From assembly GCA_016213105.1 (NCBI GenBank), contig JACRBN010000025.1, positions 434,001-498,000 on the forward strand: DNA of 64,000 bases, written 5' to 3'. The notes under the pieces were generated by a model. It saw only the letters and a list, made by a program, of their open reading frames with translations. It was not told where the DNA came from and ran no database searches. This stretch comes from Chloroflexota bacterium (GTDB lineage Bacteria; Chloroflexota; Anaerolineae; Anaerolineales; Villigracilaceae). A program made the position numbers and the translations under genes. Shown one piece after another: positions 1 through 64,000 of the stretch (positions are counted from its first letter, which is position 1; the number at the start of each line of letters is the position of its first letter).

Positions 1-348
1 GATGGGCCCGGCCAACACACCAATCCAAAGGCTCACTATGCCGGTAATCAGGAAAACACTCACAGCAAAAGCAGGGGTGTGCAGCCAAAATTTCCAGTGG
101 AGTATTTCAACAAGCAAAAGATCGAAAGCGCTCGATAAAACTGCGAAGAAGAAAAGATAGAAAAGGGAACAGCAACAAACGAACATTCCCGAGTCGGGAT
201 GGAGACTTGCGGAGGAGTATTCCCCCGTCATCACCCACTCCACAGCAGGATTGACATAAGCCCAGATCAAAATGGGAAATGGCAAACTGAGAAAAGCAGC
301 AAAAAAATGTCGAAGAAGATGTTCCCCTGCCCTGGTCGCATAATTCAT
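1..348 (-). CDS. membrane protein, C-terminus cut by window edge
   Basis: An open frame of 116 codons runs from an ATG at 348 down to base 1 with no stop, so its C-terminus lies outside the window. The start is supported by a GAGGAGG ribosome site five bases upstream. The visible protein has three hydrophobic stretches (about residues 12-31, 60-80 and 94-115), so it is an integral membrane protein. I do not recognise a family. It is less G+C-rich (about 40-45% in lines counted by hand) than most of the window. Confidence 0.7.
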   Translation of the reverse strand, partial: MNYATRAGEHLLRHFFAAFLSLPFPILIWAYVNPAVEWVMTGEYSSASLHPDSGMFVCCCSLFYLFFFAVLSSAFDLLLVEILHWKFWLHTPAFAVSVFLITGIVSLWIGVLAGPI

Positions 349-384
349 GACATCCTCCTCGATGCTGTTCTGAGGCCTAAAGGA

Positions 385-440
385 AGGTTGCAGGCCAACC
401 ACCCAACCCTTCGACAAGCTCAGGGCAACGCCTGCAACCT
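385..440. repeat. 11-bp inverted repeat enclosing a REP-like core
   Basis: AGGTTGCAGGC (385-395) is exactly complementary to GCCTGCAACCT (430-440). The loop carries CCCTTCGACAAGCTCAGGG (407-425), a core with CCCT/AGGG ends that resembles an intergenic repeat common in Chloroflexota and other bacteria (family recognised from memory). It lies between the ends of two genes and could fold in RNA. It has no T-run, so it is not a classical terminator. Confidence 0.6.
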
Positions 441-442
441 TT

Positions 443-469
443 GACCTTCGACTTTCGACCTTCGACTTT
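443..469. repeat. two tandem 13-base direct repeats
   Basis: GACCTTCGACTTT occurs at 443-455 and again at 457-469, a 14-base period. The second copy runs into the stop codon (468-470) of the DUF4230 gene. It may be a decayed extension of the neighbouring REP-like element. Confidence 0.6.
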
Positions 470-1148
470 AATGCACGAAGATCACCGTCTTATATCCCAA
501 CGCATTGAAGAACCTGAGCAGGTACGCCTCGGCGTTGGTCTGGGCCTGTTGCAGGATGCCATCCTCCAGCGCGGCCTTGCGGATCTCATCCTCCGCCGAC
601 TGGCGCGCCAGCGTTTCGAGGTCCACGGTCTGCTTGGTCAGCAGGCCTGTCTCGCGGGTGTAGACATAGGATTTCTGATTGTCGAGCGTCGCCACGAAGA
701 TTTCCGCCGAAGGCAGGCGCACGTTCAACACATCGTTGATCAGTACCATGTCGCCCGGCTGGATCTTCTCCATGTCGACGCCGGCGATGACGACGCCGTG
801 CGCCACGAACAGCATGCGGTCGCCGAACAGGAAGTCGAACGTGCCCTGGTTTTGCTCGGCGGTGATGACCTTTTCCACGCTATACTGAATGGTCTCCAGG
901 CGGGCCAGCGCGCGCACATCGTAAATGTACGTGACCGGGTCGGGGATGATCGTGGGCGTGGGATTCATCATCTGCGCCACCTGGGTTTGCAAAGCCTGAT
1001 TGGCCTCGTTCACCTGCTGGAACGGAGCGGATGCCTGCTGCGCGACCTGCGAGGTCATCTCGCGGACGGTCTGCACGATAAAGTACACGCCCGCCAGCAG
1101 CACCACCAGGATCAAAACCGAGAACAGCACATTTCCGTTATTTTTCAT
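468..1148 (-). CDS. DUF4230 family membrane-anchored protein
   Basis: This 226-residue protein has a single N-terminal transmembrane segment (about residues 8-28), a short Gln/Ala-rich coiled stretch, then an extracytoplasmic domain. The domain contains RLETIQYSVEK and LFVAHGVVIAGVDM, which match the DUF4230 pattern (proteins of unknown function with a conserved 'E..Q.t..k......G.v.aGvDl' core). An AGAAGGAG ribosome site precedes the ATG at 1148. An extended -10 box lies at 1174. The biochemical role of DUF4230 is unknown. The family assignment is by motif. Confidence 0.8.
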   Translation of the reverse strand: MKNNGNVLFSVLILVVLLAGVYFIVQTVREMTSQVAQQASAPFQQVNEANQALQTQVAQMMNPTPTIIPDPVTYIYDVRALARLETIQYSVEKVITAEQNQGTFDFLFGDRMLFVAHGVVIAGVDMEKIQPGDMVLINDVLNVRLPSAEIFVATLDNQKSYVYTRETGLLTKQTVDLETLARQSAEDEIRKAALEDGILQQAQTNAEAYLLRFFNALGYKTVIFVH

Positions 1149-1173
1149 TTGGTCTCCTTCTGAAACTTGTCCT

Positions 1174-1182
1174 ATTATAGCA
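1174..1182 (-). promoter_or_regulatory. extended -10 promoter of the DUF4230 gene
   Basis: On the - strand TGC is followed directly by TATAAT (1174-1179), an extended -10 box. The same TGCTATAAT string precedes pgm (14438) and the XRE gene (35507). It lies 25 bases ahead of the ATG, leaving room for a leader with the visible ribosome site. Confidence 0.6.
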
Positions 1183-1315
1183 ACCTAAAGTATCATTGCG
1201 GGCATACATTCCTGCAAATTCCAAACCGCCTCCTTTCTGGATCGCACGCGCCGAATTAGTCAAACCCATTTTCGAAGATCGACCCCGCATAGGACCCACC
1301 CCAACAGTAGCCATA

Positions 1316-2329
1316 ATGAAAAAATTTCTGGTCATCGCCCTGTTCGTTATCACGGCTTGCAACCTGCCGCTCCTGGCCACGCCGACGCCCACACCGACCC
1401 TGGGACTCCCCACCCCCACACCCATCGCCACCATCCAGGTACAGCCGACGTCCGAGCCTGGCACCGAGGCCAATCCCTTGATCCTGGCCCTGGCCCCCTC
1501 CCCGACCCGCTCCCAGACCGCCATCGATGCGGCCAACGCCCTGGCCCAGGAACTCGAGGATGCCACCGGCTATCAGATCGTCACCGTGGCGCCCGCCTAC
1601 GAGGCCGACCTGGTCGAGGACTTTTCCATCGGCAACGCCCACATCGGCCTGCTCACACCCTATGGGTATTACCTGGCCTCCGAAAACGGCGACGTGAATG
1701 CCCTGCTCGCCAAATTGCGCGATGAACAGGCAGTCTACGGGGTGCAATTCCTGGCCCGCTATGACTCGAATTTCAAACGCTACTACGACGTGGTGCGCGA
1801 CGAGAACACCGCCGAGGCGGATGAGGCGCTGGCCCAGTTCACCAACCGCAAGCCGTGCTGGAGCGATCCCTTCTCCCCGTCCGGGTACGTGATTCCGCTC
1901 GGGGTGTTAAAGCAGGCCGGGGTGCGCATCGGCGAGGCAGCCTTCCTGGAGGGACAGGGCACCGTGGTGCGCGGCATCTACAGCAAGGGCATCTGCGACT
2001 TCGGCGCCACCTACACCGACGCCCGCGACCTGCCCATCCTCCTGCAAGACTACCCGGACGTGATGGACAGGGTGATGGTTATCTGGCGCACTCCCGCCAT
2101 CATTCCTTACGAGCAGATCGTCGTGGCATCCAGGCTCAACCCCGAGATCAAACGGAGCCTGCTGCGCGCCTTCATCGACATCATGGGCACCGAGGAGGGC
2201 AGGGCCTTGATCCAGACCGTGTACGGCATCGACGAGTTTCAACCTGCCGACGAGAGCCAATACCAGGAGTTTGGCAGGCTCCTCGAAGCCTCAGGCCTGG
2301 ATATTTACAGCCTGCTCAACCAACCATAA
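1316..2329 (+). CDS. PhnD-like periplasmic-binding lipoprotein
   Basis: This 337-residue protein is a likely substrate-binding lipoprotein of a phosphate/phosphonate/phosphite-type ABC importer. The ATG at 1316 is chosen because it opens a lipoprotein signal (MKKFLVIALFVITAC) with the lipobox cysteine at residue 15. A Thr/Pro-rich linker follows (TPTPTPT), then a PhnD-like fold (LILALAPSPTRSQT, HIGLLTPYGYYLAS, CDFGATYTDARD). A longer in-frame start at 1196 would bury the signal peptide. It precedes a second PhnD-like gene but is separated from it by a strong hairpin and a promoter, so it may be transcribed apart. The ligand cannot be read from the sequence. Confidence 0.85.
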   Translation: MKKFLVIALFVITACNLPLLATPTPTPTLGLPTPTPIATIQVQPTSEPGTEANPLILALAPSPTRSQTAIDAANALAQELEDATGYQIVTVAPAYEADLVEDFSIGNAHIGLLTPYGYYLASENGDVNALLAKLRDEQAVYGVQFLARYDSNFKRYYDVVRDENTAEADEALAQFTNRKPCWSDPFSPSGYVIPLGVLKQAGVRIGEAAFLEGQGTVVRGIYSKGICDFGATYTDARDLPILLQDYPDVMDRVMVIWRTPAIIPYEQIVVASRLNPEIKRSLLRAFIDIMGTEEGRALIQTVYGIDEFQPADESQYQEFGRLLEASGLDIYSLLNQP

Positions 2330-2342
2330 CATAGACATGTGA

Positions 2343-2382
2343 GCAAAGGCGTCCAAAGTCCCCTGACTTTGGACGCCTTTGC
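2343..2382 (+). terminator. 18-bp hairpin, terminator-like palindrome
   Basis: An 18-base arm (2343-2360) pairs perfectly with 2365-2382 around a CCCT loop. No T-run follows, so termination may be weak or Rho-assisted. The core GTCCAAAGTC/GACTTTGGAC recurs inside a coding region at 12815, so it is also a member of a repeat family. Confidence 0.65.
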
Positions 2383-2493
2383 GTTGCAGCGCCTGCCCCC
2401 GAGGCGGGAATTCCATCGCGGGCATCTGCTTTTTAGGCACATTTCGTTAATCATCTGTAATTTGGATAATTACGATATTTTAAGAAAAGTAAC

Positions 2494-2522
2494 TTGTCTG
2501 GGCAAATATTTTGGGTTATTAT
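2494..2522 (+). promoter_or_regulatory. sigma-70-type promoter for the PhnD-PhnC-PhnE unit
   Basis: TTGTCT (2494-2499) and TATTAT (2517-2522) are 17 bases apart, in an A+T-rich stretch between the hairpin at 2343 and the ATG at 2579. The leader would be about 50 bases and holds a GAGAGGAGAAG ribosome site. Confidence 0.6.
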
Positions 2523-2578
2523 CCAGTTCGTTGACGGGACTTTCCCTCAACCAAACCAATCTTCTGAGAGGAGAAGAA

Positions 2579-3727
2579 ATGAATAAACGTATTTTGTTCG
2601 CGACGATGGCCTTGCTGATCGCCCTGTCCCTGGTGCTGACCGCGTGCGGGACGGCGGCCACCCCCGAGCCAACCGAGCCGCCGGCCACCGAGGCCCCGGC
2701 CACCGAAGCTCCGACCGAGGCCCCCACTGCCGCTCCCACCGAGCCGCCCATGCCCGAAATTGGCTCCCCCGAACACCCGATCAAGGTTCTGTTCGTCCCG
2801 TCCGTGGATGCCAACATCATCACCACTGGTGGTGAGGTCATGGCCCAGGCGCTCAACGAAGCCACCGGCTTGACGTTCGAAGTGGTCGTCCCGACCTCTT
2901 ACGCCGCGACCGTCGAAGAGATGTGCGCCTCCCCCACGGACACCATGGCCTTCATCCCCGGCCTGGGGTACGCCATTGCCAGCCAGTTGTGCGGCGTGGA
3001 CGTGTCCTTCAAGGCGATCCGCTTTGGGTATCCCGTCTATTGGGCTGAATATATCGTCGCCCGCGACAGCGAATACCAGACTCTGGCCGACCTGGAAGGC
3101 GCTACCTGGGGCTACGGCGACCAGGGCTCGACCTCCGGCTACATGGTCCCGGCCGTGGAACTTGCCGCAGCCGGCATCACCCCCGGTGAGCAGGTTCAGA
3201 CCGGCGGCCACAACCAGACCGTCACCGCCGTCTACAATGGCGAGGTCGACTTCGGCACCGTCTTCTACAGCGTCCCCCTGGGACCCGAAGGCGCCCCCAT
3301 CTTTTCCTACGATGATTACCTGGCCGGCACGATCACCAGCCTCGAGCAGTACGAGATCCCCGCAGCCTCCATCCCGAACTGCGCTCCCGATGCCGAAGGC
3401 AAGAAACTCCTCTGCGACGGCTACCGCATTCTCGATGCGCGCGCCAACATCCGCACGGAAGCCCCGGACGTGATGCAGAAGGTGCGCGTTCTGGCCGTCT
3501 CCGCCGCCATCCCGAACGACACGCTGTCCTTCGGCCCGGAGTTCCCCGCTGAACTGCGCGCCAAGATCGAAGAAGCCCTGCTCGCTTTCGCCGAAACCGA
3601 AGCCTGGGCCAGCTCGATCGGCAGCTCCGATTTCTATGGCTGGTCGGGTATTGCGCCCGCCACCGACGCCGAATATGACATGGTGCGCGCCATGGTCGCC
3701 GCCACGGGCTACAAGCTTCCCGAATAG
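2579..3727 (+). CDS. phnD: PhnD-like substrate-binding lipoprotein of the phn importer
   Basis: This 382-residue lipoprotein is the presumed binding subunit for the PhnC/PhnE importer encoded just downstream. From the ATG at 2579 (strong upstream GAGAGGAG site) there is a signal peptide ending in the lipobox LTAC. A long Pro/Glu/Thr/Ala-rich tether (about residues 22-60) follows, then a PhnD-type domain: KVLFVPSVDANIITTGG, YWAEYIVARDSEY (the 'yrs.ivvr.ds' segment), GSTSGYMVP and VDFGTVFYS. Family members bind phosphonates, phosphite or phosphate analogues. No C-P lyase or phosphite dehydrogenase gene is nearby, so the ligand is unknown. Confidence 0.88.
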   Translation: MNKRILFATMALLIALSLVLTACGTAATPEPTEPPATEAPATEAPTEAPTAAPTEPPMPEIGSPEHPIKVLFVPSVDANIITTGGEVMAQALNEATGLTFEVVVPTSYAATVEEMCASPTDTMAFIPGLGYAIASQLCGVDVSFKAIRFGYPVYWAEYIVARDSEYQTLADLEGATWGYGDQGSTSGYMVPAVELAAAGITPGEQVQTGGHNQTVTAVYNGEVDFGTVFYSVPLGPEGAPIFSYDDYLAGTITSLEQYEIPAASIPNCAPDAEGKKLLCDGYRILDARANIRTEAPDVMQKVRVLAVSAAIPNDTLSFGPEFPAELRAKIEEALLAFAETEAWASSIGSSDFYGWSGIAPATDAEYDMVRAMVAATGYKLPE

Positions 3728-3747
3728 AACTTCCCATTTACTGAAAG

Positions 3748-3781
3748 AATTTGGGGCAGGAGATCCTTCCTGCCCCAAATT
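3748..3781. terminator. 14-bp hairpin after phnD
   Basis: The arm at 3748-3761 (AATTTGGGGCAGGA) is fully complementary to 3768-3781 across a six-base loop. The A/T edges of the stem give a short U-rich end. It may reduce read-through from the binding-protein gene into phnC, keeping the lipoprotein in excess. Confidence 0.65.
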
Positions 3782-3937
3782 TATATCTGGAACCTGACCG
3801 GGGACGGCAGCCCAAACACGTTTTGGATGGGCGCGGATCGACCGTGGTGAAAAATTATCGGCGCGGGGGTTTTATCGTTTCTTGGTATCATTCCAGGGTG
3901 CACATTGCGTCCAGCTTATTTCTCAGGACATTTCGGT

Positions 3938-4690
3938 ATGCTTCAAATCAAAAACCTGACCAAAATTTATGATGGCGGCGTCAAAGCCCTCGACAATGTT
4001 AGCTTTGACGTGCCGGACGGCCAATTCCTGGCAGTGATCGGCCTGAGCGGATCGGGGAAATCCACTTTATTGCGCTGCATCAATCGCCTGATCGAACCGA
4101 CCGACGGCCAGATCCTCTGGAACGGGGAGGATATCACCAAAGCCTCGCCCGAGGAGATGCGCCGCATCCGCCGCAAGATCGGCATGGTCTTTCAGCACTT
4201 CAACCTGGTGCATCGCTCCAAGGTCATCACCAATGTGCTGGCCGGCCGCCTGGGCTACATCAACCCGGCCTGGAGCTTGTTAAATCGTTTTCCCAAGGCG
4301 GATATGGAAAAAGCCATCAAACAACTGGAGCGCGTGGGCATCGCCGACAAGGCGAACCAACGCGCCGACGAGTTGAGCGGCGGACAGCAGCAACGCGTGG
4401 GCATCGCCCGCGCCCTGATGCAGGACCCCGAGATGATCCTGGCCGACGAGCCGGTCGCCAGCCTCGACCCGGTCCTCGCGCACAGCATCATGAAGCACCT
4501 GGAGGATATCAACGACAAGGACGGTGTGACGGTGCTGTGCAGCCTGCACTTCCTCGACCTAGTGCATCGCTACGCCGACCGCGTCGTCGCCCTCAACGAG
4601 GGGAAGCTGGTCTTCGAGGGCATGCCCAGGGAGATCGATGACCAGAAATTCAAAGACATCTACGGCCGCGACGCCGAGCGGGTGGGTTGA
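3938..4690 (+). CDS. phnC: phosphonate-type ABC importer ATPase PhnC
   Basis: This 250-residue ATP-binding subunit energises the importer. It shows Walker A GLSGSGKST (35-43), the Q-loop in VFQHFNLVHRS, the signature LSGGQ (146-150), Walker B ILADEP (167-172) and the switch histidine in CSLHFLDL (H204). The QHFNLV/DLVHRYADR wording is typical of PhnC. The ATG at 3938 is used because the protein then begins at the usual first beta strand (MLQIKNLTKIY), with AGGA nine bases upstream. The phnE start follows 7-10 bases after its stop, so the two are co-transcribed. Confidence 0.93.
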   Translation: MLQIKNLTKIYDGGVKALDNVSFDVPDGQFLAVIGLSGSGKSTLLRCINRLIEPTDGQILWNGEDITKASPEEMRRIRRKIGMVFQHFNLVHRSKVITNVLAGRLGYINPAWSLLNRFPKADMEKAIKQLERVGIADKANQRADELSGGQQQRVGIARALMQDPEMILADEPVASLDPVLAHSIMKHLEDINDKDGVTVLCSLHFLDLVHRYADRVVALNEGKLVFEGMPREIDDQKFKDIYGRDAERVG

Positions 4691-4700
4691 GGAGGCCATG

Positions 4701-6539
4701 ATGGAAAACAAAAACAAGAAAGCCTCGCCCTGGAAATCCCTTCAATTCGGTCTGGCGATCCTGGCCGGTCTGCTCGTCTACGCCTACGGGTTTCAAATTA
4801 CTAAGGTCGACCTGGAGGATCTGCGCAGCGAACGGCGGCAGGAAAGCCTGACGCGCGCTGTGCGGGAGTTGGCCAGGCCCGAGATTTTCGAATACGAACA
4901 GGCCGAAGAGATCATCAACGCGCCGATATACGTGCCCTGCCCAACTGGGGAAGTCCCTTCACTGCCGGAACCTGATAAAAGCGGCCCGTACCTCATCGTC
5001 ACGCCATCCTGCGCCGCCGCGGGGGAGACGGTGCGCGTAGAAGGGTACAACTTCGCCGCCGACACGAAAGGCCCGCTGCGCTTCATCCCCGGCAGCGATC
5101 CAACCAACGTGGTGGAGATCGGACGCGATAACGTACAGACCGACGCTGACGGAAGTTTTGTCCATGAGATGATCCTGCCCGAACGGCTCAGCGAGGATGT
5201 GCAATACCTGCGCGCCACGCTGCGTCACAACGTAGGCACGCCACATCTGACCCGCACCGCCTACGACACCTGGGACAAGATCGTCGAGACCGTATTCCTA
5301 GCCCTGCTGGCCACCACCTTTGGCACCTTTCTGGCCATTCCGCTCAGCTTCATCGCGGCCCGCAACTTGATGAAACCGGTCAAAAGCCCGTTGAGCAGCA
5401 TTGCGCTGTCCCTGTTGGGCTGGCCGCTGGGCATCGCGTTGGGTTATCTCGTTGTCCGCTGGGTCAATGGACTCAGCGATCCCTTTGCGGAAAACATTCC
5501 CGTCAACCTGGTCTCCATCCTTCTAATGCCCACCCTGGTCTGGCTGGGCATCCGCTGGGCGCTGCCGCAGGAGGAAATCACCCAGCCACCGCTCAACCTG
5601 AGGCTGGCGCGTCTGGGTGTCCTGTTCCTGACGATCCTGGTCAGCTTCTTCGGCCTTTTCCAATTGGCCAGCCTCGCCCGAAACCTGGGCCTGGCCGGCA
5701 TCTCTGCGTTAGGTCCGTTTGCCTTCCTGGGCAATTTCCTGTTCCAGGTCGGAGATATTGTCAGCATCATCACCCCGGCATTGGGAGGACTGGCGGCCGG
5801 TGCGGCGCTCAGCAGTCTGATGGGCCGCATTGGGCTGCGCAGCGCGGAAAAATTGACCAGCGCCAGCGTGAAACTGTTCAACATCGTTTTCGCCACCCTG
5901 GCTGGCGCAGTCACGTTCGGCCTGCTCGGACAATTGGTGGAATGGCTGTACCGGATCGACCAGCCCTGGTATACCCTGTGGGGTCCCGTGCTGACCGGCG
6001 CCTTGCTGGGGCTGGCGCTGGCGGTCTTCACAAAGGCCAAGGACACCCTGCCAACCGGCCTGGTGATCTACTACGTCACACGCACCTTGCTGAACGGACT
6101 GCGCTCCGTCGAGGCGCTGGTCATGGCGCTCGTGTTCGTTATCGCGGTGGGCATCGGCCCGTTAGCGGGCGCCATGGCGCTCGGCCTGCATACCATCGTC
6201 AGCCTGGCCAAGCTCTACTCGGAGCAGGTCGAAAGCATCATGGCCGGCCCGCTTGAGGCCATTCAAGCCACGGGCGCAAACCGCCTGCAGACCATCGTCT
6301 ATGCCGTCATCCCGCAGATCATCCCGCCCTACATTTCCTACACCATGTACCGCTGGGACATCAACGTGCGCATGTCCACCATCATCGGCTTCGTGGGCGG
6401 CGGCGGCATCGGCTTCCTCCTTCAGCAGAACATCAACCTGCTGAACTACCGCGCCGCCAGCGCGCAGATGTTGGCCATCGCCATCGTCGTCGCGAGCATG
6501 GATTACATCTCCTCCGTCCTGCGCGAGAAGTACGTGTAA
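4701..6539 (+). CDS. phnE: enlarged ABC importer permease PhnE
   Basis: This 612-residue transmembrane permease is about twice the usual 260-300 residues of PhnE. Order: one helix (12-30), an extracytoplasmic segment with an IPT/Ig-like stretch (about 96-160), the first permease helices (190-222), an insert of roughly 230 residues with extra helices (223-452), then the core permease with the EAA coupling loop (511-540) and the end GFVGGGGIGF (563-572). The ATG at 4701 is five bases from GGAGG. The neighbouring ATG at 4698 is only two bases away and less likely. The domain call is firm. The role of the added segments is unknown. Confidence 0.9.
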   Translation: MENKNKKASPWKSLQFGLAILAGLLVYAYGFQITKVDLEDLRSERRQESLTRAVRELARPEIFEYEQAEEIINAPIYVPCPTGEVPSLPEPDKSGPYLIVTPSCAAAGETVRVEGYNFAADTKGPLRFIPGSDPTNVVEIGRDNVQTDADGSFVHEMILPERLSEDVQYLRATLRHNVGTPHLTRTAYDTWDKIVETVFLALLATTFGTFLAIPLSFIAARNLMKPVKSPLSSIALSLLGWPLGIALGYLVVRWVNGLSDPFAENIPVNLVSILLMPTLVWLGIRWALPQEEITQPPLNLRLARLGVLFLTILVSFFGLFQLASLARNLGLAGISALGPFAFLGNFLFQVGDIVSIITPALGGLAAGAALSSLMGRIGLRSAEKLTSASVKLFNIVFATLAGAVTFGLLGQLVEWLYRIDQPWYTLWGPVLTGALLGLALAVFTKAKDTLPTGLVIYYVTRTLLNGLRSVEALVMALVFVIAVGIGPLAGAMALGLHTIVSLAKLYSEQVESIMAGPLEAIQATGANRLQTIVYAVIPQIIPPYISYTMYRWDINVRMSTIIGFVGGGGIGFLLQQNINLLNYRAASAQMLAIAIVVASMDYISSVLREKYV

Positions 6540-6553
6540 GACTGGCAGTCGCG

Positions 6554-6593
6554 AAAAACATGAGCGCGGAGATTAATCCGCGCTCATGTTTTT
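6554..6593 (+). terminator. 17-bp intrinsic terminator after phnE
   Basis: The arm 6554-6570 pairs perfectly with 6577-6593 around the loop GATTAA. The stem ends in AAAAA/TTTTT, giving a U-run on either strand. It closes the phn transcription unit, and the next promoter's -10 box begins five bases later. Confidence 0.85.
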
Positions 6594-6597
6594 AAGA

Positions 6598-6603
6598 TAG
6601 AAT
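6598..6603 (+). promoter_or_regulatory. -10 box of a leaderless transcript
   Basis: TAGAAT ends eight bases before the ATG at 6612, directly after the phnE terminator. There is no ribosome site between them, so transcription would begin at or next to the start codon. Confidence 0.5.
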
Positions 6604-6611
6604 TTTCGATT

Positions 6612-7268
6612 ATGTGGAAAAAAATCTTCAAGTGGATCACCCGCTTCATCCTGACCGTTGGCCTGCTCGGCCTCCTCGGGCTGCTGCTCCCCCGATTGGT
6701 AACCGCCCTCTACGCCGCCGCCCACATCCTTCCCGTGGACCAGGTCCCCGCCGAGCGGGTGGCCATCGTCTTCGGCGCAGGGTTGACCCGTGACGGCACG
6801 CCCACCGCCGTCCTGCGCGACCGTGTGGAAACCGCCGTGCAACTGTACTTCAGCGGCAAGGCCGAGAAGCTGCTGATGAGCGGTGACAACCGCTTCGTGG
6901 AATACAACGAACCCGAGGCCATGCGCCAGTATGCCATCGACCTGGGCGTCCCCGATGAAGCCATCGTGCTGGATTACGCGGGCCGCCGCACCTATGACAC
7001 CTGCTATCGCGCCAAAGCCATCTTCGGCGTCGAACGCGCCATCCTCGTCACCCAGGACTTCCACCTGCCGCGCGCGCTGTACCTGTGCAACGCGTTGGGC
7101 ATCGAGGCGGTCGGCGTGAAGGCCAACAACTTTTATTACCGCAAGATCTCGCGCCTGATCTGGAACACCCGTGAACTGCTGGCCACCTTCGGCGCCGTCG
7201 TGGATGTGCAGATCGCCAAGCCCATGCCCGTTTTGGGAAACCCCGAACCCATTTTTGCCGAAAAGTAA
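6612..7268 (+). CDS. SanA/YdcF-type DUF218 membrane protein
   Basis: This 218-residue protein has one N-terminal transmembrane helix (about 10-33) and a DUF218 domain. Motifs: VAIVFGAGL (opening strand), DRVETAVQLYFSGKAEKLLMSGD, and ILVTQDFHLPRAL, the conserved 'tqdfHlpRa' of SanA/YdcF. SanA in E. coli affects envelope barrier function, while the enzymatic activity of the family is not settled. It follows a terminator and has its own leaderless-type promoter. The HD hydrolase gene begins 36 bases downstream, across a small palindrome. Confidence 0.88.
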   Translation: MWKKIFKWITRFILTVGLLGLLGLLLPRLVTALYAAAHILPVDQVPAERVAIVFGAGLTRDGTPTAVLRDRVETAVQLYFSGKAEKLLMSGDNRFVEYNEPEAMRQYAIDLGVPDEAIVLDYAGRRTYDTCYRAKAIFGVERAILVTQDFHLPRALYLCNALGIEAVGVKANNFYYRKISRLIWNTRELLATFGAVVDVQIAKPMPVLGNPEPIFAEK

Positions 7269-7269
7269 A

Positions 7270-7288
7270 GGCAAATTGCCAATTTGCC
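7270..7288. repeat. GGCAAATTG palindromic repeat, copy 1
   Basis: GGCAAATTG and CAATTTGCC flank one central base. Longer copies of the same palindrome occur at 22446, 23297 and 37208, always between genes. Here it separates the SanA-like and HD genes. Confidence 0.75.
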
Positions 7289-7304
7289 CACAAAAGGAGA
7301 ATCC

Positions 7305-7877
7305 ATGACCCGCGACGAAGCCCTTGCCCTGGTGCGTGAATACGTGAAAAGCGAAAGCCTGGTGCGCCACATGCTCTCGGTGGAGGCCGCCATGCGCTTC
7401 TACGCCGAGAAATTCGGCGAGGATGTGGAGACCTGGGGCCTGCTCGGCCTGATCCACGACTTCGACTGGGAGATCCACCCGACGCTGGAGGAGCACCCGA
7501 CCGCCGGCGTGCCCATCCTGCGCGAGCGCGGCGTACCCGAGGATCTCATCCAGGACATCCTCAGCCACGCCGACCATACCGGCGTGCCGCGCGATACCCT
7601 GCGCCGCAGGGCGCTCTACGCCTGCGACGAGATCACAGGCTTCGTCACCGCCGTGGCGCTGGTGCGTCCCTCGCGCTCGCTGTACGACCTGGAGCCCAGT
7701 TCGGTCAAAAAGAAGTGGAAGGACAAGGCTTTTGCCGCGGGCGCCGAGCGCGCCAACATCGAAGTGGCCACCCGTGATTTCGGCCTCGACCAGTGGGAAC
7801 ACGTCGGCAACGTCATCGCCGCCATGCGGCGCATCGCCCCCGAGCTGGGGCTGGTGGGCAACCTCCCAGCGCCGTAA
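7305..7877 (+). CDS. HD-domain hydrolase
   Basis: This 190-residue soluble protein carries an HD-type metal site: H near residue 22 (VRHMLSVEAAMR), the HD pair in LLGLIHDFDWE, HADHTG in the next helix, and a later Asp (CDEITGF). This is the HDIG arrangement of small phosphohydrolases. The ATG at 7305 has AAAGGAGA seven bases upstream. The substrate is unknown; related proteins act on nucleotides or nucleotide second messengers. A hairpin after the stop suggests it ends this transcript. Confidence 0.85.
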   Translation: MTRDEALALVREYVKSESLVRHMLSVEAAMRFYAEKFGEDVETWGLLGLIHDFDWEIHPTLEEHPTAGVPILRERGVPEDLIQDILSHADHTGVPRDTLRRRALYACDEITGFVTAVALVRPSRSLYDLEPSSVKKKWKDKAFAAGAERANIEVATRDFGLDQWEHVGNVIAAMRRIAPELGLVGNLPAP

Positions 7878-7888
7878 ACCGATTGGCA

Positions 7889-7910
7889 GGGGCGGACAGT
7901 CGTCCGCCCC
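7889..7910 (+). terminator. 9-bp G+C-rich hairpin after the HD gene
   Basis: GGGGCGGAC (7889-7897) pairs with GTCCGCCCC (7902-7910) around AGTC. No T-run follows. The remaining bases to 8079 hold no gene, only the SPFH ribosome site near the end. Confidence 0.55.
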
Positions 7911-8079
7911 ACATAATTGGGGGTATATCCTTCCATTATGCCATTCCCTGCAACAAGAAACAGTGCTATCCTTGATACGATTTTCTTCACGATGACTTCC
8001 AAGGGCAGGTACGAAACCTCCCCATTTTGGCATCGTAGATGTAGTTGTGCACCCAGGCTGACGCACAAAGGAGGCTGAT

Positions 8080-10071
8080 ATGCTGGGTTTTTTGCAAGTC
8101 GGAGGAGTACTTTTAGGTATCCTCATCTTAATCCTGGTGCTGATCGCGTTGTCGGGGATCCGCTTCATCCCGAACAACCGCATCGGCATTGTGGAGAAAC
8201 GTTTCAGCGGAAAAGGTTCGGTGAAATCGGGCCTGATCGCGTTGAACGGTGAGGCAGGTTTTCAACCCAAGGTGCTGCGCGGTGGTCTGCATTACCTGAT
8301 GCCGATCCAGTACGTGGTTCACACCATGCCGCTCATCACCATCCCACAGGGCAAGATCGGCTATATTTTCGCACGTGACGGCAAACCGCTCGATCCGACC
8401 CAAACTCTGGCGACCAATGTGGACGCGCATGATTTTCAGGACGTGGAATCCTTCCTGAAGAACGGCGGCCAGCGCGGCCCCCAGCGCCTGATCCTGCGCG
8501 AAGGCACGTATGCCTTCAACCTGGTGCAGTTCGTGGTCATGACCGAGGGACGTATTTACACCCTGCCGCTCAGCCGCGAAGAGAACGAGACCATCCAGAA
8601 GATGGCCGAGGTCATCAATGAGCGCAAGGGCTTCCGCCCCGTCATCATCAAGGATACCGACGACCTGGTCGGCATCGTGACCGTCCACGACGGCCCATCC
8701 CTGCGCCAGGGCGAGATCATCGCCCCGACCGTGGGCGACGACCCTGCCGAAGATTCCACGTATCACAACAAGTTCCAGGATTCCGACCGTTTCCTGAGGG
8801 CGGGCGGCTTCCGCGGTCGCCAGTTGCAGGTGCTGGTCGAAGGCACGTACTACGTCAACCGCCTGTTTGCGACCGTCGAGATGATTCAGAAAACGATCAT
8901 CGAAGTCGGCAACGTGGGCGTGGTGGTTTCCTATACAGGCGAAACCGGCGCGGACCTCTCGGGCATGGAATATCGCCACGGCGAACTGGTTCTGACTGGC
9001 AACCGCGGTGTGTGGAGCGAGCCGCTCCTGCCGGGCAAATACGCGTTCAACACGTACGCTGGTAAGGTAGCCATCGTGCCGACGACCAACTTTATCCTGA
9101 AGTGGATTCGCAATCAGGTTGGCGCTCATAAGTTCGATGAAAATCTAAGCGAAGTCTCGCTCATCACGAAGGATGCCTTCGAGCCATCCCTGCCGCTTTC
9201 GGTGGTGGTGCATATCGATTACAAGAAGGCCCCGCTGGTCATCCAGCGTTTTGGCGACATCAAGAAACTGGTCGAACAGACGCTCGACCCGATGGTGTCG
9301 GCCTACTTCAAGAACGTCGGTCAGACCCGCACCCTGATCCAACTCCTTCAGGAGCGTTCGGCCATCCAGCAACAGGCCGGCGTGGAGATGAAGGAAAAGT
9401 TTGCCCACTACAACCTGGAGTTGGAGGAAGTGCTGATCGGTACGCCATCCTCTCCGGAGGGCGACACCCAGATCGAGACCATCCTGATGCAGCTGCGTTC
9501 GCGCCAGGTGGCCATCGAGCAGGTCGAGACTTACAACCAGCAGGAAAAGGCCGCCGTCAAGGAACGCGAACTGCGCGAGGCCCAGTCCCGCGCCCAGATG
9601 CAGACCAAGATGACGGAAGCCGAGTTGAGCATCAACATCCAGAGCAACCAGGGTAAGGCCGAGTACCAGCGCTCCATCCAGCAGGCCTCACAGATCCGCG
9701 CTCTGGCTGAAGCGGAAGCGGAAAAGATCGCCCGCATCGGTATCGCCCAGGCTCTGGCTACCGAGGAACAAGTGCGCGCGTATGGCGGCCCGCAGTTCCA
9801 GGTGACACAGCAGGTGCTCCAGAAGTTTGCCGAAGCCATCCAGCAATCGGGCGTGGATATTGTGCCGCGCGTCCTGATCAAAGGCAATGGTGGCGAAAAC
9901 GACAACAGCACCGGCAGCGTGATCGAAGGCCTGATGGCCATGCTGCTCTCCGAAAAGATGGGCGTGCCCCTGACGGAACAGGGCGAGCGTTCGCCTGAAA
10001 TCGAGACGCTGCGCAAGCAGATCCGCGAGAGTATGGCCACCACCAGCAAGCCCGCCGAAGAGAAGAAGTAA
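8080..10071 (+). CDS. SPFH/flotillin-like membrane scaffold protein
   Basis: This 663-residue protein has an N-terminal membrane helix (about 8-27) and a start typical of flotillins (IRFIPNNRIGIVEKRF). Several beta modules follow, then an SPFH segment, a charged Ala/Glu/Gln-rich coiled coil (about 480-570) and a short C-terminal region with a Gly/Asn linker. Flotillin-like proteins organise membrane microdomains and protein complexes. Residues about 119-147 and 232-260 repeat the pattern FQD..FL..GG.RG.Q...EGTY..N, so the N-terminal part is internally duplicated. AAAGGAGG precedes the ATG. It appears monocistronic, bounded by a strong terminator. Confidence 0.85.
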   Translation: MLGFLQVGGVLLGILILILVLIALSGIRFIPNNRIGIVEKRFSGKGSVKSGLIALNGEAGFQPKVLRGGLHYLMPIQYVVHTMPLITIPQGKIGYIFARDGKPLDPTQTLATNVDAHDFQDVESFLKNGGQRGPQRLILREGTYAFNLVQFVVMTEGRIYTLPLSREENETIQKMAEVINERKGFRPVIIKDTDDLVGIVTVHDGPSLRQGEIIAPTVGDDPAEDSTYHNKFQDSDRFLRAGGFRGRQLQVLVEGTYYVNRLFATVEMIQKTIIEVGNVGVVVSYTGETGADLSGMEYRHGELVLTGNRGVWSEPLLPGKYAFNTYAGKVAIVPTTNFILKWIRNQVGAHKFDENLSEVSLITKDAFEPSLPLSVVVHIDYKKAPLVIQRFGDIKKLVEQTLDPMVSAYFKNVGQTRTLIQLLQERSAIQQQAGVEMKEKFAHYNLELEEVLIGTPSSPEGDTQIETILMQLRSRQVAIEQVETYNQQEKAAVKERELREAQSRAQMQTKMTEAELSINIQSNQGKAEYQRSIQQASQIRALAEAEAEKIARIGIAQALATEEQVRAYGGPQFQVTQQVLQKFAEAIQQSGVDIVPRVLIKGNGGENDNSTGSVIEGLMAMLLSEKMGVPLTEQGERSPEIETLRKQIRESMATTSKPAEEKK

Positions 10072-10084
10072 CATCGAACCCGAG

Positions 10085-10116
10085 GTCCCCCCGATGCAAT
10101 TCGGGGGGACTTTTTT
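10085..10116 (+). terminator. intrinsic terminator of the SPFH gene
   Basis: GTCCCCCCGA (10085-10094) pairs with TCGGGGGGAC (10101-10110) and is followed by six T (10111-10116). This is a textbook Rho-independent terminator. Confidence 0.93.
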
Positions 10117-10133
10117 GCCGCCCGGGGCTATGC

Positions 10134-10139
10134 TATACT
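10134..10139 (+). promoter_or_regulatory. -10 box of the OsmC gene, leaderless type
   Basis: TATACT ends six bases before the ATG at 10146 and no ribosome site is present. The -35 region would overlap the T-run of the upstream terminator. Confidence 0.5.
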
Positions 10140-10145
10140 GCGAGC

Positions 10146-10550
10146 ATGGCAAACAAACTCGTACATCTCAACTGGGACCCCGAAGAGAATTTCATTCTCA
10201 GCGATACTGACAATCATCGCATCGTTATGAAGAAGCCGAAGGGCGTGAGCGCCTCGGACCTGCTGCCCATGGCGCTGATCGGCTGCGCCTCGCACGACGT
10301 GGTGGAGATCCTGGGCAAACAGCGTCAGGACCTGCGCCAGCTCAAGGTCAGCGCGGAGGCGGTCCAGGACGACGACCCACCCTGGCGATTCCGCAAGATC
10401 CACATCCACTACCAGGCCGTCGGCAAGGACATCGACCCCGAGAAGGTGCGCAAGGCGATTTTATTGAGCGAGGAAAAATACTGCTCGGTCTACGCCACAT
10501 TGAAGGATGCCGTCGAGATTACCCACGATTTCGAAGTCGTGGAAGACTGA
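10146..10550 (+). CDS. OsmC/Ohr family protein
   Basis: This 134-residue protein fits the OsmC family, thiol-dependent peroxidases that reduce organic hydroperoxides or related stress proteins. Two cysteines sit where the catalytic pair is expected: C47 in LIGCASHDVVEIL and C113 in YCSVYATL. The SASDLLPMAL segment is also typical. At this size and with the 'GC..hdvv.iL' motif it is closer to the YhfA-like branch than to Ohr. It appears to be a single-gene unit with its own promoter and a bidirectional terminator. Confidence 0.88.
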   Translation: MANKLVHLNWDPEENFILSDTDNHRIVMKKPKGVSASDLLPMALIGCASHDVVEILGKQRQDLRQLKVSAEAVQDDDPPWRFRKIHIHYQAVGKDIDPEKVRKAILLSEEKYCSVYATLKDAVEITHDFEVVED

Positions 10551-10567
10551 AGCGAACGCAGACAATG

Positions 10568-10601
10568 AAAATCCCCTTCCCTGAAAAAGGAAGGGGATTT
10601 T
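10568..10601. terminator. bidirectional intrinsic terminator
   Basis: AAAATCCCCTTCC (10568-10580) pairs with GGAAGGGGATTTT (10589-10601), with T-runs at both ends when read on either strand. It lies between the convergent OsmC gene and the membrane protein gene ending at 10627. Confidence 0.88.
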
Positions 10602-10626
10602 TTGAATTCATCCTCACATCTGCTTT

Positions 10627-11121
10627 CTACAGCTTGATCGGCTTCGGCCTGCGCGGACAGTCAACCGTCTCACAGCCTTCGCAATGTTTTTTGGAGCTTT
10701 CAGGCAGCCACCAAAATGCGACGACACAGAAGACGACCAGCAAAGCCAGCAGGCCCCACGAGAATCCCGTCAGGAGCAGATACACGCCCACGATGGGAGG
10801 CAGGAACCAGCCGGGCACCATCACGGCCACGTTGCGGCGGAACTCGCGGCTGAAGGTCCCGCCCGGTTTGGGCTTGAAGCGCCGCGCGGACAGGATATGG
10901 AATCCAGCCGGGCAGGTGCCCAGGCTGTAATGTCCGCAATACGGACAGACCCAGGCCATGTACAGCACGTTCGAGAGCAGGCTGTACGCCAGGTAGAGGA
11001 TTGCCAGCGGCGGCCAGGCCAGCCCCGACAGGATCGCGCCGAGAACGTACATCACGATCTGCAGGGCGTTTTCGCGCAGGATGTCCCACGCATTCATTTG
11101 GAAGGTCGGTTGGTTCGACAT
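10627..11121 (-). CDS. hypothetical membrane protein with cysteine pairs
   Basis: This 164-residue protein has about four hydrophobic segments (roughly residues 20-60 and 105-145) and two cysteine clusters: CPYCGHYSLGTC between the helices and CEGCETVDC near the C-terminus. The clusters look able to bind a metal or an iron-sulfur cluster, as in small ferredoxin-like membrane proteins, but I do not recognise the family. The ATG at 11121 begins a sensible N-terminus (MSNQPTFQMNAW). A longer frame would run through the divergent promoter. It is transcribed away from the gene at 11259. Confidence 0.65.
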   Translation of the reverse strand: MSNQPTFQMNAWDILRENALQIVMYVLGAILSGLAWPPLAILYLAYSLLSNVLYMAWVCPYCGHYSLGTCPAGFHILSARRFKPKPGGTFSREFRRNVAVMVPGWFLPPIVGVYLLLTGFSWGLLALLVVFCVVAFWWLPESSKKHCEGCETVDCPRRPKPIKL

Positions 11122-11159
11122 GGGATGCTTCACAAGGAGTTGGCTGGTTGGGGTATTTT

Positions 11160-11197
11160 GATTATACAATACCCAGCACCGTGGGTATTGTATAATC
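11160..11197. promoter_or_regulatory. divergent promoter inside a perfect 16-bp inverted repeat
   Basis: GATTATACAATACCCA (11160-11175) and TGGGTATTGTATAATC (11182-11197) are exact complements across GCACCG. Each arm contains a TATAAT reading outward (11161-11166 on -, 11191-11196 on +), placed to serve the genes starting at 11121 (-) and 11259 (+). The symmetry also suits an operator bound by a dimeric regulator. Confidence 0.6.
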
Positions 11198-11258
11198 GAG
11201 AAACACGGGTGGGCGCTCCACGTCATTCTCCCAATCCCTTTTCAAAGGAGGCCAGAAC

Positions 11259-11984
11259 ATGAAATCGAGATCAAATCGACGAGACGCAAATTCGGACAAG
11301 GGCAAATTTTCTGCCGAGGATTTGATGAAAATGCTATACATGCAGGCGAAGGCACGCTTTGGCCCGGCCGTCAAATCGTTCTGGTTCTACGACGGCGACT
11401 TGTGCCCGGGCTGCGCCATTCGTCCCATTGGCGCGATCCAATTCAAGGGCAAGGATGCGCTGGCGATCAATTCGTTCATCTACCGCGCACGGGGCGTGCT
11501 GATCGGTTATTTTCTGTGTGGAACCTGCGCCGCGTATATCTTCGAGGAAGCGGAGAAACATCCCTACACCGAGACTCCACTGCATGCCGACATCGAGCGC
11601 AATCTGATCGAAGCCTATCATAACCATTTGTCCTCTCGATGCTTGAACGCCAGACAGAACTGTAAGCGCGGTCCGCGTATCGTGTTTTATAATCCATGCG
11701 ATGCTCCCTTATCTGCAAAACCTTTTAAGGATGACCCGCGGCGACTTTACCCTTGCGCCGCGCCTGGCGGTGTATTACGTGACCATGCAGTGCAATCTCA
11801 ATTGCGCCTACTGCGAAGACTTTGGCGCGCGGCGCAATCACCAGGTCACACCAACTCCCAGGCTGGAAGATGCCAAACGGATCCTGCGCGTCATCCGCTC
11901 GGGAGTCGACCGCCTGTGGCTGACAGGCGGGGAGCCGTTGCTGGTTTCGCACCTCGCAGAGTTGCTGGCTTATGCGCGGAATGA
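11259..11984 (+). CDS. hypothetical zinc-ribbon-like protein with probable frameshifted tail
   Basis: The frame of 241 codons starts at an ATG preceded by AAAGGAGG. Residues 1 to about 126 look like a real protein: CPGC and CGTC pairs that could form a zinc site, and a helix with LHADIERNLIEAYHNHL. The last 115 or so residues are rich in Arg, Pro and Ala, overlap the radical SAM gene by 284 bases in another frame, and include that gene's promoter. A one-base shift near 11631-11640 would give a stop at 11644-11646, so the natural end is probably about 11646. Function unknown. Confidence 0.6.
   Translation: MKSRSNRRDANSDKGKFSAEDLMKMLYMQAKARFGPAVKSFWFYDGDLCPGCAIRPIGAIQFKGKDALAINSFIYRARGVLIGYFLCGTCAAYIFEEAEKHPYTETPLHADIERNLIEAYHNHLSSRCLNARQNCKRGPRIVFYNPCDAPLSAKPFKDDPRRLYPCAAPGGVLRDHAVQSQLRLLRRLWRAAQSPGHTNSQAGRCQTDPARHPLGSRPPVADRRGAVAGFAPRRVAGLCAE
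11688..11693 (+). promoter_or_regulatory. -10 box of the radical SAM gene, leaderless type
   Basis: TATAAT ends seven bases before the ATG at 11701, and no ribosome site lies between. This places the transcription start at the initiation codon. Confidence 0.6.
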
Positions 11985-12804
11985 GTTGAAGTTCCGCGAG
12001 ATTAGTTTGATCACCAATGGGGTATTGCTATTCAGAAAACCCACCACTGAGATCACAGAGGACACGGAGAAAAGCCGTTTAAAAACCTCCGTGGACTCAG
12101 TGTTCTCCGTGGTGAAGCATGTAGACCGTCTCATCGTCAGCCTCGACTCTTTGGAGCCGCAAACCTTGAACCAGGTCAGCGTGCCAGATGCGTACGCAAA
12201 CACGGTTATCGAAAATGTGCGCGCAGCGGCTACCCTGCAAAAGGAACACCATTTCAAGTTGATCCTTAACGCCGTCATCACGCCCGAGACCCTGCCCGGC
12301 CTGGATGCGCTGCTGGCCTTCTGCGCGGAGAACCACATCCGCATTTCATTCTCGCCGCAGTCGGTCAACAACCTGCCGCGCTATGAACTGGTCACATCCG
12401 CTGAATACCGCGCCTTCATCGAAAAGCTGGTCGCGCTCAAAAAGCAGGGCGCGCCGATCCTGGGGAGTCTGTCGTATTTCAAGATGCTGCTCGATCAAAC
12501 CCCTTACGAATGTTACCCGACTCTCATTCCGCGCATTCTGCCCGACGGCTGGCTGACCTATCCGTGCCGGCCGATGGAGAAGGCGGGCGGCGAGCAGGGC
12601 GGGCGCGCCGTGAATCTGCTGAACGTTCAAAGCTGGGACGAGGCTTGGAGGATGGCGGCCAAAACATACGGCGATGCGCCCACCTCGTGCGTGTCCTGTT
12701 TTCAGCAGTGCTACGCGGAGCCGTCGCTGATGCAGGCGCATCCGTTCGAGTATTTGACCGAAAAATTCCGCGGGATGGATCCAGGCACCTATGCTCCAGG
12801 ATAA
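11701..12804 (+). CDS. radical SAM enzyme with in-frame repeat insert
   Basis: This 367-residue enzyme has the 4Fe-4S/SAM motif CNLNCAYC (C31, C35, C38), a GGEPLL segment and the SLDS strand. Later cysteines (ECYP, CRPM, CVSCFQQC) suggest an auxiliary SPASM-like cluster. Such proteins often modify peptides, cofactors or lipids, but the substrate is not evident. Residues about 114-138 are encoded by a palindromic intergenic-type repeat (12042-12114) lodged between the ITNG strand and the VDRLIVSLD strand. Its end overlaps the FAD oxidoreductase start by 14 bases, so the two probably act together. Confidence 0.88.
   Translation: MLPYLQNLLRMTRGDFTLAPRLAVYYVTMQCNLNCAYCEDFGARRNHQVTPTPRLEDAKRILRVIRSGVDRLWLTGGEPLLVSHLAELLAYARNELKFREISLITNGVLLFRKPTTEITEDTEKSRLKTSVDSVFSVVKHVDRLIVSLDSLEPQTLNQVSVPDAYANTVIENVRAAATLQKEHHFKLILNAVITPETLPGLDALLAFCAENHIRISFSPQSVNNLPRYELVTSAEYRAFIEKLVALKKQGAPILGSLSYFKMLLDQTPYECYPTLIPRILPDGWLTYPCRPMEKAGGEQGGRAVNLLNVQSWDEAWRMAAKTYGDAPTSCVSCFQQCYAEPSLMQAHPFEYLTEKFRGMDPGTYAPG
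12042..12114. repeat. REP-like palindrome inside the radical SAM gene
   Basis: The 28-base arms 12042-12069 and 12087-12114 match in 23 of 28 positions as an inverted repeat around 17 bases. The CACCAC-GAGA-CAC-GAG-CACGGAG wording resembles a common intergenic repeat of several phyla. It keeps the reading frame open and adds about 25 codons. Confidence 0.8.
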
Positions 12805-14365
12805 GGATTTGGAGTCCAAAGTCTCCAGACTTTGGATACCTAATGACGGGAGTCGTTGGAATCCAGACGTCATCGTTATCGGCGGGGGTGTGGCGGGACT
12901 GAGCGCGGCCCTGCACCTGGCCGAGCGCGGACTGCATCCCTTGATTCTCGAAGCGGATGAGCAGTTCATCGGCGGGCGGCTGGCAGGCGGGGAGACGGTC
13001 GAGGTCGGCGGAACTTCGTTTCGGCTGGAACATGGCGTGCATGGCATCTGGTCGCAGTATCGCAATTTGCAGGCCATGCTGGCGCGTCACAACCTGCGCC
13101 CGGTCTTCGTCCCTGCGCGGGAGGAGAACTGGATTCACAAGGACGGTTCCTTCCTGGGCATGGCGCCTGTCGGCTCGGCGATCCGCCGCTCGTTCATCCC
13201 GCCGCCATTTCATTACCTGCAATTATTCCTGCGCCGTAAATTCCTGTGGATGCTCGACCTGCGCGACTGGCCCTCGCTGTTCAACGTGTGGTCGGGACTC
13301 ATCATGGCGGTGGGCATCGATCCCTTCGCCGAGAATCAGCCGATGGAGGGCATCACGCTCGGCGACATGACGAAGAAATGGTCGCCTGCGCTCAAGTCGT
13401 TTTTCCTCGGGCTGGCCCGCAACGGACTTTCCTCCCATCCCGATGAAGTATCCATTTCGGGATTCATCGCCTTCCTGCGCTTTTACACGTTGCTGCGCCG
13501 CGACGCGTGGATGTTCTCCTATCTGCCCGAGGAGGGCGGCACCAGCGTCTGTGAGCCGCTGGCAGCCAGGGTCAACGAACTCGGAGGCAGAATCAGGTTC
13601 GGGTCCAGGGCGAAGCGCATCGTCCAGGAAGGGGACGTGTGGCAGGTGACGTGGGACACCTCCCAGGGCGAAGAATCCGCCTGCGCGACGCAGGTCATCC
13701 TGGCGGTCGATCCCAACAATGCGAAGAAAATCCTGACGGAGAGTTTCGGCGCGGAGGTGGACAAGTTATTCTTCCCGCGCGCGCTGTCGAACGCGGTCAT
13801 CCGCCTGTGGTTCGACGCGCAGCCGCGCCCGACCGCCGAGGCGGGCATCTTCACGGGCGATTTCACCGTGCATAATTATTTCTGGCTGGATCGCCTCTAC
13901 AATCCGTTTCGACGCTGGGCGCGGGAGATGGGCGGCTCGGCGCTGGAGGTACATGTCTACGGCCCGCCCGAGACGCTGGCCCAGCCCGATGCGGCGCTGA
14001 TCGCGCAGGCCATCACCGATGTGCAGCAGGCCTGGCCCGAACTGCGCGGACATCGCATCGGTCAGCACTTGCAGCGCAACCCCGAGACGCATACCCTGCC
14101 CGCTGTGGGCCCGAAGGAAAAACACCTGGGCATCGAAACGCCGTGGACAAATCTGTTCTGCGCGGGAGATTGGGTGCGGCATCCCGCGCCCGCCTTCTTT
14201 TTGGAGCGCGCCTGCCTGACGGGCATCGAGGCGGCTAATGCAGTGTTTTCCGCGCGCGGTTTGCAGCCCTGGCGGCTGATGGAGTATCTGCCCGCTGAGC
14301 CGTTTGTGGCGTGGATCGAGGGGTTGATGCGGAAGGGCAGGAAGAAGAGGAAATCTGGACGGTAG
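12791..14365 (+). CDS. FAD-dependent oxidoreductase (phytoene desaturase/amine oxidase superfamily)
   Basis: This 524-residue flavoprotein has a Rossmann FAD site VIVIGGGVAGLSAALHLAERG (from about residue 27) with the acidic EAD end. An NAD(P)-binding_8/amine oxidase-like body follows, and a C-terminal FAD segment LFCAGDWVRHPAPAFFLERA. These enzymes desaturate or isomerise carotenoids and related lipids, or oxidise amines. The substrate is not known. The ATG at 12791 overlaps the radical SAM stop by 14 bases. A palindrome at 12815 encodes part of a 26-residue N-terminal extension absent from ordinary members. Confidence 0.87.
   Translation: MLQDKDLESKVSRLWIPNDGSRWNPDVIVIGGGVAGLSAALHLAERGLHPLILEADEQFIGGRLAGGETVEVGGTSFRLEHGVHGIWSQYRNLQAMLARHNLRPVFVPAREENWIHKDGSFLGMAPVGSAIRRSFIPPPFHYLQLFLRRKFLWMLDLRDWPSLFNVWSGLIMAVGIDPFAENQPMEGITLGDMTKKWSPALKSFFLGLARNGLSSHPDEVSISGFIAFLRFYTLLRRDAWMFSYLPEEGGTSVCEPLAARVNELGGRIRFGSRAKRIVQEGDVWQVTWDTSQGEESACATQVILAVDPNNAKKILTESFGAEVDKLFFPRALSNAVIRLWFDAQPRPTAEAGIFTGDFTVHNYFWLDRLYNPFRRWAREMGGSALEVHVYGPPETLAQPDAALIAQAITDVQQAWPELRGHRIGQHLQRNPETHTLPAVGPKEKHLGIETPWTNLFCAGDWVRHPAPAFFLERACLTGIEAANAVFSARGLQPWRLMEYLPAEPFVAWIEGLMRKGRKKRKSGR
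12815..12836. repeat. palindrome with the TCCAAAGTC core inside the FAD gene
   Basis: TCCAAAGTCT (12815-12824) and AGACTTTGGA (12827-12836) are perfect complements around CC. The core matches the hairpin at 2343-2382. It is translated as residues of the N-terminal extension of the FAD oxidoreductase. Confidence 0.75.
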
Positions 14366-14437
14366 GAATGAGGCCTCCTCCGCCCTCCTGTGTCCGTCAT
14401 TTAGGCAAATAGATTTTCTCCACCCTGTAAAACACCT

Positions 14438-14446
14438 TGCTATAAT
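14438..14446 (+). promoter_or_regulatory. extended -10 promoter of pgm
   Basis: TGC immediately precedes TATAAT (14441-14446), an extended -10 element, 30 bases before the ATG of pgm. A CGGAGG ribosome site lies in the short leader. Confidence 0.65.
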
Positions 14447-14476
14447 AGCCAAAACTCTTTGTCCTCGGAGGTCGCC

Positions 14477-16114
14477 ATGTCCCACCCGCTTGCCGGTCAG
14501 CCCGCCCCGCGTGAACTATTAACGAACATTCCCCGCCTCGTGTCCGCGTACTACACGGGACATCCCGACCCGCAGGAGGCTGCGCAGCAGGTCGCATTCG
14601 GCACCTCGGGGCACCGCGGCACCTCGACCCAGGGCGGCTTTAACGAGGATCACATCCTGGCCGTGTGCCAGGCGCTGGTGGAGTATCGACAGCAGGCGGG
14701 CATTACGGGTCCGCTGTTCATCGGCAAGGATACGCACGCCCTGTCGGAACCGGCCGAGGCGACCGCCATCGAAGTCTTCGCCGCCAATGGCATCGAGATC
14801 CGCATTGCGGACGGATACGTTCCCACGCCGGTCGTCTCGCACGCCATCCTGGCCTACAACCGCGGACGCACCAGCGGACTGGCCGACGGGGTGGTCATCA
14901 CGCCCTCGCACAATCCGCCCGCGGACGGCGGCTTCAAATACAACCCGCCCAACGGCGGTCCCGCCGGCCCAGAGATCACCAACGTTGTGCAGAAACGCGC
15001 CAACGAAATTTTGCGCGACGGGCTCAAAGCCGTGAAGCGGATTCCGCTCCGACAGGCGCGCGCGGCCAGCACCACGCAACTCCACGACTTTGTCATGCCC
15101 TACGTCCGCGACCTGGGCAACGTGATCGAGATGGACAAACTCGGCGGCCTGCGCATCGGCGTCGACCCGATGGGCGGCGCGGCGGTCAACATGTGGGATG
15201 GCATCGCCGACATCCACAAACTCAACCTCACGGTCGTCAACCGCGCGGTCGACCCGACCTTCTCCTTCATGACCGTCGACCACGACGGCAAGATCCGCAT
15301 GGATTGTTCGTCGCCGTTCGCGATGGCGGGGCTGATCCGCCTGAAGGATGACTTCGACATCGCCTTTGGCAACGACCCCGACGTCGACCGTCACGGCATC
15401 GTCACTCCGTCCTCGGGCCTGCTCAACCCGAATCATTTCCTGGCGGTGGCGATCAACTACCTATACAAGAGCCGCTCGAGCTGGCGTGCGGATGCGCAAG
15501 TCGGCAAAACGCTGGTCTCGTCATCCATGATCGACCGCGTGGCGAAGGACTTGGGCCGCAGGTTGAATGAAGTCCCGGTGGGATTCAAATGGTTCGTGGA
15601 TGGCCTGGTGGATGGCTCCTTCGGCTTCGGCGGCGAGGAAAGCGCGGGCGCTTCCTTCCTGCGCAAGGACGGCACGGTCTGGACGACCGACAAGGACGGC
15701 ATCCTCCTCGACCTGCTGGCGGCGGAGATCACCGCCCTGACCGGGCGCGACCCGGGCCTGCATTATCAGGACCTGACGGCGAAGTTCGGCGCACCGGTCT
15801 ACAGGCGCATCGACGCCAAGGCGGACGCCGCGCAGAAGAATGTGCTCAAAAATCTCGCGCCCGAGGATGTCAAAGCGGATACGCTGGCCGGCGAAAAGAT
15901 CACCGCGCGGCTGACGGCGGCGCCCGGCAACGGCGCGTCCATCGGCGGCCTCAAAGTCGTGACCGACAACGGCTGGTTCGCGGCGCGCCCCTCCGGCACC
16001 GAGGATGTGTACAAGATCTACGCCGAAAGTTTCATAGACGAGGCGCACCTGAACCGCATCTTCGCTGAAGCGCAGGAGATCGTCAGCGCGGCGTTCAAGG
16101 CGGCGGGGGCGTAA
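14477..16114 (+). CDS. pgm: phosphoglucomutase (alpha-D-glucose phosphate-specific)
   Basis: This 545-residue enzyme interconverts glucose 1-phosphate and glucose 6-phosphate and has the size of E. coli Pgm. The phosphoserine loop is TPSHNPP (S144), the magnesium loop DPDVDRHG (D300, D302, D304), the sugar loop GGEESAG and the C-terminal phosphate site [12 protein letters not shown]. The ATG at 14477 is preceded by CGGAGG six bases away. An in-frame ATG at 14459 lacks such a site. It seems to be a single-gene unit between an extended -10 promoter and a strong terminator. Confidence 0.96.
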
Positions 16115-16126
16115 TAACAGGAAAGC

Positions 16127-16165
16127 AAGACCCTAAAGGTTTTTCAAACCTTTAGGGTCTTTTTG
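16127..16165. terminator. bidirectional terminator between pgm and the - strand FAD gene
   Basis: The arm 16127-16142 (AAGACCCTAAAGGTTT) pairs perfectly with 16146-16161 around a three-base loop and is followed by T. It sits between convergent genes. Confidence 0.92.
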
Positions 16166-16177
16166 TATCCTTCGTGA

Positions 16178-17827
16178 TTACACTTCCCTCTCCTCTTCTT
16201 CCTTCGTCGCCTCCCCCTGTTCCATCTTGCTCCTCAAATTCTCCGGCCACAAACTGACATCCTCCGCCGGCAGGAACAGCGGGCCGCTGCCGCTTTGGGT
16301 TAAAATATCGCGCGTGCGGCAGTGGAGCACGGCCTTGGCCGCATCGATGCCCGAGGCGGTGACGCCCGCCACGCCGTGGCTGGTGGTGCTGGCTCCGCAC
16401 AGGTACAGGCCCTCGAACTCCGTCCGCGCGGTGAAGCCGAACGGCCCCACCTGCGTCGGGCGCTTGTCGATGCCGTATAAATTTCCGCGCGTGGCGTTGA
16501 GATAATGTTCGTTGGTCAGCGGCGTGCCGAGGCTGTAATAGACGATATGCCTGCTCAGCCCGGGGATGCGCTTCTCCAATCCGCGCACCATGCGCCAGGC
16601 CAGGTCTTCCTTCATCGCCTCGTAGTCCGCGGGGCGCGCGCCGTATTTCGTGTGCGCCCATTTTTCGAAGGCCTCATAGCCCACGAACGCGAACGACTCG
16701 CAGGTGTGATGTCCCGAATGTTTCTTCGATGGGTCTTTCAGCGTGGTGGTGGTCAGGAACAGGCCGGGCGGCGTCTCTTCATTCAGCAAGGCATCCGTCA
16801 GGCCGTCCGTGTAAATTTTGTCCACGTCGGCGTGGTCGTAATACCACATGTTGCCCGAGTCGAGTCCCTCGGCGCGCAGGTCCATGTCGGTGGCGAAGAA
16901 CAGGCTGAGGCACGAGGTCGAATATTTAACGGAATCCAGCTTGCGGCGCAGCCGGGGCGGGAGGTGGTCGCGTCCGATCAACTGGCCGAAGGTCACCTCG
17001 GGGTCGGCATTGGAGATGACGACCTCTGCGCGGATTTCCTCGCCCGACTCCAATTCCACGCCCAGGACTTTCCGCCCCTCGAGCAAAATCCGCCTGACCC
17101 TGGACCCGAGCCTGATCCCGCCGCCCGCGCGTTTCAGCGCCCTGACGAAGGCGCGCGGCAGCGTGAAGGCCCCGCCCAGCGGATAGTATCCGCCGTCGAG
17201 GTAATGATGCGTAATGCCAACATGCATGAAGGCCGAGACCTGCGAAGGCGGCAGGCCGTGGTCGCCCGCCTGGCCCGAGAGAACGCCCTTGAGCACCGCA
17301 TCGCTGACGTGCGCATCGAGGAAGTCCTTGCCCGTGGCGCGCATCCACTTGAGGACGGTCGGTGCGCTCATGGCCGATTGCAGCGGGTTGGACAAATTGC
17401 CGAGACGGCGTAGTCCCTCGATCATCGCGGCCATGTCGGCGAAATACGAAACGATTCCGCCGGCCTCATGCGGAAATTCGCCTTTCAATCGTTCGATGAG
17501 ATTTTCGCGGCCTTTGGGAAAGTCGATGCGGCGGTCGCCGATGAAGATATGGTCATAGCCATCGGGGTTGAGCTCCACGAAGCTGAGATCCTGCGAGACA
17601 CCCAGCCCATCGTAAATGCGGCGCAACCCGCCGCCCTCGTGCAGGTCGCCGATGTAATGCACACCCGGGCTGAAGCGGTAGCCGTTCAACGTGAACGAAT
17701 GTGTCCAGCCGCCGGGGCGGTCATGCTGTTCGAGGACAAGAACTTTTTTGCCCGCCTGAGCGAGTGCCACCGCGGCGGTCAATCCGCCCGCGCCGGAGCC
17801 GACCACGATCGCATCATAATCTGCCAT
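16178..17827 (-). CDS. CrtI/retinol saturase-like FAD oxidoreductase
   Basis: This 549-residue flavoprotein belongs to the carotenoid desaturase/isomerase and all-trans-retinol saturase group. It starts with the FAD-binding fingerprint DAIVVGSGAGGLTAAVALAQAG (from residue 4), has EQHDRPGGWTHSF and HYIGDL segments typical of that group, and ends with the CrtI-like FAD motif YLCGASTTSHGVAGVTASG. The ATG at 17827 is preferred over the TTG four codons upstream because GGAG stands six bases before it. The C-terminus is Glu-rich. Carotenoid or other polyprenoid substrates are likely but not proven. Confidence 0.87.
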   Translation of the reverse strand: MADYDAIVVGSGAGGLTAAVALAQAGKKVLVLEQHDRPGGWTHSFTLNGYRFSPGVHYIGDLHEGGGLRRIYDGLGVSQDLSFVELNPDGYDHIFIGDRRIDFPKGRENLIERLKGEFPHEAGGIVSYFADMAAMIEGLRRLGNLSNPLQSAMSAPTVLKWMRATGKDFLDAHVSDAVLKGVLSGQAGDHGLPPSQVSAFMHVGITHHYLDGGYYPLGGAFTLPRAFVRALKRAGGGIRLGSRVRRILLEGRKVLGVELESGEEIRAEVVISNADPEVTFGQLIGRDHLPPRLRRKLDSVKYSTSCLSLFFATDMDLRAEGLDSGNMWYYDHADVDKIYTDGLTDALLNEETPPGLFLTTTTLKDPSKKHSGHHTCESFAFVGYEAFEKWAHTKYGARPADYEAMKEDLAWRMVRGLEKRIPGLSRHIVYYSLGTPLTNEHYLNATRGNLYGIDKRPTQVGPFGFTARTEFEGLYLCGASTTSHGVAGVTASGIDAAKAVLHCRTRDILTQSGSGPLFLPAEDVSLWPENLRSKMEQGEATKEEEEREV

Positions 17828-17858
17828 GCTGTTCTCCAATCATTCCAATCGTGATGAT

Positions 17859-18875
17859 CTAGCCGTTCAACATGCTCTCATACACCATGAACTCCCGCAG
17901 CAGCTCAGGCACGATCCAGGCATATTCCTCGCGCAGGGAACCATCGAGTCTGGAAATGGTTTGATGCCATGCAAGTGTCTTGACAATCGACGCAACGGGA
18001 CGCGAAACGTGGTATGCCTTCAACAATTGCTCTTTGCTGGCAAAGCCTTCCCAGCATTCGAGATAGCCATCCCGCAAAGCAATCATCTCGGACGTGGGCG
18101 GGGCGAAATCTTCGAGATCGAGAGCGATCTCCATGCTGACGAAGAAAGTCCGCAGCGACGTGAAGGGATGGGTCACGCTAGCATCGCCCCAATCGAAAAA
18201 GGTAATGCGCCCGTCCTTGACGAGGATGTTGCCATCATGGAAGTCCCCATGATTGAGCGATTCGGGAATCCCAAACGCGGCCAGGTCGACGCATATTTGC
18301 CCGAAGCGCGGCGTCAGTTCTTGCAGTTGCTGAAACTCGGCGGAGGTCAGCCCCTTCTCCTGGCCGATCATCAGGTTGGATTCCTCAGCAAGTAATTGTT
18401 TGTAAAGCGCAGGCAGGGCTGCCAGGCGATGATCGGGAATCCCCAAAGCCAGAATCTCGGATACATGTTCAGCAAGCCCGATCTGCAACTCGGCGTAGCG
18501 CGTGACGACAGGCTCCCACGGTCTCACGTCCCGCGTGGGGCGGATGGACGCGCGCAACTGCCCGCCACCGTCGCGCATCAACATCCAGCCGCGCGCAGTG
18601 TCCACGGAGACGAGTTCGGGCAGGCAATCGGGATACAAATTTGCCAGCAATTGCGTCAAGGCCGATTCGTAGATCGTCTCCGGTGCAGTGGCTTTGAAGA
18701 ACAACAGGCCCTGGTCGGTGGGAACACGCATCACGGTCGACCAGGCGTAGGCATGATTTTGTTCGATCCCGCCTGTGATTTGGATGGAATTCCGTTCCGC
18801 CTCCGCGCGGATCCAGGCATGGGCTTGTTCCTGCCAGGCGGGGTCGTGCCAGCGAAGTTGTGGAGCGGCGGCCAT
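17859..18875 (-). CDS. aminoglycoside phosphotransferase (APH) family kinase
   Basis: This 338-residue kinase-fold protein has the catalytic loop NHGDFHDGN (H209, D211, N216), the metal motif FFDWGD (D228) and a candidate ATP lysine at K61. Most environmental APH-family proteins phosphorylate small metabolites, not antibiotics, so no resistance role is claimed. The ATG at 18875 is 14 bases after the stop of the NatA-like ATPase gene, suggesting co-transcription with it. Longer readings through the ATPase gene are spurious. Confidence 0.85.
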   Translation of the reverse strand: MAAAPQLRWHDPAWQEQAHAWIRAEAERNSIQITGGIEQNHAYAWSTVMRVPTDQGLLFFKATAPETIYESALTQLLANLYPDCLPELVSVDTARGWMLMRDGGGQLRASIRPTRDVRPWEPVVTRYAELQIGLAEHVSEILALGIPDHRLAALPALYKQLLAEESNLMIGQEKGLTSAEFQQLQELTPRFGQICVDLAAFGIPESLNHGDFHDGNILVKDGRITFFDWGDASVTHPFTSLRTFFVSMEIALDLEDFAPPTSEMIALRDGYLECWEGFASKEQLLKAYHVSRPVASIVKTLAWHQTISRLDGSLREEYAWIVPELLREFMVYESMLNG

Positions 18876-18889
18876 CTCGAAGTCCCGTC

Positions 18890-19765
18890 TCAGACGCCGG
18901 TCATCAACTTGACGTAAATTTCCTCCAGCGCCGACTCGCGCATGGATAGGTCCATCAATGTCCAGCCGTTGGCGGAGACGGTTTCTAGCATGTGCGCGAT
19001 GCCGTCCACGTCGGCGGTGCGGAAGATGTAGTTGCCGTTGACCTGTTCGTAATCGAGTTTCTCGTCCGTGTGGAAGAGCACCTGGTACTCGCGTTTGCCC
19101 AGCCGGGCGCGGATGGAGTCCATCGTGTCGAGAACCAGCAGCTTGCCATTCTTGATGATGCCCACGCGGTCGCAAATGGTCTCCACGTGGAAGAGGTTGT
19201 GCGCGCTGAGCAGGATGGTCTTGCCTTCGCGCCGCAGGGTCTTGAGATAGTTGATGATGAAGAAGGAGGTCAGCGGGTCCAACCCCGAGTTGGGTTCGTC
19301 GAGGATCAACAGGTCGGGGTCATGCAGCAGGGCGCGCGCGATGGCGGTCTTGCGTTTCATGCCCTTCGAGAATTCCCCGGTCAGCTTGTTCTTCTCAGCC
19401 AGGTCGAGCGAGGAGAGCAATTGGTCGATGCGCTTGAGGGCTTTGGGGCGCGGCATCTGGTAGAGTTCCGAGAAAAACAGCAAATACTGCTCGGCGGTCA
19501 TGGCCTCGTAGAGCGGACTCTCCTCGGGCAGGTAGCCAATGCGCTGTTTGACGTGCGTGCCGCCCTTCTGCATGTCCTGACCCATGACGAGCACCTTCCC
19601 TGAAGTCGGCTCCACAAGCCCCGCAATCATCTTCATGGTGGTGCTCTTGCCCGCGCCGTTGTGACCGATCAGGCCGACAATCTCGCCTGAATGGATTTGT
19701 AAGTTCAGACTGTCGACAACGGTAGTATCATCGTAACGCTTGGTGACATTCTCAAGTTGGATCAT
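18890..19765 (-). CDS. NatA-type ABC transporter ATPase
   Basis: This 291-residue ATPase has Walker A GHNGAGKST (34-42), a degenerate signature FSKGMKRK (normal for NatA/CcmA-type exporter ATPases), Walker B LLILDEP, and the H-loop in LLSAHNL. A C-terminal extension of about 80 residues follows the nucleotide-binding domain. Its partners are most likely the two ABC-2 permeases encoded divergently from 19811. A TAAAAT box ends six bases before the ATG, with no ribosome site, so the transcript is probably leaderless. The APH-like kinase gene follows it. Confidence 0.92.
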   Translation of the reverse strand: MIQLENVTKRYDDTTVVDSLNLQIHSGEIVGLIGHNGAGKSTTMKMIAGLVEPTSGKVLVMGQDMQKGGTHVKQRIGYLPEESPLYEAMTAEQYLLFFSELYQMPRPKALKRIDQLLSSLDLAEKNKLTGEFSKGMKRKTAIARALLHDPDLLILDEPNSGLDPLTSFFIINYLKTLRREGKTILLSAHNLFHVETICDRVGIIKNGKLLVLDTMDSIRARLGKREYQVLFHTDEKLDYEQVNGNYIFRTADVDGIAHMLETVSANGWTLMDLSMRESALEEIYVKLMTGV

Positions 19766-19771
19766 GCCGCA

Positions 19772-19777
19772 ATTTTA
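19772..19777 (-). promoter_or_regulatory. -10 box of the NatA-like gene, leaderless type
   Basis: On the - strand TAAAAT ends six bases before the ATG at 19765. It lies in the 45-base gap to the divergent permease gene. No clear matching -10 box for the + strand gene is visible there. Confidence 0.5.
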
Positions 19778-19810
19778 TCCCAAAGTACCCCACCCAAAAC
19801 GGACATTTCC

Positions 19811-21415
19811 ATGAATCAAATTTTCGTCATCGCCTGGCGCGAAGTGACGCGCCTGCGCAAACGTTTCGGCGGCGGCGCAAGTCCGCTGGCCGTGCTCCTG
19901 CTGCTGGCCATGCTGGGCCTCTCGGCCTTTTCCCTGCGGAATTCGGTGGCGCTCGGCAACGGCCTGTACCGGGTCGGCGTCTCGGGCGACGTGCCTGTCA
20001 TCCAGGACAGCCGCTTTGCAGTGGTCGAGGTCGACGCGCAACAGGGGCAGGCGCTGCTCGACAGCCACGCCATCGATGTGTGGATCGACGGGGCGCGGGT
20101 GATCGAACGCGCGGATGACAAGTCGCAGTTTGCGGTGCGGGCGCTCAAGCAATACCTGGAGAAACAGGAACTGGTGCGGGTTGGGAATTCCTTCACGGGG
20201 GAGCAGGCCTTTCCGCTGCGGGTGGGGATCAACTACCTAAACGGCGACCAGGCCGCAGGACAGACCGTCACGAAGCCCGAGGAGGTCATCATCCCCTCGC
20301 TGACTCCTCCACCCGCGCCGTTCACGCAGGTGCTGGTCGCGCTGATCTACATCCTGCCGATCACCTTCATCAGCATCTTCTTCACCAGCAGTTTCATGGA
20401 CGAGAAGTCCAACCGCCGCCTGACGATCCTGCTTTCCGCGCCGATCACGCCCTTCCAGATCATCCTGGGCAAGATGCTGCCCTATGCCATCTTTGCGCTT
20501 TTCACCACGGTGCTGATCGCGATGATCACCGGGGGGAACGTGCCGCTGGCGCTGGCCATCTTCGCGCCCACCACGCTGTTCATCTTTGCCATCTACCTGA
20601 TGGTGCCGCTGTTCTACCGCACCTTCAAGGACACGACCTTCATCTCCATGCTGGTGACCACGCTGACGACCGCCTATCTGGTCTTCCCGGCCATGTTCAC
20701 CAACGTCAACGACCTGGCCTACATCTCGCCGCTGACCCTGGCGGTGAAGATGTACCGCGCGGAGCCGTTCGGCTGGCGCGAGTACCTGTTCCCGTCCCTG
20801 CCGATGGCGGCGGTCTTCGGCTTTGCCATGTTCGCCGGGACGCGCATGCTCAACGAGGAATTCCTGATGGGCTACAAACCCATCACGCGCAAGATCACCG
20901 ATGCCATCTACCTGATGATGGCGCACACCCGCCCGTCGCTGGCTGTGACCCTGTGGAGCCTGCTGGTGATCCCCGCGGTGTACATGGCCCAGGTCATGAT
21001 GCTGGCCTTCGCCGCCAACCTGCCCGTGCGGTTGATCCTGGGCGCGACCCTGGTCACCTCTGCATTGATCGAGGAGGTGGTCAAGACCATCGGCATCGTG
21101 GTGCTGGCCGAGCATCGCGCCGTGAGTTCGGTGCGCGACATCTTATGGTTGTCCTTCCTCTCGGCGCTGGGATTTTTGATCGGCGAGAAATTGCTGCTGC
21201 TGGTTTCGATCAGCATGGTGTCGCAGGCGCGGGTGTCGGGCGCGCTGTTCGGGGCGGGCATGCTCCTGCTGATTCCGCTGGCGGCCCATTTTGTCTTCAC
21301 GGCGGCGGTCACGCTGCTGCGGGTCAAACTGCGCTTCCCCTACTGGCTGGCGCTGGGACTGGGCACGCTGGCGCACTTCTTCTACAACCTGACCGTGATG
21401 CGAGGTGGGCTGTGA
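19811..21415 (+). CDS. ABC-2 permease fused to a PrsW-like intramembrane protease domain
   Basis: This 534-residue membrane protein has two parts. Residues 1 to about 390 are a NatB-like ABC-2 permease: helix near 25-40, a large extracytoplasmic domain (about 50-165), then helices with FMDEKSNRRLTILLSAPIT. The last 140 or so residues hold the elements of PrsW-type glutamic proteases: EEVVK (E421, E422, K425), GFLIGE (F455, E459), a membrane histidine (H493) and HFFYN (H522, N526). The ATG at 19811 has no clear ribosome site. The gene overlaps the next permease by four bases (GTGA). The fusion is read directly; proteolytic activity is an inference. Confidence 0.8.
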   Translation: MNQIFVIAWREVTRLRKRFGGGASPLAVLLLLAMLGLSAFSLRNSVALGNGLYRVGVSGDVPVIQDSRFAVVEVDAQQGQALLDSHAIDVWIDGARVIERADDKSQFAVRALKQYLEKQELVRVGNSFTGEQAFPLRVGINYLNGDQAAGQTVTKPEEVIIPSLTPPPAPFTQVLVALIYILPITFISIFFTSSFMDEKSNRRLTILLSAPITPFQIILGKMLPYAIFALFTTVLIAMITGGNVPLALAIFAPTTLFIFAIYLMVPLFYRTFKDTTFISMLVTTLTTAYLVFPAMFTNVNDLAYISPLTLAVKMYRAEPFGWREYLFPSLPMAAVFGFAMFAGTRMLNEEFLMGYKPITRKITDAIYLMMAHTRPSLAVTLWSLLVIPAVYMAQVMMLAFAANLPVRLILGATLVTSALIEEVVKTIGIVVLAEHRAVSSVRDILWLSFLSALGFLIGEKLLLLVSISMVSQARVSGALFGAGMLLLIPLAAHFVFTAAVTLLRVKLRFPYWLALGLGTLAHFFYNLTVMRGGL

Positions 21416-22446
21416 TCCGCCCGTTTCTGGCCGTCGTCAAAAAGGAACTGGGGTCGGTCATCCGCGACCGCACCATCGTTATCTCGATCCTGATCCAGTT
21501 GTTCATCGCTTCGTTCTCGTCCGGGCTGCTGCTGGGGGTGCTCTCGCTGTACGACGCGGACACGATCCTGCAATTCAGCGGCGAGGGCATCAAGATCGGC
21601 ATCGTCGGCGGGGCGGAGCACCCGCTGGCGGGCTTCATGAGCGAGCGCGGACTGAACGTCCTGCCCTACGCCACACTGGCCCAGGCGCAGGCCGCATTCC
21701 AGGCGGGGGACGTGCTGGCCATTGTTGATGCGCCGCAGGACGCGGACAACCTGACCGAGATCAAGCTGTACCTGCCCGAGTCGGACACGGTCAGCTCGCT
21801 GGTGCGCATGGTGATCCAGGAACCGCTCAAGCAATACGAGAATGCCCTGCGCGCGCAAAAGGGGGCCGAGGTGCGTTACACGAGATTGAAAGGCAAACCG
21901 TCCACGTCCTTCGAGTTCGTCTACTCGGTGCTGCTGCCCATGCTGATGTTCTTCCCCGCTTTTGTGGCCGGCAGCATGTCGGTCGACTCGCTGACCGAGG
22001 AAGTCGAAAACAACACACTGCAAACGCTGTTGTCCGCGCCGCTGACGATCAACGGGATGATCACGGCCAAGATTGCGGCGGCGGTCATCCTCTCCATCGT
22101 GCAGTGCACCGCCTGGCTGGCCCTGCTGGAACTGAACGGGATCGACATCCAGCACGAGGGCTGGATCCTGCTGCTGGCGCTGATCGTGGCGGGACTCAGC
22201 TCCTCCTCGGCCATCCTGGGGGCGGTGCTGCTCAAGGATCGCGAACGCTCGCAATTCATCTATTCGTTGATGCTGCTGGCCGCCACGGCGCTCAGCACCC
22301 TGGCGAATATTTCGCCGCTCACCACCCTGTCCCGCCTGGCCGTGGGGGATACGTACACGAACGGCTGGGCCGTCATCCCCTTTGCCGCGATCCTGGGCGG
22401 GTTGTATTGGCTGTTGACGAAGGTGTCGAGAAGGTTGATGGTGTAG
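21412..22446 (+). CDS. ABC-2 permease, NatB-like
   Basis: This 344-residue permease starts with GTG at 21412, sharing GTGA with the stop of the previous gene, with GAGGTGG just upstream. It has an N-terminal helix, a large extracytoplasmic domain (about 45-165), and five or six helices. The segment SVDSLTEEVENNTLQTLLSAPLT is the coupling motif shared with the first permease. The two permeases and the divergent ATPase would form a Na+/drug-type or peptide exporter. The cargo is unknown. It ends just before a palindromic repeat. Confidence 0.9.
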   Translation: MIRPFLAVVKKELGSVIRDRTIVISILIQLFIASFSSGLLLGVLSLYDADTILQFSGEGIKIGIVGGAEHPLAGFMSERGLNVLPYATLAQAQAAFQAGDVLAIVDAPQDADNLTEIKLYLPESDTVSSLVRMVIQEPLKQYENALRAQKGAEVRYTRLKGKPSTSFEFVYSVLLPMLMFFPAFVAGSMSVDSLTEEVENNTLQTLLSAPLTINGMITAKIAAAVILSIVQCTAWLALLELNGIDIQHEGWILLLALIVAGLSSSSAILGAVLLKDRERSQFIYSLMLLAATALSTLANISPLTTLSRLAVGDTYTNGWAVIPFAAILGGLYWLLTKVSRRLMV

Positions 22447-22466
22447 GGCAAATTGGCAATTTGCCC
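22446..22466. repeat. GGCAAATTG palindromic repeat, copy 2
   Basis: GGGCAAATTG and CAATTTGCCC flank one base. It overlaps the last base of the permease stop codon and lies between convergent genes, where it could act as a terminator hairpin. Confidence 0.8.
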
Positions 22467-22480
22467 CGCTGGATGATTCT

Positions 22481-22840
22481 CTATCCCCGCCAATCGTTCA
22501 ACCAGCGCGTTTGACCGATCCATTCGTCGGCGCTCGTTTCGCGCAATACGCGATCCAATGCGTCGATGATTGCACCCAGGCTCATGCTTCTTTGAAAGGC
22601 CAGAATGATGCCCGCATGATGTGGGTAGCGTTCTCCAAGCACAATAAAATCCCGAATGTTATAAGTGAAAATGGCGCGGCCTTGTGCGGTCGCGCCAAGC
22701 AGTTGGCCTTCGTCGCTGGCATCCAGAGGCATCCACTCAGTGGGCGTGCGGGTAACGTCGTGCCCGCGCTCCAACAGGGCATGATGCAAAGCCTTGCTGG
22801 ATGTATCGGCATCGAGATGCAGGTGAAGCTTTTTATCCAT
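22481..22840 (-). CDS. DUF5615 PIN-like protein, probable toxin
   Basis: This 119-residue protein has the PIN-like layout of DUF5615: an acidic pair near the N-terminus (HLDADTSS, D10 and D12), ALLERGHDV, and FTYNIRDF. It is the probable RNase toxin partner of the DUF433 protein encoded just upstream, with which it overlaps by eight bases. The ATG at 22840 gives the expected family start (MDKKLHLHLDAD). Whether it is an active toxin is inferred from the pairing, which resembles VapBC-like modules. Confidence 0.8.
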   Translation of the reverse strand: MDKKLHLHLDADTSSKALHHALLERGHDVTRTPTEWMPLDASDEGQLLGATAQGRAIFTYNIRDFIVLGERYPHHAGIILAFQRSMSLGAIIDALDRVLRETSADEWIGQTRWLNDWRG

Positions 22841-23225
22841 CCTTGGGTTCCAATGCGGCTTCGGCCTGGATGTGCGCATCAATCTCGGCGCGATGGACTT
22901 CATAGAATCCCAACGCCTCCCGCACCTGGGTCTGCGTCAGGTCGTAATCTTCGGCAATTTCAGCGGAGGGGGTATTTTGGGCGGCTATGACAATCGTTTG
23001 AACCCGAATCCCGGTTCCGCGCAGCACGGGGGCGAGGGAGCCTGAAGCGCCGCGTCGATAGGTGATTTCGGGAAATTCGGGATCATCCAATCCCTGCAGG
23101 AGGCCGCCCACCTTTTCCGCCACAGACCACAGGATGAACTGGTTGAGGGAAACACCCTGCTGTTTTGCGAGCCGTTCAGCGTCGCGTTTGAGTTCGTTGG
23201 GGAGATTTAAAGCGTAGCGTGTCAT
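22833..23225 (-). CDS. DUF433 antitoxin-like protein with RHH N-terminus
   Basis: This 130-residue protein combines a ribbon-helix-helix/CopG-like N-terminus (YALNLPNELKRDAERLAKQQ, about residues 4-39) with a DUF433 helix-turn-helix domain (VLRGTGIRVQTIV through AEIAEDYDLTQTQVREAL, about 60-115). DUF433 proteins are commonly antitoxins of DUF5615 toxins. The ATG at 23225 has GTGAG upstream. Three spaced TGACATCA-type repeats lie directly ahead of it and suit autorepression by the RHH part. Confidence 0.83.
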   Translation of the reverse strand: MTRYALNLPNELKRDAERLAKQQGVSLNQFILWSVAEKVGGLLQGLDDPEFPEITYRRGASGSLAPVLRGTGIRVQTIVIAAQNTPSAEIAEDYDLTQTQVREALGFYEVHRAEIDAHIQAEAALEPKDG

Positions 23226-23236
23226 TTTTCTCACTT

Positions 23237-23268
23237 TCACATCATATATGACATCATAAATGACATCA
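23237..23268 (-). promoter_or_regulatory. three 12-bp-spaced operator repeats before the toxin-antitoxin operon
   Basis: TCACATCA (23237-23244), TGACATCA (23249-23256) and TGACATCA (23261-23268) are spaced exactly 12 bases apart, 12-43 bases upstream of the antitoxin start. Regular spacing of short half-sites is the usual arrangement for RHH antitoxin binding. Confidence 0.65.
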
Positions 23269-23296
23269 TTCCCCGAGTCAAGACGCGCCCAGCATT

Positions 23297-23323
23297 TAGG
23301 GGCAAATTGGCAATTTGCCCCTA
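23297..23323. repeat. GGCAAATTG palindromic repeat, copy 3 (longest)
   Basis: TAGGGGCAAATTG (23297-23309) and CAATTTGCCCCTA (23311-23323) are perfect complements around one base. It lies directly between the DUF5680 gene and the antitoxin operator and may insulate the two units. Confidence 0.85.
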
Positions 23324-23331
23324 CGGGTAAT

Positions 23332-23781
23332 TCATCCCACCTTCCCACCATGATATTTCAAGGAATAGACCTGCCTGCCCTGGAAATGGATCGTCTCTCC
23401 ACCCAGGAATGAATCCACGCTGCCCTCGCTGCGATCCTCGTAAACGAAATCACCTTCCTGGTATTCATTCGGCCCGCGGAACGGACGCTCGGCGCTCACC
23501 TGCCGCATGGCCTTTTGCAGGAAGAGATAGACATCCTGGCCTGCAACAGAATCATCACTTACCCCGCCGTAATAGTTCATGGCCCAAATGGCCTTGCCGT
23601 TTTGCCAGACCACTTCCTCGCCCACAAAGGGATTGAAGCCAAAGTAGCGGTCACGGTAAAAGAAATCGTCTTCGCGGTATGTCAACTCGCGCGTGCCGTC
23701 TTCGAGATCGCGTTGGTCGGCCTGCCCGCCAGCGGAGTAGGTCTTCAGTTTGGCCTTGAGTAGAAATGTAATGAAGTCCAT
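23332..23781 (-). CDS. DUF5680 domain protein
   Basis: This 149-residue soluble protein starts MDFITFLLKAKLKTYS, followed by YREDDFFYRDRYFG, GEEVVWQNGKAIWAMNYYGG and a second copy of the latter pattern near the end (GETIHFQGRQVYSLKYHGG). This wording is that of DUF5680, a family of unknown function often found near accessory genes. The ATG at 23781 is preceded by GCGAGGACAA. Nearby genes are toxin-antitoxin and orphan genes, so it may belong to a variable region. Confidence 0.75.
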   Translation of the reverse strand: MDFITFLLKAKLKTYSAGGQADQRDLEDGTRELTYREDDFFYRDRYFGFNPFVGEEVVWQNGKAIWAMNYYGGVSDDSVAGQDVYLFLQKAMRQVSAERPFRGPNEYQEGDFVYEDRSEGSVDSFLGGETIHFQGRQVYSLKYHGGKVG

Positions 23782-23914
23782 TTGTCCTCGCAAAAAGAAG
23801 TTGATATTGAGATTTCACGTTGTCATCACAAGCAAACATCCAAACACAAGTCAACAATAAAGCACATTACAAAACAAGAAAGTATTCAGAGTTTTGCTGT
23901 CAGCCAGATCAATA

Positions 23915-24472
23915 TCAATCCATAGTTATGAATTCATGAATGTTTTCCTTGAATAAATTCTTCAATGCATCCTGTTGATCGGAAGTCAGGGCTCTTTTCG
24001 GTATCACAGCAAAGGATTTTTTATTCTTTATCAGAAGAAGGAATCTTTCATCTTCCACCACAGACTTGTAAAATAACCATTCGGTTTTTGTAGTGACGTG
24101 ACCTTGAACCACCTCAATACCCTCTGGTGTGAATGCAATAAAATCCACAGGAAGTTTTGAATGTTTTGCCGTAAAAAAGATCCACCGAATAATAGCAATA
24201 AACATTCCAGCAAACATCCCAGCTAATATTGCCAATAAAAATATCTTCGAAAAAAACATGAGCAAGCCGCCCAGAATGCGGATAATCTCCAAGCGTTGAT
24301 CAGGAAAGAACATACCGACCAGAAAAAGTGGTGAACTTGCGAATAGAAGCAAAGCGCCAGATATTATGTAGTATTGCCTCCACTCTTTCCTGGATTGGCT
24401 TTTTTTATAAAGCCTCCTTGCCAGAATGCTTTCGAAAAACGACAATTTAAACTCTTTTATTGTGATTTCCAT
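23915..24472 (-). CDS. YcxB-like membrane protein
   Basis: This 185-residue protein has two long hydrophobic regions (about 35-60 and 70-105) and a C-terminal cytoplasmic domain with FTPEGIEVVQGHVTTKTEWLFYKSVVEDERFLLL, the YcxB-like pattern. The ATG at 24472 has AAAGGAGG seven bases upstream. Hand counts of two sequence lines (24001-24060 and 24181-24240) give 33-35% G+C, far below the neighbours, so the gene was probably acquired recently. Bases 23782-23914 hold no gene and are also A+T-rich. Function unknown. Confidence 0.75.
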   Translation of the reverse strand: MEITIKEFKLSFFESILARRLYKKSQSRKEWRQYYIISGALLLFASSPLFLVGMFFPDQRLEIIRILGGLLMFFSKIFLLAILAGMFAGMFIAIIRWIFFTAKHSKLPVDFIAFTPEGIEVVQGHVTTKTEWLFYKSVVEDERFLLLIKNKKSFAVIPKRALTSDQQDALKNLFKENIHEFITMD

Positions 24473-24523
24473 AAAAGCCTCCTTTCTTGGAGTCATCACA
24501 AATTTTGTCAATGTCAAACATTA

Positions 24524-25378
24524 CTATTCCTTCTCGCCGCTGACCTTCATCCAGGCTTTCTTCATGTTCAACGCATCCTCTTCCATGATGGGACTCTCGC
24601 ACAGGATGCGGCCGCCGCAGCCGAAGTCGTACAGGGCCTGGAAGAGCGCCGTGAGGTTCAAGTCCGCTTCGGCCAGGGGTAGATGATTCTTCTCACCCTT
24701 CGGGCCGTATTCGATGCCCGAGAGGTGGATGTGCAGTTGCTTAAGCGCCTTTTTGCCCAACGCCTTTTGATAGGCTTCGAGGTACTTCGCCCATTCTTCG
24801 TATGTGTTCATCGTGCCGTCGCCGGGGCGGGCGTGCAGGTGGGCGAAGTCCAGGCAGGGCAGCACCTGCGGCATGGACTGGCTCATCGCCAGCGCATCCT
24901 CGAAGGAGCCCAGCATGGCCGATTTTCCCATCGTCTCGGGCCGCAGGGTGACGGGGTTGCGCGCCTGGCGCAGGTCATCCACACAGCCTTGCAGGCGGGG
25001 AATCGCCACCTTCAACACCTCGGCCGGGTCGCCGCCGAAGTAGGAGCCCGGGTGGAAGATGATGTCCGTGGCCCCGGCCAGGTTGCCGTAATGCGCCGCG
25101 TCCATCAGGCGTTTGCGCGACTTGGGCCATTCCTCGTCCGTGGCGTTCAGGTTGATGAAGTAGGGCGCATGGACGCTGAGCGCCACGCCCTGCTCCGCGC
25201 CCGTGGATTTGATCAACGCGCAGGTGGCCTCGGTCACGCGCACCGACTGCACCCAGCCCAGTTCGAGCGCGCCCAATCCGATGGACTGGCTGAATTCAAT
25301 CGCGCCGACCGAGCCGCCCGGTTTCTTGGGCGTGCCCGTCGGGGAGCCGACTGTTCCAAACGCAAACGATAAAGTCAT
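24524..25378 (-). CDS. endonuclease IV-like TIM-barrel protein
   Basis: This 284-residue protein has the metal ligands of the AP endonuclease family 2 barrel in order: VHAPYFINL, FHPGSYFGG, RPETMGK, CLDFAHLHARPG, LHIHLSG and a final CESP. This matches the endonuclease IV (Nfo) layout, which cuts DNA at abasic sites, although sugar isomerases share the fold. The ATG at 25378 follows GAGGAGG. A DNA repair role is likely but not proven. It stands between the YcxB-like gene and dgkA. Confidence 0.8.
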   Translation of the reverse strand: MTLSFAFGTVGSPTGTPKKPGGSVGAIEFSQSIGLGALELGWVQSVRVTEATCALIKSTGAEQGVALSVHAPYFINLNATDEEWPKSRKRLMDAAHYGNLAGATDIIFHPGSYFGGDPAEVLKVAIPRLQGCVDDLRQARNPVTLRPETMGKSAMLGSFEDALAMSQSMPQVLPCLDFAHLHARPGDGTMNTYEEWAKYLEAYQKALGKKALKQLHIHLSGIEYGPKGEKNHLPLAEADLNLTALFQALYDFGCGGRILCESPIMEEDALNMKKAWMKVSGEKE

Positions 25379-25409
25379 AAAAGCCTCCTCACCAATTACC
25401 AATCACAAT

Positions 25410-25808
25410 TTACCAATTACCAAACCACATCCCCAGCCTGGCCCATAGCGGCGGGCCGAGGATGAGCAGGCCGACCAGCACGGCGGCCAGGGCGGCGATC
25501 AACACCGCGGCGGCGCCCACGTCCTTACCCACCTTGGCCAGCGGATGATGCACCGGGCTGGCCAGGTCGACCACGGCTTCAATGGAGGTATTGATGAACT
25601 CGGCCGTGAAGACCATCGCGATGGTCATGATCAGCACCGCCCAGTCGCGCGGCGGGACTCCCAGCCAGAAGGCCATGAGGAAGACCAGCGTGGCCGCCAC
25701 GGCATGGATCCATGCGTTGTGCTGGGTGCGCAGCACGTAGGCCCAGCCGCGAAAGGCATGACCGAAGGAATGCCAGCGGGAAAGGAGGAAGGTGTAAATT
25801 TTATTCAC
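25410..25808 (-). CDS. dgkA: diacylglycerol/undecaprenol kinase DgkA
   Basis: This 132-residue membrane kinase has three helices and the family motif FTAEFINTSIEAVVDL followed by HPLAKVGKDVGAAAVL. Gram-positive-type members phosphorylate undecaprenol for cell-wall lipid recycling. I chose the GTG at 25808 (N-terminus MNKIYTFLLS) because the frame further upstream runs into a REP-like element. The start is therefore tentative. The order pgpH-ybeY-dgkA is conserved in many bacteria. Confidence 0.88.
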   Translation of the reverse strand: MNKIYTFLLSRWHSFGHAFRGWAYVLRTQHNAWIHAVAATLVFLMAFWLGVPPRDWAVLIMTIAMVFTAEFINTSIEAVVDLASPVHHPLAKVGKDVGAAAVLIAALAAVLVGLLILGPPLWARLGMWFGNW

Positions 25809-25824
25809 GAGTCCACCAGGGTAG

Positions 25825-25872
25825 GCGCTTCGACTGCGTTCGGACAAGGAACGTCCTCACTCCGCTCAGCGC
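25825..25872. repeat. REP-like element between dgkA and ybeY
   Basis: GCGCT (25825-25829) and AGCGC (25868-25872) bound a sequence with CTTCGACTGCGTTCGGACAAG and CACTCCGCTCAGCG parts, resembling repeats that end many genes in related genomes (recognised from memory). It separates two genes that are otherwise commonly joined. Confidence 0.5.
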
Positions 25873-25879
25873 GATGATG

Positions 25880-26329
25880 TTACTCACTGATCTTGATGTT
25901 TGCCAGCCCCAGGCGCGCCAGGATCTGGGCCTGGGCCGCCCACATGCGCAGCTTGTCCTTGTCCTCGGCGTGGTCGTGGCCGAGCAGGTGCAGCACGCCG
26001 TGGACGACCAGCAGTTGCAGTTCCGCTTCGAGCGGATGTCCGCCCGCGGCGGCCTGCTCCTCGGCGCGCTGGACCGAGATGAGCACATCGCCCAGGTAAC
26101 GGCGGCCCGTCTCCGGGTCCGACTCGGAGGCGGGGAAGGAGAGCACGTCGGTGGGCGCGTCGATGTCGCGGAACTCGCGGTTGAGATCCTGCAACTGTTC
26201 GTCGTCGGTCAGCACAACGGTCAGGTCGGCGTCATCCTCGACAGCTTGATGATTCAGCGCAACCGCGACAGCCCGCTCGACGATCTCGGGCTCGATCAAA
26301 ATGGAGGGGGGAATTTCGATGGTTATCAT
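25880..26329 (-). CDS. ybeY: endoribonuclease YbeY
   Basis: This 149-residue zinc-dependent RNase processes 16S rRNA and takes part in ribosome quality control. The metal motif VVHGVLHLLGHDH is complete (three histidines). The preceding TDVLSFP and GDVLIS segments are diagnostic. The ATG at 26329 overlaps the pgpH stop (ATGA), showing translational coupling to pgpH. Confidence 0.96.
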   Translation of the reverse strand: MITIEIPPSILIEPEIVERAVAVALNHQAVEDDADLTVVLTDDEQLQDLNREFRDIDAPTDVLSFPASESDPETGRRYLGDVLISVQRAEEQAAAGGHPLEAELQLLVVHGVLHLLGHDHAEDKDKLRMWAAQAQILARLGLANIKISE

Positions 26330-28440
26330 GGCTTTTGTATGGGAAGGGTAGGGTCGGCGGGCTGGGTGGACACTTCGGATTTCGGATATTGAATGCGCGG
26401 ATGATACTGTCCGCGCAGGGTGGTGACAAAGGCATCGGTGATCAGGGTCAGGTCGCGCAGGGTGATGAGCGTGTCATCGAGCTGGCCGTTGCGCTGGGCG
26501 ACGTCCATCACGTTGCGGACGAGGGCGCGCAGATCCTCTTCGGTGGCGGGGCGTTCGGCGCGGGTGCGCGCTTCAACGCCGTCGGCCAGCATGAGCAGGG
26601 CCGTCTCGCGCGAACGCGGACGCGGACCCGGGTAGCGGAATTTCTCGATGTCCAGCTTGTCCTTGTCGCCGCCTGCGGCTTCGAGGGCCTGGTTGTACTG
26701 GTAGCGCGTGATGAGCGTGCCATGGTGTTCGAGGATGAAATCGATCAGGCGGTTGGGCAGGCGGTACTTGCGCGCCAGCACCACGCCGTCGGTGACGTGG
26801 CGAATGATGATGGCGGCGACCTCCTCGGGCGGGAGGTCGTGATGCTTGTCGATGCTGTCGGGCAGCTGGTTCTCGATGAAGAAGGACGGGTTGTTGGCCT
26901 TGCCCACGTCGTGGAATTGGGCGCCGACGCGCGTCAGCAGTGGATCCGCGCCGATGCGTTCGGCAGCCTGCTCGGCCAGGTTCGCCACCTGCAAGCTGTG
27001 CTGGTAGGTGCCCGGGGCATTGCGCAGGAAGAATTGCAGCAGCGGAAAGTCGGGGCGCGAGATGTCGAGCAATTGCAGGGCGGTGGTGAAGCCCAGGCTT
27101 TGGGCCAGCAGGTATTGCAGGGTGAGCGCGATGCTGGCCGAGGCCAGTCCATTGAAGGCCACCGCGCCGAGCAACTGCAAGGCTCCGACCGCATCGATCT
27201 GGTGAATGGGAACGTAATAGGCCAGGATGGTGGCAATGCCTGCCGCGGTGATGCCCGCCCCTCCGCGCAGGAAGGCCCAAAAACGACGGGCCGGCCCGAG
27301 GAACAACAGGCCCGTCAGCGAGGACAGGAGATAGTAGGGCGCCAGTTCGGTCGCAGTGGGCAGTCCGTACACCGCGAGCAGCGACAGCGCCAGGGAAATG
27401 GCAACGCCCGTTTCCAGGCCGAAGAGCGTGCCGAGCAGCAATCCCGCCGCCGGCAGCGGATAGAAATACGGCAGCAACGTGCGTTCGGGGATGACCAGCC
27501 GCGCGCCCGCCAAAAAGACGATGAACACGATGGAGATCACCAGCAGGCTGTGCCAGTTGTAAACGACTGTGGAGCGCCGCTTGCGGAAGAAGTACAGGGA
27601 AACGAAGACCGCCGATATGACCGTGACGGCGCCCGCGCCCAACAGATCCTCCAGGCGATTGCCGGGCGTGATCATGTTCAGCTCACGCAGGGCTTCCATG
27701 TCGGCGGGAGTGACGACCTCCCCGCCCGGCACGATGGTCTCGCCTGACTTGTACTTCTGCACGACCGGCTCGACGGCATCGCGGGCGGCCTGCCGGGCGG
27801 CCAGGGTCAATTCCTCGCTGTACAGGCTGTTGGGAACGATGAAGGTCCTGGCCAGGTCAGACACCAGGTCGGCCTGCTCCTCGGGAAAGGACAGGCTGAC
27901 GCGCGAAATGACCGTGCGCTGGACCGACTCGAGGTTGTCCTCGCGGATGGCGTTGCGCATGACCTGTTCCAGCACGCTGAGCGTCTCCTGCTGGATCGGA
28001 TCCCAGCGCGCGGCCGGCAGGTCGAGGATTTGCTGGATCGTGGCGGGATCGAGGCGCACGTCGCTGAGAGCCGCCAGGTCGTTTTGTTTTTGTTCGGGGG
28101 TGGAGTTGACATCCTCGCGGACGAGGGTGATGTATTGCAGCGCGGTGCGCAGGCGTTCGATCTGCTGGCGCGCAATGGATGGATCGGCCTGGGTGTAGAT
28201 GGGCGCCACGGACCGTTCGGCAGCGGCGCGCGCCTCCTCGGTGCGCACCTCGCTGACGTATTCCGCCTCGCGCGGAGCCTGCAAGTTGCGCGGAGCCACC
28301 TCGCCCACGTCCACGCTGAGGGAGGTGGGGCGCAGCCCGATGGGCATGGTCAGCAACAAATAGGTCCCCAGGCTGGCCGCCAGGAGCAGAAGAATTTGCC
28401 AGGCGCGAAGGCGCGCCGTCACAGGCTGGCGTGTCTGCAT
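26326..28440 (-). CDS. pgpH: 7TMR-HD phosphodiesterase, PgpH-like
   Basis: This 704-residue protein has an N-terminal helix (about 14-31), an extracytoplasmic 7TMR-HDED region (about 35-265), seven membrane helices (about 270-460) and a cytoplasmic HD domain with FHDVGKANNPSFFIENQ, HHDLPPEE and ILEHHG. PgpH proteins hydrolyse cyclic di-AMP. It is coupled to ybeY, its usual neighbour. Loss of c-di-AMP would affect potassium transport, and a KimA-like importer is encoded at 50709. Confidence 0.93.
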   Translation of the reverse strand: MQTRQPVTARLRAWQILLLLAASLGTYLLLTMPIGLRPTSLSVDVGEVAPRNLQAPREAEYVSEVRTEEARAAAERSVAPIYTQADPSIARQQIERLRTALQYITLVREDVNSTPEQKQNDLAALSDVRLDPATIQQILDLPAARWDPIQQETLSVLEQVMRNAIREDNLESVQRTVISRVSLSFPEEQADLVSDLARTFIVPNSLYSEELTLAARQAARDAVEPVVQKYKSGETIVPGGEVVTPADMEALRELNMITPGNRLEDLLGAGAVTVISAVFVSLYFFRKRRSTVVYNWHSLLVISIVFIVFLAGARLVIPERTLLPYFYPLPAAGLLLGTLFGLETGVAISLALSLLAVYGLPTATELAPYYLLSSLTGLLFLGPARRFWAFLRGGAGITAAGIATILAYYVPIHQIDAVGALQLLGAVAFNGLASASIALTLQYLLAQSLGFTTALQLLDISRPDFPLLQFFLRNAPGTYQHSLQVANLAEQAAERIGADPLLTRVGAQFHDVGKANNPSFFIENQLPDSIDKHHDLPPEEVAAIIIRHVTDGVVLARKYRLPNRLIDFILEHHGTLITRYQYNQALEAAGGDKDKLDIEKFRYPGPRPRSRETALLMLADGVEARTRAERPATEEDLRALVRNVMDVAQRNGQLDDTLITLRDLTLITDAFVTTLRGQYHPRIQYPKSEVSTQPADPTLPIQKP

Positions 28441-28463
28441 GATCCTAGAAACCGATCACCACT

Positions 28464-28479
28464 CCGCGCATGTGCGCGG
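28464..28479. terminator. 7-bp hairpin between yqeY and pgpH
   Basis: CCGCGCA (28464-28470) pairs with TGCGCGG (28473-28479). No T-run follows, so it may be a pause or processing site only. Confidence 0.35.
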
Positions 28480-28514
28480 TTGAAAAACGTTCCAAAGAGT
28501 CAAACGGGGCCTGA

Positions 28515-28961
28515 TTATTTTTGCAGCAATTCGCGCACGGTGGCGCTGATCATGTCGTTGGGGGCGCGGCCCGCCACCCTGCCCATGACGGCCTTCATGA
28601 CCTTGCCCATGTCGGACGGAGCGGCAGCGCCGGTCTCGGCGATGGCGGCCTGCACCAGGGCACGCAGTTCCTCGGCGGGCATGGCCTTGGGCAGGAAGGA
28701 TTCCAGCACGGCGATCTCAGCCTCGTTGTCGGCAGCCAGGTCGGCGCGGTTGGCCTTTTGGGCTTCGTTGAGCGCTTCGCGGCGATTCTTGATCTCCTTT
28801 TGCATCAGCGCCATGACGGCCGCATCGTCGAGGGCGGCGCGTTTGTCCACCTCGACCTGTTTGATGGCGGCCATGACCATGCGCAGGGTGCGGCGGCGCA
28901 GGTCGTCATTGGTCTTCATGGCCTCTTTCAGGGATTCGTTGACTTGGGTTTTGATATCCAT
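28515..28961 (-). CDS. yqeY: GatB/YqeY domain protein
   Basis: This 148-residue helical protein matches YqeY: LKEAMKTNDDLRRRTLRMVMAAIK, EIKNRREAL, AVLESFLPKAM and the end SDMGKVMKAVMGRVAGRA. YqeY resembles the tail of GatB and is thought to act with tRNA or amidotransferases; its exact role is unclear. A TATAAT box ends six bases before the ATG without a ribosome site, so the transcript is probably leaderless. Confidence 0.93.
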   Translation of the reverse strand: MDIKTQVNESLKEAMKTNDDLRRRTLRMVMAAIKQVEVDKRAALDDAAVMALMQKEIKNRREALNEAQKANRADLAADNEAEIAVLESFLPKAMPAEELRALVQAAIAETGAAAPSDMGKVMKAVMGRVAGRAPNDMISATVRELLQK

Positions 28962-28967
28962 ATATTC

Positions 28968-28973
28968 ATTATA
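28968..28973 (-). promoter_or_regulatory. -10 box of yqeY, leaderless type
   Basis: TATAAT on the - strand ends six bases before the ATG at 28961, and the gap (GAATAT) holds no ribosome site. Confidence 0.65.
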
Positions 28974-29057
28974 CCTTTCGGGGGTTCGATTTCAAAAACA
29001 GCCGGCCGCGCGTCGTAAAGCAAATCCATAGACTTGCTTTACCCGACCAGTGGAAAG

Positions 29058-29681
29058 TCACGCCGTGAAGGCGGACAACTCCGCAGCGGAGATGGCAGCC
29101 CTGACCTGCTCGAATTCGATGACCGTGCGTTTGACCGCCGCGTGGAAGGCATATTCGAAACGCAGGCCGCGCTCGGCAGAGTCCAGGTTCATGTGCGCGT
29201 GCGAGTCGCGCGGCAGGATGGAAAGCGCAAACTCGCGCAGGGGGCGGAAGAAATACAGCGCCTCCTGCGGGTAATACAGTTTGCCCGAGCGCAGGCCCGG
29301 GTTGCCGATCAGGCCCGGGTCCACGGGGTCGATTGCGGGGGCGGAAGGAGGGGGATCCGCCTGGCGGGCCAGCCACAGGTCCACGTAGTTGGAATGGGCG
29401 TAGAAATCCTGGGCGGTGTGGGTCAAGCGGCCAAAGGCAGTCCGCGCGGCGGGGATGTCCCCACGGTGGAGCGCATCCAGGGTCAACTGGCGCTGTTCGG
29501 CCAGGTAAGCGTAGCCCTGGTCGAAGGCATTGTTGTCGAAGTGATACTCGTCGTGGCCGAACTGCCCGCGCAGGTCATCCTGCCCGAGATTGGCGGCGAT
29601 AAGCGCCGCGAGACCCGCCGGGCTGAATATTTCGCCCAGCGCCTCGCGCATGATCTGTGCGTGAACTGCGGTTAACATCAT
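29058..29681 (-). CDS. HET-C-like/zinc-dependent phospholipase C-like protein
   Basis: This 207-residue protein carries the helical motif RLTHTAQDFYAHSNYVDLWL (H88, Q91, D92, H96) preceded by FGHDEYHFD (H43, H47), matching HET-C/phospholipase C-type metal sites. Such proteins occur in secreted lipases and in fungal incompatibility factors, but no signal peptide is visible here. Two ATGs stand together at 29681 and 29678. The first is six bases from a TATAAT box. The gene is transcribed divergently from pduO. Confidence 0.75.
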   Translation of the reverse strand: MMLTAVHAQIMREALGEIFSPAGLAALIAANLGQDDLRGQFGHDEYHFDNNAFDQGYAYLAEQRQLTLDALHRGDIPAARTAFGRLTHTAQDFYAHSNYVDLWLARQADPPPSAPAIDPVDPGLIGNPGLRSGKLYYPQEALYFFRPLREFALSILPRDSHAHMNLDSAERGLRFEYAFHAAVKRTVIEFEQVRAAISAAELSAFTA

Positions 29682-29687
29682 TCGAAA

Positions 29688-29693
29688 ATTATA
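29688..29693 (-). promoter_or_regulatory. -10 box of the HET-C-like gene, leaderless type
   Basis: TATAAT on the - strand ends six bases before the ATG at 29681. It forms one half of a 50-base divergent promoter region. Confidence 0.65.
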
Positions 29694-29719
29694 CGCCATA
29701 ATCCCGCCGCACTCACGGG

Positions 29720-29725
29720 TATAAT
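29720..29725 (+). promoter_or_regulatory. -10 box of pduO, leaderless type
   Basis: TATAAT ends six bases before the ATG at 29732. The gap CGCCGC contains no ribosome site. Confidence 0.65.
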
Positions 29726-29731
29726 CGCCGC

Positions 29732-30280
29732 ATGACTTTTTACACCACCAAAGGCGACGACGGCACGACCGGCCTGATCGGCGAAGGCCGCGTGCCCAAA
29801 TATCACAACCGCATGGAGGCGCTCGGCGCACTGGACGAAGCCTCGGCCGCGCTGGGGCTGGCGCGCGCCCAAACCTCCGCCGCGCAAACCGCGCCCATCC
29901 TGCTGGATGCCCAACGCGACCTCTACAAGCTGATGGCCGAAGTGGCCGCCACGCCCGAGAACGCCGAACGCTTCCGCGCCATCGACGCGGCGCGCGTGAC
30001 CTGGCTGGAGCAGCAGGCCGACGCCATCAGCCACATCGTGGGCATGCCGCGCGAGTTCATCCTGCCTGGCGACACGCCCGGCGGCGCGGCCCTCTCGCTG
30101 GCGCGCGCCATCATCCGCCGCGCGGAACGCCGCGTGGTGGCGCTCTTCGACACGGGCGAGATCAAAAACCCCGACCTGCAGCGCTACCTCAACCGCCTGT
30201 CCTCACTGTGCTTCGTGCTCGAACTGCTCGAAAACCAGTCGGCGGGAAAATCCACTTCGCTCGCAAAAGAGAATTCATGA
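29732..30280 (+). CDS. pduO: ATP:cob(I)alamin adenosyltransferase, PduO type
   Basis: This 182-residue enzyme makes adenosylcobalamin from cob(I)alamin and ATP. The ATP loop FYTTKGDDGTTGL opens the protein, and the C-terminal helix bundle shows FILPGDTPGGAALSLARAIIRRAERR and LNRLSSLCFVLEL. Length and motifs fit a single-domain PduO. A leaderless-type promoter precedes it. Its stop overlaps the start of the DUF554 gene (ATGA). No other cobalamin gene is in the window. Confidence 0.95.
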   Translation: MTFYTTKGDDGTTGLIGEGRVPKYHNRMEALGALDEASAALGLARAQTSAAQTAPILLDAQRDLYKLMAEVAATPENAERFRAIDAARVTWLEQQADAISHIVGMPREFILPGDTPGGAALSLARAIIRRAERRVVALFDTGEIKNPDLQRYLNRLSSLCFVLELLENQSAGKSTSLAKENS

Positions 30281-31005
30281 CCGGTACCATTCTCAACGTC
30301 ATCACCATTCTCATCGGAGGCGGATTGGGCCTGCTGTTCGGCTCGCGCGTCCCTGAGAAACTCAAACAGACCGTCGTGGCGGGCATGGGCCTGTTCACCG
30401 CCGCCATGGGCCTGCAAATGTTCTTCAAGAGCAGCAACCAGTTGATCGTGCTGGGCAGCCTGCTGATCGGCACCCTGGTGGGCGAGTGGCTGCGGATCGA
30501 AGATGGCATCCAGGCCCTGGGCCGATTCCTCGAAGCGCGCTTCGCGTCCGGGCCCTCGGCTGGAGAGGCCGCCCCGGCCGGCACCAACTCCCGTTTCGTG
30601 CGCGGATTCCTGACCGCGTCGCTGCTGTTCTGCATCGGGCCGATGGCCATCCTCGGCTCGATCAACGACGGCTTGCGCGGCGACTACAGCCTGCTGGCTG
30701 TCAAGTCGGTGCTGGACGGGTTCGCCTCGCTGGCCTTCGCATCCACGCTGGGCATCGGGGTGCTGTTCTCCAGTCTGCCGGTCTTCGTGTACCAGGGCGG
30801 CATCAGCCTGATGGGCGGCGCCCTGAGCGCCATCCTGACCGACGCCATGATCGCCGAGATGACCGCCACCGGCGGCGTGATCCTGGCGGGGCTGGCCCTC
30901 AGCAGCCTGCTGGAGATCAAGCCCATCCGCGTGGGGAATTTCCTGCCCTCGCTGGCTATTGCTCCGCTGATCGTGTGGGTGCTGACGCAGTTAAAAATCA
31001 TGTAG
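30277..31005 (+). CDS. DUF554 family membrane protein
   Basis: This 242-residue protein starts MTGTILNVITILIGGGLGLLFG and has about seven hydrophobic helices with the conserved SLLFCIGPMAILGSINDGL and GIGVLFSSLPVFVYQGGISL segments of DUF554 (YdfK-like). The function is unknown; a transport role is often assumed. The ATG at 30277 overlaps the pduO stop, so the two are translationally coupled. Confidence 0.9.
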   Translation: MTGTILNVITILIGGGLGLLFGSRVPEKLKQTVVAGMGLFTAAMGLQMFFKSSNQLIVLGSLLIGTLVGEWLRIEDGIQALGRFLEARFASGPSAGEAAPAGTNSRFVRGFLTASLLFCIGPMAILGSINDGLRGDYSLLAVKSVLDGFASLAFASTLGIGVLFSSLPVFVYQGGISLMGGALSAILTDAMIAEMTATGGVILAGLALSSLLEIKPIRVGNFLPSLAIAPLIVWVLTQLKIM

Positions 31006-31029
31006 GGCGAGATTCCTCTCACCCTACAT
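31000..31029. terminator. hairpin between convergent genes
   Basis: ATGTAGGGCGAGA (31000-31012) pairs with TCTCACCCTACAT (31017-31029) with one mismatch. It starts within the last codons of the DUF554 gene and faces the gene ending at 31061. Confidence 0.6.
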
Positions 31030-31060
31030 GAACTGTCTTTTTTGATTTCAGCGGGGAAAG

Positions 31061-31813
31061 TTACTTCAAGCCCATCTCAGTCAGCGCGGTCTCGATCTTG
31101 GCCTGGAATTCAGTGAAGGGCTGGGCGCCTTCGATCAGGACGGTCCTGGTCTGGCCGTCGACCACGTAGGACAGCACAAACGACGGGGTGGCCTGGACAC
31201 CCGCGGTGCGTCCATCCACGCCATCCTGATCGACCCGGCTGCTGTACGCGCCGCCGTTGAAGCAGGTGGTGAAGACATCCATGTCGAGTTCGAGCTTTTC
31301 CGCGAAAGCCGTCACGCGCCGATTGGTAAAGTTGCCCACATTCTCGCCGGTCTGATTGGCGAAGAGCAGATCGTGCATATCCCAGAATTTACCCTGGTCA
31401 CCGGCGCAATAGGCGGCCTCGGCCGCGGCGCGCGACTCAGGCCCGATGAACTCGCCGAAGGAACGATACACGAAGTAGACCTGGCCCGTTTCAACGTAGG
31501 CGTTGAGTAAATAAGGCTCAGTCTGCTTGGAGAAAACGGCGCAATACGGGCACTGAAAGTCGGAATATTCCTCGATCTTGATCGGCGCATTCGGATCGCC
31601 TGCCCCGTTGTCTTTCACCTGCGCGCGGGTGATGGGATCTTCGGGCGTGGCAATGGCGCCGGCCGGCATCAGGTTGGGAGCAATGAGAATCCCAACAAAA
31701 ATCACTGCAAAAGCGACCACAACCCAGATGACTTTCTGCTTGTCGCGCTGCCTGGCGCGGCGTATTTTCTCGCGCTGCAACTCACGTTTGTTCATCCCTG
31801 ATTCTTTGGTCAT
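31061..31813 (-). CDS. DsbA-family thioredoxin-fold oxidoreductase
   Basis: This 250-residue protein has a basic N-terminus, one membrane anchor (about 28-47) and a DsbA-like extracytoplasmic domain with the redox motif DFQCPYC (C88, C91) and the cis-proline region QATPSFVL. It probably forms or isomerises disulfide bonds in exported proteins (BdbD/DsbG-like in Gram-positives). No DsbB/VKOR partner is adjacent. An AGGAG site precedes the ATG at 31813 by about 10 bases. Confidence 0.92.
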   Translation of the reverse strand: MTKESGMNKRELQREKIRRARQRDKQKVIWVVVAFAVIFVGILIAPNLMPAGAIATPEDPITRAQVKDNGAGDPNAPIKIEEYSDFQCPYCAVFSKQTEPYLLNAYVETGQVYFVYRSFGEFIGPESRAAAEAAYCAGDQGKFWDMHDLLFANQTGENVGNFTNRRVTAFAEKLELDMDVFTTCFNGGAYSSRVDQDGVDGRTAGVQATPSFVLSYVVDGQTRTVLIEGAQPFTEFQAKIETALTEMGLK

Positions 31814-31911
31814 GTTGCTCTTCTCCTAGGTTTAATCAATGAGGTTGGGTCAAAATTTTCCCACGTTCAAAAGGTTTTGTCTAGAAAGGTTAATGAACTC
31901 TCATCTCACAG

Positions 31912-31943
31912 ATCGTCCCGCAGATCAAAGCCTGCGGGACGAT
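31912..31943. terminator. 12-bp hairpin after the lipase-like gene
   Basis: ATCGTCCCGCAG (31912-31923) pairs with CTGCGGGACGAT (31932-31943) around eight bases. It follows the stop at 31966 on the - strand and precedes the DsbA-like gene. The T-rich end is weak. Confidence 0.6.
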
Positions 31944-31965
31944 GACTTGTATCGGGCTGGTCTGC

Positions 31966-32802
31966 TCAAGCGGCGAGCTGCGCATCCAGCCAGCCGACCA
32001 TGACCTTGAAGACCTCGGCCTGTTCGACCTCGTTATGGATCTCGTGGAACCATCCGTCCCAGATGCGCAGGGTGAGATTCTTCGCGCCGAGCCTGGCGAA
32101 TTCGCGGCTGGCATTGGCCGAGGTGAGGCGGTCGGCGCTACCGTGCATGAGCAGGAAGGGTAGCGAAAACTCGGCGGCGTGATTCAAGGCCCAATCGCCC
32201 GAGTCGAAAAGTTCCACGAACAGGCGCGCGGTGATCTTATCGTGTACGAGGGGATCCTTTGCGTAGGCGTCGATCACCTTCTGATCGCGGGATAACGCCG
32301 CCAGTTCCAGTCCCGATTTCTGCGTGAAGGTCGGGAAAATGCCATTCATCATGCGCGCCAGGCGCACCTGCGCCGCAGGCGGCTGAAAAGCCAGCCGCAG
32401 GAACGGACCTGTGGCGATCACACCCTTGAGCCCTGGCTTGCGGCGCAGAGTGAAGTTGATGACCTCGTTGCCGCCCATGCTGTGTCCATACAGGAAGGCG
32501 GGCAGACCGGAATAACGTTCGCCAGCCTGCTTGATCAACAGGGCGACATCGTCCATCATCTGGTTGTACGAGGGCACGTGCCCGCGCGGACCTCCCGACC
32601 GCCCGTGGCCGCGCTGGTCGAAGCCGATCACGGCGTACCCCGCGGCAGTCAGCGCCGCCGCAACGTGATCGTAGCGGGCGACGTGCTCGCCCAATCCGTG
32701 AACGAGGCAGATGACGGCTTTGGCGGGCTGATCAGGCTCCCAGCCGCGCACGTACAGGTCGATCCCATCGCTGGATTTCCAGCCGGTCTCATATAATTTC
32801 AT
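31966..32802 (-). CDS. alpha/beta hydrolase, monoacylglycerol lipase-like
   Basis: This 278-residue hydrolase has the oxyanion motif LVHGLGEHVARYD, the FDQRGHGRSGG strand, the nucleophile elbow YGHSMGG (S108), an acid in HGSADRLT and a histidine in WFHEIHNE. The pattern 'HG.gEh..RY' is typical of monoacylglycerol lipases and lysophospholipases. The ATG at 32802 follows CGGAGTG. It starts just one base after the V4R gene's stop, so the two are co-transcribed. Confidence 0.9.
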   Translation of the reverse strand: MKLYETGWKSSDGIDLYVRGWEPDQPAKAVICLVHGLGEHVARYDHVAAALTAAGYAVIGFDQRGHGRSGGPRGHVPSYNQMMDDVALLIKQAGERYSGLPAFLYGHSMGGNEVINFTLRRKPGLKGVIATGPFLRLAFQPPAAQVRLARMMNGIFPTFTQKSGLELAALSRDQKVIDAYAKDPLVHDKITARLFVELFDSGDWALNHAAEFSLPFLLMHGSADRLTSANASREFARLGAKNLTLRIWDGWFHEIHNEVEQAEVFKVMVGWLDAQLAA

Positions 32803-32803
32803 G

Positions 32804-33415
32804 TCACACTCCGATGGTAATTTTGAATTTGCAATCCGCAGCGCCCGTGGCGCGGCAGGTGATCTCTTCGATATCGTGCTCCTCCCCCACGGCCCAGAAC
32901 AGGGTTTCGCGCAGCAGGCCCAGCGTCACGTAACAGGTGGGCGCCGATTCAGACTGGCCCAGGGCGGTGGGAGCGGCATGATCCACGAACAGCAGGTTTC
33001 TATCCAGGGTGTGGACGGTCAGATCGTTTTCCTTTGCGCTGAGCAGCCGCGCCAGCAGGTCGAGGGCGGCCTTGCGGCGCAACCCCAGCGGGAGACGGCG
33101 CACGAGGGGCGCCTGGGTCTTGATCGCAAAGGGCGCCTCGTTCAACAAGGTTCCCCACAGCTTCGCGCCGATGCGCATGAGAATGCCGCGCGCGCCGCGG
33201 CCGTAATACGTGCGCAAGGCCGCCTGGAGGCGCGCATAGACTTCCGCGGCGCGCGCATCGTCCAGGGGACCGAAGTGTTCGGGATGCGCCCATTCGGGGG
33301 GCAACCCCGCCTTTTCGAGCACGGCAGCAAAGGTGTCCACGCCCAGGCTGGAGGCCAGCGTCTCCACGAAGCGGTGCATGACGCGCGCAGGCAGCAGGGA
33401 CTCAGGCATCGTCAT
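32804..33415 (-). CDS. V4R (4-vinyl reductase) domain protein
   Basis: This 203-residue protein ends with the V4R signature TCYVTLGLLRETLFWAVGE and ITCRATGAADCKFKI. V4R domains bind small hydrophobic molecules and are known from bacteriochlorophyll 4-vinyl reductase (BchJ) and from regulators such as those near XylR. No photosynthesis gene is in this window, so a sensory or lipid-related role is as likely. Two ATGs (33415 and 33409) follow a TTG. I take 33415. It overlaps the end of the GNAT gene. Confidence 0.8.
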   Translation of the reverse strand: MTMPESLLPARVMHRFVETLASSLGVDTFAAVLEKAGLPPEWAHPEHFGPLDDARAAEVYARLQAALRTYYGRGARGILMRIGAKLWGTLLNEAPFAIKTQAPLVRRLPLGLRRKAALDLLARLLSAKENDLTVHTLDRNLLFVDHAAPTALGQSESAPTCYVTLGLLRETLFWAVGEEHDIEEITCRATGAADCKFKITIGV

Positions 33416-34262
33416 GGTCAACGGTCAATACGGGATATTGTTCTCCAGTACGTATAAAGCCGATCTTCTCATACAGGTTTTGCGAAGTCTGATTGTCACC
33501 CTGGGTGTTGAGCGTTATGCGGCTCTTGCCGCGCCGTTTGGTGTGCTGGATTAGATCCTCGACCAGGGCCGTCCCGATCCCCAATCCCTGGCTGTCCGGG
33601 CGGACCGCCAGCCTGGCGAGATGCGCCCCCAGCGGGTTGCCCGTGCTGATCTGGTATCCCAGCAGGCCCTCGTCTGTTTCAGCCACCGTGGCAAGAATGG
33701 CCTGGGAATGGGCCTTCTGGAGCGCATCGAACGAGTTGCGCCATAATGGGGTAAAGGCGGCCCAATCCAGGGCGGCCACGGCGGGCAGGTCGGTCGGAGA
33801 CATGCGCCGAATGCGAACCCCGCGCGGCAGGGGGCGCGGGGTGTGGGGTGCGGCATTCCATTCGAACATGAGGATGACCTGCTGTTTGACGAATCCGTTT
33901 TCCAGCAGTAGGCTTTCGAACCAGGGCTGCATGGCGATGGCGGCCACGATGGGCCGTTCCGCGGCGAAGATATGGCTGCGGGCCGTCGTCCACAACAACT
34001 GCCAGGCCTCGGTCTCGGAAATGATCGAGGAGGAGACAAACAAGCGGATCCAGGCGATGCCGGGCGGGTCCTGCGGGCAGGCCAGCGCCGCCAGGGCGCG
34101 ACCCTCGTCCCCCAACACCCAGTAATGCGGGGAACCCAGCCAGTCCAACGGGGCGCGCCAATCGAGGTGGCGATGGACGCGCGGCTCGAAGAACATGAGG
34201 TGGGCGATTTGCTGCTGGTCGGCCAGGATGGCCTGGCGAACCTGTAAACCAACGGTTACCAT
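33402..34262 (-). CDS. GNAT family N-acetyltransferase
   Basis: This 286-residue protein has a C-terminal GNAT domain with the acetyl-CoA loop LARLAVRPDSQGLGIGTALVEDL and the final strand TLNTQGDNQTSQNLYEKIGF. The N-terminal half (LGSPHYWVLGDEGRALAALAC) looks like a second, degenerate GNAT fold. The substrate is unknown. The gene overlaps the TPR gene upstream by seven bases and the V4R gene downstream by 14 bases, inside one operon. Confidence 0.87.
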   Translation of the reverse strand: MVTVGLQVRQAILADQQQIAHLMFFEPRVHRHLDWRAPLDWLGSPHYWVLGDEGRALAALACPQDPPGIAWIRLFVSSSIISETEAWQLLWTTARSHIFAAERPIVAAIAMQPWFESLLLENGFVKQQVILMFEWNAAPHTPRPLPRGVRIRRMSPTDLPAVAALDWAAFTPLWRNSFDALQKAHSQAILATVAETDEGLLGYQISTGNPLGAHLARLAVRPDSQGLGIGTALVEDLIQHTKRRGKSRITLNTQGDNQTSQNLYEKIGFIRTGEQYPVLTVDHDDA

Positions 34263-34792
34263 GTTTTGAATCGGAAAAGGAACTTGAGGATGCGCTCGAA
34301 AATGGAGGGCTTGCTCTTGGCTTCGACAGAACCCACCATGTTGAGCGCCGACTGGACGATCTCTCCGCGTTTGAGGCGGATGGCGGCCGCCGATTGCTTG
34401 ACCATCGCCAGCATGTCGCCTTCGCCCGCGCGGCTCAGGATTTCAGCGGAACGTTCGTAAGCTTTCAGGGCTTCATCCGTACGTCCCAGGGCTTCGAAGG
34501 CGGCAGCCTGGTTGCCGAGGGCCATGCCCTGGCGTCGGAGGTCGCCCATCTGCGCGAAGATTTCATCGGTGCCGAGAGCGGCGTCCAGCGCCTCTTGGGC
34601 TTTTCCCGCCTGGAGCAAGGCCACGCTGACGTTGTTATCCATTTCAGCGGCGTTGTCCTGTCCCGCGCGCCCAAGGGTGAAGGCGCGCGAGGCGCGGCGG
34701 AAGAATTCGGCGGCCTGGTCGTACTGGCCGCGTTCGAAGGCTTGTTTCCCTTGTTTGGCAAGCAGGGCGGGATTTTCTTCTTCGATGGTCAT
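34256..34792 (-). CDS. TPR-repeat protein
   Basis: This 178-residue protein contains at least three tetratricopeptide-like helical pairs (KQAFERGQYDQAAEFFRRASRAF, NVSVALLQAGKAQEALDAAL, NQAAAFEALGRTDEALKAYERSAEI) and a basic amphipathic C-terminus (ERILKFLFRFKTW). It is presumably a protein-interaction adaptor. The ATG at 34792 is used. A GTG at 34804 would overlap the XRE stop as GTGA and is an equally reasonable start. Function unknown. Confidence 0.8.
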   Translation of the reverse strand: MTIEEENPALLAKQGKQAFERGQYDQAAEFFRRASRAFTLGRAGQDNAAEMDNNVSVALLQAGKAQEALDAALGTDEIFAQMGDLRRQGMALGNQAAAFEALGRTDEALKAYERSAEILSRAGEGDMLAMVKQSAAAIRLKRGEIVQSALNMVGSVEAKSKPSIFERILKFLFRFKTW

Positions 34793-34800
34793 GGCAGGCG

Positions 34801-35478
34801 TCACAGGGTGATATCGAGCAGGCCTTCGGCCACGGAGCGCAGGCGCTCCTTGGACATTTCGCTCAACTTCATGGCCAGTTCAAGGTAGGGACGATTGACG
34901 GCCTGGCAGAGAAAGTTTTGCATTTCTTCGGGCAGGTCGAGGAATTTCTGGATGAGTTTCTGGTCGCTCATCCACTTGCCGACGGGACCATTCCTATCGA
35001 AGAAATCCTCCACGCGCACGCCGAAGACGCCCAGGATGACCTCCAGCTCGGGCAGCGGAATGGGACGTTCGCCCAGTTCATAGGATTTCAGGCGCGCCGA
35101 GGGCATGCCCGTGGCATCGGCCACGTTCTTGAGCGACATGCTGGCGCGGTTGCGCTCCTGGCGCAGCAGGGCGCCGACCAGGCGCTGGCGCACAGGCATC
35201 AGGCGCGGCAGGTCGAGCGCAACGGTGGAGGGGGCGTCGTCCGAGATGGCTTCGCGTCCCCAGAAATGGCTGATGGGCAGTTTAAGGTAATAGACCAGCA
35301 CCTCGAGCTCGGGCAGGGAGGGGGCGCGGCGGCCTTCCTCGTAAGCCTTCAGAATACCACGCGAAATACCCATGGCGTTGGCGGTTTCCTGGGGGCTGCG
35401 ACGGGCGGCAAGGCGCGCGTCGCGGATCAGAACGCCGAGTTTCTTTGTGCGAATGACGATTTGCAAGCGATTGTCCAT
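34801..35478 (-). CDS. double XRE-type transcriptional regulator
   Basis: This 225-residue protein has two helix-turn-helix XRE/Cro domains in tandem: LGVLIRDARLAARRSPQETANAMGISRGILKAYEEGRRAPSLPELE (about 14-70) and VGALLRQERNRASMSLKNVADATGMPSARLKSYELGERPIPLPELE (about 100-150). A C-terminal helical region (160-225) may serve oligomerisation. An extended -10 promoter lies 29 bases upstream. It heads the XRE-TPR-GNAT-V4R-hydrolase run and could regulate it. Confidence 0.88.
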   Translation of the reverse strand: MDNRLQIVIRTKKLGVLIRDARLAARRSPQETANAMGISRGILKAYEEGRRAPSLPELEVLVYYLKLPISHFWGREAISDDAPSTVALDLPRLMPVRQRLVGALLRQERNRASMSLKNVADATGMPSARLKSYELGERPIPLPELEVILGVFGVRVEDFFDRNGPVGKWMSDQKLIQKFLDLPEEMQNFLCQAVNRPYLELAMKLSEMSKERLRSVAEGLLDITL

Positions 35479-35506
35479 AATGCCTCGCGCGGTTTTGTTT
35501 TTTCAA

Positions 35507-35515
35507 ATTATAGCA
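35507..35515 (-). promoter_or_regulatory. extended -10 promoter of the XRE gene
   Basis: TGC followed by TATAAT (TATAAT at 35507-35512 on the - strand). The leader is about 20-25 bases and includes GCGAGG seven bases before the ATG. Confidence 0.65.
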
Positions 35516-35534
35516 GAGAAAGCAGACTCTCTCG

Positions 35535-36857
35535 TCAACGCCGCTGACGGTTGGCGGCGAGAATATCGGCGGCAGTGGCGCCAAAGATTTCAGGACCCAG
35601 TTTCAATCCCGAGGATTGGATGCGGGGGTAGAACAGGGGGCGGATGCCCGTCGCTTTGAGGGTACCCTCCACCTTGCCCTCGGGGGTCACGCCCGTCTGG
35701 TTGAATTTGAAGATGTCGGATAGCACGATGGTCTCGCCCTCCATGCCGGCCACTTCGGTGATGGCGGTGATCTTGCGCGTGCCGTCCCGCAGGCGTGACT
35801 GCTGGACGATCAAATCCACGGCGGCGGAAATTTGCTGGCGCACGACCTTGAGCGGCAATTCCATGCCCGCCATCAGCACCAGCGTTTCGAGGCGCGAGAT
35901 GGCGTCGCGCGAGGTGTTGGCGTGCAGGGTGGTCAATGAGCCGTCGTGCCCCGTGTTCATGGCCTGGAGCATATCCAGGGCTTCGCCGCCGCGCACCTCG
36001 CCCACCACGATTCGGTCGGGCCGCATGCGCAGCGCATTGCGCACCAGGTCGCGGACGGTGCGTTCACCGCGCCCATCCGAGTCGGCGATTTTGGTTTCGA
36101 GGCGCACGATGTGATCCTGCTGCAATTGCAGTTCGGCGGCATCCTCGATGGTGACGATGCGCTCATCCTCCGGGATGAAGCTCGACAGCACGTTGAGCAG
36201 CGTGGTCTTGCCCGAACCCGTGCCGCCCGAGATGACAATGTTCAGGCGGGCCAGCACACAGGCATGCAGGAAGTCCGCCATGCTGCGCGTGAGCGAGCCG
36301 TAGCCGATCAATTGATCGATGGATAATTTGCCCTTGGTGAACTTGCGGATGGTGATGGAGGGACCGTCGATGGCGACGGGCTGCACCACGGCATTGACGC
36401 GTGAGCCGTCGGGCAGGCGCGCATCGACGGTGGCGTTGTCCGCGTCGATGCGGCGGCCGAGCGGCAGGACGATGCGTTCGATGATGCGGATCACGTGATC
36501 GTCGTCATCGAAGGTGACCGAGGTTTTGGTCAGGTGCCCCTTCTTTTCGACATACACCTTCTTCGGACCGTTGACCATCACCTCACTGACCTCATCGTCA
36601 TCCAGGAGGGCCTGGATCGGCCCATAGCCGAGCAGGTCATCCAACACATCCTGGTAGACGTGCTTGCGAATATCCTCGGGCAGGTGCAGATTGGTTTGCT
36701 CAAAGACACTCTTGAGCCGTTCCAACACGATGTCGCTGCGACGGGCGTTGGGCAGGTTTTCCCCTTCGAGGGAGCGTGAAATGGAATCGACCAGAAACTT
36801 CTTGAGCTTGATCAGGTCGGCGGCAGTCAGGCGTCCGGGTTGGATGGGAGTGGTCAT
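35535..36857 (-). CDS. cpaF: CpaF/TadA-family secretion ATPase
   Basis: This 440-residue type II/IV secretion ATPase powers Tad/Flp pilus or similar secretion systems. It shows Walker [11 protein letters not shown] (210-219), the Asp box [10 protein letters not shown], the His box [13 protein letters not shown] and arginine fingers before Walker A (SITIRKF). The ATG at 36857 overlaps the upstream gene's stop (ATGA). No TadB/TadC, pilin or prepilin peptidase gene is present in the window, so its partners lie elsewhere or it works differently. Confidence 0.93.
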
Positions 36858-37144
36858 TTTGACTGTTCCCCCTCCAGTGGAATGATCCAAACAATCTGGT
36901 TGCGGCGTACGGCCAGGAAGGGCGCCTCATGCAGCACGGTTGTTCCATCGGAAGCGAGCACGCTTGCGTCGGTGATCGCCAAAAAGAGCTCGTCGCGGTC
37001 CAACTCATCCTTGACCCGCTCCCCCTGGCGGATATGCAGCATGCCGCGAATCAATTGCAGGCTGGTTTGAATCAGGGACGGGACAGCCACCTTGCTGACG
37101 ACGTTGGTGTAAAACTTGCCCTTCTCGTCGTATTCGAACGTCAT
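36854..37144 (-). CDS. small conserved-looking hypothetical protein before cpaF
   Basis: This 96-residue soluble protein (MTFEYDEKGKFYTN ... PFLAVRRNQIVWIIP) has a beta-rich look and ends in an acidic/basic tail. I do not recognise the family with certainty. A clean AGGAGG site precedes the ATG, and its stop overlaps the cpaF start, so it is a genuine gene of the cpaF unit and may act as an accessory factor. Confidence 0.75.
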   Translation of the reverse strand: MTFEYDEKGKFYTNVVSKVAVPSLIQTSLQLIRGMLHIRQGERVKDELDRDELFLAITDASVLASDGTTVLHEAPFLAVRRNQIVWIIPLEGEQSK

Positions 37145-37182
37145 GGGTAGACCTCCTAGTACCGCTGCCAGATGAAGTTGTA

Positions 37183-37203
37183 GCGCAATTTGCTAAATTG
37201 CGC
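37183..37203. repeat. GCGCAATTT palindrome
   Basis: GCGCAATTT (37183-37191) and AAATTGCGC (37195-37203) flank GCT. It is a diverged relative of the GGCAAATTG family copy that follows immediately at 37208. Both lie between cpaE and the small gene. Confidence 0.65.
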
Positions 37204-37207
37204 CTGA

Positions 37208-37225
37208 CAAATTGGCAATTTGCCC
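37208..37225. repeat. GGCAAATTG palindromic repeat, copy 4 (partial)
   Basis: CAAATTG (37208-37214) and CAATTTG (37216-37222) flank one base and continue as CCC, so the left arm has lost its GGG end relative to copies 2 and 3. Confidence 0.65.
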
Positions 37226-37248
37226 TACATCTTTAACTTGTCGAGATA

Positions 37249-38403
37249 CTAGCCCAAACGATGGTGACGGGCGGAGGCAACCATCTGTTGGGCGCATTCC
37301 CTGAACACCACCGTGGCGGTGTCATTCGGGAACTTCACTGAAAATGGAACGTGCTGGTTGTTTGCCATGGCAAAGTGACTGCCCAGGTATGGAAAAGCCG
37401 ACTTGATCTCGATCTTCAGGCTCTTCTCGACATCCAATTTGGAGAGGCCTTCCAGGCCAATGGCACGGTTGAGGATGGGAAAGAGGGCGTCATCCTTGAC
37501 GCCCTTGGAACGCAGATGTTCGAGCACGGTCTTCGTCAGCGCCACAGCGCTCACGTCGGTGCCGATGACCAGGGCCGCCAGGTCCGCGCTTTGGATGATG
37601 CCCAGGCTGAAGCGCGCCAGCGAACGGCCCAGGTCGACCAGCACAAAATCGTAGGCGCGCTTGAGGTCATGGACGATGCCGCGCAGCCGTTCCACCTGCA
37701 AATGGTTGGCGGTCTCTGGATCAGGCGACCCCGCCAGCAGGCGGAAGCGCCATTCGGTCATCAACGTCAGGCGGTCGCGGAAGTAGGCCGTCGCGGCGAC
37801 GCCCGCATCCAGGTCAGTCGCAGTGGCGAGGTTTTGCCCGCCGTCATAGCCCACGATTTGCGCGATGGACCCGATCGGCAGAACGAAATCCGCCACGGCC
37901 ACGCGCAGTTCGGGCTGGCTCAAAGCGATGTTCATGGCAAGATTGGTACACAGGGAGGTGGTTCCCGTGCCGCCCTTGGCGCCCAGAAAGGCAACCAGCA
38001 GGCCACCCTGCTGCTTGGATGGGTCGACCTCGCCCAGCAGGCGGTCGAGCACTTCGAGCAGGGTCGGGATCGCCTCCCCGGACTTGGCGATGAATTCGTT
38101 GAAGCCCGCCTCGCGGCAGGCGGTCAGGCGTTGGGCGCTGCGGTCGGAACTCAACGCCACCAGGGGCGTGCCGGCCGTGCGCGGGTCGTGGCGCAGCTTG
38201 GAGGCCAGTTCCTCCCCCTTCAGGTCGGGCAGGTTGGGTTCGATAATGACCAGGTCGGGGTGGTCGCGCCAGGCGGCGATCAAACCCTCCTTGCCGCCGC
38301 CGATCTGAATGACGGTGTGCTGTTGCTTCTGCAGGGTGCGGGCAACGAAGTTGCGGCTGGCAACATCAGCGTCAATGACAAGGATCGTTTTTCCAGCCAC
38401 CAC
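37249..38403 (-). CDS. cpaE: CpaE-like protein: pseudo-receiver plus ParA/MinD-type ATPase
   Basis: This 384-residue protein joins an N-terminal receiver-like domain (1 to about 120) to a MinD/ParA-type ATPase with the deviant Walker A GAKGGTGTTS (141-150). CpaE/TadZ proteins position Tad pilus machinery at the cell pole. The residue where a receiver is phosphorylated is Glu (E55 in LVIIEPNLP), which fits a non-phosphorylated receiver. The GTG at 38403 has AGGAG six bases upstream. It lies between the two-component genes and cpaF. Confidence 0.88.
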   Translation of the reverse strand: MVAGKTILVIDADVASRNFVARTLQKQQHTVIQIGGGKEGLIAAWRDHPDLVIIEPNLPDLKGEELASKLRHDPRTAGTPLVALSSDRSAQRLTACREAGFNEFIAKSGEAIPTLLEVLDRLLGEVDPSKQQGGLLVAFLGAKGGTGTTSLCTNLAMNIALSQPELRVAVADFVLPIGSIAQIVGYDGGQNLATATDLDAGVAATAYFRDRLTLMTEWRFRLLAGSPDPETANHLQVERLRGIVHDLKRAYDFVLVDLGRSLARFSLGIIQSADLAALVIGTDVSAVALTKTVLEHLRSKGVKDDALFPILNRAIGLEGLSKLDVEKSLKIEIKSAFPYLGSHFAMANNQHVPFSVKFPNDTATVVFRECAQQMVASARHHRLG

Positions 38404-38416
38404 TCAGCTCCTACGC

Positions 38417-39112
38417 TCAAAATTCGATGGGAGGCATGAGATACCCCAGCCCGGAACGAGTGACGATGTGTTTGGGGTTGTGCGCATCGTCCTCCAGTTT
38501 TTGGCGCAGGCGCGCGATGCTCACCCACAGAATTTCCTTGTCCGCCTTGTACTCGGGGCCCCACACGCTCGTCAGCAATTCCTCGGAGGTCAGGATGATG
38601 CCGACGTTGTGGGCAAATTGCAGCAAAAGACGATATTCCGTGGCCGATAGCGAGGCAGGCTCCTCACCCGACCAGACTTCGGCGCGCGCAAAATCGATCT
38701 TGAGATTGCCATGCGTAAAGAAACGGGCCTGGCCCGGCTCGATCAGAATCTGCGTGCGGCGCAACACCGCCCGCACGCGCGCCAGCAATTCGGTGGCCGA
38801 GAAGGGCTTGACCATGTAATCATCCGCGCCGAGGTCGAGACCGCGCACACGGTCCTGCTCCTCGCCCTTGGCCGTCAGGATGATGATCGGCACATTCGAA
38901 AATTCGCGCAGGCGCTGGCAGGTGGAGAAACCATCCAGGCGGGGCATCATCACGTCCAGGAGAACCAGGTCGATGGGCTGGCTGGAGAATACCTCCAGGG
39001 CCTGCAGGCCGTCCTGGGCTGTGACCACTTCATACCCTTCCGTGCGCAGGTTGGCTTCCAACAGGCGCAAATAACGAGGTTCATCGTCCACGATCAGAAT
39101 TCGTTTGGACAT
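38417..39112 (-). CDS. OmpR-family response regulator
   Basis: This 231-residue regulator has a full receiver (ILIVDDEP, phosphorylation site D53 in LVLLDVMMP, T80, K102) and a winged-helix output domain (LSATEYRLLLQFAHN ... ILWVSIARLRQKLEDD). It likely binds DNA as a phosphorylated dimer. Its start overlaps the end of the upstream GAF-histidine kinase gene by 32 bases, so that kinase is the probable partner. Confidence 0.95.
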   Translation of the reverse strand: MSKRILIVDDEPRYLRLLEANLRTEGYEVVTAQDGLQALEVFSSQPIDLVLLDVMMPRLDGFSTCQRLREFSNVPIIILTAKGEEQDRVRGLDLGADDYMVKPFSATELLARVRAVLRRTQILIEPGQARFFTHGNLKIDFARAEVWSGEEPASLSATEYRLLLQFAHNVGIILTSEELLTSVWGPEYKADKEILWVSIARLRQKLEDDAHNPKHIVTRSGLGYLMPPIEF

Positions 39113-40325
39113 TCGATTGCTCCTGGATAAAAGTGTCTTGCGTCAAGGGATCTGCGGGCAGCTCGATGATAAAGGTCGTGCCTTCATCCATAACCGATTC
39201 TGCCCAAATCTTACCATGATGTGCCAAAATTATCTGCTTGCAAATGTACAATCCCAGGCCGGTGCCTGTCACCGAACGCTCGCCCGGCACGCGGTAAAAG
39301 CGTTCGAAGATGAACGGAATGAAATCCTCGGGGATGCCCGGGCCGTAATCGCGAAAGGCGACGCGTAGTTTTCTCCCATGCGTTTTCAGGGTGATGTCAA
39401 GTTGCGAGCCGGGCGCGTACTTGATCGCGTTGCTGAACAGGTTCTCGAACACCTGCGAAAGGCGCACGCTGTCGCCGTGGATCGTGGGCGTCGTCCCCGC
39501 GTCGATGCGCACTTCAAGCTGGGGATGATGCGTGGCGACCCGCACCGACACGTCGCGGATGAGCGCATCCAGGCGCAGGGGCTGGAATTTAAACTGAAGG
39601 GTCTTGCTCTGCAGGCGCGCCGACTCAAGCATGTTCTCGATCAGGCCGGTCAGGCGGTCGGCCTCCTCGTCGATGATCGTCAGGAATTCGCTTTGGGTGG
39701 CCGCGTCCCAGTTGGCATCCTGGCGCAGGAGGCTGGTGCTGTAGCCTTTGATGAATCCGAGCGGCGTGCGCAGTTCGTGGGAGATGGTGGACACAAAATC
39801 ATCCTGCAAACGCATCTGGCGCTGCACTGATTCCAATTCGGCGCGCGCCTCCTGCAGGGATTTGCGCTCCAGCAGGGAGGATGTCCACGAGGCGATCAAC
39901 TGCGCCAGCGTGATGTGCTCCTCGGCAAAGGTTGGCCCGCCGAAGCGCACGAAGACCAGCGCCCCCTCCAGCCTGGCGCCCATGTACAAAGGGACACCCA
40001 GAACGTGCGCCTGAAGCAAGCGATCGGTGCCCGGCAGGATATCGCCCGGCTCCTTCAACAACGGGGATTTCTGCAACAACACCTGGCCCGCAATACTGTC
40101 GCCCCAGGCCGCATCCGCCTCGGCGCTCTTGCCTCGTCCCACCGCGCGCGCGTAGACCACATCCTGCCCACCGGTCTGGCGGTCGAGCACGTAGGCGGCC
40201 ACGTTATCGTACACGAATTGGTGACGCAAGGTCGCCAGCAGGGAATCCAGGGCGAGTTTCCAATCGGGCTGAATTTCGACGGCCTGGAATATTTTATTGA
40301 GCGATTGGAGCGTTTCAATATCCAT
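39081..40325 (-). CDS. GAF-domain sensor histidine kinase
   Basis: This 414-residue soluble kinase has a GAF domain (about 15-150), a short coiled coil, HisKA with ISHELRTPL (H183), and an HATPase domain with NLFSNAIKYAP, DYGPGIPEDF and GTGLGLYICK. No membrane helix is present, so it senses an internal signal or works with another protein. The ATG at 40325 is chosen by the domain start. It follows the MshEN-kinase gene by 13 bases. Confidence 0.93.
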   Translation of the reverse strand: MDIETLQSLNKIFQAVEIQPDWKLALDSLLATLRHQFVYDNVAAYVLDRQTGGQDVVYARAVGRGKSAEADAAWGDSIAGQVLLQKSPLLKEPGDILPGTDRLLQAHVLGVPLYMGARLEGALVFVRFGGPTFAEEHITLAQLIASWTSSLLERKSLQEARAELESVQRQMRLQDDFVSTISHELRTPLGFIKGYSTSLLRQDANWDAATQSEFLTIIDEEADRLTGLIENMLESARLQSKTLQFKFQPLRLDALIRDVSVRVATHHPQLEVRIDAGTTPTIHGDSVRLSQVFENLFSNAIKYAPGSQLDITLKTHGRKLRVAFRDYGPGIPEDFIPFIFERFYRVPGERSVTGTGLGLYICKQIILAHHGKIWAESVMDEGTTFIIELPADPLTQDTFIQEQSNVQTNSDRGR

Positions 40326-40338
40326 GGCAGGGATGACC

Positions 40339-41364
40339 CTACTTGGGACCGGGCAGGACCAGCAGCGGGAATTTAAAGGTGGTGCCGCGTCCCTCCACGG
40401 ATTGCGCATCCAGCAGGGAACCGTGCGACTCGACGATCTGCCGCACCAGCGAAAGGCCCAGGCCGGTGCCGCCGTACTGCCGCGTGGATGATCCGTCCAA
40501 CTGATGGAACGGCTCGAAGACCTCCTGCAGGCGATGGTGCGGAATGCCGATGCCCGTATCGGTGACGGAAACCATGACCAGGTTGGGCGATTCGAGTTTG
40601 ACACTGACCACCACCCGGCCGCCGGACGGCGTGAACTTGATCCCGTTATCGATCAACTGGTTCAAGGCCCAGGCGATCTTCTGCGGGTCGGCCTGCACGA
40701 GCGGGACTTCGTCCACCACCGCGTGGACCGTGACGTTGCGATTCTCGGCCTTCTGGGCGGCGCCCTTGACCGCCAGGTTGGCGATGCGGCCGATATCCAC
40801 GGCGCCCTGCTTGAGGCTGAGTTCGCCGCGCGAGGCCAGCGAGAACATGATCAGGTCCTCGATGATATTTTCCAGTTTGGCCGAGGCGCGCTGGCTGACC
40901 TGCAGGGCGTGCTTCTGCTCGATGGTCAGCGGTCCGAGCGACTCGGTGACCATCAATTCGATATAGCCGATGATGTGCGTAAGCGGAGTGCGCAGCTCGT
41001 GCGAGACGTTGGCGATAAAGTTGGCCTTCATCTGGCTCAACTCGGACAACCGCTCGAGGGTGGCCTGCAATTCGGCGGTGCGTTCCTGCACGCGGCGCTC
41101 CAGGTTACGGTTGGCCGATTGCAGCGCCGAGCGCAGTTGGATGATCTGCTCGGTCACAGCTGCATCGAGTTTGGAACGGTCGAGCAATTTCAGGTCGAGC
41201 AGGGCCTGGCCGAGCAGGCAGGTCTTGCCTTCGGCCAATTGCTCCTGCTGGTAGGTCAGGGCCCGCTGTAAATCGGCCGCGCTGATCTGACCGCTATGCA
41301 CCAAGTGATCTCCCAGGCGCGGAACGAGCATTTCAGGCGTGAGTTGGATTTGTTGTACGGTCAT
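40339..41364 (-). CDS. histidine kinase with MshEN-like (T2SSE N-terminal) domain
   Basis: This 341-residue kinase opens with RLGDHLVHSGQISAADLQ followed by RALTYQQ (16-40), which fits the RLGxxLxxxGxIxxxxLxxALxxQ motif of MshEN domains, known to bind cyclic di-GMP in some secretion ATPases. A second, degenerate copy follows (LLGQALLDLKLLDRSKLDAAV, about 50-70). Then come a coiled coil, HisKA with VSHELRTPL (H122) and HATPase (DTGIGIP, GTGLGLSLV). The ATG at 41364 overlaps the amidohydrolase stop (ATGA). Binding of c-di-GMP is an inference from the motif. Confidence 0.88.
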   Translation of the reverse strand: MTVQQIQLTPEMLVPRLGDHLVHSGQISAADLQRALTYQQEQLAEGKTCLLGQALLDLKLLDRSKLDAAVTEQIIQLRSALQSANRNLERRVQERTAELQATLERLSELSQMKANFIANVSHELRTPLTHIIGYIELMVTESLGPLTIEQKHALQVSQRASAKLENIIEDLIMFSLASRGELSLKQGAVDIGRIANLAVKGAAQKAENRNVTVHAVVDEVPLVQADPQKIAWALNQLIDNGIKFTPSGGRVVVSVKLESPNLVMVSVTDTGIGIPHHRLQEVFEPFHQLDGSSTRQYGGTGLGLSLVRQIVESHGSLLDAQSVEGRGTTFKFPLLVLPGPK

Positions 41365-42962
41365 GACATCTCCGAGTTCCAGACCCACTCGCCGCCAACC
41401 ATTGTGGAAAATGATTGCATGGATAATAGATCATCGGGCGGACAGGCAAAGGGGTCTCGCTCCAAAACAATTAGGTCGGCCAGGTAGCCTGGCGCAAGCA
41501 TGCCAAGCCTGTGTTCGGCATTGGCGGCATAGGCCGCGCCCACGGTGTAGGCGGAGACGGCTTCAGCCGGGGTCAATCTTTGTTCGGGGTACCAGCCCTC
41601 AGGGCCGGGCGTCCCGTCGGGGCGGCGGCGCGTAATGGCGGCATGCAATCCAAAAAACGGATTGGGCGATTCGACCGGCGCATCCGACCCAAAGGCCAGG
41701 TGTGCGCCGTGCTGGAGCTGCGTCCGCCAGGCATAGGCCAGCGCGGAGCGGCCGCCCCAGTAGCGGTCGGCCGTCAGCATATCCGAGGTGGCGTGGATCG
41801 GCTGCATGGAGGCGACCACGTTCAACTGCGCCAGGCGCGCGGCATCGTCGGGGTGCAGCACCTGCACGTGCTCGATGCGATGGCGCAGGTGGGGCAGGCC
41901 GCGTTCGCTCTCGTAGGCGCGCAACTGCTCGAAGGCATCCAGCACCTCGTGGTTGGCGCGGTCGCCGATGGCGTGGACGGTCATGCTCAAACCTACGTCG
42001 GCGGCCTGGCGGCAATGCTCGAAGAGCTGCTCGGCGTCCATATTCAGGATACCGCGATTCTCAGGCTCATTCAAGTAGGGCTGGAACATGGCCGCGGTGC
42101 GCGGGCCGAGGGCACCGTCCATGAAGGCCTTGACCGAGCCGATCCACAACATATCGTTGCCGAAGCCCGTGCGCAGGCCCAGCGCGTTGGCGTGGTCGAG
42201 GTCGCTGACGGGCAGGTTCTTGTTGACGCGCAGTTTGAGTCGGCCGTGCGCATCGAGGAATTGCAAGGCCATGAAGCTCAGGCGGCGGTCGAAATCGTGG
42301 ACACCCGTCAGGCCCATGCGCCAAAAAACGGACTGGGCCTTTTCGATGGCGTCCGCCAACGCCTCGACGGTGGGTTCGGGCATGACGCGGTCAATCAGCC
42401 CCATGGCGCTTTCAAGCAGGATACCCGTGGGACGGCCGGCTTCGTCGCGCTGGATCTTTCCATCCACGGGGTCGGGCGTATTGACGGTGATGCCCGCCAG
42501 ATTAAGCGCGGCGCTATTGGCCCAGGCGGCGTGCAGGGATTTGGCGGTCAGGTAGACGGGATGATTCGGCGCGATGGCGTCCAAGTCGGCGGCGGAGGGA
42601 AAGCCCTCACCCGCCAGCCCCCACGGATTTTGATTCCAACCGTGACCCAGCACCCATGCGCCGGACGGAGTCGTTTTCACACGCGCGGCCACACGCTGAA
42701 GACATTCCTCCAGCGTGTCGGTCTCGCAGTCGATTTTTTGCAAACCCAGGGAATAATATTGAAGATGCAAATGCGCGTCGGTCAGGCCCGGCAGGACAGC
42801 GCGTCCGCGCAGGTCCAGCGCTTCGACCCTGCCCCCCGCCAGGCCAAGCAGGTCATCCTTATCCCCCACGGCCAGAATCCGCCCGCGGTCCACCAGCAAC
42901 GCAGACGCGCCGGGGTGCGCGGGATCGAAGGTGTAAATGCGGGCGTTGAAGAGCAGTTTCAT
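41361..42962 (-). CDS. YtcJ-like amidohydrolase
   Basis: This 533-residue metal-dependent hydrolase has the first metal motif DAHLHLQ (H64, H66), a possible carbamylated lysine in SVKAFMDGALG, HAIGDRAN, HRIEHVQV and the final FGSDAPVESPNPF. It belongs to the YtcJ/imidazolonepropionase-like amidohydrolase_3 group, and the substrate is not known. It starts two bases after the parB stop and is coupled to the MshEN-kinase gene. Its role among signalling genes is unclear. Confidence 0.92.
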   Translation of the reverse strand: MKLLFNARIYTFDPAHPGASALLVDRGRILAVGDKDDLLGLAGGRVEALDLRGRAVLPGLTDAHLHLQYYSLGLQKIDCETDTLEECLQRVAARVKTTPSGAWVLGHGWNQNPWGLAGEGFPSAADLDAIAPNHPVYLTAKSLHAAWANSAALNLAGITVNTPDPVDGKIQRDEAGRPTGILLESAMGLIDRVMPEPTVEALADAIEKAQSVFWRMGLTGVHDFDRRLSFMALQFLDAHGRLKLRVNKNLPVSDLDHANALGLRTGFGNDMLWIGSVKAFMDGALGPRTAAMFQPYLNEPENRGILNMDAEQLFEHCRQAADVGLSMTVHAIGDRANHEVLDAFEQLRAYESERGLPHLRHRIEHVQVLHPDDAARLAQLNVVASMQPIHATSDMLTADRYWGGRSALAYAWRTQLQHGAHLAFGSDAPVESPNPFFGLHAAITRRRPDGTPGPEGWYPEQRLTPAEAVSAYTVGAAYAANAEHRLGMLAPGYLADLIVLERDPFACPPDDLLSMQSFSTMVGGEWVWNSEMS

Positions 42963-42964
42963 GG

Positions 42965-43816
42965 TCAGGTGAGTTTACCCAACAAGGCATCCAGTTCTTC
43001 GTCAGAGTAGTAGTGGATGGTGACCGTGCCGCCTTTTTTGCCGTGCCGCAGCAGGACCTTCGTCCCGAGGCTGGCGCGCAGGCGCTGCTCGATCTCATCC
43101 AGGTCGGGGTTGGGCCCGGTCTTCTTCTTCGCCGAGGGTTTGGCGCCCCCCAGCTTTTTCACCAGGCCTTCGGTCTGGCGCACGCTCATATCCAGTTTGA
43201 GGACGGTCTGCAGGGCCGCCTCCTGCGCGCGGACGGAGGACAGGCCCAGCAGGGCGCGGGCGTGCCCCTCGCTGATCTTGCTGTCGACCAGGGCCTGCTT
43301 TACAGCGGGAGCCACGCCCAGCAGACGCAGGGTGTTGGTCACCGCCACGCGGCTCTTGCCCACGCGCTTGGCGACGGCTTCGTGCGAGAGACCGAAATCC
43401 TCGGTCAATTGACGGTAGGCTTCGGCTTCTTCGAGCGCGTTCAAGTCGGCGCGCTGGATGTTTTCGATCAGAGCCAGTTCGAGCAGTTCCTGTTTCGTGA
43501 CCTGGCGCGTGATGACCGGGACGGTCTTGAGTCCCGCCAGCTTGGAGGCCTGCAAACGCCGTTCGCCGGCGATGAGCTGATAGATCCCGCCGTCGACGGC
43601 CATGACGACCAGCGGCTGGAGCACGCCGTGCTCGCGAATCGAGTCGGCCAGCTCCGCCAGGTCGGTTTCACTAAAGTGGATGCGCGGCTGGTGCGGGTTC
43701 GGCTGGATCAACTCCACCGCAACCTGCATCGCGCCGCCGCCCGTCGATGGGACGGTTGGTTCGCCTGTCGGGATGAGGGCATCCAGACCTTTGCCGAGAC
43801 CGGTATGTTTGGGCAT
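42965..43816 (-). CDS. parB: chromosome partitioning protein ParB
   Basis: This 283-residue CTPase/DNA-binding protein starts GLGKGLDALI, then has the box I/II region (VELIQPNPHQPR, LIAGERRLQASKLAGL, ENIQRADLNALEEAEAY), the helix-turn-helix (LSHEAVAKRVGKSRVAVTNTLRLL) and a C-terminal dimerisation segment. It binds parS sites, none of which I could confirm here. GGAGGAGAC stands directly before the ATG. It follows parA by nine bases. Confidence 0.96.
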   Translation of the reverse strand: MPKHTGLGKGLDALIPTGEPTVPSTGGGAMQVAVELIQPNPHQPRIHFSETDLAELADSIREHGVLQPLVVMAVDGGIYQLIAGERRLQASKLAGLKTVPVITRQVTKQELLELALIENIQRADLNALEEAEAYRQLTEDFGLSHEAVAKRVGKSRVAVTNTLRLLGVAPAVKQALVDSKISEGHARALLGLSSVRAQEAALQTVLKLDMSVRQTEGLVKKLGGAKPSAKKKTGPNPDLDEIEQRLRASLGTKVLLRHGKKGGTVTIHYYSDEELDALLGKLT

Positions 43817-43825
43817 GTCTCCTCC

Positions 43826-44614
43826 TTAATCCGCCGCGGGGAAAACCGCGCCATCCCCATGCAACAATTCGACCGCCAGCGCATCGTACGCCAGCGCGCC
43901 GGCAGAACCGGGCGCATAGGCCGAGATGGGCAGTCCATACGAGGGCGCCTCAGCCAGGCGGATGCTGCGCGGGATGATGCTCTTGAAGACCTGGCTGGGG
44001 AAGTGGCTGCTGACCTCCTTGACCACGTCGGTGGACAGGTTGGCGCGCTGGTCGAACATGGTCAACACCACGCCGCGCACGCGCAGTTCGGGGAAGAGCG
44101 CCACGCGCACGCGCTGGATGGTCTGGGTCAACTGGCCGAGACCTTCGAGGGCCAGGTATTCGCACTGCACAGGGATGATGACCCCGTCCCGCGCCGCCAC
44201 CAGCCCATTGACGGTCAGCAGGCCGAGCGAGGGCGGACAATCGATCAGGATGTAATCGTAGCGGCCGTCGAGTCCTTCGAGGGCGCGCTTCAAGCGCATC
44301 TCGCGCGCCAGCTCGTCGACCAGTTCCACCTCCGCGCCTGCCAGGGCCTGTGAGGAGGGCAGCAGCGCCATTTTCAGGCGTTCGTTCATCAGCAGGCTGG
44401 CCGGCGGGACGGTCAGGTTCAAGAGGGATTCGTACGTGCCGCTCTGCACGACGCGTTTGTCCACGCCCAGGCAGGAGGTGGCGTTGGCCTGCGGATCGAG
44501 GTCGACCACCAGCACGCGCTGTCCATGTTTGGCCAGGTATGAACCAAGGTTGATGGTGGTCGTGGTTTTGCCCACGCCGCCTTTTTGATTTACGAACGAA
44601 TAAATACGGGTCAA
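43826..44614 (-). CDS. parA: chromosome partitioning ATPase ParA (Soj)
   Basis: This 262-residue ATPase has the deviant Walker A FVNQKGGVGKTTT, the DLDPQANAT strand, the IDCPPSLGLLTVN motif and a C-terminal region typical of Soj/ParA. With ParB it moves the origin region. The start is TTG at 44614, with GGAGG seven bases upstream and a TTGA overlap with the PfkB gene's stop. An in-frame ATG further upstream lies inside that gene and gives an implausible N-terminus. Confidence 0.95.
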   Translation of the reverse strand: MTRIYSFVNQKGGVGKTTTTINLGSYLAKHGQRVLVVDLDPQANATSCLGVDKRVVQSGTYESLLNLTVPPASLLMNERLKMALLPSSQALAGAEVELVDELAREMRLKRALEGLDGRYDYILIDCPPSLGLLTVNGLVAARDGVIIPVQCEYLALEGLGQLTQTIQRVRVALFPELRVRGVVLTMFDQRANLSTDVVKEVSSHFPSQVFKSIIPRSIRLAEAPSYGLPISAYAPGSAGALAYDALAVELLHGDGAVFPAAD

Positions 44615-45462
44615 GATAAAACCTCCATCAAACAGGCCTGGACTTCGCTCTGGGTGGGAATGCCCGCCAGGCCCGGGCGGGTCACAGAATAGGCCGCGAA
44701 CTGGGTGGCGAAACGGGCCGCCTCCCATGGGTCGCGGGTGGCGTACATGCGAGTGAAGAATGCGGCAGCATAGATGTCGCCCGCGCCAGTGGAATCGACT
44801 TCGTCCATCTTCGGCACAGGGAAGCGGCGGCGGTCGCCGTGCCAGTACAGCACGGAACCGGCCGCGCCCTCGGTCACAGCCAGGACGCGCACGTGATGCG
44901 CGAAGAATTCGATCTGCTCCTCGTCGCCGCCCACATCCTCGCGGCTGATGACCATCGCGCCAGCGTGCGGCAGGACGCTTTCAGCCTCCTCCCACGCGCA
45001 CGGGTGGACGTTCCCTGCCGCGTCCCAGGTGCGCAGCCAGCCCTGGGGAGTGAGTCCCACCAGCGGGGCCGAGAACGCGATGGCCGCCTCTGACGATATT
45101 TCCTGCGCCAGCGGCGCGAGGTGAATGATCGGGGCCGAACGCCAGGCGGCCGGCACATGTCCACTGGTCAACGGCTCGGCGCGGTGGTGCAGGATCTGTT
45201 TGCGGCCCAGGGGAGTCTGAATATTCTCGAAGGTGGTGGAGTGCGCGGAGGGCACGCTCACGATGGGAAAACCCGCCAAATCCGCCAGCGGGACATCAGG
45301 CGCGGCGGAGGTGACGATCCCCACCCGCAGCCCGAGGGCGCGCGCCGCCAATGCAGAATAAGACGCCGTCCCACCAAGGCGCGGCCCGGACGGCGTCAGG
45401 TCCACGGTGACGTGACCGACCAACAAATAATCCACCGCTTCCAGCGGGACAAATTCAAGCAT
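44611..45462 (-). CDS. PfkB-family sugar/nucleoside kinase
   Basis: This 283-residue kinase has GHVTVDLTPSG, the glycine pair GGTASYSALAARALG, and the C-terminal PfkB signature VDSTGAGDIYAAAF with the catalytic Asp. Members phosphorylate ribose, fructose or nucleosides; the substrate here is unknown. A TATAAT box ends six bases before the ATG, so it probably heads the parA-parB transcript as a leaderless gene. Its stop overlaps the parA start. Confidence 0.9.
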   Translation of the reverse strand: MLEFVPLEAVDYLLVGHVTVDLTPSGPRLGGTASYSALAARALGLRVGIVTSAAPDVPLADLAGFPIVSVPSAHSTTFENIQTPLGRKQILHHRAEPLTSGHVPAAWRSAPIIHLAPLAQEISSEAAIAFSAPLVGLTPQGWLRTWDAAGNVHPCAWEEAESVLPHAGAMVISREDVGGDEEQIEFFAHHVRVLAVTEGAAGSVLYWHGDRRRFPVPKMDEVDSTGAGDIYAAAFFTRMYATRDPWEAARFATQFAAYSVTRPGLAGIPTQSEVQACLMEVLS

Positions 45463-45468
45463 GAAGGT

Positions 45469-45474
45469 ATTATA
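45469..45474 (-). promoter_or_regulatory. -10 box of the PfkB-parA-parB unit, leaderless type
   Basis: TATAAT on the - strand ends six bases before the ATG at 45462, just after the khpB terminator. Confidence 0.65.
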
Positions 45475-45492
45475 ACGTAGGGGAAAAGAAAA

Positions 45493-45524
45493 GGAAGAAG
45501 GAACGGCGCTGCGCTCCTTCTTCC
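45493..45524 (-). terminator. intrinsic terminator after khpB
   Basis: GGAAGAAGGA (45493-45502) pairs with TCCTTCTTCC (45515-45524). Read on the - strand, the stem is followed by TTTTCTTTTC. It closes the rpmH-khpB unit. Confidence 0.75.
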
Positions 45525-45547
45525 CTGCGTTTCAATCGAAGTAATTC

Positions 45548-46444
45548 CTACGGGTCCCGCGGCTTGATCACAACTTTGCGATGCGGTTCGTCGCCGGTGC
45601 TCTCCGTGGTCACGGACGGGTGGTCGCGCAGTTCCAGGTGCACGATGCGGCGCTCGTTGGAGGGCATCGGTTCGAGGCTGGCGCGGCGGCCGGTCTTTGC
45701 CACCTGGTCGGCCATGCGGCTGGCAAGCTGCCTGATCTGGCGTTCGCGGCGGTTGCGGAAACCCTCCACATCCACCGTCAACTGCACCCATTGCTCGGAT
45801 TCCTTGCCGACCATCAGGGAAGCCACGTATTGGAAAGCGTTCAACGTCTCCGCATGGCGGCCGATCAGGATGCTCAGGTCATCGCCGCGCACATCGACGA
45901 GGATGTTGCGGCGATCCTCGGTGGAATCCTCCATGTAACGGGCCGAGACCTGCGCCCGCAGCTTGAGGTGACCCAGGAGCTTCAAGACGACGGCTTCGGT
46001 GGTATCGAGCAGGGGATCGTTTTCCGTCCGGGCGGGGGGAAGGGCTTCCGCCTTGGGCTTTTCGGCCTTGCGTTTTTCCCTGGCGGGGACCGCCTCGGGC
46101 CTGGGCTTCTCCGCTTTGACGGGAGCAGGTTTGGGGGCCGGTTTGGGTGCTGGAGCGGGGGCGGCCTCGACCCTGGCGGGAGCAGCAGGCCTGGCTGGCT
46201 GGGACGGCTGGGGGGCAGCCTTCGTCTCCGTCCTGGGGGCGACGGGGGGCGCCACTTCCTGCGGACCGAGCACCGTCAGGCGCACACGAACCTGGCGTCC
46301 ACCCAGGCCAAAGAAGCCTTTGTTCCCGGCGTCGAGCACTTCCACCGAGACGGCGTCGGCGGGCAGGCCCAACTGGGACAGGCCCTGTGACAGCGCCTCC
46401 TCGACGGTCGGAGCGATGATCTCAAGTGTAGTTCGCTCACTCAT
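45548..46444 (-). CDS. khpB: RNA-binding protein KhpB (Jag)
   Basis: This 298-residue protein has a Jag N-terminal domain (TVEEALSQGLSQLGLPADAVSVEVLDAGNKGFFGLG, 13-48), a long Ala/Pro/Lys-rich linker (about 60-140), a KH domain (LIGRHAETLNAFQYVASLM) and an R3H domain (LEPMPSNERRIVHLELRDH). KhpB binds RNA and affects cell elongation in Gram-positives. GGAGG precedes the ATG. It lies 10 bases after yidC, its usual neighbour. Confidence 0.95.
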   Translation of the reverse strand: MSERTTLEIIAPTVEEALSQGLSQLGLPADAVSVEVLDAGNKGFFGLGGRQVRVRLTVLGPQEVAPPVAPRTETKAAPQPSQPARPAAPARVEAAPAPAPKPAPKPAPVKAEKPRPEAVPAREKRKAEKPKAEALPPARTENDPLLDTTEAVVLKLLGHLKLRAQVSARYMEDSTEDRRNILVDVRGDDLSILIGRHAETLNAFQYVASLMVGKESEQWVQLTVDVEGFRNRRERQIRQLASRMADQVAKTGRRASLEPMPSNERRIVHLELRDHPSVTTESTGDEPHRKVVIKPRDP

Positions 46445-46454
46445 GGGTGCCTCC

Positions 46455-47234
46455 CTATTTCTTTCGCGCAGGCGGATTTTGTTTGTTGCCGCCGGGCAGC
46501 AGGTTGCGCCAGTTGGCCTTGCCCATCATGGCGTATTGCACGATGCCCAGCAGGTTGCTGGTGATGAAATAGACTGAAAGCCCGGAGGCGAAGGTGAGCG
46601 CAAACCAGAACAGCATCAACGGCATGGTAATGGCCATCGAACTGCTCATGGCGGCGGTCTGATCGTTCGGGTTGGTGCTGGCGGGCATGGTCAGCTTGGA
46701 CTGAATGTAGGTGGTGACACCCACGATGATCGCCAGGGTCGGGATGGCGAAGCCCAGCACCGTGACCGACTCGGGGCGGCCCAGGTCCATCCACAGGAAC
46801 TGGCTGTTGATCGGGATGATCGACTCCACGCTCTGGAAGGGGAAGAGGCTGCGCCCCATTTGCAGCAGTCCCAGCGGCGTGGACGCCAGCGCGCGCGTGA
46901 TGCTCTGGTACAGGCCGATGATGATCGGGAACTGGATCAGGGTGGGCAGACAGGAGCCGAAGGGATTGATGCCCTTTTCCTTGTAGATGCGCATTTGTTC
47001 CTGCGCCAGTTTTTCGCGATCCTTGGCATATTTCTTCTGGATCTCCTGCCATTCCTTGTCGTTCTGCAATTCCTGCATCCCCTGCGCACCCTTCATCTGC
47101 GAAGCGTTGAGCGGCCAGGTGATGACGCGGATCAGAATGGTAAAGAGAATGATCGCGAGACCAAAGTTATGCCCGATGTTGTCGTAAATCCACAACAGCG
47201 TGTTGACAAACAGTGAAATGAAAAACTCCCACAT
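46455..47234 (-). CDS. yidC: membrane protein insertase YidC
   Basis: This 259-residue insertase of the Gram-positive/organelle type lacks the large periplasmic domain of E. coli YidC. It has about five hydrophobic segments, the hydrophilic-groove arginine (ILIRVITWPLNASQ), the cytoplasmic helical loop rich in Lys/Gln (about 48-90) and LPTLIQFPIIIGLYQSI. The C-terminal tail is basic. GAGGTTCCC precedes the ATG. Confidence 0.96.
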   Translation of the reverse strand: MWEFFISLFVNTLLWIYDNIGHNFGLAIILFTILIRVITWPLNASQMKGAQGMQELQNDKEWQEIQKKYAKDREKLAQEQMRIYKEKGINPFGSCLPTLIQFPIIIGLYQSITRALASTPLGLLQMGRSLFPFQSVESIIPINSQFLWMDLGRPESVTVLGFAIPTLAIIVGVTTYIQSKLTMPASTNPNDQTAAMSSSMAITMPLMLFWFALTFASGLSVYFITSNLLGIVQYAMMGKANWRNLLPGGNKQNPPARKK

Positions 47235-47245
47235 GGGAACCTCGT

Positions 47246-48352
47246 TTACTCAGGCTTGAACGGCCAGCGTACGGTGCCGTCCAGGTCCAAAGCCGTCATG
47301 TAAAATTCCGCTCCATTGCTGAGCGGCGCAACCAGGAGCAGGTCGCCGGCCTGGACAGGGGTGGTATACAACTTGCCCTGAATGGCCGCATCCCAGCCCC
47401 GTTTGCCCTGACGGTCATAGGTGTACACGCCGCCCGACTCGGTCGTGACGATGATCTGGTCGCCCATCAGGAGCGGACTGCCGGTGATGGCATCGGCCGG
47501 TTTGGAATTCCAGGCGATCTTGCCGGTGGCGGCATCGAGCGCATACAACTGACCGTCGAGGTCGGCTGCATAGACCGCATCTCCGTCGACCAGGGGCGCG
47601 CCCCAGACCCACTTCTGTGTTTTCGCCTCCCAAAGGATGGAGCCATCGGCGGCGTTCAAGGCGAAGACCTTGGAGGCCAGGGAGCCCACGTAGAGCGTCT
47701 TGCCGTCCGCGCTGAGGGCGGGAGTGCTCACCACCGAACCGCTCAGGTCGGCGGTCCAGGCAACCTTCCGGCTTTCGATGTTGATGGCGTATACGTTATG
47801 GTCGAGCGAAGAGAGGTACAGCATGGCGCCGTCGGTGGTGGGAGTCGACCACAGGTGTCCCCCCTGGCCAATCTCCAGCGACCAGAGCAGTTCACCGCTG
47901 GTCAGATCCACAACGTACAAGGTGCCGTCGTTGTTGGGCGCGTAGACCGTGTTCTCCACCACGAGTGGGGAGGCGATCCAGCGATCCTTGGAGCCCGCGA
48001 AGATACAGGTGGAATCCGGGGTGTTCGTATCCGCGGCGACCTGGGTGGTGTCGATCACGTACAGGCAGTGATCCGTGCCTGCGCTGCCGATGACCATGCG
48101 GCCATCCGCCAGCAGGACGGGGGTGGCATAGAAGGACTTCTTGCTATCCGCCTTTTCAGGGTATCTCCAGAGTTCGGCCCCGTCGCGCAGGCGCACGGCA
48201 TAGATCATGGCGCCATCGGAAAGATAGGCCGTTTGCGCATCCGCGGCCAGCCCGGGCCAATTGGAACCCGTGGCTGAGGATGTGGTGCAGGCGCTGAGCA
48301 GGAGGATGCCAGCCAGGGCCAGGAAAAGCAACGTAAAGCGTTTTGCGTTCAA
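47246..48352 (-). CDS. beta-propeller (PQQ-repeat) lipoprotein
   Basis: This 368-residue exported protein has a signal peptide ending in LLLSAC (lipobox) and about seven PQQ/BamB-like blades, each with a 'lyA.dl.tG.l.W' pattern (GDAVYAADLDGQLYALDAATGKIAWN, TVYAPNNDGTLYVVDLTSGELLW). The start is TTG. The copy at 48352 is eight bases from AGGAGG. The TTG two codons earlier is too close. It sits between yidD and yidC, where other bacteria have no such gene. A scaffold role in membrane-protein assembly is possible. Confidence 0.87.
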   Translation of the reverse strand: MNAKRFTLLFLALAGILLLSACTTSSATGSNWPGLAADAQTAYLSDGAMIYAVRLRDGAELWRYPEKADSKKSFYATPVLLADGRMVIGSAGTDHCLYVIDTTQVAADTNTPDSTCIFAGSKDRWIASPLVVENTVYAPNNDGTLYVVDLTSGELLWSLEIGQGGHLWSTPTTDGAMLYLSSLDHNVYAINIESRKVAWTADLSGSVVSTPALSADGKTLYVGSLASKVFALNAADGSILWEAKTQKWVWGAPLVDGDAVYAADLDGQLYALDAATGKIAWNSKPADAITGSPLLMGDQIIVTTESGGVYTYDRQGKRGWDAAIQGKLYTTPVQAGDLLLVAPLSNGAEFYMTALDLDGTVRWPFKPE

Positions 48353-48364
48353 GAACAAAACCTC

Positions 48365-48655
48365 CTAGGGAACAGGGTCGTAGCCCCCGTCGTTGAACGG
48401 GTTACAACGAAGCACGCGCCAGGTCGCCATCAGGGAGCCTTTCAGCGCGCCGTATTTGTAAACGGCCTGGTACCCGTAGTGGGAACAGGACGGATAAAAG
48501 CGGCAGGTGTTCGCAGGAAGGCCCGTGGAAATGGTCTTTTGATACAGACGGATCAAGGCCAGCAGCAGGATGCGCGGCCAGTTCGCGAGCGTGCGCGGCA
48601 TATCCCGCAAACGCGGCTCGTTCGGGTAATCGTGCAAATGAAATTCAGGCTTCAT
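48365..48655 (-). CDS. yidD: membrane protein insertion efficiency factor YidD
   Basis: This 96-residue protein has the YidD core [35 protein letters not shown] and [27 protein letters not shown], with three conserved cysteines. An N-terminal extension of about 25 residues precedes the core. The ATG at 48655 overlaps the rnpA end by 11 bases. It assists YidC-linked insertion. Confidence 0.96.
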
Positions 48656-48992
48656 GCGAGGGAATCAAGCCGGCACGGCGGAGCAGGGTGGTGAGAGCCA
48701 TGCGGGTTTCTTCAAGGGAGGCAACGGCCAAGCCCGGGCGGGCGATCAGGATCACATCCCAACCAGGCGGAAGACCGGGCAGAATGGGCCGCACCGCTTC
48801 GCGCAACAGACGCTTGGCACGATTGCGTTGAACGGCATTTCCCACCATGCGCCCGGCAGCAACTCCCAGCCTTACCCGTGGAAGCTCGGCAGCCTGGGCT
48901 ACCAACACAACAAGCGGGTGCGCATAGGACTTTCCACTTTGCCGCACCCGCTTGAAATCATCCGACCGGGTCAGACGAAACTTGCGCTGCAC
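48645..48992 (-). CDS. rnpA: ribonuclease P protein component RnpA
   Basis: This 115-residue protein is the protein subunit of RNase P, which matures the 5' ends of tRNAs. It starts [19 protein letters not shown] and has the RNR motif [18 protein letters not shown]. The start is GTG at 48992, with GAGG five to six bases upstream. It lies 51 bases after rpmH as usual. Confidence 0.96.
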
Positions 48993-49043
48993 CCGTACCT
49001 CACAAGCTGGGGTATCCCTGCCTGCGTTTTATGTCGGCCCGCG

Positions 49044-49214
49044 CTACCAATGAATACGCTTGACGTGTTCGTTGGAGCGGACGGTCAGTTTATTGCGGCC
49101 TTTGAGGCGGCGGCGCTTGAGCACGTTGCGGCCATCAGCCGAGGCCATGCGCTGGCGAAAACCATGCACGCGCACGCGGCGTCGAATTTTGGGTTGATAG
49201 GTTCGCTTGGTCAT
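49044..49214 (-). CDS. rpmH: 50S ribosomal protein L34
   Basis: A 56-codon frame encodes a very basic protein starting [19 protein letters not shown], with [17 protein letters not shown] and ending HVKRIHW. This is L34, slightly longer than the usual 44-47 residues because of a C-terminal tail. GTGAGGAA precedes the ATG at 49214. It heads the rpmH-rnpA-yidD-lipoprotein-yidC-khpB unit and has a good promoter about 105 bases upstream. Confidence 0.96.
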
Positions 49215-49318
49215 TCGAGACGTTCCTCACTTAAAAGATAATTGCAAGTCCCGTGGTTCAGGAAAACCCGCTGTCGGGCCTTCATCGGGAACGAGCTGGC
49301 GGTTTAGACTGGCGCGAT

Positions 49319-49348
49319 ATTATACCGTAGGGGTCACGATTCGGTCAA
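49319..49348 (-). promoter_or_regulatory. promoter of the rpmH operon
   Basis: On the - strand TTGACC (49343-49348) and TATAAT (49319-49324) are 18 bases apart. The transcript would have a leader of about 100 bases before rpmH. I see no DnaA-box cluster there. Confidence 0.75.
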
Positions 49349-49355
49349 ACGGGAA

Positions 49356-50048
49356 TCAGCGCTCCGCGTCGCGGTGCGGATGGGTGGCCGCGGTCAGCAT
49401 ACCGGCCAACTGGGAGGCGGCGCTGGGGCTGGTGATGGCCAGCACCTCGTCCCATTCCTTCAGGACCGTGCTCCCGCGCGGCAGGGTCATCTGCCCATCG
49501 CGGATGACGGCGGCGATGATGCACTCGTCGGGCAGGCCGAGATCCTTGAGGGCAACGCCGATGGCGCGGGCGCCAGGCTCGACCTTCTCCTCCACCAGCG
49601 AATAACGCCCATGACGGATCTTGAGCAGGGTCATCATGTCGCCCAAGGACATCTCCTCGCGGATCAGGCTGGAAAGCACGTTGGCCTGGTTGAGGGCCAC
49701 ATCCACGTGGAAGGTCTGGTTGAACATCCACTCGTTGCGCGGATTGTTGATGCGCGCGATGGTGCGCGGCACGTTGAAGCGCGTACGCGCCATGAAGCAC
49801 AGCACCAGGTTGGTGGCGTCGTCGGCAGTGCAGGCCGCCATGACATGCGCCTGGTTGATGCCCGCCGCGACCAGGGTATCGGGGTCGGTTGCGGAGCCTT
49901 CGTAAATGGCTTCGGTGGGCAATTCCTGGTGAAGATGGACAAGCAGTTCGGGGCGGTTTTCGATCAACCGCACTTTGTAACCTTCAGATAACAGCAGGGT
50001 GGCCAGTTGCATTCCGGTGCGGCCGCCGCCGGCGATTACTACATACAT
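49356..50048 (-). CDS. TrkA-type RCK potassium-channel regulator (second copy)
   Basis: This 230-residue cytoplasmic protein has an NAD-binding RCK_N domain (YVVIAGGGRTGMQLATLLLSEGYKVRLIE with the terminal acidic residue) and an RCK_C domain (EPGARAIGVALKDLGLPDECIIAAVIRDGQMTLPRGSTVLKEWDEVLAI). Such proteins gate potassium transporters in response to nucleotides. It starts one base after the stop of a related gene, and both follow a potassium importer gene. Confidence 0.93.
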   Translation of the reverse strand: MYVVIAGGGRTGMQLATLLLSEGYKVRLIENRPELLVHLHQELPTEAIYEGSATDPDTLVAAGINQAHVMAACTADDATNLVLCFMARTRFNVPRTIARINNPRNEWMFNQTFHVDVALNQANVLSSLIREEMSLGDMMTLLKIRHGRYSLVEEKVEPGARAIGVALKDLGLPDECIIAAVIRDGQMTLPRGSTVLKEWDEVLAITSPSAASQLAGMLTAATHPHRDAER

Positions 50049-50049
50049 G

Positions 50050-50712
50050 TCAGGCCTCCGCCACAGAATCGAGCCGAGCGCGCAGGGCTTTGATGCCGTC
50101 GAAGGTGGCGCTCACATTGATCAGGTCACCGCTTTCGAGCACGGTGTCGAGGGTCGGCAGGATGGCGCGCCCGGCGCGGGACAGGGCGACCGGCAAAAAG
50201 CCTTGCAGGCCGCCGCACATATCGCCCCACAGGCGACCATGCCAGGCATGGGGAATGGACAGTTCGTAGACTTCCACTTCGCCATTGCCGGCCGAGAAGA
50301 CCGCCTTGGTGCTGACGCCGGTCAGCATTTCCTCGGTGCGCTGGGCGCCCCAGGCGGTGGAGCCGACGATCTGCATTCCAAAGGATTCCAACATGCCGCG
50401 CAGGTGCGGGTCGTAATTGCGACAGACCACCATCGGCAGGTTGTAGACCGTGCGCGCAGCGTGCGCCACGACCGCATTGAGGGTGTCGGAATTGGTCACC
50501 GCGGCCAGCCCATCGGCTTCGCTGATGCCGGCGCGGTCGAGGACATCCTTGCGCAGCGCCTCGCCGTGGACGGTGCGTCCGCGGAACTCAGGGTCGATGC
50601 GATGGAAAGCCTCCTCGTTTTGATCCACGACCACCACCTGGTGGCCGCTCTTGTACAGGCGCAGGGCCAGTTCGGCCCCCACACGCCCACAGCCAACGAT
50701 GATAATTTTCAT
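50050..50712 (-). CDS. TrkA-type RCK protein (first copy)
   Basis: This 220-residue protein has RCK_N (MKIIIVGCGRVGAELALRLYKSGHQVVVVDQ) and a shortened or diverged RCK_C-like end (LPTLDTVLESGDLINVSATF). Together with the second copy it could form a heteromeric regulatory ring on the transporter. Its ATG overlaps the kimA stop (ATGA), so their synthesis is coupled. Confidence 0.92.
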   Translation of the reverse strand: MKIIIVGCGRVGAELALRLYKSGHQVVVVDQNEEAFHRIDPEFRGRTVHGEALRKDVLDRAGISEADGLAAVTNSDTLNAVVAHAARTVYNLPMVVCRNYDPHLRGMLESFGMQIVGSTAWGAQRTEEMLTGVSTKAVFSAGNGEVEVYELSIPHAWHGRLWGDMCGGLQGFLPVALSRAGRAILPTLDTVLESGDLINVSATFDGIKALRARLDSVAEA

Positions 50713-52682
50713 GAGTTCTCCTTTGCTTCCGCCACCTGGTACGGCACGTCGGTGATAACGATGCCCGGGGTGGAAAGTAATTCCTTGCGCAGCAGATCGG
50801 CGGTATTCATGTGCAGCACGCTCTCCACCGGGCTGGCGGCCACGAATTGCGGCACCACGATGGTGATCACCTCGTTCGGCTGGCGCTGGGAGATGATCTC
50901 GTCGATGTAGACCAGCAGGGGTTCGAGGAATAGACGGTAGGGTGAATCAAGAATATACAGGCGCACGCCATCGCCCCAGGTGTTCCACTTTTTCTGCACC
51001 TTGTCCGTCTCGTCCGGGTCAATCGAAACGTGGACGGCGGTCACGTCATCCGACAACATGCGCGCGTAGCGCAGCGCCTGGAGCGTGCCCTGGTGAACGC
51101 CGCTGACCGGCATGATGACGCGGTGACGGGTCACGTGCGGGGCGGGACCGGCATAATGGTCGAGGGTGAGACGCCCGGCGACACTGCGGTAATGGCGGTG
51201 AATCATCCAGAAAATCGCCATCAGGCTTGGGGTCAGGATCAGAACAACCCAGGCGCCATCCTGAAACTTGGTGACAGAGAAGACGATCATAACCACAAAG
51301 GTACAGACCGCGCCAAATCCATTGACCAGCATTTTGTACTGCCAGCCCTTTTCAAAGCGCAGCGCGGAGCCGCGCTCGACAATCTCCTCACCTTCTTTAA
51401 GTCGACCGATCTTCCTCCAACGCAGGGCCATGCCGCCTTGGGACAAGGTAAAGGAAAGGAAGACGCCGATGGCATATAGGGGAATCAGACGGGTAACACT
51501 AGCCTGGAAAATGACAATCAGCAGGGATGCGATCAAGGCCAGCGATACAATGCCATACGAATAAACCAGGCGGCTGCCTCGATAGGTTAACTGGCGGGGG
51601 AGGAAACCATCCTTGGCGGCCAGCGCGCTCAAACGCGGAAAATCCGCAAAGGCGGTGTTGGCGGCCATGATCAAAATGACAGTGGTGCCACCGATCAAAA
51701 ACAGGTAGAAAATACCGCGCCCGTTGAAGATGGTTTCAGCAAGCTGGGAAATGACAGTAACAGACTCGGAAGGAACTGCCTGGATTTCTCGAGTCAGGAA
51801 GGAGATGCCCAGGAAGAGCGAGCCGAGGATGAGCGCCATCCAGATCAGGGTAATGCCGGCGTTTTTGCTGCGAGGCTCTTTGAAGGCGGTAATACCGTTT
51901 GAGATGGCTTCCACGCCCGTCAGGGCCGTGGTGCCACTGGCAAAAGCATGCAGGATCAGGAAGGGTGTAATCGCGGCAAGCGCGTGCGCAGATTCCATTT
52001 CCGGGGGATTGATCACAGTGCCGAGAGAACCTGTAAAGTAGCGAAAGAAACCATAACCGACAGTAATGAACATCATGGTGATGAAAAAATATGTGGGGAA
52101 CGCAAAGGCCGCTCCAGATTCCTTCACACCACGCAAGTTGATTAGCATGACGAACAATACAAAAACAATGGATATTTCCACGCGATATTCGAACAGGTTG
52201 GGATAGGCCGAAACGATTTGCGCAACACCTGATGAAATCGAGACGGCCACGGTTAGGATATAGTCAGTCAACAGGGCGGCCGCCGCCATCAAAGCGGGCA
52301 CATCGCCTAAATTATCGCGGGAAACGATGTAAGCGCCGCCGCCATCAGGGTAGGCATGGATGGTTTGTTCATAGGAAATCGTCACGATGCCAAGCAAAAA
52401 GACGATGGCCATGGAGATTGGAAACACGTATCCAAAAGCCATCGTCCCGGCCGCAGCCAGGATCACCAAAATTTCCTGGGTGGCGTAGGCCGTCGAGGAA
52501 AGCGCGTCGGAGGCGAATACCGCCAAACCGACCACTTTACCAATTGTCTGATGGGGGGCGTCTGCTGTGGAGAGGGGACGGCCGATCAGCCAATGTCCTG
52601 GTGACCAGCCCGGCATGTGTTTTGTGGTGCGCCGCATGAGACGGGATTGGGAATTTGGATCCTGTGGTGCTATGGTTGTCAT
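50709..52682 (-). CDS. kimA: KimA-like potassium importer (APC superfamily)
   Basis: This 657-residue transporter has about twelve helices with KVVGLAVFASDALSSTAYATQEIL and YEQTIHAYPDGGGAYIVSRDNLG, the pattern of KimA (YdaO) high-affinity potassium importers. A cytoplasmic C-terminal domain of about 150 residues follows (VIMPVSGVHQGTLQALRYARML). KimA of Bacillus is controlled by cyclic di-AMP. A TATAAT box at 52761 gives a leader of about 70 bases, too short for a ydaO riboswitch. The two RCK genes follow directly. Confidence 0.88.
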   Translation of the reverse strand: MTTIAPQDPNSQSRLMRRTTKHMPGWSPGHWLIGRPLSTADAPHQTIGKVVGLAVFASDALSSTAYATQEILVILAAAGTMAFGYVFPISMAIVFLLGIVTISYEQTIHAYPDGGGAYIVSRDNLGDVPALMAAAALLTDYILTVAVSISSGVAQIVSAYPNLFEYRVEISIVFVLFVMLINLRGVKESGAAFAFPTYFFITMMFITVGYGFFRYFTGSLGTVINPPEMESAHALAAITPFLILHAFASGTTALTGVEAISNGITAFKEPRSKNAGITLIWMALILGSLFLGISFLTREIQAVPSESVTVISQLAETIFNGRGIFYLFLIGGTTVILIMAANTAFADFPRLSALAAKDGFLPRQLTYRGSRLVYSYGIVSLALIASLLIVIFQASVTRLIPLYAIGVFLSFTLSQGGMALRWRKIGRLKEGEEIVERGSALRFEKGWQYKMLVNGFGAVCTFVVMIVFSVTKFQDGAWVVLILTPSLMAIFWMIHRHYRSVAGRLTLDHYAGPAPHVTRHRVIMPVSGVHQGTLQALRYARMLSDDVTAVHVSIDPDETDKVQKKWNTWGDGVRLYILDSPYRLFLEPLLVYIDEIISQRQPNEVITIVVPQFVAASPVESVLHMNTADLLRKELLSTPGIVITDVPYQVAEAKENS

Positions 52683-52760
52683 GTTATTGGTGTTCTTTCA
52701 TTACGGACAAAAGACATCGATACAAAATATAAGCCCTCAATTGAACCAGGGCAAGCGCGG

Positions 52761-52766
52761 ATTATA
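52761..52766 (-). promoter_or_regulatory. -10 box upstream of kimA
   Basis: TATAAT on the - strand, about 78 bases before the ATG at 52682. It overlaps the region right after the end of the large kinase gene. I see no convincing -35 box. Confidence 0.5.
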
Positions 52767-52782
52767 GTCGATAATCGTTGAA

Positions 52783-56070
<3,288 letters not shown>

Positions 56071-56084
56071 GCCAGATATGGGAA

Positions 56085-56090
56085 ATTATA
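56085..56090 (-). promoter_or_regulatory. -10 box of the large kinase gene
   Basis: TATAAT on the - strand ends 14 bases before the ATG at 56070, predicting a leader of only about seven bases without a ribosome site. Confidence 0.55.
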
Positions 56091-56150
56091 GTCCCAAAAC
56101 CCCCACAGGTATCCTATTGTCTGCTTGCAAGTCCGTTAAATTTTTGGGAT

Positions 56151-56867
56151 CTAGCCATACACACCGCGCAATTCGGGCGGAAGCAGATCTGCCAGCGCCC
56201 GCATGATGCGGCGGGTATCCTCCTGCAACCGCCCTGAACCTTCGGCCGGCCCCTCCAGGCAAAACGGAGTCCCGACTGTGAGCGTTACCCGCGCCCGTCT
56301 CAGCCTGCGCAGACTTGCGTAAACGTGCGCGTTGTCTGTGCCCGTCAACGCAATGGGAACAATCGGCACATCCGCTCTGCGCGCCAGGAAGGCCGCCCCT
56401 TCGCCGCCGGTTTCCAGGCCGTCGATCAGGCTGTAGCGGCCCTCCGGCGCAATCACCAGGACACGGCCCCCGGCCAGCCCATCCAGGGCGGCGCGCAGGG
56501 CGCGGCGGTCGGCCTGGCCGCGATGCAGCCAGATGACGCCGTACCAGTCCATCAGTTTTCCGAGAACGGGGAAATCGTACAGTTCGATCTTGCCCAGCGC
56601 ATCGATCTCCACGGGCAGGGAGGCCACCACCAGCGGGGTATCCGCATCCCCCCGATGATTGATCACCACCAGCACAGGGCCGTGCCCCGGGAAATTCTCC
56701 AACCCCCGCACCTCGGCCTGCAAACACGCGAGTTTGATCAGTTTCAGTAATCCGCGCGCCAGGGCGCGAAAGATGCGGCGCGCGGGAGTCAAACGCGGCA
56801 GGCGCACCAACTCCGGCCGCCAGACCCCGGCCACAGGCTTAGGCGGGGAAGACGGCGCTTTCCGCAT
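56151..56867 (-). CDS. PlsC-like acyltransferase (second of two)
   Basis: This 238-residue protein has the acyltransferase motifs NHRGDAD (H(x4)D) and PEGRYS, with VPIVPIALTGTDNAHVY as the later block. It probably acylates a glycerolipid intermediate, but its motif I differs from the first copy and the substrate may differ. The ATG at 56867 overlaps the previous gene by 29 bases. A GTG at 56834, four bases after that gene's stop, is a possible alternative start. Confidence 0.87.
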   Translation of the reverse strand: MRKAPSSPPKPVAGVWRPELVRLPRLTPARRIFRALARGLLKLIKLACLQAEVRGLENFPGHGPVLVVINHRGDADTPLVVASLPVEIDALGKIELYDFPVLGKLMDWYGVIWLHRGQADRRALRAALDGLAGGRVLVIAPEGRYSLIDGLETGGEGAAFLARRADVPIVPIALTGTDNAHVYASLRRLRRARVTLTVGTPFCLEGPAEGSGRLQEDTRRIMRALADLLPPELRGVYG

Positions 56868-57528
56868 ACACGCCGCGATATTCCTCGGGAAGCAGGCTTG
56901 CAATGTGCGACATGACCAGGTCGGCGATCTGCTGGCGGGCCGCGCGGCGCGCAGCCGGGTCAGCGGGCGCGGGCGGCAGTTGGATCGGCTTCCCGATGCG
57001 GATCTCAATGGATGGACGCTCGCCGCGCAGTCCACGTTTGAGAAAATCCCCGCTCGTACCCACCATGCCGACCGGCACCACGGGCACGTTCGCCTTTTGC
57101 AGGATGAAGCCCACACCCGGCTTGGCACGCCGCATGGCCTTGACGTGGGAACGCCCGCCCTCCGGCGCAATCATCATCGGGCGGCCGGCCGCGAGCAGGG
57201 CCAGGACTTTGTCGATCAACGCGCGATCATATTCGCCGCGATGCACGGGAATGGTCCCGTACAGTTTGAGCAACTGTCCCTGCACAGGTTTGTCGAACAC
57301 GTCCACCGCGCCGATGGCTTCGAGCAACTCGGGCCAGAAGCACAACGCGGCCGGCGGATCGATGATCGAGACGTGATTCAAGGCCGCGATGTACGCCTGC
57401 CCAAGCGGAACGTTCTCCCTGCCCGTGACGGTGACACGTCCCAGGAGTTTAAAAATCGCCCGCACGGCCGCTACCACCGGCCGGCGGGTGAAACGAACGT
57501 GGGCGGGCAGATGATACCCTTCGGTCAC
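56839..57528 (-). CDS. plsC: 1-acyl-glycerol-3-phosphate acyltransferase PlsC-like (first of two)
   Basis: This 229-residue enzyme has NHVSIID (H(x4)D catalytic pair), the FDKPVQGQLLKLYGTIPVHRG block, PEGGRS and VPVVPVGMVG, the four motifs of lysophosphatidic acid acyltransferases. It makes phosphatidic acid for membrane lipids. The GTG at 57528 shares GTGA with the cmk stop, so it is preferred to the GTG two codons upstream. Confidence 0.9.
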   Translation of the reverse strand: MTEGYHLPAHVRFTRRPVVAAVRAIFKLLGRVTVTGRENVPLGQAYIAALNHVSIIDPPAALCFWPELLEAIGAVDVFDKPVQGQLLKLYGTIPVHRGEYDRALIDKVLALLAAGRPMMIAPEGGRSHVKAMRRAKPGVGFILQKANVPVVPVGMVGTSGDFLKRGLRGERPSIEIRIGKPIQLPPAPADPAARRAARQQIADLVMSHIASLLPEEYRGVYAESAVFPA

Positions 57529-58214
57529 CTGCACAAATCCTTCACGCGCTGGAAGACCTCGTCGGCATCGAGCCGGTCAGAGTCGAGGATGACGGCATCT
57601 TCGGCGGGACGCAGGGGCGCCACGGCGCGGGTCGAATCAATATGGTCGCGCTGGATGACCTTGTCCAGGATTTCCTGGTAATCGGGATTCTCGCCGCGCG
57701 CGCGAACCTCGTCGTAGCGGCGGCGGGCACGCTCATCTGCGGTCGCATCCAGATATACCTTGAGGTCGGCCTCCGGCAGGACGACCGTTCCGATGTCCCG
57801 CCCCACCATGACGACGCGTCCGCGTTTGCCGATGCGGCGCTGCTGTTCCGATAAGGCCTTGCGCACCCCCGCATACGCGGAGACGACCGAGACGTTCGCG
57901 TCCACCTCGCGGCGGCGGGTTTCCCAGGTAATGTCCTGGCCGTCGGCGAGCACGTCACAGGCGCGGCCATCCTCCTGCGACGGGGCGGCCACGTCGATCT
58001 GGGCGGTCTCCGCCAGCGAGGTGACGGCGGCTTCGTCGTTCACATCCACCCCGCGCTGGAGAGCCAGCCAGGTGACTGCGCGATACATGACGCCGGTGTC
58101 GAAGAAGAGGTAGCCAAGTTCATCGGCGAGACGGCGGCCCAGGGTGGATTTACCCGAAGCAGCCGGGCCATCGATGGCGATGATGGAAGGGGAAGTCGTG
58201 GAGGATGGGGTCAT
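57525..58214 (-). CDS. cmk: cytidylate kinase
   Basis: This 229-residue enzyme phosphorylates CMP and dCMP. It has the P-loop IDGPAASGKSTLGRRLA, DTGVMYRAVTWLAL, the nucleotide-binding GRDIGTVVLPEADLKVYL and the lid ARRRYDEVR. Association of cmk with plsC is common in bacteria. The ATG at 58214 is preceded by AAGG. Confidence 0.96.
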   Translation of the reverse strand: MTPSSTTSPSIIAIDGPAASGKSTLGRRLADELGYLFFDTGVMYRAVTWLALQRGVDVNDEAAVTSLAETAQIDVAAPSQEDGRACDVLADGQDITWETRRREVDANVSVVSAYAGVRKALSEQQRRIGKRGRVVMVGRDIGTVVLPEADLKVYLDATADERARRRYDEVRARGENPDYQEILDKVIQRDHIDSTRAVAPLRPAEDAVILDSDRLDADEVFQRVKDLCR

Positions 58215-58245
58215 TATGCCTTTTTAGTCGGCCCTGCCGCAAAGG

Positions 58246-59943
58246 TCAGGGCACGGTCGGAGTGTTCGAGTCGATGAAGAGATCGTCGCGCGCCCAAAGC
58301 AGGATGGTGTCGAAGGATTGGGGCATCTCGCGCAGCATGATCCAGCGCAGCCATTCGCTGAAGCCGCCCTCCCAGATGGGCTGCTGGTCCCAGGTGAAAT
58401 CCTGTCCGCGATAAGGCGAGGCCAGGGCGGGTTCGTTGCGCAGGGGAGTGATGAGGATGGGCGGCGCAGTCGACGCATCCAGCGCGTCCACTATGGTAAC
58501 CGGATGGCGGTGCAGGACCCACAACAGGGCCGGCGAATCCACGCCCGCGACGGTGACCGGCAGGTCGGTGCGGCTGCCTGTCTGCCACTCGGAAAGGTTA
58601 TCCACCGTGGCGGCGACCAGCTCCGCGTGGACGGGATACGTGCCCGCATCCCATAGCTCGGAGGTGTAGGTGGCGCGGATGTGTCCCGCGCCCATGCCGG
58701 CGCCGAGGGTCAACAGGCCCAACGTCACCGTCAGGCCCCACACGGTGCCCAGGCGCGCGGTGCGGAGCGACCAACCCACGGCCACCAGCAGCAGGCTGAC
58801 AGCCAGCAGGAAGATGGCTCCCACGAACAGGATGATGCGCAGGGAGGATTGATCCGTGGACAGGGGCGTCCACATCAGGCTGGCCAGATCGAGCCAGGCA
58901 AAGATCAGGATCAGGATCGTCAGCCCAGTCACACCCAGGAATTCGCTGCGTTCCCCCGCGCGCAAATCCATGTGGCGGGAGAGTTCCAGGGCGGCCAGCG
59001 CCAAAAACGGGAGGAGCATCCAGGCCAGGTCATGCACCTGGTGGCCCGGGTGGAAGGTGGGCAGCAGGAGCGCCACCAGCATCCACACGCTCAGGCGGGT
59101 GACGCGGCGGCTTCCCACCCACCACCCGCGGACAATGGCGATCAAGGCGAACAACAGCGCCAGCGGCTGATAGTACAACAGGGACAGATACAGGCGTGAG
59201 GTCGGAATGTTCGAGGGGACGGTCCAGTTGCGCAGGTATTCACCCAGGCCGCTGAAGATTCCGCCCAGCCCGGACGGCACGAGGAAGAAAAGCGTGCCAA
59301 ATAGAACCAGGACGATCACAAAGGGCGGCCAGAATTGGCGCAGGTCGGGTTTCGGCGCTGATACAAGACTGGAACCTTGACGATATACCAGCCCCTGAAG
59401 AATGGCCCACGTCAGGCCAAGGCCCAGCAGTCCGGGCCATAGCGCGGGGCCTGTGAACAGGGCCAGGGCGGCAAACGCGCCGGCCCTGCGGATAAGTCCG
59501 CGCTCCCAGAAGCCCCATGCAAAAAGCACGAACGTGACTGCAAAGATGGCGCTGCCCGCCTGGCGGGAAATCGCCAGCAGCCCGGGATCGAACGCGAGGA
59601 AGAAGGCCAGGATCAGCGCCGCGCGTGGTTTCAAGCGGTGCCTGAACAACATCGGCGCGAGAACCAGCAGGCTGCCGGTCAACGCGGGGGCCAGGCGCGC
59701 GAAGAAGTTCGAGCTTTCGAAGGCGTAGAAGAAGATGCTGGTGATCAGAACGTAGGCGGTCTGCGGCCCGATGCCGGTCTGCAGGCCACCGGCCACGTTC
59801 AGGGCCTGCAAGGCGGAGAGAGCCTCCGCGTCGGTCAATGGAAAGGCGCCCAGGCGCAGCAGGCGCAAGGTGAGGGCCAGCCCGAAGGCCAGCGCATACA
59901 ACCCATACTCACGTTTCAAACGGGGAAAGTCCATGGAAACCAT
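58246..59943 (-). CDS. GT39/Agl23-like multi-spanning membrane protein
   Basis: This 565-residue protein has about eleven hydrophobic helices. The first extracytoplasmic loop has the pattern of GT-C glycosyltransferases, with DAEALSALQ after helix one and SSNFFARLAPALTGSLLVLAP. Proteins of this type next to DUF2298 genes are known as Agl23/TIGR03663, linked to lipid-linked glycan flippase or transfer activity in archaea and Chloroflexota. The ATG at 59943 follows the previous stop by one base. The assignment is by architecture and context. Confidence 0.8.
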   Translation of the reverse strand: MVSMDFPRLKREYGLYALAFGLALTLRLLRLGAFPLTDAEALSALQALNVAGGLQTGIGPQTAYVLITSIFFYAFESSNFFARLAPALTGSLLVLAPMLFRHRLKPRAALILAFFLAFDPGLLAISRQAGSAIFAVTFVLFAWGFWERGLIRRAGAFAALALFTGPALWPGLLGLGLTWAILQGLVYRQGSSLVSAPKPDLRQFWPPFVIVLVLFGTLFFLVPSGLGGIFSGLGEYLRNWTVPSNIPTSRLYLSLLYYQPLALLFALIAIVRGWWVGSRRVTRLSVWMLVALLLPTFHPGHQVHDLAWMLLPFLALAALELSRHMDLRAGERSEFLGVTGLTILILIFAWLDLASLMWTPLSTDQSSLRIILFVGAIFLLAVSLLLVAVGWSLRTARLGTVWGLTVTLGLLTLGAGMGAGHIRATYTSELWDAGTYPVHAELVAATVDNLSEWQTGSRTDLPVTVAGVDSPALLWVLHRHPVTIVDALDASTAPPILITPLRNEPALASPYRGQDFTWDQQPIWEGGFSEWLRWIMLREMPQSFDTILLWARDDLFIDSNTPTVP

Positions 59944-59944
59944 T

Positions 59945-62533
59945 TTACCTGTTTTCAGTTACGGGCTGAGGCGCTTCGTAGATGGTGACATTGGCGTTCT
60001 GGAACACGATGGGCAGGTTGTCGTAAAATTTCTGCTCATTCACGGGATAGGTGGTGCGTTCCAGGGAACCGATCACGATATAGCGGATATGATACATCTC
60101 GATAATCTGCTGCGCGGTGCGCCAGTCCTGGGTGGTATAGAGCGTGGCCAGGTCGCCCTGACGATTACCCTGCGGTTCGCTGGTGCCGCGCCATTGTCCC
60201 TCGTGCATGGGCCAGCCGAGCACGGTGGGCAGTCCGCTGTAGGTGGAGATGCGCGAATAGCCGCTGTAACTGGCAGTGACGATGCTGGCTTCGGCCACCA
60301 CCCCATCCTCGGCGTTCAGCAGGAATTGAATGGCGGCGGCCTCGTCCGGGTTCTCGCGCCGGACGCGGTCGAAGTCGTCGAGGGTCAGGCCAAAGCTCGA
60401 TGTGAAGCCGTTGGTTTTGGTGGCGAAAGCCATGAGCGGATACGCCAGCCCAACGATCAGCAACAGCACAAAGAAAATCCTGAAGGCCGCTGTGGCGAGC
60501 CAATGGCGGGTCCGCCACAGCACGGCGACACCGAAAGCGGCCGCCAGGCTCCACAACATCCAGGCCTGGTAATAGAACTTGAAGATGGTATTCATGCGCG
60601 AGCCGAACTGATCCTGGAGGAAGAGGAACTCGGGTCCCATGACCAGCAGGAGGCCCAACAGGATCAGCAGGATGACGAAGGACGCCACCTGCGGAGCAGA
60701 TTCGGACCCCGGGGCGGACTCCCCTTCGAGAGACAGGCTCCCGTCTTCTTCACGGGCCGAATGGTTCCCGAAGAAGAAGGCCAGGGTCGGGAAGAGCATG
60801 GCCATCAGCGTGAGCAGGCTGCCGATGGATTGAATGCGGCGCATCGTGCCAGCCACGAACAGGGCGTTCGTGTCGGGCACTCCCTGCGCGGCTAGGTAAA
60901 CCTGGACAACATCGAGACGCAAGATCACGGCGCCGAATCCGATTGCCCAGGACAGGCCCCACAGGGTGAGCGGCAGGACGAGGGTCAGAATCAAGGCCAC
61001 GCGCCAGTTAGCGCGGCGGGAGGTAAAGGACAGGTAGACCAGATAAGCCAGCAGCGGCAGGAACAGCGTCCCGAACATCACCCACAGGTGCGCGCCACGC
61101 GTGGGAGTAACCAGATTGGGCAGCAATCCGCCCGCCTGCGAGGAGAAGCCCAGGTAAAAGGGCAGGTACAACAGCAGGGCTGACAGCACCAGCGGCACGC
61201 TCAGCAAAAGCATATCCTCGAGACGTTCCCACTTCCAGCCATCCTCGCGCACGCACAGCAGCAGGTAGGCAAAGATGATCAGCGAGGCCGCCACGAGGAT
61301 GTCCCACACGTTGAGGAAGGCTAGCCCGCCCAACACCAGCGCGGCGACGGCAAATCCCAGCGGGGAAATGCGCAGGCGCGCGCCAAGGAAGGGCACTGGG
61401 ATCGACCCGCGCCAGCCGCCGAGGTACAGGTTGAGCGCCACGGCCACAACCAGCAGCCCAAAGGGGATGGCCAGCACATGCGGATGCAGGTCGCCCAGCA
61501 CGAAGGAGAAGGCGGGGAATTCGTCGATGACTTCCTGGAAACCTTTTTGCAGGGTGTAATCCTGGATCACGCGCGAACCGCGCCACCACCACCAGAACCG
61601 TTCGGGGACGAACTGCTCCGTGAGCCACTTGCCGATGCCCGCCCATTGCGCTTCCTGCCACCAAAAGCCCAGCCGATCCCACAGCGGACCCGCCACAGGC
61701 GCAGGTGCTTCGCTGAGTTCCTTCATGTCCAGCCAGGTCCAGAAGGCCGAGGTGGAGGCGCCATCGGCGGCGGTTTTCCAGAACAGGCCGCGGCGGTGCA
61801 GGATTTCGAGAAAGCCTTCCACGTTGGAAATGACCAGCAGGAAGAGCGGGGCCAGCAGGGCAGAAAAGGCGTGGTTCGTATTCCGCGTTGGGTCGGATGC
61901 AGCGCTGGCTGCGCGCTGCGCGGCCAACAGGTTGTAGAGGATGCCGTACGCGCCGACGGCGCCCAGGCCGTACACCAGGGCGATCATCAGGTTGAAGGCA
62001 GCCGTCCCGGGCACGTCCGTGATGCGCGCCAGCATGGCGGTCAGCACGTAGCCGAAATAGTAATAGGAAATGGCGTATCCCGAGAGCCACGGGTCGCGCG
62101 GGGGAAAGGTGGGCGAGCGCAGGATGGCGTTGATGAAGGCCAGTTCCATCGGCTTCTCGGTGCCGAGAATCTCGGGGTTGGCCGAACGCACCAGGGCCAG
62201 GAAGCCGAAGGCCAGCAGGAAGAGGATTTCCGTGGTGAGCACGACCCGCCAGCTTTGCTTCATGAAATCCGCGATGTCAGAGCGGCCCCTGACATAGACC
62301 CAGATGCTCAATCCAACCACGATTGCCAGGGCCAGCAGGAGGCCGCTCAGGTCGTTCAACACGACGCCAAGCGAAGCCAGCCACCAAAAGAGGAAGCCCC
62401 ACAACAGCAGGCCCGCCGCGCGCGAAAGCGTGTACCCCCGATCCGCCAGTGCGGGAAAGAGGTGGCGCACCAGCGGGAAGACCAGCCAGCCCAGCAGAGT
62501 TATGAAGAAATACCAGGAAAGGAAGGCAGTCAT
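59945..62533 (-). CDS. DUF2298 (Chlor_Arch_YYY) membrane protein
   Basis: This 862-residue protein has more than a dozen helices and the hallmark tyrosine run SGYAISYYYFGY, with RSANPEILGTEKPMELAFINAILRSPTFPPRDPWLSG just before it. This is DUF2298, named for its YYY motif and its restriction largely to Chloroflexota and archaea. A GT-C-like role in glycan transfer is suspected but not shown. The C-terminal extracytoplasmic part (about 740-862) carries STYSGLPTVLGWPMHEGQWRG, also seen in the second copy. Confidence 0.93.
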   Translation of the reverse strand: MTAFLSWYFFITLLGWLVFPLVRHLFPALADRGYTLSRAAGLLLWGFLFWWLASLGVVLNDLSGLLLALAIVVGLSIWVYVRGRSDIADFMKQSWRVVLTTEILFLLAFGFLALVRSANPEILGTEKPMELAFINAILRSPTFPPRDPWLSGYAISYYYFGYVLTAMLARITDVPGTAAFNLMIALVYGLGAVGAYGILYNLLAAQRAASAASDPTRNTNHAFSALLAPLFLLVISNVEGFLEILHRRGLFWKTAADGASTSAFWTWLDMKELSEAPAPVAGPLWDRLGFWWQEAQWAGIGKWLTEQFVPERFWWWWRGSRVIQDYTLQKGFQEVIDEFPAFSFVLGDLHPHVLAIPFGLLVVAVALNLYLGGWRGSIPVPFLGARLRISPLGFAVAALVLGGLAFLNVWDILVAASLIIFAYLLLCVREDGWKWERLEDMLLLSVPLVLSALLLYLPFYLGFSSQAGGLLPNLVTPTRGAHLWVMFGTLFLPLLAYLVYLSFTSRRANWRVALILTLVLPLTLWGLSWAIGFGAVILRLDVVQVYLAAQGVPDTNALFVAGTMRRIQSIGSLLTLMAMLFPTLAFFFGNHSAREEDGSLSLEGESAPGSESAPQVASFVILLILLGLLLVMGPEFLFLQDQFGSRMNTIFKFYYQAWMLWSLAAAFGVAVLWRTRHWLATAAFRIFFVLLLIVGLAYPLMAFATKTNGFTSSFGLTLDDFDRVRRENPDEAAAIQFLLNAEDGVVAEASIVTASYSGYSRISTYSGLPTVLGWPMHEGQWRGTSEPQGNRQGDLATLYTTQDWRTAQQIIEMYHIRYIVIGSLERTTYPVNEQKFYDNLPIVFQNANVTIYEAPQPVTENR

Positions 62534-62536
62534 GGG

Positions 62537-62899
62537 TCAGTTATCGATCTGCAGCGGGGAAAAGGTTCCATCGGGGCCGGGCGCAAAATCCAGGACGTTC
62601 GTTACGGACTCCAGGTTGATGGGACCATAAATGTGCGGGAACAGGTCAGAGGTGGAGATGCCAGCCGCGGGGGGACCCGCAGGCGCTTCCCAGCGGACCT
62701 CGGAGCGGGCCGCCGTTTCATCGAGGACCAGCAGGGCGAGGTCGGTGCGTCCGCGGTAGAAGGCATTCGCCACGTGCACGACCTGCGCCGCCGTCGAGCA
62801 ATGGATGAAGCCCTCGCCCGTCAGGCTGGGCGCCGTGTACTCGCCGCGCGCCCGCGCAGACTCCCATTCGGCGCGGGAGGTAATGTGATAGATCGTCAT
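62537..62899 (-). CDS. DUF952 family protein
   Basis: This 120-residue protein reads MTIYHITSRAEWESARARGEYTAPSL, then EGFIHCSTAAQVVHVANAFY, LLVLDE and FPHIYGPIN, the full DUF952 pattern. The function is unknown, with a fold resembling ADP-ribosyltransferases. The ATG at 62899 overlaps the stop of the upstream DUF2298 gene (ATGA), so it is co-translated with that membrane protein. Confidence 0.92.
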   Translation of the reverse strand: MTIYHITSRAEWESARARGEYTAPSLTGEGFIHCSTAAQVVHVANAFYRGRTDLALLVLDETAARSEVRWEAPAGPPAAGISTSDLFPHIYGPINLESVTNVLDFAPGPDGTFSPLQIDN

Positions 62900-64000
62900 T
62901 GGATCACCTCGTAAATGACCGTCTCGCCGGTCCGATAGACTTCCTTCCACAAGTCGCCCTCCAAGCCGTCGAATTTCAGCAGGCCGTTGGGCATGGCCGG
63001 GTCGAGCGGGGTGTACTTGCCGCGCTCCAACTGCCCGACGATGATGTAACGCACGTCATACTTGCGCAGGAAGAAGCGGGCCAGCTCCCGGTCCAGGGTG
63101 TTGTAGAAGGTGTCCACTTCCAGGCCGCGGTCGATGACCTGCTGCGAGAACTGGAGGCGCTGCTGCTGCTGGTGCCACTGCCAGCCCACCACGCCGGGCA
63201 GGCCGGTATAGATCGTCATGCGCGAGAGCCAGGTATACTGCACGCCGGCCGGGGCCGCCTCCAAGATCACGGGCGAACCCTGGACATTGTCCTGAAGCCA
63301 GCGGATGGCCTGGTAATCCTGGTCGAGCAGCATGTCGCGCCCAAACTCGGAATAGGTGGCGTACTTCATATAATCCAGCGAGTCGAGCGTGTGCGGGGCG
63401 AACGGACTCATGCGGTCGCCAACCTTGTCGAGGGTGGCGGTAATGGTGAACAGGAAGGCGCCCGCCACCAACAAATATGTGCCCGTCTGGAAGATCGTCC
63501 GCCAGCGCAGCCGCCAGCGATGGAGGTCGTTGAGCAGCCAGCCGAAGGCCGCCGCCGCGCTGACCGCCAGCATGATCCAGGCTTGCAGGTAGAACTTGAA
63601 GACCGTGTTCATGCGTCCAATGTCGCCGACCACCACGACCACTTCCACCACCAGGGTGATGACCAGCGCCGTGCCGACCAGGAACAGGATCAGCCGCTTT
63701 TCATCGGGCAGGCCCGGTCGCAGAAGCAGGAGTCCCGCCCAGGCCGCCAGGGGCAGGGCCAGCCAGGCAATCTCCACGCCCTTGAAGCCCAGGTAGAGCA
63801 GGGCAGCCAGCAAGACGGCCAGCCCCACTTCGATGACCAGCATGAAGGGACGCAGTTTGCCCAGCGAAGAAACGGGCGTAGCCGCCATCCACTCGCGCGT
63901 CTCCCAGGCCATCCAGAATGCGATCAGGAACAGGAACAATCCCCAATGCGCAAGGTATGACCAGATCGGAGTGTGCTGCCCCGTCCACGGGTCGACCGAG
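62896..64000 (-). CDS. second DUF2298 membrane protein, N-terminus outside the window
   Basis: The frame is open from 62896 to the right edge (368 codons visible), so only the C-terminal part is present. It includes WTGQHTPIWSYLAHWGLFLFL near the edge, several helices, GRMNTVFKFYLQAWIMLAVSAA and RMTIYTGLPGVVGWQWHQQQQR, which align in order with the C-terminal half of the DUF2298 protein at 59945. It is a paralogue of that gene, interrupted only by the DUF952 gene. Confidence 0.9.
   Translation of the reverse strand, partial: SVDPWTGQHTPIWSYLAHWGLFLFLIAFWMAWETREWMAATPVSSLGKLRPFMLVIEVGLAVLLAALLYLGFKGVEIAWLALPLAAWAGLLLLRPGLPDEKRLILFLVGTALVITLVVEVVVVVGDIGRMNTVFKFYLQAWIMLAVSAAAAFGWLLNDLHRWRLRWRTIFQTGTYLLVAGAFLFTITATLDKVGDRMSPFAPHTLDSLDYMKYATYSEFGRDMLLDQDYQAIRWLQDNVQGSPVILEAAPAGVQYTWLSRMTIYTGLPGVVGWQWHQQQQRLQFSQQVIDRGLEVDTFYNTLDRELARFFLRKYDVRYIIVGQLERGKYTPLDPAMPNGLLKFDGLEGDLWKEVYRTGETVIYEVIQ

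Follow-up and report, generated by a model that had tools for sequence, protein, structure and literature searches.

An in-frame palindrome in a radical SAM gene

How can a palindrome resembling the repeats that normally lie between genes come to be read in frame inside the gene of an enzyme? The question is raised by a 64-kb stretch of DNA (hereafter the window), in which an open reading frame on the forward strand (11701-12804) encodes a radical SAM protein of 367 amino acids (Pfam Radical_SAM, E 7e-16) and holds, on the same strand, a palindromic element of 73 nt (12042-12114). An earlier note on this DNA had described 28-base arms matching at 23 of 28 positions that lie within the gene and keep its frame open, and both statements proved exact: the left (12042-12069) and right (12087-12114) arms are complementary at 23/28 positions and enclose an A-rich loop of 17 nt (12070-12086). 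The left arm consists of three CACNGAG units and, because both arms are built of CACNGAGNN units with a period of 9 bases, the stem is broken at regular places. These interruptions every few bases also explain why a repeat search with 9-base seeds missed the palindrome.

The element is the sole place in the window with arms matched at 22/27 or better around a loop of 3 to 60, and a comparable palindrome was absent from all 12 first-order Markov randomisations of the window. The RNA of 12036-12122 reached a minimum free energy of -38.4 kcal/mol (z -6.4), equalled by none of 200 shuffles, and the fold as DNA scored -18.2 (z -4.8). No Rfam family matched the window above its gathering score. Across 12 aligned copies of this repeat, which we call family A, the CAC and GAG words of the consensus hardly vary; the N positions of the unit are free, without covariation. 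The ends of the same 12 copies lack a GTAG/CGTC tag; a GTAG that follows the window copy at a distance of 7 bases is absent from the flanks of the other copies inspected. Inspection by eye showed no target-site duplication in the flanks of family A copies.

A second palindrome, CCAAAGTCTCCAGACTTTGG, was noticed in the next gene downstream, where it occupies N-terminal codons (12816-12835) of an HpnE-like FAD protein (12791-14365). A copy with two mismatches lies at 2353-2372; no such copy appeared in 100 shuffles.

The host protein is related to MoaA and viperin-type enzymes, which are also its closest solved relatives by sequence; a fold search matched SuiB, BlsE, viperin and MoaA, and a DUF3463-like C-terminal part fell just below the cut-off. 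The element codes for 24 whole residues (115-138, TTEITEDTEKSRLKTSVDSVFSVV). In an AlphaFold model built from 26 sequences (mean pLDDT 82), the insert is flanked by strands at residues 100-105 (11998-12015, forward strand) and 143-147 (12127-12141, forward strand); residues 115-131 are predicted to be disordered, with pLDDT below 50, and the last six codons of the right arm (SVFSVV) fall in a predicted short helix (residues 133-138). Judging from this model and the alignment, the right arm seems to supply the start of a helix that outgroup orthologues encode as LGLLRV or similar.

The loop is expanded in a single clade of orthologues

Orthologues were collected by a family search, which gave a match at E<=1e-30 in 23 of 152 genomes, and from an order-level sample, with a match at E<=1e-60 in 23 of 400. 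Loop length was measured from LITNG to SLDS in 26 aligned rows. The interval is short in all 18 outgroup rows (27 residues in 17 of them, 26 in one), so that the alignment with relatives that the earlier note had proposed as a check came out as its insertion reading predicts. It spans 48 residues in the window protein; the other ingroup rows that can be read there, six in number, have 31, 43, 52, 53, 56 and 77, so that expansion at the loop was found in 7/7 readable ingroup orthologues, always in frame. The eighth ingroup row (G158) is unreadable at the loop, its contig starting just after it. A repeat that broke the assembly would produce just such a contig start (L067/L077, position 1) next to an invaded loop.

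With the loop masked, the eight ingroup rows formed one clade (support 100/98) in which the window is sister to G071 (94/91). The tree does not include G016 and G100, because their genes are split; their pieces over the loop show a short loop. The window gene and its G071 orthologue, again with the loop masked, differ by dN 0.136 and dS 0.86 (dN/dS about 0.16), and dN/dS lay between about 0.06 and 0.21 over ingroup pairs with defined dS, ratios that are rough because dS exceeds 0.5 in all ingroup pairs. These substitution patterns indicate that the radical SAM gene is under purifying selection.

The window protein gains 21 residues over its outgroup orthologues (48 versus 27), or 63 nt against the 73 nt of the element. 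This shortfall speaks against a clean insertion, and since the gain is 21 residues and not 24-25, about 10 nt of the original loop would have been lost or trimmed later. The earlier note's "about 25 residues between two core beta strands" thus holds for the position, strands 100-105 and 143-147 lying on either side, but is high for the amount. Its idea of an insertion tolerated in a surface loop is supported by the dispersal of the arm sequence in the genome, by the absence of the segment from the outgroups and by the disordered stretch of the model. Relatives carrying the same protein segment encoded by unrelated DNA, which would have marked it as ancestral protein sequence, were not seen; what we found instead was unrelated DNA encoding unrelated peptides at the same site.

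Different repeat families occupy the same loop

Family A (CACNGAG) lies in the loop of the window, G135 and G166. The G166 copy is followed by a short ATTACC-type stretch resembling that of its sister G149, which has a short extension only, formed by a stretch seemingly related to the one in G166. The G137 loop contains a different repeat, family B, with at least 44 matches in the G137 genome at E<=0.001 (40 of 249 candidates scored). In G071 the loop is filled by a composite insert of 163 nt (DNA fold z -6.6), of which segment 97-163 recurs elsewhere in the G071 genome at up to 96%, segment 66-109 matches family B and segment 3-63 recurs separately. The loop of G138 is occupied by yet another family, the third, which has 15 matches in the G138 genome; as DNA, this insert folds weakly better than its shuffles (z -1.8, 11/200 as good).

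The inserts of the window and G135 are 79% alike, and the closest copy in the window's own genome reaches 82% in the same alignment; on these sequences, the two inserts could be one old insertion. Unrelated inserts in one codon neighbourhood imply replacement or repeated insertion, not one ancestral event alone. To judge from this pattern, a single tolerant site in the protein seems to be remodelled again and again by mobile-like DNA.

Family A is dispersed, mostly outside recognisable genes

A search with the arm sequence, which the earlier note had recommended as a check, showed that family A is dispersed. By blastn, it was found at 25 distinct places in its own genome, a number reduced by hand from 34 matches at E<=1, in which both strands of one palindrome were counted; the best other copy is 84% identical over about 74 nt. 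A covariance model built from 12 copies gave at least 65 matches in the same genome, both strands counted (best 150 of 1710 candidates scored), and had matches in 16/16 genomes searched. Twenty-two own-genome places were inspected, eight further loci being the opposite strand of these places. Three of the 22 lie in open reading frames with a Pfam domain, namely, those of the radical SAM protein, a ThyX protein (L005) and a CHAT/NB-ARC protein (L022), and no Pfam domain was detected in ten long open reading frames across eight other places, the scan having covered 11 of the 22. Most copies lie outside recognisable genes.

Family A is thus a dispersed, mainly extragenic palindrome, as REPs are, and this part of the earlier label "REP-type" stands; the GTAG/CGTC tag is absent, and no such element was seen near 20 transposase loci, so that "REP-like" applies loosely. 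These 20 Y1_Tnp places were drawn from 55 found in 13 genomes, and neither families A and B, the G138 and G071 inserts nor six ThyX linkers lay within 1.5 kb of any of them. A REP transposase as the mover accordingly received no support, and no mobilising enzyme emerged from the analysis.

Three own-genome copies (L008, L020 and L026) are seemingly interrupted by another, GC-rich palindrome, a pattern that suggests repeats inserted into repeats. In plasmid records, the window element had no match; annotated phage records gave three partial matches to another family A copy. The triple CACNGAG motif is also common in environmental viral contigs, with at least 120 stretches (L165-L284).

Linkers of ThyX and CHAT/NB-ARC proteins hold the same element

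In the ThyX protein, which has a double domain, family A lies in frame in the interdomain linker and is read in another frame than in the radical SAM protein (HRAHREHGE versus TTEITEDTE). ThyX was matched in 59 of 61 genomes, and the alignment covers 20 species with loci, across which the linker (L126-L144) varies and often consists of a hairpin or short-period repeats. Several of these linkers fold as strong hairpins, and those of the relatives hold at least three other dispersed families. AATCG-type and GGAATTGGA-type linkers occur as well. Dispersal was assessed with a joined query of five linkers. Three of the five (L128, L136 and L142) had many copies elsewhere, in their own or related genomes, among the matches listed, and the other two (L137 and L141) one other place each among the matches listed.

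The CHAT/NB-ARC protein carries family A in frame in the linker between its domains; this linker is variable in nine aligned relatives, and the peptide encoded by the element was found in none of the nine. ThyX exceeds its same-genus orthologue by 12 residues and CHAT its nearest relative by about 6, in both cases less than the element, with the ancestral linker length uncertain. Hence in none of the three own-genome genes does the net gain reach the length of the element.

Origin of the inserts and rival explanations

Why such a repeat can be read at all is suggested by its unit. By reading, CACNGAGNN and its complement each give rise to a stop in a single frame, and there with a single base only, and with so few stop codons a copy of suitable length is readable in several frames. 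Over 12 family A copies, 43 of 72 frames are open: two of six for the window copy, and six of six for both the ThyX and CHAT copies. The stops that are left appear to come mostly from the loop.

An inserted dispersed repeat that is tolerated in the radical SAM loop is, with a high degree of confidence, the best explanation of the locus. A copy of a dispersed, non-autonomous, hairpin-forming repeat would have entered the gene, in frame, at the point where a core strand gives way to the next helix, and each of the inserts probably goes back to a mobile element that inserted itself there. Tolerance by the enzyme most likely rests on two features: the added stretch is disordered and at the surface, and the hydrophobic SVFSVV segment can stand in for the displaced helix start. 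The protein presumably stays active. Reuse of the loop would follow from its permissiveness and from a tendency of repeats to settle within or next to other repeats. A more general and tentative proposal is that, in these Anaerolineales relatives, dispersed hairpin repeats are a lasting source of protein linkers: a few permissive loops (radical SAM strand-3/helix-3, the ThyX interdomain linker and that of CHAT/NB-ARC) would be rewritten in frame time and again by the family that is active in the species concerned, and loop sequence would turn over by element replacement, not by point mutation.

The same loop might also be a target at the level of DNA, the machinery preferring its sequence or inserting into or beside existing repeats. 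The composite insert of G071, the family A copy next to an ATTACC stretch in G166 and the interrupted own-genome copies (L008, L020 and L026) all fit this idea, which we nevertheless regard as rather unlikely: junction bases differ among species, the ThyX and CHAT linkers hold the element without common flanking sequence, and tolerance at the protein level alone would also concentrate the surviving insertions in the loop. Another possibility is one insertion in the ancestor of the ingroup that later diverged into seemingly different inserts. That the expansion affects one and the same position in all seven readable rows of the ingroup, and that the window and G135 share family A at 79%, would agree with such a history, yet the inserts of G137, G071 and G138 match other dispersed families and are not decayed family A, and G166 has family A beside a short ATTACC-type stretch resembling that of its sister G149. 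Family B and the G138 family refute a single ancestral insertion as the sole explanation, and we consider this history improbable.

A selected regulatory structure of the mRNA, acting in translation pausing, attenuation or transcript stability, would make the hairpin something other than a passenger, and both the stable fold and the presence, in related genes, of hairpins with different sequences at the corresponding position could be read in this way. This appears very improbable, as the short extension of G149 lacks such a hairpin and the outgroups have none, family A also occurs where no gene is recognised, and the variable stem positions show no covariation. Finally, the named relatives are metagenome assemblies and the G158 contig ends at the loop, which might evoke an artefact of assembly or binning; with the frame open in 7/7 species carrying different inserts, and with the insert being just 73 nt inside a 607-kb contig, such an origin is scarcely credible. 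The tolerated insertion of dispersed repeats remains the reading that we prefer. The loop can be regarded as a natural insertion experiment, in which chance tolerance, targeting to existing repeats and the supply of raw material for linkers can be set against each other.

Comparison with known systems

Among the matches listed in searches of the open-licence literature, none described an in-frame palindrome from this bacterial group, and the motif letters gave unrelated papers. In-frame palindromes have previously been known mainly from Rickettsia and from scattered intragenic REPs. Excerpts of the sources describe Rickettsia palindromic elements in protein-coding genes (Ogata et al. 2000, 2002, via PMC10969869, PMC6649704 and PMC3733652), and excerpts of PMC3733652 report intragenic REPs in several species, argue for the possible neutrality of insertions that fall in linkers or loops, describe two Xanthomonas species whose recB genes carry REPs at roughly the same position and mention GTAG repeats in Chloroflexi. 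Neither in-frame palindromes nor insertion at the same site is thus new in itself. The part worth following is the presence of several unrelated families in the same loop of a single set of orthologues, with a similar pattern in a second gene. The earlier reading was right in substance but understated, having missed the other element families in the same loop of related species.

Small palindromes inside genes are shared with the intragenic GTAG/CGTC REPs covered by excerpts of PMC3733652, whereas the arms here are of 28 nt, compared with stems of 5-13 bp in those excerpts, there is no GTAG/CGTC tag, and none of the tested elements lies within 1.5 kb of the 20 Y1 transposase loci. Enterobacterial RU-1/2/3 and other intragenic MITEs, to judge from excerpts of PMC2759123 and PMC10969869, are likewise small inverted repeats that give in-frame fusions; RU-1/2/3 are described there as MITE-like and 103-168 bp long, while no target-site duplication is visible by eye here. 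The likeness in principle to Rickettsia palindromic elements that the earlier note had claimed is borne out as an analogy in behaviour: as far as the excerpts go, both are dispersed palindromes of several families that are compatible with the protein fold and lie in frame in unrelated genes that remain, here presumably, functional. Unlike the Rickettsia elements, those described here have a Chloroflexi/Anaerolineales host, carry a 9-base tandem unit in their arms and belong to different families at one loop of one orthologue set.

Follow-up and report, generated by a model that had tools for sequence, protein, structure and literature searches.

A predicted PrsW-like intramembrane protease domain fused to an ABC-2 half-permease in a three-gene module of Chloroflexota

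Introduction

To our knowledge, very few substrates of PrsW-family proteases are known. PrsW, CPBP and APH-1 have been described as members of one superfamily (PMC4602095, PMC6588880). The fusion of an ABC permease to a protease is already known as a general kind, and one such family is named in NCBIfam as NF041647. In the TMcin system, an intramembrane protease (TmcP) and a type V exporter (TmcBC) act on one membrane-embedded peptide (PMC13252029).

Here we describe a locus in which a single chain joins an ABC-2 half-permease to a C-terminal domain that resembles PrsW rather than CPBP. It lies in the window, a stretch of 64,000 nucleotides from a Chloroflexota bacterium (assembly GCA_016213105.1, contig JACRBN010000025.1, positions 434,001 to 498,000); all coordinates are those of the window unless another contig or locus is named. 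The PrsW-like version of the fusion appears to be new. No report of an ABC-2/PrsW fusion was found in the open-licence literature, and none of a direct coupling between a PrsW-family protease and ATP-driven transport in the literature accessible to us.

A permease and a C-terminal helical domain in one reading frame

The fusion is encoded by an open frame of 534 amino acids on the plus strand (19811-21415), ending in a TGA stop. Residues 1-363 (19811..20900) form a half-permease of the ABC-2, or type V, class, consisting of TM1, an extracytoplasmic domain and TM2-TM6; residues 160-342 match Pfam family ABC2_membrane_3 (33.2 bits against a curated cut-off of 31.6, E-value 3.8e-08). PDB fold searches, in which Foldseek candidates were re-aligned by VIA-align 2 (VIA), match the permease part of the AlphaFold2 model at Z 6-7 with ABC exporters, 8k1n and 6xjh among them. 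Over 77 residues (Z 6.9), the extracytoplasmic domain (residues 47-170; 19949..20320, plus strand) matches 2p0s_A, which is a putative ABC transporter domain from P. gingivalis. An earlier note, made from the DNA alone, had described the permease as NatB-like; the description holds at the level of ABC2_membrane_3 and does not extend beyond that family. Residues 365-534 (20903..21412, plus strand) make up the predicted PrsW-like glutamic intramembrane protease domain, which has five transmembrane helices.

A frameshift or assembly artefact is excluded as the source of the fusion, because the same architecture occurs at full length at about 30 other loci in independent assemblies. These loci, together with the open frame itself, confirm the reading in the earlier note of an ABC-2 permease joined in frame to a C-terminal helical block. 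A scan of 84,980 species genomes returned 11 homologues, full-length or nearly so, at 70-80% identity. A profile built from the fusion matched 5 of the 201 genomes of the order and 21 of the 396 genomes of the class, both counts including the window's own genome, and 5 of the 197 genomes of a second class of the phylum; the module is sporadic within the phylum, yet broadly distributed. Nearly all of these matches cover the entire model, and the partial ones include a protein split across two contigs (in genome G803). For the permease part, no close relative lacking the protease domain was found; beyond a fusion of 48% identity (in genome G082), matches have E-values of 6e-6 or weaker. The absence of any domain-free close relative, together with the full span of the matches, indicates that the fusion is an old and fixed architecture.

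Homology of the C-terminal domain to PrsW

Single-sequence hmmscan searches of Pfam and NCBIfam assigned no protease family to the fusion or to its C-terminal domain; a weak match to DUF1181 (E-value 0.03) was taken as chance. The PrsW model PF13367 matched neither the fusion, nor its domain, nor 17 homologous domains at E-values up to 10, and a PDB sequence search with the domain profile returned no match.

Although these searches found nothing, a relationship to PrsW, as proposed in the earlier note, emerged when profile was compared with profile. The PrsW reference consisted of 31 PF13367 proteins from the window's own genome and phylum, collected independently with the Pfam model, and the CPBP reference of 15 PF02517 proteins from the window's own genome only. 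In hhalign, a 17-member alignment of the domain (A2) matched PrsW with a probability of 69.8 and a score of 41.9 over 111 columns, with EE, K, GF..E, H and H...N all in register. The best PrsW score among 300 column-shuffled versions of A2 was 25.0, and the reversed alignment scored 16.1. Against CPBP, A2 reached 1.4% over 16 columns only. A more divergent alignment of 31 members, gathered by the full-length fusion profile without reference to PrsW, matched PrsW with a probability of 90.5 and CPBP with 1.3%. Inclusion of three PrsW proteins found with A2 raises the probability to 95%, a value from a set that is not independent.

On this evidence, 70-90% against 1%, the domain is homologous to PrsW and does not group with CPBP, as the earlier note had it. 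Judged by the Pfam gathering threshold, it is a PrsW-like homologue that falls outside PF13367. Membership of the CPBP, or type II CAAX, protease family (PF02517) was rejected on the same hhalign probabilities (1.3-1.4%) and on the presence of EExxK in place of EExxxR.

When the A2 profile was run over 400 genomes, it found four weak places outside the fusions. Three of these (L100, L101 and L103) turned out to be PrsW proteins that carry EExxK and HxxxN; the one at L100 was also found independently by the PF13367 model. The fourth (L102, genome G178), a short open reading frame interrupted by a stop codon, we regard as a chance match. Another locus, L039, matching residues 426-527, encodes an unrelated protein without the motifs. 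The nearest non-fused relatives form a subgroup of Chloroflexota PrsW proteins of 410-470 amino acids (L044, L100 and L103), a subgroup with a long N-terminal membrane part. A PF13367 search of the window's own genome found only two other loci, one of them a strong canonical PrsW match. The same genome carries a 739-aa open frame (L058, C2:91599-91883, minus strand) in which a CPBP protease domain is joined to a C-terminal domain that, by eye, resembles a GNAT acetyltransferase.

Motifs and conservation

Four motifs characterize the domain, all encoded on the plus strand. Motif 1 is E421-E422-V-V-K425 (EExxK; 21071..21085), invariant in 31 sequences. Motif 2, F455-L-I-G-E459 (FxxxE; 21173..21187), aligns with FAATE of PrsW, and its F455 and E459 are invariant. 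Motif 3, H493-F-V-F-T497 (21287..21301), aligns with HPFYT of PrsW; H493 is invariant, while T497 is altered in one homologue. CPBP proteins lack a histidine in this helix (PMC4602095). Motif 4 is H522-F-F-Y-N526 (HxxxN; 21374..21388), with H522 and N526 invariant; Chloroflexota PrsW proteins have HxxxN or HxxxD at this position. Residues E421, E422, K425, F455, E459, H493, H522 and N526 all stand where the earlier note had placed them.

Conservation was assessed in an alignment of 31 sequences, from which the incomplete L134 was left out and in which identity falls as low as 44%. Only 14 of the 170 columns of the C-terminal domain are invariant: P388, E421, E422, K425, F455, E459, K460, L462, L490, H493, Y511, H522, Y525 and N526. 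All eight motif residues are among them (hypergeometric P about 2e-10), and their concentration in so few columns argues that the motif set is not a product of chance. Spacing within each pair is i,i+4 (421/425, 455/459, 493/497 and 522/526), which would put each motif pair on a single face of its helix. An enzyme, rather than a scaffold that has decayed, would be expected to show this pattern, which suggests that the fused domain is probably catalytically active.

Fold and membrane topology

The isolated C-terminal domain was modelled by AlphaFold2 with a pLDDT of 84.3 and a pTM of 0.82. The first five VIA matches to this model are APH-1 and multipass-translocon/BOS chains, with Z scores of 8.5-9.8 over 135-149 residues: APH-1 chains of human gamma-secretase score 9.8, 9.0 and 8.6, those of the multipass translocon and BOS complex 8.9 and 8.5. 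The latter we take to be TMEM147, an APH-1 relative. For the full-length model, the best VIA match is again APH-1, over residues 371-534. Plain Foldseek gave no significant match with the domain model, and Rce1 (4CAD) is not among the VIA matches listed, an absence that rules nothing out. With a top Z of 9.8, just short of 10, the match is moderate by the standard of helical bundles; the fold evidence is in line with that of the profiles and would not stand alone.

Membrane topology was predicted from the AlphaFold2 helices and family-average loop charges according to the positive-inside rule. Average charges for the regions placed inside are +4.1 (N-terminus), +3.0 (TM2-3), +1.0 (TM4-5), +3.0 (TM6-7), +1.4 (TM8-9) and +2.5 (TM10-11); those for regions placed outside are +0.4 (TM3-4), -0.2 (TM5-6), +0.1 (TM7-8), 0.0 (TM9-10) and -7.5 (the large extracytoplasmic domain). 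In this topology E421 and E422 are predicted in mid-membrane, with E459, H493, H522 and N526 at a distance of 4-8 residues from the outer helix ends. All four motifs, which the earlier note had read as those of one protease, are thus predicted to lie towards one common side of the membrane, the extracytoplasmic one. A site-1 protease of the PrsW type would be expected to have this arrangement, and an outward orientation of the protease domain is likely. That the motif residues converge is itself a prediction, drawn from motif spacing, topology and fold matches.

A three-gene module

A divergent gene on the minus strand (18890..19765) encodes an ABC ATPase of 291 amino acids of the NatA/DrrA/GldA type (Pfam ABC_tran, E-value 1.7e-34). 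Its motifs are intact: Walker A GHNGAGKST, signature EFSKGMKRK, Walker B LLILDEP and H-switch SAHN. Scores to the NCBIfam models drrA (235.6 bits) and GldA (220.9 bits) are each under the model's cut-off. The protein is 57-89% identical to the partner ATPases at other loci. The ABC_tran match, the intact motifs and the recurrence of the partner bear out the divergent NatA-like ATPase of the earlier note.

Between the ATPase gene and the fusion lies a divergent intergenic region of 45 bp (19766..19810). At 19772-19779 stands ATTTTATC, which on the minus strand reads GATAAAAT and resembles a -10 element. Six bases separate it from the ATG of the ATPase gene, and the motif recurs between ATPase and fusion at 11 of 12 loci. 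If a -10 element were placed there, the ATPase transcript would be leaderless.

Downstream of the fusion on the plus strand is a second ABC-2 permease of 344 amino acids (21412..22446; Pfam ABC2_membrane_3, E-value 5.9e-19, 68.8 bits), whose GTG start at 21412 overlaps the stop codon of the fusion (GTGA). It has no protease domain and is presumed to be the heterodimer partner of the fusion. With its ABC2_membrane permeases and a cognate ATPase whose Walker A, signature and Walker B are intact, the module has the features of ABC-2, or type V, exporters.

The survey proposed in the earlier note, for the same fusion beside a NatA-like gene, found the pairing at essentially every locus with enough flanking sequence: the ATPase on the opposite strand occurs together with the fusion and the second permease on the same strand, the exceptions being L121 and contig ends. 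L121 is the sole locus with full flanks at which no divergent ATPase lies within 1.5 kb of the fusion. Locus L008 has, close to its intact ATPase gene, a further short copy of the C-terminal end of the ATPase (3125-3253; residues 248-290, 88% identical).

In the flanks of twelve loci, up to 5 kb, no further conserved neighbour was found beyond genes common to a few of them, and no substrate, peptide, sigma factor or anti-sigma factor gene is conserved beside the module. With no conserved gene outside the module, the substrate is probably encoded elsewhere.

Proposed role and alternatives

We propose that the module encodes a heteromeric exporter of type V that contains a PrsW-type protease, which clips a membrane-anchored substrate in coupling with ATP-driven extraction; we put the probability of this proposal as a whole at about 0.5. 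The fusion and the overlapping downstream permease would be the two half-permeases, and a dimer of the NatA-like ATPase would power the exporter. The glutamic intramembrane protease carried at the C-terminus of the fusion would clip a peptide, lipopeptide or protein that is anchored or inserted in the membrane, before or during its extraction. Since the predicted topology places the four motifs towards the outside of the membrane core, the cut would fall near the extracytoplasmic face. The ABC core, using ATP, would then pull one of the cleavage products from the bilayer. Wide conservation of the three-gene module points to coupling between cutting and pumping; for a coupling of cleavage to export rather than to signalling we allow slightly less than an even chance. 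More tentative still is the idea that ATP-driven extraction hands the membrane-anchored substrate to the protease, or takes it from it, which would make the complex an intramembrane protease, of the PrsW/APH-1 superfamily, that is coupled to ATP.

The chief rival to this proposal is a sensor, in which the transporter core would register its own flux or the presence of an envelope-active compound. The PrsW domain would then perform site-1 cleavage of a membrane-anchored regulator, for example an anti-sigma factor. B. subtilis PrsW does cleave the anti-sigma factor RsiW in antimicrobial-peptide resistance (PMC4602095), PrsW domains are fused elsewhere to signalling domains such as PilZ and FHA (PMC3482391), and the predicted active site faces outward. 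Yet with only the three-gene module conserved at these loci there is no linked sigma or anti-sigma gene, and the genome has two other PrsW proteins, one of them a strong canonical match, so that we regard a sensor as rather unlikely.

The domain might instead be non-catalytic, organizing or laterally gating the permease in the membrane as a scaffold like APH-1 or TMEM147. Its best PDB fold matches, the APH-1 and TMEM147-type chains, are indeed non-proteolytic; that all eight residues predicted for the active site, E421/E422 and the two histidines among them, are invariant in a domain that is mostly divergent speaks against such a role, and we consider it improbable. A general quality-control function, in which the protease would remove substrates that jam the exporter or leftover transmembrane segments (signal-peptide remnants, for example) with no single dedicated substrate, would suit both the lack of a linked substrate gene and the sporadic but broad occurrence of the module in the phylum. 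Strict fusion to one exporter family suggests a more specific role, however, and we give quality control very little weight.

Whichever substrate the exporter-protease proposed here may have, a fusion that is fixed across a phylum gives a natural means of finding the targets of a PrsW-type protease and of asking whether proteolysis within the membrane can be energised.

Comparison with known systems

Exporters of the NatAB, DrrAB and Gld-type ABC-2 (type V) class share with this module the class of the ATPase and the ABC2_membrane_3 permeases. They differ in that one half-permease here carries an extra protease domain, the ATPase gene is transcribed divergently, and scores stay under the curated cut-offs of the named families.

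The PrsW family (PF13367), represented by the B. subtilis protease that cleaves RsiW, has the same EExxK, FxxxE, histidine in the next helix and HxxxN/D in the last, and the profile-profile match extends over about 116 residues. Unlike those proteins, the domain described here is fused to an ABC-2 permease and lies below single-sequence detection by Pfam; its last motif is HxxxN, whereas HxxxD is given in PMC4602095 and is found in most of the Chloroflexota PrsW set. PrsW has been described as a module joined to other functions in its fusions to toxins and to signalling domains, and the portion of PMC3482391 available to us describes no fusion to an ABC permease among them.

NF041647 (ABC_perm_CPBP) shares the order of an ABC permease followed by a protease of the type II CAAX superfamily in one chain, and the second permease of the module matches its permease part weakly (36.8 bits against a cut-off of 435). 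The fusion itself gives no match to this model at E-values up to 10, and its protease part is PrsW-like rather than CPBP-like. In 101 genomes sampled from the phylum, no protein scores above the 435-bit cut-off. Beside the ABC/CPBP fusion, the protein described here is a second case in which a member of the type II CAAX/PrsW/APH-1 superfamily is joined to an ABC permease, and the two together hint at a general functional link.

The TMcin system differs in its parts: TmcP is a separate and unrelated site-2 metalloprotease, the precursor gene lies in the cluster, and the hosts are Gram-positive (PMC13252029). By analogy, it may nevertheless serve as a precedent, since in it one membrane peptide is handled by both an intramembrane protease and a type V exporter (PMC13252029).
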